From Akkermansiaceae bacterium (GTDB lineage Bacteria > Verrucomicrobiota > Verrucomicrobiia > Verrucomicrobiales > Akkermansiaceae), in the NCBI GenBank assembly GCA_023300205.1, contig JALZVD010000076.1, forward strand, positions 1 through 15,791: a stretch of 15,791 nt of DNA, read 5' to 3'. Below are positions 1 through 15,791 of the stretch, piece after piece. Below the pieces are notes generated by a model. The model did not search any database and was not told the origin of the DNA. It saw nothing but the letters and a program-made list of their open reading frames with translations. The position numbers and the translations under genes are program-made. Position 1 is the first letter of the stretch. The number at the start of each line of letters is the position of its first letter.

Positions 1-512
1 ATTGAACCAATATCGGACAAATAACTAATTCGGTTATTAAGCATGCTAGACTGTCTAGAACCCTCAGCCATAGCCACCTCGCGAACTTCATTAAAGGAAA
101 CACCCGTATTCTTAGTCATGAACTCCACCGCATTTTCAGCAATGCGCGCCATGCTCTCATTCGTACGGTTGCACTCATTAATGAGTCCTAAATAATCATC
201 CTTACGGATCAGAATCTCAGCATTACGCATGAACCTATCACTAACCACACGATTACTCCGGATAGTAATAAAGAAGAAAAAAATCAACACCACAGTCACC
301 ACAGAAATAACTGCCAACGGATAAATGATAGGCCCTCCCTGGTTTTTTATCAGCTCATAAACATTGATGTCAATAGGCGCAGGCCCAGAACTACTTATGT
401 TTAAAGTTGAGCCATCCTGTGCGCTAGCAGTTCCTGTAAACAAGAATAAACCAAGGAGAAATCCAAGGCACTTACCGAAGAGAGAAATTGAAATTTTATG
501 TGCTGTTTTCAT
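1..512 (-). CDS. MotA/TolQ/ExbB-family proton channel protein (5' part, runs off window)
   Basis: The minus strand from 512 reads open to the window edge, giving 170 codons of a longer gene. Residues 1-31 form a signal peptide ending TGTASA before QDG, residues about 60-83 are a strongly hydrophobic membrane segment (IIYPLAVISVVTVVLIFFFF), and a cytoplasmic-type helical stretch follows. The last visible residues, NRISYLSDIGS, match the segment just before the second membrane helix of ExbB/TolQ proteins. In this family the channel couples the proton gradient to a TonB/TolA-type partner for outer-membrane transport or integrity. The cleavable signal peptide before the first helix is seen in many ExbB-type proteins outside Enterobacteria. 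The start is the ATG at 512-510, with no clear Shine-Dalgarno. Partner genes (ExbD/TolR, TonB) would lie beyond position 1. ExbB and TolQ cannot be told apart from this fragment. Confidence 0.8.
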   Translation of the reverse strand, partial: MKTAHKISISLFGKCLGFLLGLFLFTGTASAQDGSTLNISSSGPAPIDINVYELIKNQGGPIIYPLAVISVVTVVLIFFFFITIRSNRVVSDRFMRNAEILIRKDDYLGLINECNRTNESMARIAENAVEFMTKNTGVSFNEVREVAMAEGSRQSSMLNNRISYLSDIGS

Positions 513-530
513 AGCGGATACGTTGGAGAT

Positions 531-558
531 ACTTTAGCCTTAAATCTTGGTATTGCAA
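531..558 (-). promoter_or_regulatory. Possible sigma70-type promoter for the ExbB-like gene
   Basis: On the minus strand TTGCAA (558-553) is followed after 16 bases by TAAAGT (536-531), 18 bases before the ATG at 512. Each box matches the consensus at four of six positions. This is a motif match only. Confidence 0.3.
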
Positions 559-605
559 GTATTACAGCGTTTCACTCATGATATTTATACGGTAAAAAAT
601 GCCTC

Positions 606-643
606 ATCTTTTCAAAACGATGCAATTAGTGCATTTTGAAGAT
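606..643. repeat. Imperfect inverted repeat between the ExbB-like gene and the HU gene
   Basis: ATCTT-TT-CAAAA-CGA-TGCA (606-624) faces TGCA-TTTTG-AAGAT (630-643) around a five-base ATTAG loop. The arms pair apart from a two-base and a three-base bulge. No T-run follows on either strand, so it is not an obvious intrinsic terminator. Nothing else is recognisable in the 262 bases between the two genes apart from the HU terminator and the possible promoter. Confidence 0.4.
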
Positions 644-712
644 AGATCCAGCTCCTTCAAGCGAAGATGAGCTCTGCTCATTTTCTACCTAAAGTCGCCA
701 CCCCAATGAACA

Positions 713-749
713 AAAAAAAGCTCTACGCATGACTCGCGTAGAGCTTTTG
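713..749 (-). terminator. Rho-independent terminator of the HU gene
   Basis: On the minus strand AGCTCTACGC (745-736) and GCGTAGAGCT (728-719) form a perfect 10-bp stem around a seven-base loop, followed by a run of eight T residues. It lies about 30 bases after the HU stop codon. The A-run on the other side means it could also work in the plus direction. Confidence 0.85.
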
Positions 750-774
750 AGGTGTTAATTAATGTAACTTGCTA

Positions 775-1050
775 CTAGAGAGAAGCTTTGAGATTTGATG
801 AGCACTTAAAACCAACAGTCTTTGAAGCTTTAATCTTCATTGACTCACCAGTTTTAGGGTTGCGGCCCATACGAGCTGCGCGCTTCTTAACCTCGAAAGT
901 ACCAAACCCAATGAGCTGGACCTTCTTGTCTTTCTTCACGCCTTTAGCGATTGAAGTAAGTACTGCTGCTACTGCCTCTTCTGCAAGACGCTTTGTTGTC
1001 TCTTTCCCAAGAGCCTTCTGTACGGATTCTACGAGTTCTGCTTTATTCAT
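775..1050 (-). CDS. hup: HU/IHF-family DNA-binding protein
   Basis: A 91-residue protein with the normal length and layout of HU: an N-terminal helix pair (residues 1-40), then beta strands with the family signature GFGTFEVKKRAAR from residue 48 and the DNA-intercalating arm tip GRNPKTGE at 62-69. HU dimers bend and compact DNA in the nucleoid. The ATG start at 1050 gives the canonical N-terminus MNKAELVESV. It is a single-gene unit: a strong hairpin terminator follows, and the upstream 217 bases contain no other gene. A TTTACA/TGAAAA pair with 16-base spacing and a near-palindrome (1110-1123) lie upstream as possible control sites. HU versus an IHF-like paralogue cannot be settled from sequence alone; HU is the safer name. 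Confidence 0.95.
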   Translation of the reverse strand: MNKAELVESVQKALGKETTKRLAEEAVAAVLTSIAKGVKKDKKVQLIGFGTFEVKKRAARMGRNPKTGESMKIKASKTVGFKCSSNLKASL

Positions 1051-1109
1051 TGCCCTAGCATTTTCACTAAACCCGCACTAGTTGTAAAGATAAAATGAAT
1101 AAATCTTTT

Positions 1110-1123
1110 CTTACGTACATAAG
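1110..1123. promoter_or_regulatory. Near-palindrome upstream of the HU gene
   Basis: CTTACGTACATAAG is a 14-base palindrome with one mismatched pair, about 60 bases upstream of the HU start. It could be an operator for HU or for the plus-strand gene starting at 1268. No factor can be named. Confidence 0.2.
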
Positions 1124-1267
1124 CGATTTGTTCTTGCATAATGAGGAAATACTATCTAGCGATCCCTCTCTCCCCCCATATATCAGCATCCGTTTCTGTT
1201 AGATAGTCGCTATCCTCGCACTGATCAAGTTTGACATTCGTTCTACTATCAGCATAGTTTTTTTAAG

Positions 1268-2620
1268 ATGCTAAATGATGGAAATAATATCCGCCAAGCG
1301 ATGGAACAAGTCGTTGCCGCTGCTCCAGCTATCCCTCTTCAGAAAGATCTAACATTAATCATTGAAGACTCTGTTAGAGCATCTGCTAGATCGTATTATC
1401 TGCCAGATGAAGATGAACGCTTACGCTCAGTTTTCGCCACCTATCTACGCGCCCGCTCCATACTCCTAGAAGCGCTAGATTCCATCATGCCTATCCTTCA
1501 GCACAAACAGAACTGGCATAACCAACTCCGCACCTTCGCCGTTGGCTTCACCGCTGGGTGTTTACTCATCCGCGCCTCTAAATTCATCATCGACCTAGCT
1601 AAGCAAAACCCCGTCATCTGGAATAAGCTAGATGAGTCCGAACTAAGGTATGGTATACAAAGAAAGACCATCACTAACCTATACAAAAGCCTTTCTTCCC
1701 CCAGGAAGATATACCAATTTCACCAAGCCTCTCGATTTTTCGAAGCAACCAAAAATGAAATATTCCCTCTAGCTAACATTAGTGAGCTAGACAGAGAACT
1801 GATCCAACTACTAAAAGAAGAAGAACCCTTTATTGAATCTCGAAGACGCGACTTCCTTGGACTCAGGATACGCTACAGAATCTATGACATCCTGCGGAGA
1901 AACTCATCCGGCTACAAGAAAGCAATGTTCCATCTTTTCCGTCTAACAGGCAGCGCAGTCGCAGAGCTGAAACGGCCCATGATCAAATCTAACAAGTCAT
2001 CAATAGGATCCAAACGAGTCACTCCTTCCATCCTCTCTGAAATCTGCACTAAGCTGCTCCCTGGTGATATCATTATCACACGTCATGATGATGCACTGAG
2101 TAATTTATTCCTTCCTGGATTCTGGCCCCATGCTGCATTTTATATGGGAAATCCTACCCAGCTAAACGCATTAAACATCTCTAACCCATCCAATCCTAAC
2201 CACATCATCATCGAATCAAAAAAAGATGGAGTCAAATTTCGCCCTCTCAATGAAACCCTTAATGTAGACAACTTCGTCATCATCAGACCCAACTTATCAC
2301 AGAAATTCCTCACACAAGCCATCCAAACCGCCATCAGCCACGCCGGTAAGCGCTATGACTTCATGTTTGATTTTACCAAAGCGAACCGCCTCGCATGCAC
2401 AGAACTAATCTACCGCGCCTATCACGGAATAGATGACCTACAATTTACACTCAAGGAGCGCTCAGGCAGAAAATGCATCTCCGCTGAAGACCTAATTGAC
2501 CAAACCATGCGCTTAAATAAATTCGAGGTCCTCGCACTATTCACTGAAGAGACCGGCAAAGTCATCTACGCAGCAGAAGCTCGCGCCGCACTAAAAGAAA
2601 GTTACTCCTCTCAATGGTGA
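1268..2620 (+). CDS. YiiX/YebB-like permuted papain-fold (NlpC/P60 superfamily) protein
   Basis: A 450-residue protein. The C-terminal part (about 252-400) carries the hallmarks of the circularly permuted papain-like family: LLPGDIIITR (263-272), the catalytic-type histidine H288 in WPHAAFYMG, E316 in IIIES, the YDFMFD segment near 363-368, and the catalytic-type cysteine C377 in ACTELIYRAY. The His-before-Cys order is what defines the permuted layout. Family members act as cysteine peptidases, amidases or lipid-directed hydrolases; the substrate here is unknown. Residues 1-250 form an alpha-helical extension of unknown role with no signal peptide, so the protein is probably cytoplasmic or peripheral. 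Its 3' end overlaps the convergent hydrolase gene by 10 bases. No Shine-Dalgarno is seen before the ATG. Fold assignment is fairly firm; function is not. Confidence 0.75.
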   Translation: MLNDGNNIRQAMEQVVAAAPAIPLQKDLTLIIEDSVRASARSYYLPDEDERLRSVFATYLRARSILLEALDSIMPILQHKQNWHNQLRTFAVGFTAGCLLIRASKFIIDLAKQNPVIWNKLDESELRYGIQRKTITNLYKSLSSPRKIYQFHQASRFFEATKNEIFPLANISELDRELIQLLKEEEPFIESRRRDFLGLRIRYRIYDILRRNSSGYKKAMFHLFRLTGSAVAELKRPMIKSNKSSIGSKRVTPSILSEICTKLLPGDIIITRHDDALSNLFLPGFWPHAAFYMGNPTQLNALNISNPSNPNHIIIESKKDGVKFRPLNETLNVDNFVIIRPNLSQKFLTQAIQTAISHAGKRYDFMFDFTKANRLACTELIYRAYHGIDDLQFTLKERSGRKCISAEDLIDQTMRLNKFEVLALFTEETGKVIYAAEARAALKESYSSQW

Positions 2621-3429
2621 AGAAATGCGTTCAACGCCTCATTCAGCGCCACACCATACTCCTCTGGCTCATCATAACGCGGAGCTAGCTCCTCCATACC
2701 ACGCAGATTTGGCAGCGCATCCGCTATACTCTCCGCAACCGGAATTGGGTGCAAGTTATCCCGAGTAGTATAAAGAACCAACGAATCATTCTCAATCTTT
2801 CCTAAATCCCCCAAAGACCCAAATGGCGCATCCTCCCACATCTTATACAGCACCGCAGTATGAGAAAAATGAGCAGGCCTCTTAAATAAACCACGGATAG
2901 ACTCCGCCACCTTTGGAACCTCAGCATACAGTGAAACATAATCCGGATGAGACAACAACTTCTGCTCAGCCACCTCCGCACCCTCATCTATAATCCATTG
3001 GCCAACATACGCAACCAGTGCCAAATGAGCAGGCTTCTTCTCCTCTAACCATGAAGGCCGTAATAAAATCAACTGGTTCACACGCTCTGGATAACGAAGA
3101 GCAATATTAAGCGCGATGCCTGACCCCATTGAGAGCCCCCCTATATTAGACTTTTCTATTCCTAAATGATCTAAAATAGCAACCACATCATCCGCACTCT
3201 GATCAAAGCTCATCACCGCACACTCATCCTCAGATACCGAGTCCCCATGCCCCAACATATCAGGAGCGATCAACATCGTATTATTTAATGCAGTCAGCGC
3301 AGACGTCGTCTGCGCCCTACCCGCTCCTAACCCATGCATAAATGCCAACGGATAACCACCCCTATCACCCACTACTTCATAAGCTATTTCCACATTACTA
3401 CCACCCCTTCTCATCTTAACAACACTCAT
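2611..3429 (-). CDS. Alpha/beta-hydrolase fold protein
   Basis: A 272-residue single-domain alpha/beta hydrolase without a signal peptide. The oxyanion-type motif FMHGLGAG is at 30-37, the nucleophile elbow GLSMGSG at 98-104 with serine S100, and the acid strand VLYTTRDN at 218-225 with D224. The usual catalytic histidine is expected about seven residues before the proline of the final motif (DEPEEY, 253-258), but that region reads ELAPRYDEPEEY and has no histidine. The closest histidines are H227 and the last two residues. The protein may therefore use another histidine or be a non-catalytic or altered family member. It starts nine bases after the Fur-family gene and is very probably co-transcribed with it. 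The substrate is unknown. Confidence 0.8.
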   Translation of the reverse strand: MSVVKMRRGGSNVEIAYEVVGDRGGYPLAFMHGLGAGRAQTTSALTALNNTMLIAPDMLGHGDSVSEDECAVMSFDQSADDVVAILDHLGIEKSNIGGLSMGSGIALNIALRYPERVNQLILLRPSWLEEKKPAHLALVAYVGQWIIDEGAEVAEQKLLSHPDYVSLYAEVPKVAESIRGLFKRPAHFSHTAVLYKMWEDAPFGSLGDLGKIENDSLVLYTTRDNLHPIPVAESIADALPNLRGMEELAPRYDEPEEYGVALNEALNAFLHH

Positions 3430-3438
3430 ATTATCTAT

Positions 3439-3948
3439 CTATTTCTTATGTATTTTCTTACTTGAAAGTCTCGCCTGTATCAAATCATGACACACACCCT
3501 TACTCCGCAAAGTCTCACAACAAGCCTCCAGACGGATAGACTGCTTCGCCGGCCGGAAACCCATTCGCCGTGTAATGCAATCATTTAGAATCTCTATGTT
3601 ATCATCCTCAAACTCCACCACCTTACCGCAGTCGATACAAATCAAATGATTATGACTAGGGGAATCCACAAAATTAGGATCATACGTCTTCTGATCTCCA
3701 CCCAGATCTATCTCATGCAGCAACCCAGCCTCCTCCAGTAAACCCAGAGTCCGGTATAAAGTAGCCCTAGAAGCAGATGAATTATTCTTCCGGATCCGGT
3801 CATATAACTCATCAGCAGTAAAATGCTCATCCTTGCTAAAAATCAAAGACACTATCTCATCTCGCTGCGGTGTCCGCCTCAGGCCTTTACGCTTAATGAA
3901 GAGATTCAGCTTATCTAAGATTTCTGCTATGATCGGATTTTCTGCCAT
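3439..3948 (-). CDS. Fur-family transcriptional regulator
   Basis: A 169-residue metal-responsive repressor of the Fur/PerR/Zur family. The N-terminal winged helix includes RRTPQRDEIVSLI (24-36) and the recognition region SSASRATLYRTLGLLEEAGLL (57-77). The dimerisation part has the metal-site block HNHLICIDCGKVVEFED, with H99, H101 and the structural-zinc pair C104/C107. C143, C144 and C153 in the tail could supply the second cysteine pair. Which metal it senses cannot be decided: Fur, Zur and PerR share these residues. It is the first gene of a two-gene unit with the alpha/beta hydrolase and is divergent from the lipoprotein gene at 4054, so the 105-base intergenic region may carry its operator. 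I could not identify a clear Fur box there. The start MAENPIIAEI gives a normal N-terminal helix. Confidence 0.9.
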   Translation of the reverse strand: MAENPIIAEILDKLNLFIKRKGLRRTPQRDEIVSLIFSKDEHFTADELYDRIRKNNSSASRATLYRTLGLLEEAGLLHEIDLGGDQKTYDPNFVDSPSHNHLICIDCGKVVEFEDDNIEILNDCITRRMGFRPAKQSIRLEACCETLRSKGVCHDLIQARLSSKKIHKK

Positions 3949-4053
3949 TCGCTATAGATTACTTATATCAACTCATCCCCATTTGGGAATAGAAATTTAC
4001 TCCAGATCCAGATTCAGCATTGGCAAGCACCCTAATAGATGCCTCAATAACAC

Positions 4054-4545
4054 ATGCTCAAAAGATTTTTCACTAGTATCTGTATCATTACCGGAATCCT
4101 CTTCGGAACCATAGGATGCTCCACAAAAAATCAAAACCTCTACGTAGATAAATTCACCCTCCGCTCCATCAAAATTGAAGACACAGACGCAGCAATGGTC
4201 AGAGGAGACCAACAAAAACGCCTCTACGGTGCCGTTTCTATCAAAGAACACCAAGAACGCCTCGGTCAATATTACCTCCTACGCTGGAATCTCCTCAACC
4301 AACCAAAAATCACCTCATGGGACCAAAAAGTCCAACTCGTCTTCCGTTACAGACAAGCATCCTCAGGTTCAGAGGTCAAAACTGTATCAAAAAATTACCC
4401 CGCCGGAACCAGAAACGGGAAATGGGAATTTAGAAACATAGGCCAGAATTACCTCAAAGGCGGTAGACTACTCTCTTGGCGAGCAGACCTCATCTACGGT
4501 GGCCAAATCATCTCCTCAAAAGAATCATACCTCTGGAGTAACTGA
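4054..4545 (+). CDS. Small lipoprotein of unknown function
   Basis: A 163-residue protein with a lipoprotein signal peptide: KR at residues 3-4, a hydrophobic core to about residue 20, and a lipobox-like TIGC with the lipidated cysteine at C22. The -3 residue is Thr rather than Leu, which is less usual. The mature part (23-163) is hydrophilic, rich in aromatic and basic residues, with alternating strand-like stretches (KVQLVFRYRQ, GGRLLSWRADLIYGG), suggesting a beta-sandwich in the periplasm. I do not recognise a named family. It is divergent from the Fur-family gene, so it could be one of its targets, but no operator is visible. The ATG at 4054 is required to include the signal peptide. Confidence 0.7.
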   Translation: MLKRFFTSICIITGILFGTIGCSTKNQNLYVDKFTLRSIKIEDTDAAMVRGDQQKRLYGAVSIKEHQERLGQYYLLRWNLLNQPKITSWDQKVQLVFRYRQASSGSEVKTVSKNYPAGTRNGKWEFRNIGQNYLKGGRLLSWRADLIYGGQIISSKESYLWSN

Positions 4546-4598
4546 CTTTTAGAAACGTTAGATCCATGAAATGCATCTGCATAGTAAATACATTTCAC

Positions 4599-4626
4599 TT
4601 GCCATTTCTCATTATGCTTTTAAAGT
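4599..4626 (+). promoter_or_regulatory. Possible sigma70-type promoter of the S8 peptidase gene
   Basis: TTGCCA (4599-4604), a 16-base spacer and TAAAGT (4621-4626) lie just upstream of the ATG at 4654. The same TTGCxA-16-TAAAGT pattern precedes the ExbB-like gene. This is motif evidence only. Confidence 0.3.
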
Positions 4627-4653
4627 AAACATCTAATAAAGACAAATGATCAC

Positions 4654-6723
4654 ATGCGAACAAACCGACTTCAGCTACCCCTCACCATTCTCCTAAATAG
4701 CTCTCTCTTACTCACCGCCAGCGAGCTAGACACCATCGGCCTCACAGACCTCCTCACCCGCGAACCAGGACTAGATGGCTCAGGCCTCAGAATCACCCAG
4801 GTCGAAGCATCCTCTAGTGCTACAATCGAACAATACCAATCTAATCCTGCCGCTGCCGCGCAGCCAGCCAGCAAATTCTCATACTTTGACAGCGATAACG
4901 TCTATCCTACAGCAGGAGCCTATGATGCGACCAAGCAATCAAATCACGCAAACAGCGTCGCAAATAACTACTTCGACCTCAACACAGGAGTCGCCACAGA
5001 TGTAAACGAAATCTATGTCTTTGATGCGAATACATTCGTCAATACCATCGTCGCCACAAGAACTAATATAAACGCCTCCGTCATTAACCAAAGCTTCGTC
5101 TTCGGCGCACAAGATCCCACAATAGATCAACTATACGACAACTACGCCGACCTCTACCAAGCACTCTTTGTCAATGGGCTAGGTAACGGAACCGCATCTA
5201 CAATCACCTCACCAGCCACATCATACAACTGTATTGCAGTAGGTAGAGAAGACCTCAGTCACAGCCCCAGTCCATCAGACGGACGCTCTAAACCAGACAT
5301 CATTGCCCCAGGAAGCGCAACAAGCTTCGCAACCCCCTTCGTCTCAGGAAGCGCCGCCATCCTCATCGAAGCTGCACTCAGCCCATTAGAACACGGCGGA
5401 GCAGCAACAGCAGCAGACGCCTCAGACATCCGTACCATCAAGGCCCTCCTCTTAAACGGCGCCGTGAAAAACACCGCATGGTCACACACAGACACCCAGC
5501 CACTAGACACTCGCCGTGGTGCCGGACTACTAAATATCAACAACTCACACCTCCAGCTCCAAGGCGGACAGCACAGCCCCACAGCATCTCAAACTAGCAC
5601 AATCGCAGCCACATACACACCATCCAGTACCCAATCAGGAAACGTTCTATCCCCAACAGGCTGGAACTTCTCCACCATCACCACTGCCGTTGTCCGCCCC
5701 AATAGAAACCCTATTAACAGCACCGATACCATAGACAACTACTACTTCGATGTCCCTTCAGGCACTGGCTCTACCCCTCTCGTCTACGACCTCACCTCCA
5801 CCCTCACCTGGCATCGCCATAACAACCAATCCAACATCAACAACCTAGACCTTATTCTCTATAACGCGAATACAGGAGCCGTGATCGAACAAAGCATTAG
5901 CTCCGTGGATAACGTAGAACACATCCACACCACAGACCTCCCAGCTGGCAGATACGTCATCCAGGTCATCAAGCGCAGAACCAACCAAGTCGCTGAATCA
6001 GAAGACTACGCACTAGCATTTAACTTCTCCATCTCCCCACCAGACGCCCCTAGCGCACTCACCGCCACCGCACTACCATTCCTTGAGATTGACCTCGCTT
6101 GGACAGATAACTCTGATGATGAACTCAACTTCGAGCTCCAGCGCAGCACCATCTCATCTAGACTATTTAACACCATCGCCACACTACCTGCTGACACCAC
6201 CACCTACACAGACACACCACCCCTAGAAAACACCACCTACCACTACCGCGTCAGAGCCTCCAATACAAACGGCGACTCATTCTACACCAACGTAGCATCC
6301 GCCACCACTCTCCCCTACACATCACTCCAAAACTGGCGCCAGACCCACTTCGCCACCTACACAGAATCCGGTAACGCCGCTAACAACGCAGACCCAGACA
6401 ATGACGGACTCACCAACCTCACAGAATACGCCCTCGGCACAGACCCAACCTCAGCCGCTAACCCAAATGGCGGCTCCGCACAGCCACAAGCCTCCATCAT
6501 CAATATCAACGGAACAGACTACCTCCAGATCACCGTCACCCGCACAGAAATAAAAACTGACATCACATACACCGTCCAAGTCTCCCCCGACCTATCAGAC
6601 AACAACTGGACAGACGCCACAGACACCCTAGAAAACACCGCCACCACCCTCCGCGTCCGTGACTCACTCCCAAGCACCAATAATGAGCTCCGCTTCATCC
6701 GGCTACGTGTAGTAGAAAATTAG
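4654..6723 (+). CDS. Secreted subtilisin-like (S8) serine peptidase with fibronectin III and C-terminal repeat module
   Basis: A 689-residue exported protein. Residues 1-23 form a short signal peptide. The S8 domain (about 36-300) shows GSGLRITQVEA (E51 where subtilisins have Asp), the catalytic-type histidine H98 in SNHANSVANNYF, the oxyanion asparagine N145 in VINQSF, and the serine S224 in ATSFATPFVSG. A beta-sandwich-like region (about 355-458) follows, then a fibronectin type III domain (462-553, with LAWTDNSDDELNFELQRS and YHYRVRASNTNG). The last module contains DPDNDGLTNLTEYALGTDP (580-598), a calcium-binding-like segment, and ends in strands finishing RFIRLRVVEN. Such C-terminal modules are common in secreted Verrucomicrobiota proteins. 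It probably acts outside the cytoplasm on proteins. The Asp-to-Glu change makes activity uncertain. The coding strand is strikingly C- and A-rich and G-poor. Confidence 0.85.
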   Translation: MRTNRLQLPLTILLNSSLLLTASELDTIGLTDLLTREPGLDGSGLRITQVEASSSATIEQYQSNPAAAAQPASKFSYFDSDNVYPTAGAYDATKQSNHANSVANNYFDLNTGVATDVNEIYVFDANTFVNTIVATRTNINASVINQSFVFGAQDPTIDQLYDNYADLYQALFVNGLGNGTASTITSPATSYNCIAVGREDLSHSPSPSDGRSKPDIIAPGSATSFATPFVSGSAAILIEAALSPLEHGGAATAADASDIRTIKALLLNGAVKNTAWSHTDTQPLDTRRGAGLLNINNSHLQLQGGQHSPTASQTSTIAATYTPSSTQSGNVLSPTGWNFSTITTAVVRPNRNPINSTDTIDNYYFDVPSGTGSTPLVYDLTSTLTWHRHNNQSNINNLDLILYNANTGAVIEQSISSVDNVEHIHTTDLPAGRYVIQVIKRRTNQVAESEDYALAFNFSISPPDAPSALTATALPFLEIDLAWTDNSDDELNFELQRSTISSRLFNTIATLPADTTTYTDTPPLENTTYHYRVRASNTNGDSFYTNVASATTLPYTSLQNWRQTHFATYTESGNAANNADPDNDGLTNLTEYALGTDPTSAANPNGGSAQPQASIININGTDYLQITVTRTEIKTDITYTVQVSPDLSDNNWTDATDTLENTATTLRVRDSLPSTNNELRFIRLRVVEN

Positions 6724-6770
6724 CCTATTTAAAGCTTCATATTCACCACCTCATCCCCTATCGTCCTTCC

Positions 6771-7133
6771 GTGCTACAAATAGTTTTCAATGAAATCAGC
6801 GCTGGAGAAATCTCCCGCCTAGACACCCTAAAGCAACTAGAAATCCTAGACGCTTTTAAAGTCACCCAAGACACGCTCCAGAACATCGACGGCGAAAGCT
6901 ACGGTAAAATAGAACGTGCTGGAACCACCCTATACCGCTTCCGCGCTGATGACTACCGTGTCTACTTCGAAGTTGTTGAGGAAAATGTCATCGTCCATCG
7001 TGTACTCAACAAAAACACCTTCTCTGACCTCCTCTTCCGTAACAAACTTCCAGTCGGAGAAGACGAAGAACTAAGTAACTCCAAGCACTTCTGGAATCTC
7101 ATCGATGAAGGCAAAAACGCAAAACGCCTATAA
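6771..7133 (+). CDS. RelE/ParE-superfamily-like protein without adjacent antitoxin
   Basis: A 120-residue protein read from a GTG start at 6771, chosen because no in-frame ATG gives the N-terminus and because MLQIVFNEIS opens with a strand as expected. The core YRFRADDYRVYF (55-66) followed by VHRVLNKNT (75-83) is the RelE/ParE-type pattern of a basic strand, a YRVxF strand and a final strand with a conserved basic residue. Family toxins cut ribosome-bound mRNA or inhibit gyrase. Here no antitoxin-sized gene lies next to it: it sits 47 bases after the S8 peptidase and 152 bases before the EIIA gene. It may be a solitary or domesticated relative with another job. Superfamily placement is fairly likely; toxicity is unproven. 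Confidence 0.6.
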   Translation: MLQIVFNEISAGEISRLDTLKQLEILDAFKVTQDTLQNIDGESYGKIERAGTTLYRFRADDYRVYFEVVEENVIVHRVLNKNTFSDLLFRNKLPVGEDEELSNSKHFWNLIDEGKNAKRL

Positions 7134-7285
7134 AATAGAGCACATAAACTATGACGAGCACACTTTGCATGTTATCATTCCATCATCCCTTAAATATTTT
7201 TCACTAGACACAAGTTCCTCTTTGTGAAATCAATGACTCCCGCACGTGACCCAGCTATTCATTTTAGCTCACCCCCGGTTATCCT

Positions 7286-7789
7286 ATGAAACTCGCCAGC
7301 CTAATCAGTAAAGAAAGAATCCTTCTCAGCATGGACTCTAATGAACGCTGGCCAGCCATTGAAGAACTCATAAACCATCTAGCGGCACGTGACCTACTAG
7401 GAGGAGAAAACTGCGAAGACATCCTAGCATCACTTCACCTCCGTGAGGAACAAACCAGCACAGGTATCGGATCAGGAGTCGCCATCCCACATGCATTCTC
7501 AGAAAAACTCACTGACGTAATCGCAGTATTCGGCAGATCAGAAACAGGCATCAACTTTGATGCCATTGACAACGCCCCCGTAAAATTCATCCTCCTCTTC
7601 ATCGTCCCCAAAAAGGACTACCACCTCCACCTTCAAGCACTCTCAGCAATCGCAAAAATGTTTAACAACTGCGAGATCCGCCAGAACCTCTCAGATGCTA
7701 CAGATGCCGCAGAAATCCTAGAAATCTTCAGCTCCACACCCTCCCGCACCCACAGTAATCACATCAGCCAACGGCTAGACTGTGATTAA
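7286..7789 (+). CDS. PTS EIIA-type (fructose/nitrogen family) phosphocarrier protein
   Basis: A 167-residue protein of the EIIA-Fru/EIIA-Ntr (PtsN) family. The diagnostic block LREEQTSTGIGSGVAIPHAF (52-71) ends with the phospho-accepting histidine H69. Later family features are APVKFILLFIVP (97-108) and the DYHLHLQALSAIAKMF helix. In PTS chains this domain receives phosphate from HPr and either passes it to a sugar-specific EIIB or works as a regulator. No EIIB, EIIC, HPr or EI gene lies nearby, which favours a regulatory PtsN-like role. The last 17 residues (THSNHISQRLDCD and neighbours) extend beyond the usual domain. The start MKLASLISKERI is typical for the family. Confidence 0.85.
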   Translation: MKLASLISKERILLSMDSNERWPAIEELINHLAARDLLGGENCEDILASLHLREEQTSTGIGSGVAIPHAFSEKLTDVIAVFGRSETGINFDAIDNAPVKFILLFIVPKKDYHLHLQALSAIAKMFNNCEIRQNLSDATDAAEILEIFSSTPSRTHSNHISQRLDCD

Positions 7790-7842
7790 TGGATACTCCC
7801 ATTCATAAACCCATGTATGCCAGACTAGATCCCATATCAGAG

Positions 7843-7871
7843 TTGACAAGGCATAGCCAAAAGACACACTA
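7843..7871 (+). promoter_or_regulatory. Possible -35 element ahead of the DUF3127 gene
   Basis: TTGACA at 7843-7848 is a perfect -35 consensus. A poor -10 candidate (ACACTA, 7866-7871) follows at 17 bases, which would give a very short or absent leader before the ATG at 7880. Only the -35 box is convincing. Confidence 0.2.
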
Positions 7872-7879
7872 CTAGCATC

Positions 7880-8272
7880 ATGTACGAAGCACAAGGCACA
7901 ATCAAAATCATCAACGACATCCAGACATTTGGATCAGGATTCACCAAGCGTGAATTTGTCATCACCACAGGAGACTCTAAATACCCTCAGGATATCAAAT
8001 TCGAGATCGTAAAAGATAAATGCGCCCTACTTGACCAGTTCGCTTCAGGTCAAACCGTCAACGTAAGCTTCGACATCCGTGGAAATGAATACAACGGCAA
8101 ATACTACGTCAACCTCAACTGCTGGAAAATCCAAGCAGGAGCAGGTGGCGGAGGAGCAGGTAATCAAGCAGCACCTGCAAATAACTCCAATGATATGCCA
8201 GACTTCTCCAACAATCAAGGCGCCGCTGAGCCATCCATCGATGACCTCCGTGGTGACGATATCCCATTTTAA
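7880..8272 (+). CDS. DUF3127 OB-fold-like protein with SSB-type acidic tail
   Basis: A 130-residue protein. Residues 1-84 match the DUF3127 pattern: MYEAQGTIKII, FTKREFVITT (21-30), YPQDIKFE (35-42), then DKCALLDQF and a VSFDIRGNEYNGKYYVNLNCWKI-type end (62-84), consistent with a small OB-fold beta barrel. A low-complexity Gly/Ala/Asn linker follows (85-118). The protein ends DDLRGDDIPF, which matches the acidic C-terminal tip of single-stranded DNA-binding protein that docks repair and replication partners. It therefore looks like an SSB-related nucleic-acid-binding protein, though nucleic-acid binding is inferred. The aldolase gene begins 35 bases downstream with no terminator between, so the two may share a transcript. 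Confidence 0.8.
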   Translation: MYEAQGTIKIINDIQTFGSGFTKREFVITTGDSKYPQDIKFEIVKDKCALLDQFASGQTVNVSFDIRGNEYNGKYYVNLNCWKIQAGAGGGGAGNQAAPANNSNDMPDFSNNQGAAEPSIDDLRGDDIPF

Positions 8273-8307
8273 TCAATAACTTAACAACTAACAACCAACA
8301 GAAAATC

Positions 8308-9336
8308 ATGCCAGTAGCAACTCCAGAACAATACGCGCAAATGCTAGACGCTGCCCAAAAAGGCGGCTACGCATTTCCTGCCATCAACATTACCTCAATC
8401 GCTACCATCAACGGCGCGCTGAAAGCATTCGCAGAATCAGGATCTGACGGCATCATACAGGTTTCCACAGGTGGCGGATCATTCGCATCAGGACTCGCAG
8501 TTGCAGACGCCGCATTCGGTGCCATCGTACTCGCGCAAGCCACTCACCAACTCGCTGAGAAATATGACATCCTCGTAGCGCTCCACACAGACCACTGTCA
8601 CCCAGACAAAGTAGACGGCTTCCTCAAGCCTCTACTACAAGCATCACGCGACCGCATCGCAGAAGGCAAAGGACCTCTCTTCCAGTCACACATGTTTGAC
8701 GGCTCAGTAGTAGACCTAGACCAGAACATGGAAATCTCAAAAGGACTCCTCAAGGAATGCGCAGAACTCAACATCATCCTCGAAGTAGAAGCAGGATGCG
8801 TAGGCGGCGAAGAAGACGGGCATGACACCTCAGACCTTCCAGCAGAAAAACTCTACACCACCACTGAAGACATGATCCAGGTCTACGAGACACTCGCCCC
8901 CATCGGCAGATTCATGTTCGCAGCCACATTCGGAAACGTCCACGGCGCATACAAGCCAGGCTCAGTCAAACTTAAGCCTACTATCCTTCGTGACGGTCAA
9001 GCAGCAGTAGTAGACAAGCACGGTGCAGCAGCACAAATGGACTTCGTTTTCCATGGTGGATCAGGATCAGACCTCGCAGACATCCGCGAGACACTCGGCT
9101 ACGGCGTCATCAAAATGAACATCGACACCGACACCCAATACGCATTCACTCGTCCTATCGTCAATCACATCTGTGAAAACATCGAATCCGTTCTCAAGAT
9201 CGACGGTGAAGTCGGCTCAAAAGGCAAGTATGACCCTCGTTCATACATCAAGAAAGCTGAGCAAGGCGTATGTGAAAGACTCAAGCTAGCCTGTGATGAC
9301 CTCCTCTCAACCGGAAAAACCATCTACAAGAAATAG
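8308..9336 (+). CDS. fba: Class II fructose-bisphosphate aldolase
   Basis: A 342-residue zinc-dependent aldolase that reversibly splits fructose 1,6-bisphosphate into dihydroxyacetone phosphate and glyceraldehyde 3-phosphate in glycolysis and gluconeogenesis. Visible active-site elements: HTDHC (93-97) with catalytic D95 and zinc ligand H96, EVEAGCVGGEEDG (159-171), TFGNVHGAYKPG (207-218) with zinc ligand H212, and the phosphate-binding FHGGSGS (248-254) with zinc ligand H249. The length and the GGEEDG and HTDHC signatures fit the type A branch, as in E. coli FbaA or actinobacterial Fba. It is complete and cytoplasmic. It follows the DUF3127 gene after 35 bases and is closed by a strong terminator. 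Confidence 0.95.
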   Translation: MPVATPEQYAQMLDAAQKGGYAFPAINITSIATINGALKAFAESGSDGIIQVSTGGGSFASGLAVADAAFGAIVLAQATHQLAEKYDILVALHTDHCHPDKVDGFLKPLLQASRDRIAEGKGPLFQSHMFDGSVVDLDQNMEISKGLLKECAELNIILEVEAGCVGGEEDGHDTSDLPAEKLYTTTEDMIQVYETLAPIGRFMFAATFGNVHGAYKPGSVKLKPTILRDGQAAVVDKHGAAAQMDFVFHGGSGSDLADIRETLGYGVIKMNIDTDTQYAFTRPIVNHICENIESVLKIDGEVGSKGKYDPRSYIKKAEQGVCERLKLACDDLLSTGKTIYKK

Positions 9337-9365
9337 TCGTAATAACTTCTAATCTCTATACACAA

Positions 9366-9400
9366 AAGCTCTCAAGGTTCGCCTTGGGAGCTTTTTATTT
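9366..9400 (+). terminator. Rho-independent terminator after the aldolase gene
   Basis: AGCTCTCAAGG (9367-9377) and CCTTGGGAGCT (9382-9392) form an 11-bp stem with one G-T wobble around a stable TTCG tetraloop, followed by a T-rich run (TTTTTATTTT). It lies about 30 bases after the aldolase stop. Confidence 0.92.
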
Positions 9401-9435
9401 TCGCCAAATCCTCACTCCCCGCCTACTCTGACCCA

Positions 9436-9744
9436 ATGATAGAAATATTCAGTGACATCAGCCCAGTAAAAGTAGGTCATTACCAAACCATACTAGAAGA
9501 GCAAGGCATCGCCACCTTTCTCAGAAACAATAACCTCTCAGCAGTAGAAGTCCCTATACCCAAATTCTACCCAGCCCTCTGCATCATGAACGATGAAGAC
9601 CACCAGAAAGCCCTAACCATCCTCCAAGACATCATCAAAAAAGAACAAACTAAAATCAGCTCCCCAGACATCAACTGCCCCAACTGTAACGAACCAAACC
9701 CAGCAACCTTCGAAACCTGCTGGTCATGCTCCTCTGAACTTTGA
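9436..9744 (+). CDS. DUF2007-type protein with C-terminal zinc ribbon
   Basis: A 102-residue protein. Residues 1-70 follow the DUF2007 (putative signal-transducing) pattern: a first strand MIEIFSDIS, a helix with LEEQGIATFLRNNN where paralogues have a conserved amphipathic turn, and a strand ALCIMNDED leading into a second helix. The C-terminal end carries two CxxC knuckles, C81/C84 and C95/C98 (CPNCNEPNP and CWSC), a zinc-ribbon layout. The biochemical role of DUF2007 is not established; structures resemble the PII/GlnB-type ferredoxin-like fold. The gene stands alone after the aldolase terminator and converges on rluE, 19 bases away, without an obvious shared terminator. Confidence 0.75.
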   Translation: MIEIFSDISPVKVGHYQTILEEQGIATFLRNNNLSAVEVPIPKFYPALCIMNDEDHQKALTILQDIIKKEQTKISSPDINCPNCNEPNPATFETCWSCSSEL

Positions 9745-9763
9745 CTGCCAAAACCCCCAGCAC

Positions 9764-10342
9764 CTAATACTTCTTCAGTGCTTCCACATCATCATCATCC
9801 AGAACTACCCACTTTCCTGGCTGTAGATCACCCAGATCATACTCCCCTATACTAGAACGTATCAGACGTAACGTAGGATAACCTATCTTAGCAGTCACCC
9901 GCCTCACTTGTCGGTTCTTACCCTCCTTCAGCCTTAGCATGATCCAAGAAGAACGCTTCTCAGACGCAGCATCCACCGCCGGCTCCCTAGCACTAAGTTT
10001 TCTAGGCTCTCCACCCATCAGCTGAGCAAAACAAGGCAACGTCGTATAACCTCGTATATCCAAACCGCCAGCAGCCACATCACGCATATCCGCAAGCGTA
10101 GGCTTCCCATCCACCTGCACCAAATACGTCCGCACATGCTGCTTATGCGGCCGCAGTAAATCAGCCTCTAACTGCTTCTCATCCGTGATCAATAACAAAC
10201 CCTCAGAATCCATATCCAGCCTACCCACAGGAGTAAACTCTGGCGGCAGATCATACGCCGCTAATGTCTTCTGCCCAGGATGATCCGGATTTTCGTTGAA
10301 CTGACTCAGAACCCCGTAAGGCTTATTAAATGCAATAATCAT
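9764..10342 (-). CDS. rluE: 23S rRNA pseudouridine synthase, RluE-like
   Basis: A 192-residue RsuA/RluE-family pseudouridine synthase. It opens with FNKPYGVLSQF (5-15). The catalytic motif GRLDMDSEGLLLITDE (40-55) holds the nucleophilic aspartate D43, and the end of the domain has the family block EGKNRQVRRVTAKIGYPTLRL. There is no N-terminal S4 domain, which together with the short length matches RluE rather than RluB, RluF or RsuA. E. coli RluE makes pseudouridine 2457 in 23S rRNA; the site here is inferred. Its start overlaps the stop of the upstream 338-aa gene by four bases, implying translational coupling. Confidence 0.9.
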   Translation of the reverse strand: MIIAFNKPYGVLSQFNENPDHPGQKTLAAYDLPPEFTPVGRLDMDSEGLLLITDEKQLEADLLRPHKQHVRTYLVQVDGKPTLADMRDVAAGGLDIRGYTTLPCFAQLMGGEPRKLSAREPAVDAASEKRSSWIMLRLKEGKNRQVRRVTAKIGYPTLRLIRSSIGEYDLGDLQPGKWVVLDDDDVEALKKY

Positions 10343-11355
10343 AATTTTAACATGTAGTAGATATGCTTCTCAGTAAGTTCACCCATCGTCGAGCACTCCG
10401 TGAAAATATCTGTCTTGTGAATTTGGTTTAGCTCACCCGCTAAGCGAGTAATATGTTTCTCAGGAGCTAGCTTCTCCTTCCTCATTACCCGTAGCAGACC
10501 CCTCAGCCTTATAGACTCTGAAGATGCTCGGTGAGCCATCTGCGAGCGCTCCTCCTCAGCATACTGACGGATCGTCCGGCGGTTTAAACTCTTAAAACTC
10601 AAACGGGTAATATTTCTATTAGAGCTAAAATTATAAGAATGATAAATCTTACACTTCCCCTCATAAGACTGTTGATCAAAGTCAATAGGTCGTACCCTAT
10701 ACTGCACCTCCTCGAAGTCTGGCGTGATATCCACCACATAGTTCACAGAGCGCATGTCACCCAATAACCTGATAAAACAACGCTCGTTAAACTTCACAAA
10801 CTCCTTAGCAATCCGCACCTCATTAATCCGTTTACTATGCAGATAATCACCCAGAAATACATCCCCAGGAAGACCCGCTACGTGATTCTCAATAAGCGTG
10901 TTACCCTGCACAATATAATTCATCCGGTTCGGTGAAAGTATATGCTCAAGCTCCAACCCATAGATACGTGAAGCATCTGCTACCTTCACATAATAATAAT
11001 CAGAATTATCGTTAAACTGATTCGTAATCTTGATTCTAAACGGACGAGAATTTCCAAACTCACCCAGATCTATACGGTCCACTATCAAATGCTCATGATA
11101 GCTACTATCCCCTCCTATCTTCAAAGTTGCATACACCTTCGTTAGCTTCACTCTCAGCTCCTCCATCACCTCAGGCGGATAGAACACCGTTAGCCAAAGC
11201 GTCTCATCACCACTCGGATCCTCATAAGGAATCGCCCCAATGAATCCATTCAGATCATCATACACCAGCGGCATATTGGTCTGTCTCCCATAATGATAAA
11301 GATAATGCCTCAACGAAGCAGTAATTTCATAAGGAATTTTCTTTTGAGATATCAT
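10339..11355 (-). CDS. Unidentified 338-aa protein, possibly with a divergent kinase fold
   Basis: I do not recognise a named family. No signal peptide or membrane segment is visible. The order of conserved-looking residues suggests a kinase/aminoglycoside-phosphotransferase-like fold: a strand with lysine (YYVKVAD, K124), a helix with glutamate (GLELEHIL, E135/E137), a hinge-like NTLIENHVAGLPGD (152-165), a catalytic-loop-like LGDMRSVN (198-205) with the D-x4-N spacing of D200 and N205, and about 20 residues later IDFD (224-227) as the metal-binding aspartate motif. The first residue of the HxD loop is Leu rather than His. The C-terminal 100 residues are helical and basic (SLNRRTIRQYAEEERSQMAH). 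It overlaps rluE by four bases, so a link to rRNA or translation is possible but unproven. The ATG at 11355 is the first in-frame start. Confidence 0.6.
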   Translation of the reverse strand: MISQKKIPYEITASLRHYLYHYGRQTNMPLVYDDLNGFIGAIPYEDPSGDETLWLTVFYPPEVMEELRVKLTKVYATLKIGGDSSYHEHLIVDRIDLGEFGNSRPFRIKITNQFNDNSDYYYVKVADASRIYGLELEHILSPNRMNYIVQGNTLIENHVAGLPGDVFLGDYLHSKRINEVRIAKEFVKFNERCFIRLLGDMRSVNYVVDITPDFEEVQYRVRPIDFDQQSYEGKCKIYHSYNFSSNRNITRLSFKSLNRRTIRQYAEEERSQMAHRASSESIRLRGLLRVMRKEKLAPEKHITRLAGELNQIHKTDIFTECSTMGELTEKHIYYMLKL

Positions 11356-11419
11356 TCAGCTCACATTAGCCTGTTATGTTTCAGAGCGCCATCCAATTTC
11401 GAATTATCCATCGATAAAT

Positions 11420-12310
11420 CTAAACCTTAGCCAGCTTCTTATTCGCCTTCTTGATCACACTAGATGAACCCTTTGTATCTTCCGCCGCTCTGAGAAATTC
11501 AGCATAGTTCTCCGCCACCGCGGCATACTCATCCGCCTCTTCCTTAAGGTGGCCCTCATAGATCGTCAGCGACTTCTCAAAATACTCTCTAGCCTGCTTA
11601 CTCTCTCCTACCTGAGCCAGAGCTAATGCCAGATTAGAATAAGACTGTGCGGTATCAGGATGATTCTTCCCCATACTCTCCAGCCTGCTCTCCAATGCCA
11701 TCGTATGCATCTCACGTGCCTGCTCATCATACCCAGACTTCAGATACAGAGCACCCACATTATTAAATAAAATCGCCGTCTTCTCATGGTTTTTACCATA
11801 AGCATTATGGCAAATCTCCAGACCCTTCAAGAATAACGTCTCAGCCGTATCCATATTACCTAAGCTCCTATAAATGAAACCTAGATTATTACAAATATCA
11901 GCCACCTCTTCCAGCTGCGGAGGATCCAGCCGCTCATACATCTCTATCGCACGCTCATAAAAAAGTATCGCCTCCTCATCATTCTCCACAAAATCATACA
12001 ACACACCAATACTTCCACTAATTCGCGCTAACATATCCGTACACTCAGCCCTACCATTCAGCATCTCTAACGCCTCCAGATAAATCACCCGTGAATCTTC
12101 TAAATAGCTCTGCTGCCTCAATAAATCTCCTTTGATCTCAAGAGTAGCCGCTAAGCATACAATATCATTAAATTCTCCAGTGTTCGATAGACGTGCCTTC
12201 TCTACAGCGGCATCAGCTGAGCGCATCGCTTCATCCCATCTCCCAGCATTCGCTAGCTCTAACACGCGCTCTGAGAGCATCTCTAATAAATTGGCTGTTC
12301 CTGAATCCAT
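11420..12310 (-). CDS. Tetratricopeptide-repeat protein (kinesin-light-chain-like repeats)
   Basis: A 296-residue cytoplasmic, all-helical protein without a signal peptide. At least five to six TPR units are visible, several of the 42-residue kinesin-light-chain type: for example NNLGFIYRSLGNMDTAETLF followed by KGLEICHNAYG, then NNVGALYLKSGYDEQAREMH with MALESRLESMGKNHPDTA, then SNLALALAQVGESKQAREYF with KSLTIYEGHL. Such repeats are protein-interaction scaffolds, and no catalytic domain is attached. The last 30 residues are Lys-rich and probably unstructured. It lies 64 bases upstream of the 338-aa gene in the same direction and could be in its operon. The partner is unknown. Confidence 0.85.
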   Translation of the reverse strand: MDSGTANLLEMLSERVLELANAGRWDEAMRSADAAVEKARLSNTGEFNDIVCLAATLEIKGDLLRQQSYLEDSRVIYLEALEMLNGRAECTDMLARISGSIGVLYDFVENDEEAILFYERAIEMYERLDPPQLEEVADICNNLGFIYRSLGNMDTAETLFLKGLEICHNAYGKNHEKTAILFNNVGALYLKSGYDEQAREMHTMALESRLESMGKNHPDTAQSYSNLALALAQVGESKQAREYFEKSLTIYEGHLKEEADEYAAVAENYAEFLRAAEDTKGSSSVIKKANKKLAKV

Positions 12311-12361
12311 AATTATTTAACTTCTAATAGTCATGTTTTCTAAACTAATCGCAGGAAAATG

Positions 12362-12389
12362 AAAGGCATTTTTAAAAAAACATTCCTTT
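12362..12389 (-). terminator. Possible weak terminator after recO
   Basis: AAAGG (12362-12366) pairs with CCTTT (12385-12389), with partly complementary A/T-rich sequence between them and T-rich flanks. It lies just after the recO stop and before the TPR gene. The stem is interrupted and A/T-rich, so strength is doubtful. Confidence 0.3.
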
Positions 12390-12402
12390 ATTTTAAAAAA
12401 CT

Positions 12403-12936
12403 TCACTCTCGAAATAACTCTTCACAAGCCGTTCTATTTTTCGGTAATCCACCAAACGCCCGTCTTAGACACAAATGCGGTTGGCTTTTCCCATCCCACA
12501 CACCTAACAAAATACTCAGCTCCTTCTCAAAATGAACCACCGCTCTCCACTCCGCAGGCCTCTCACTCAGATACGCATAAGCCCTAACAAGAAGCGCATA
12601 CACCTCATCATCCACCTCCCCTCCCTCCATCACATACTCCAGTAACGTCGCAAAATATCCAGCAACCATCGTATTCTTATACCCCTTTCGGATACCCTCC
12701 CCATACTCACTCACCACCAGCTCCTTCAATGTCCCAAGCTCACTCTTCGCACTATCTACCCAGGAAAACTCAGCAGTATAAAAAAGATCTAACTTCCCTG
12801 CAAACGCACTCTTCGGCCTCCGCGCACCCTTCGCAACAGTCTTCACCAGACCCACACCCTCCACGCACCAAGTCACTATCAGACTCGTCTCAGTCAGTTT
12901 AGTAAGTCTCAGAATAATGCCATACCCAGTCCTCAT
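12403..12936 (-). CDS. recO: DNA repair protein RecO (short form)
   Basis: A 177-residue RecO-like protein. The N-terminal OB-fold portion is clear: GYGIILRLTKLTETSLIVTW (4-23), then the loop KTVAKGARRPKSAFAGKLD, typical of RecO (KGxR..KS.f...L), and the ELGTLKELV strand. The helical part follows with GYFATLLEYVMEGGEVDDEVY and HFEKELSILLGV. RecO helps load RecA on SSB-coated gaps and anneals SSB-covered strands in the RecFOR pathway. At 177 residues it is well short of the usual ~240, and the zinc-finger cysteines and the rest of the helical domain are largely missing. The reading frame ends cleanly in LFRE and stop, so this is probably a lineage-typical short form rather than a frameshift. 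It starts five bases after the methyltransferase stop. Confidence 0.85.
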   Translation of the reverse strand: MRTGYGIILRLTKLTETSLIVTWCVEGVGLVKTVAKGARRPKSAFAGKLDLFYTAEFSWVDSAKSELGTLKELVVSEYGEGIRKGYKNTMVAGYFATLLEYVMEGGEVDDEVYALLVRAYAYLSERPAEWRAVVHFEKELSILLGVWDGKSQPHLCLRRAFGGLPKNRTACEELFRE

Positions 12937-12941
12937 ACACC

Positions 12942-14168
12942 CTATCTTGAAATCATCACTATCCGGTTCGTATTCGTCCCCTTAGACTGATTATCCACTC
13001 CCCAGCAATTCGCCGTCTTCGTAAATTCCTGCGCATTAATCAGCACCCCATGCACACACAACCCCGCATCCAAAGCCGCCCTTATAACCAACTCCTCCAA
13101 CATCACCTTTGACTTCTTCACCTCCCCCACCTCAAACGCGATCACCCCATCACTCACCAACAAACGCCCCAACTCCCTAAAAACCTCAGTCATCTTCCCC
13201 ACCCACAAATCCTCAGACTTCAACTGAGAAATCGGCAACTCCGCAGAATCAATCCCATTAAACCAACACCGCAACCAATTATCCGCCCTATAATCCACCA
13301 CATCCAGAAACGGCGGTGACGTCACAACCAGCTTCACACTCCCACTCGCTATCTCATCCGTACCCTCCGCCTGACTCGTCGTCATCAACGGCGCACTCCT
13401 CTCCAGCCTCTCCCTATCAGAATCAGTCAGCCTACTAAGCAGCTGCTTAGACTTCTTCAAAATGATCGCCCTCACATCCTTCACCACCGGTACCTGATCA
13501 CGCTTCTCATTGATCATCCGCTGTCGCTCCGCTGTCACCGCCTGATTTGGCGGCATCGTATACACAGAAAAGAACCCCGGAGAATGACCAGTCAGCCTAT
13601 TCGTAGCCAACATTCTCACCCATCGGTCTACATCATCAAGCTCACCACTCGCCTCACGCTCCATGAAATAACAACGCAGCGCACTAATCTCACTCAGCGT
13701 CTCCCCATGGTAAAATGCCAACAACTCAGCATCCTCACCCCCCCTAGACTCAGCAGTCGCACTCAGAGAAATCTCCCCTAAGCGCACCGCCACCTCGTCC
13801 TGACTCGGTGGCGACAGCCGCGGCATACAAAGCACCTTAGACAACGGATTAATATCATTACCAGCCACCCTCCTCCCCAGTAGAGCAGACTCCACTAACG
13901 TAGTCCCTCTTCCCATAAAAGGATCATAAACCACATCCCCCTCAGAAGTCAGCCTCTCCAAAAAAAACCTCGGCAACTGAGGCTTAAAACACGCCCGGTA
14001 AGACACCTCATGTAGCGAATGAGCCGCACGTTGCTTAGACGTCCAGAACTCGTTCACATAAAAAGCCACATCCTGCCCACAAATCTCCTTATGCTCAACC
14101 AATGTCCGCTCGCCAAAATCAGCAAACCCCTCAACCTCAGCAAAAAATCTATCCAGCTTAAGCCGCAT
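12942..14168 (-). CDS. SAM-dependent DNA modification methyltransferase (N4/N6 type)
   Basis: A 408-residue methyltransferase when started at the ATG at 14168. An earlier in-frame ATG at 14237 would overlap terC by 80 bases and add an unlikely basic tail. The chosen start overlaps terC by only 11 bases and has AAAGG four bases upstream. Motif I is DPFMGRGTTLVES (82-94), then GNDINP (103-108) for cofactor binding, and motif IV is TSPPF (283-287), the SPP[YF] form usual in N4-cytosine enzymes. A long insert lies between them and includes TGHSPGFFSVYTMPPNQ near 193-209. No restriction endonuclease gene is adjacent, so it is an orphan methylase; a Trm11-like RNA methylase is an alternative. It sits between terC and recO in a tight operon. 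Confidence 0.8.
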   Translation of the reverse strand: MRLKLDRFFAEVEGFADFGERTLVEHKEICGQDVAFYVNEFWTSKQRAAHSLHEVSYRACFKPQLPRFFLERLTSEGDVVYDPFMGRGTTLVESALLGRRVAGNDINPLSKVLCMPRLSPPSQDEVAVRLGEISLSATAESRGGEDAELLAFYHGETLSEISALRCYFMEREASGELDDVDRWVRMLATNRLTGHSPGFFSVYTMPPNQAVTAERQRMINEKRDQVPVVKDVRAIILKKSKQLLSRLTDSDRERLERSAPLMTTSQAEGTDEIASGSVKLVVTSPPFLDVVDYRADNWLRCWFNGIDSAELPISQLKSEDLWVGKMTEVFRELGRLLVSDGVIAFEVGEVKKSKVMLEELVIRAALDAGLCVHGVLINAQEFTKTANCWGVDNQSKGTNTNRIVMISR

Positions 14169-15030
14169 TACCTTTAGCTTCCGCTTCAGCTCTAGCCCTC
14201 TCAGCCAACAACTTCTTCTGATACCGCGTCTGAACAATGTCCGTGATCACCAACACTCCGATCACAAAGTAAAACGTCGTCTTCGTCATCACCTGGATCT
14301 CCTCACCAAACAACTTCATATGCCCCAAATGCGCACCCTCAGTCAGCAACATAATACCAACTACAAACAAAATAAACAAACCCAGAACCTCATACATCCG
14401 GTTCTTCTGTAAGAAATCAGAAACCTTATCAGCCAACCAGATCATCAAGCCACCAGACACAAAGATCGCCACCACCATCACCCACATGATGTACTGCAAG
14501 TTACCAGCCGCATCCTTATACTGAGCCAGAGCCATCGCAGATAAAATAGAATCAAAAGAGAAAATAACATTCATCATCACAATCATCGCTATCACAGATC
14601 CCGCAGACTTCTTCTTATTATCCACCGCATGACCATGCTCAATATGCATCATATGCAGCACCTCCTTAGTCGCCGTATAGAGAATAAACACACCACCAAA
14701 CAACACAATCAATGAATGACCATTAAACGACCCTGAAAACCAATCCCCAGTCGCCGAGAACAACGGCTTCTGAAACTGCGCAATCAAATGCACCAACGTG
14801 AACAACAAAATCACACGTAATATAATCGCAATACCTATACCCAACTTCCGCACCTTTGCCTGGTCCTTCTCCGGCGCACGCTTAGACTCCAGTGAAATAT
14901 ACAACAAATTATCAAACCCAAGAACAGTCTGAAGAATCATCAACATAAACAACGTCCCAATCGCTGAAATTAGAGTCGGCTCACCCATCGCTGTCGAAGT
15001 ACTAAGTAAAGTTTGGTAGATCATTTCCAT
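14158..15030 (-). CDS. TerC-family integral membrane protein
   Basis: A 290-residue polytopic protein with about seven hydrophobic segments (roughly residues 18-38, 64-84, 105-122, 144-168, 179-200, 212-230, 251-267). TerC-family marks are GFDNLLYISL (38-47) with a membrane aspartate D40, the YTATKEVLHMMH stretch after the third segment, and SFDSILSAMALAQ (158-170) with a second membrane aspartate D160. Relatives (TerC, Alx, YkoY, YceF) are implicated in manganese export and metalation of exported proteins, and in tellurite resistance. No yybP-ykoY riboswitch pattern is seen upstream. The C-terminus is a charged cytoplasmic tail rich in Ala, Glu, Lys and Arg. It is the first gene of the terC - methyltransferase - recO unit. 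The ATG at 15030 or the second Met (15024) could be used. Confidence 0.9.
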   Translation of the reverse strand: MEMIYQTLLSTSTAMGEPTLISAIGTLFMLMILQTVLGFDNLLYISLESKRAPEKDQAKVRKLGIGIAIILRVILLFTLVHLIAQFQKPLFSATGDWFSGSFNGHSLIVLFGGVFILYTATKEVLHMMHIEHGHAVDNKKKSAGSVIAMIVMMNVIFSFDSILSAMALAQYKDAAGNLQYIMWVMVVAIFVSGGLMIWLADKVSDFLQKNRMYEVLGLFILFVVGIMLLTEGAHLGHMKLFGEEIQVMTKTTFYFVIGVLVITDIVQTRYQKKLLAERARAEAEAKGNAA

Positions 15031-15048
15031 GCACGCCTTATGCCGTGC
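15031..15048 (-). promoter_or_regulatory. Small hairpin directly before the TerC start codon
   Basis: On the minus strand GCACG (15048-15044) and CGTGC (15035-15031) form a five-bp GC-rich stem around GCATAAGG, ending at the base before the ATG. The only Shine-Dalgarno-like bases (AAGG) are in the loop and partly in the stem, so it could modulate translation. It could be chance. Confidence 0.3.
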
Positions 15049-15090
15049 AATGACTCATTGATCAATAAAAAATCTTACCCCCTTCCCACC

Positions 15091-15126
15091 AAAAATGAAA
15101 ACCCCTGCTGAAAATATCCCAGCAAG
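15091..15126 (-). terminator. Probable terminator after the HMA lipoprotein gene
   Basis: On the minus strand CTTGCTG (15126-15120) pairs with CAGCAGG (15110-15104) in a seven-bp stem with one wobble and a nine-base loop. T-rich sequence follows (TTTTCATTTTT), interrupted by GG and C. It lies about 35 bases after the stop at 15161 and before terC. Confidence 0.5.
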
Positions 15127-15160
15127 AGCCACAATCCCTAAAGTTCCTTAAACAAAAAAA

Positions 15161-15502
15161 CTACTTCACCGTCGCATTAAATCCATCACCAGCACCCTGC
15201 ACAGCATTGATCAACTGCGCATCCCTAACCCGGCTCCTATCCACCACAACAACAGCGGACGTCATACCAACAGTCGCTGAGACCACCCCATCCACTCCAG
15301 AAAGTGCAGACCGCACCATCTTAGGACAAGCATACCTTCACGTAAGACCAGTCAGCTCCAATGACACAGACTCCATCTTCCCATCCTTAGCAACCTCCAC
15401 CCTATTAGCCACAGCATTCGCCCCCGGAGCACAAGACAACAACCCCACCGAAGACACAACCGCCACACTACACATCGTTAAATAAATAAATCGATTCATC
15501 AT
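15161..15502 (-). CDS. Candidate selenoprotein: HMA-domain lipoprotein with in-frame TGA (Sec55)
   Basis: Reading from the ATG at 15502 to the TAG at 15161 gives 113 codons with a single internal TGA at 15340-15338 (codon 55). Residues 1-24 are a lipoprotein signal peptide with lipobox LLSC (lipidated C24). Residues about 45-113 form an HMA metal-binding domain: VSLELTGLT, then the TGA, then RYACPKMVRSALSGVDGV, an AVVVVD strand, and the typical end LINAVQGAGDGFNATVK. HMA domains normally have GMTCxxC; here the TGA takes the first Cys position and C59 the second, with three instead of two residues between. A SECIS-like hairpin follows at the expected distance, so I infer selenocysteine and a surface-anchored metal (Hg/Cu-type) or redox role. 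The alternative is a pseudogene with a nonsense mutation. A second ATG at 15499 is equally usable. Confidence 0.6.
15301..15319 (-). promoter_or_regulatory. Candidate bacterial SECIS hairpin
   Basis: On the minus strand GTGC (15316-15313) pairs with GCAC (15307-15304) around the loop GGTCT (15312-15308). A G-T wobble, one T-T mismatch and an A-T pair extend the stem to 15319/15301. The loop begins at nucleotide 26 after the in-frame TGA and starts with GG. Bacterial SECIS elements need a hairpin just after the UGA with the apical loop roughly 16-37 nt downstream and a G among the first two loop bases, and this one meets that rule. The stem is short, so it is suggestive rather than proof. Confidence 0.5.
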
Positions 15503-15657
15503 ATTACATTCTATAGTTTACTCTCAGGCAATATCACCCAAGAAAAATCCAAACTAGCACAGCTACACCCTATCACTAGAGAATTTCTACTAGATAAAAA
15601 ACTAAAATGATTTACATTCAATCAGTACGATAAAAAACACTCAACAAAACACAAACC

Positions 15658-15791
15658 ATGAATCCACAAAACTACATCCCTAACCCATGCCATGAAAACT
15701 GGGAAAACATGACCGGCGACCAGCAAAAAAAATTCTGTGAAACATGCTCCTGCACCGTCCACAACCTCGCCGGCATGAACCATCAACAAAT
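15658..15791 (+). CDS. Cys-containing protein of unknown function (5' part, runs off window)
   Basis: An ATG at 15658 opens a frame of 44 codons that continues past the window. The visible N-terminus has the pattern PCHENWENMTGDQQKKFC, then ETCSCTVHNLAGM. Cysteines are at C11, C27, C30 and C32, with Trp15 and two Met-containing helices. This resembles an N-terminal module found in Bacteroidota and Verrucomicrobiota proteins of the form C..NW..M...G.FC..C...V.DLT.M, presumably a small zinc or metal knuckle. The role of the full protein cannot be told. It is divergent from the HMA lipoprotein gene across 155 bases, which hold no other gene and no promoter I trust. Confidence 0.65.
   Translation, partial: MNPQNYIPNPCHENWENMTGDQQKKFCETCSCTVHNLAGMNHQQ

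Follow-up and report, generated by a model that had tools for sequence, protein, structure and literature searches.

The HMA domains (PF00403) of MerP, CopZ and PacS carry C-x2-C cysteines and no selenocysteine (Sec). Among the selenoproteins closest to them, the UxxU metal-binding (seleno)protein has an NCBIfam model, NF041115, that aligns with the HMA part, and Table 1 of PMC13188914 lists it as a 'putative mercuric reductase' with a UxxU motif and 2 Sec. NF045683 models a MerT/CopZ fusion-like heavy metal transport selenoprotein that combines a CopZ/MerP-like part with Sec, and the cation-transporting ATPase E1-E2 selenoprotein, as described in PMC13188914 and PMC2398784, is a metal-transporting ATPase whose UxxC motif contains Sec. 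The Global Ocean Sampling list in Table 2 of PMC2398784 also includes a 'Mercuric transport protein MerP' with 2 sequences and 0 Cys homologues, entered there with no motif.

Here we analysed a gene near one end of the window, by which we mean the whole 15,791-nucleotide stretch of DNA under study. An earlier note had called this gene a candidate selenoprotein, and our results support that proposal because its UGA is conserved in relatives, a conserved hairpin follows at a fixed distance, and the sequence downstream of the UGA evolves as coding sequence. We conclude that the gene very probably encodes a selenoprotein with an exported HMA domain.

Reading frame, export signal and HMA domain

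The gene lies on the minus strand (15161..15502) and comprises 113 codons, from an ATG at 15502 or 15499 to a TAG at 15163-15161. Translation of the frame showed a sole TGA, at codon 55 (15340-15338), and the frame was otherwise intact from a lipoprotein signal to the HMA domain, as the earlier note had read it. By eye, the N-terminus has the LLSC of a lipoprotein-type signal after a hydrophobic stretch, giving a signal peptide with lipobox at 15431..15502 and a presumably lipidated Cys24 at 15433-15431. A crude lipobox pattern was present in 47 and absent from 36 of 83 related genes, the genes that hold the 86 sites described below. The signal/Cys24 region is separated by 27 residues from the motif GLT-TGA-RYA-C-PKMV, which occupies the place of GMTCxxC in HMA proteins and is one residue longer. 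The TGA thus stands at the first metal-binding Cys, with the one-residue insertion that had been pointed out before. Cys59 (15326..15328) is the invariant partner of Sec in this U-x3-C arrangement, both in an alignment of 23 genes (A1) and in one of 64 rows (A5), although, the window excepted, A5 was assembled with a pattern that itself requires Cys59.

Structure prediction gave a beta-alpha-beta-beta-alpha-beta HMA domain at 15164..15382 on the minus strand (block pLDDT 91-97). This is the predicted ferredoxin-like fold typical of HMA, and its best structural neighbours were copper and mercury binding domains. The canonical C-x2-C motif is replaced by U-x3-C. Against the Pfam HMA model, residues 52-105 of the window protein scored 20.4 bits (E 6.8e-4), below the gathering score of 24.8, whereas all 23 aligned members matched the model, with a best E of 2e-12; the complete domain claimed earlier is thus borderline in the single sequence and upheld by the family. 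Scored against NCBIfam models, in a comparison of family members that displayed cut-offs for the first member only, the window protein reached no cut-off. The top model was NF041115 (43.8 bits vs cut-off 95), and the scores against CopZ NF047957 (36.8 vs 85), MerP TIGR02052 (29.6 vs 92.55) and NF045683 (25.6 vs 375) were lower. Among six other proteins, just the double-HMA protein L147 passed a model (CopZ NF047957, 101.8). We hold the exported HMA fold with high confidence.

A pattern search found a single copy of the gene in its own genome. The contig ends 289 bases upstream of it; directly downstream, on the same strand, lies a gene for a TerC-family membrane protein (window 14158-15030), and a DNA methylase is also found on that side. 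A divergent plus-strand gene at 15658-15789 runs off the window and begins MNPQNYIPNPCHENWENMTGDQQKKFCETCSCTVHNLAG..., the start of a small Cys-rich protein. Judged by eye across the 80 loci fetched in the DNA scan described below, no metal genes recurred beside the family and no neighbour cluster extended beyond local synteny, the remaining frames being shadow frames. Four planctomycete-type loci (L125, L140, L150 and L167) have a frame that by eye resembles an efflux membrane-fusion protein.

Conservation of the TGA codon and of the hairpin behind it

With the read-through protein as query, 142 related genomes, among them the window's own, yielded 30 places in 19 genomes. Exactly one TGA was present in 28 of the 30, window included, and these 28 places represent 26 genes. 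L029 is the same gene as L047, and L039 the same as L046. The earlier note had reasoned that a random mutation would hardly fall on this codon; its conservation now shows selection directly. The two places lacking TGA, of which the window's own genome holds one, encode proteins with two HMA domains and ordinary CxxC. These proteins, L044 (G000:C57) and L048 (G011:C48), belong to the same genus, look exported, have Cys-rich N-termini and are ordinary-Cys paralogues. The search used one query and misses members, since L122 holds the gene in G508, a genome resembling the match-less G048.

In A1, 23 single-domain genes including the window aligned with TGA in one column, and positions G52, U55, C59, V63, A66, L67, G72, V73 and A100 were invariant. 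A second alignment, A4, holds 27 sites, with L046 and L047 contributing two each. Both alignments exclude L044, L048, the two linker TGAs of L047, and L043 (G008:C1), a divergent double HMA-like protein in which each half has a TGA (GGGU-GAAKKV and GLGGU-ADTNEKARV) that no Cys follows.

We also searched genome_contigs (one genome per species, 84,980 species) at the DNA level, using a pattern in which the codon could be any TGN while the hairpin core and the Cys behind the codon were held constant. It matched 95 stretches; the 80 that were retrieved include some from genomes already among the 142. By record title, 51 of these loci are from Verrucomicrobiota, 19 from Planctomycetota and 2 from Poribacteria, and 8 have no phylum name. 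They contain 86 sites, with TGA at 85, TGT at 1, and TGC and TGG at 0; since a SECIS core is required for a match, Sec forms are favoured and 85/86 is a biased Sec:Cys ratio. One of the TGA members, L133, lies on a scaffold of Rubritalea profundi SAORIC-165. Translated, the sites give HMA domains, in nearly every case after a signal-peptide-like start; noted exceptions are L109, L112 and L113, which are cut by the locus end, and L118, which is odd and has a long tree branch. A5 was made from the window and 63 of the 83 genes at these sites. Relatives thus keep TGA at the same codon; among the 86 sites, one gene, L131, has an apparent frameshift behind the motif.

Downstream of the TGA, differences at the three codon positions were 0.38/0.39/0.69, compared to 0.72/0.71/0.74 after the real stop, which is the pattern of coding sequence. 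The downstream HMA half is therefore conserved as protein, and it is the full-length product that matters.

A bSECIS-like hairpin, a feature that the earlier note had proposed to look for, follows the codon at 15300..15320 on the minus strand. It has 5 contiguous base pairs (15317-15313 with 15307-15303) and the loop GGUCU (15312-15308), with the apical loop 25 nt after the TGA. Taken alone, the window's hairpin is weak: codon shuffling gave P 0.058, and a hairpin as good stands behind 31 of the 728 TGA triplets of the window. Across the family, the core GUGC-[AG]G[UG]NN-GCAC lies behind the TGA in all 27 A4 HMA sites, which were found by homology, with the loop at +25/26 nt and [AG]G as its first two bases in every case. 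A loop distance of 25 or 26 nt fits the known geometry of bacterial SECIS elements.

The stem overlaps codons V63 to L67. V63 was GTG and A66 was GCA in 23 of 23 genes, while these codons supply 19% of Val and 27% of Ala elsewhere in the family, and the equally invariant V73 and A100 used four codons each. The hairpin therefore freezes the synonymous sites of its own codons and not those of other invariant codons. Consistent with this, third positions differed in 21% of comparisons within hairpin codons vs 69% further downstream. Stem cells were paired in 83% of cases, vs 25-59% when the partner was slid. Covariation was weak: the four core pairs were invariant, and of 26 distinct rows, 14 and 16 left the two outermost pairs unformed. 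Of 500 shuffles, 45 matched the count of two-sided pair changes and 4 matched the covariation score.

Cys forms of the protein do exist. In L125 (Planctomycetota, JADHOC010000027.1), the codon is TGT, against TGA in three nearly identical genes; the hairpin is kept, and the genome (G511) still has selB. The TGT may reflect an assembly difference or a switch from Sec to Cys that happened recently. P0063, a metagenome protein 96% identical to L125 over the 5' half, ends at the TGA position. Homologues with C-x3-C are the database proteins P0005, P0009 and P0010 and the locus L080, in which the hairpin core is absent. By eye, P0005 and L125 also carry a lipobox. A low-resolution tree places P0005, P0009 and P0010 within the Sec clade of the planctomycetes, which hints at a Sec-to-Cys change.

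Several loci hold two Sec-HMA sites, fused in L132/L046 and in separate adjoining genes in L156, L128, L146 and L175. The read-through frame of L047/L147 (G104:C31; JAHDID010000005.1) likewise has two Sec-HMA domains, and two more TGAs lie in the linker behind its signal peptide, each followed by a hairpin with an AGUCU loop. Under codon shuffling the first linker hairpin gave P 0.22 and the second P 0.018, so that only the second is notable. From its sequence, L047/L147 is possibly a four-Sec protein.

The family's distribution is patchy. A sample of 387 genomes from the phylum gave 96 with a match, and the Sec form was confirmed only in the window's genome. Two other rows had TAA and four had TGA (L100, L106, G151 and G236); the confirmation covered L100 and L106, which have ordinary CxxC domains with the TGA elsewhere. 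The window protein alone as query gave no match, and no relative was found in the viral contigs searched. The family tree has few columns and low resolution and permits coarse statements only.

Selenocysteine machinery and database records

The window's own genome assembly (2.47 Mb, 388 contigs, 83% complete) contains a full selB over the cut-off and a selD (L017, G000:C171) that is itself of the Sec form, with TGA in GGU-ASK and a hairpin with loop AGUUU about 33 nt behind it. This fits the UxxK motif given for Sec-type SelD in PMC13188914. In the same incomplete assembly, selA had no match and nothing exceeded the tRNA-Sec cut-off; of the 8 tRNA-Sec search loci, the 6 checked with ARAGORN are ordinary tRNAs. 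Of the Sec machinery that the earlier note had proposed to search for, this assembly thus showed selB and selD, and selA and tRNA-Sec were not found in it.

Among 11 genus-mates, selA was matched in 11, selB at E<=1e-60 in 9, and tRNA-Sec in 9, although two of the last, at 49.6 and 50.8 bits, hardly exceed the matches in selA-less genomes (up to 50.5). The tRNA-Sec search of the 142 relatives was noisy: 79 passed the family cut-off vs 60 for selA, and selA-less genomes gave numerous matches of 45-50 bits. Judged by score, it serves here as support only. All 19 gene-bearing genomes of the 142 had a selA or selB match (selA 17, selB 18), compared to 46 of the other 123. In the genomes from the DNA scan, selB was over the cut-off in 45 of 50 (50 genomes out of 80 loci). 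G065, which is 96% complete, gave no selA match, and G519, a member of the Poribacteria with the TGA gene, gave no selB match at E 1e-40.

Protein databases hide the family, because gene callers cut the gene in two at the UGA, as the earlier note had expected of standard callers. Among 27 of 60 profile hits in a collection of 5.8 billion proteins, eight start just behind the TGA and one ends there. Three more (P0002-P0004) carry W at the Sec place, which we infer comes from code-4 gene calling, and the rest have C-x3-C or ordinary Cys. The Cys form L125 as query gave 8 hits, and all 5 of those examined end exactly at ...LTGMT. A single rule combining the hairpin with U-x3-C could mend the annotation.

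Proposed function, alternative readings and relation to known selenoproteins

By the established mechanism of Sec decoding in bacteria, the hairpin would be bound by SelB carrying Sec-tRNA, and selenocysteine would be inserted at the UGA. The product would probably be exported and lipid-anchored through Cys24, its HMA domain displaying Sec55 and Cys59 in the metal-binding loop. Sec decoding of codon 55 is, in our judgement, practically certain. The protein would then most likely be a periplasmic or surface binder or carrier of a soft metal, Cu(I) or Hg(II), with a selenolate that may hold the metal tighter than the usual CxxC. Whether metal binding rather than redox chemistry is its main job is, as we see it, an even call.

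The alternative that survives best differs in function only: a selenoprotein whose Sec-Cys pair is a redox centre, acting in selenenylsulfide, thiol-disulfide or peroxide chemistry. U-x3-C is one residue off the C-x2-C metal motif, the neighbourhoods offer no recurring metal genes, and in its account of uncharacterised bacterial selenoproteins PMC13188914 considers most of them likely redox proteins. The predicted fold, however, is that of HMA and not thioredoxin-like, with copper and mercury binding domains as best neighbours. Redox-enzyme models matched only through mercury(II) reductase, by its N-terminal HMA part, and in weak single matches, to an MsrB/A fusion (2 of 23 members) and to SodC (1 of 23). 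We consider a redox centre unlikely, though well worth keeping in mind.

Selection might instead act on regulation, with the UGA and hairpin forming a selenium-sensing switch that yields the full HMA protein with selenium and a short lipopeptide without it. The 5' half alone does encode an intact signal peptide, and Sec decoding in general implies early termination when selenium is lacking. Conservation of the downstream HMA half as protein speaks against such a switch, nothing points to a function of the short lipopeptide, and we rate the switch very improbable.

Reading the TGA as a real stop, whether the gene is a pseudogene, holds a sequencing error or makes a truncated protein of 54 residues, would agree with the gene callers, with the five examined database proteins ending at ...LTGMT and with the failure to find selA and tRNA-Sec in this assembly, but we reject it as having a negligible chance, given the 28 of 30 single-TGA places, TGA at 85 of 86 sites and at the same codon in three phyla, the frozen synonymous sites of the hairpin and the coding pattern that continues downstream. 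Decoding of UGA as another amino acid (Trp) with no selenium, which the W of P0002-P0004 could suggest, is rejected as equally negligible, given the selB and Sec-type selD, a sole differing codon that is TGT (Cys) although TGG was allowed, and the window's other long frames, which are intact under table 11.

Returning to the selenoprotein reading, its members may together form a specialised family of exported metal carriers that depends almost purely on selenium, with a stand-alone HMA domain, a selenolate-thiolate U-x3-C site, Sec in at least three phyla, a SECIS in the codons of the first helix, tandem duplicates and proteins with two Sec-HMA domains (L147 perhaps with four Sec). We put this forward tentatively, as somewhat short of an even prospect. 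If true, it would amount to a periplasmic selenolate-based copper or mercury trap.

The family stands apart from each of its described relatives in form. NF041115 has two Sec two residues apart in a 74-position model, whereas the window protein has one Sec and one Cys three apart and is exported. NF045683 is a 235-position transporter fusion, unlike the window protein. Compared by description, the ATPase selenoprotein is a large P-type ATPase with UxxC, and the window protein is stand-alone and exported with UxxxC. P0005, P0009, P0010, L080 and L125 share the x3 spacing with Cys replacing Sec. The ocean-survey MerP, compared by name alone, might be an early sighting of the same or a similar family; the name MerP is absent from the main text of the 2026 review PMC13188914. 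Table 1 of that review, an inventory of 119 families, lists the UxxU and UxxC relatives and no UxxxC HMA protein. The earlier suggestion that the lipoprotein form is undescribed therefore stands for exported UxxxC and gives way where Sec in related metal proteins is concerned. In the ocean survey (PMC2398784), Cys forms far outnumbered Sec forms in most selenoprotein families, in contrast to the UxxxC family with Sec at 85 of 86 sites, found by a pattern that favours Sec. Sec in HMA-like proteins is already known, on these sources, from the UxxU protein, the P-type ATPase and MerP/MerT-like proteins, and novelty is limited to the exported UxxxC form. That form adds a selenoprotein family recurring patchily in Verrucomicrobiota and Planctomycetota, and makes the use of selenolate for metal binding rather than catalysis testable in a small, easily handled protein.
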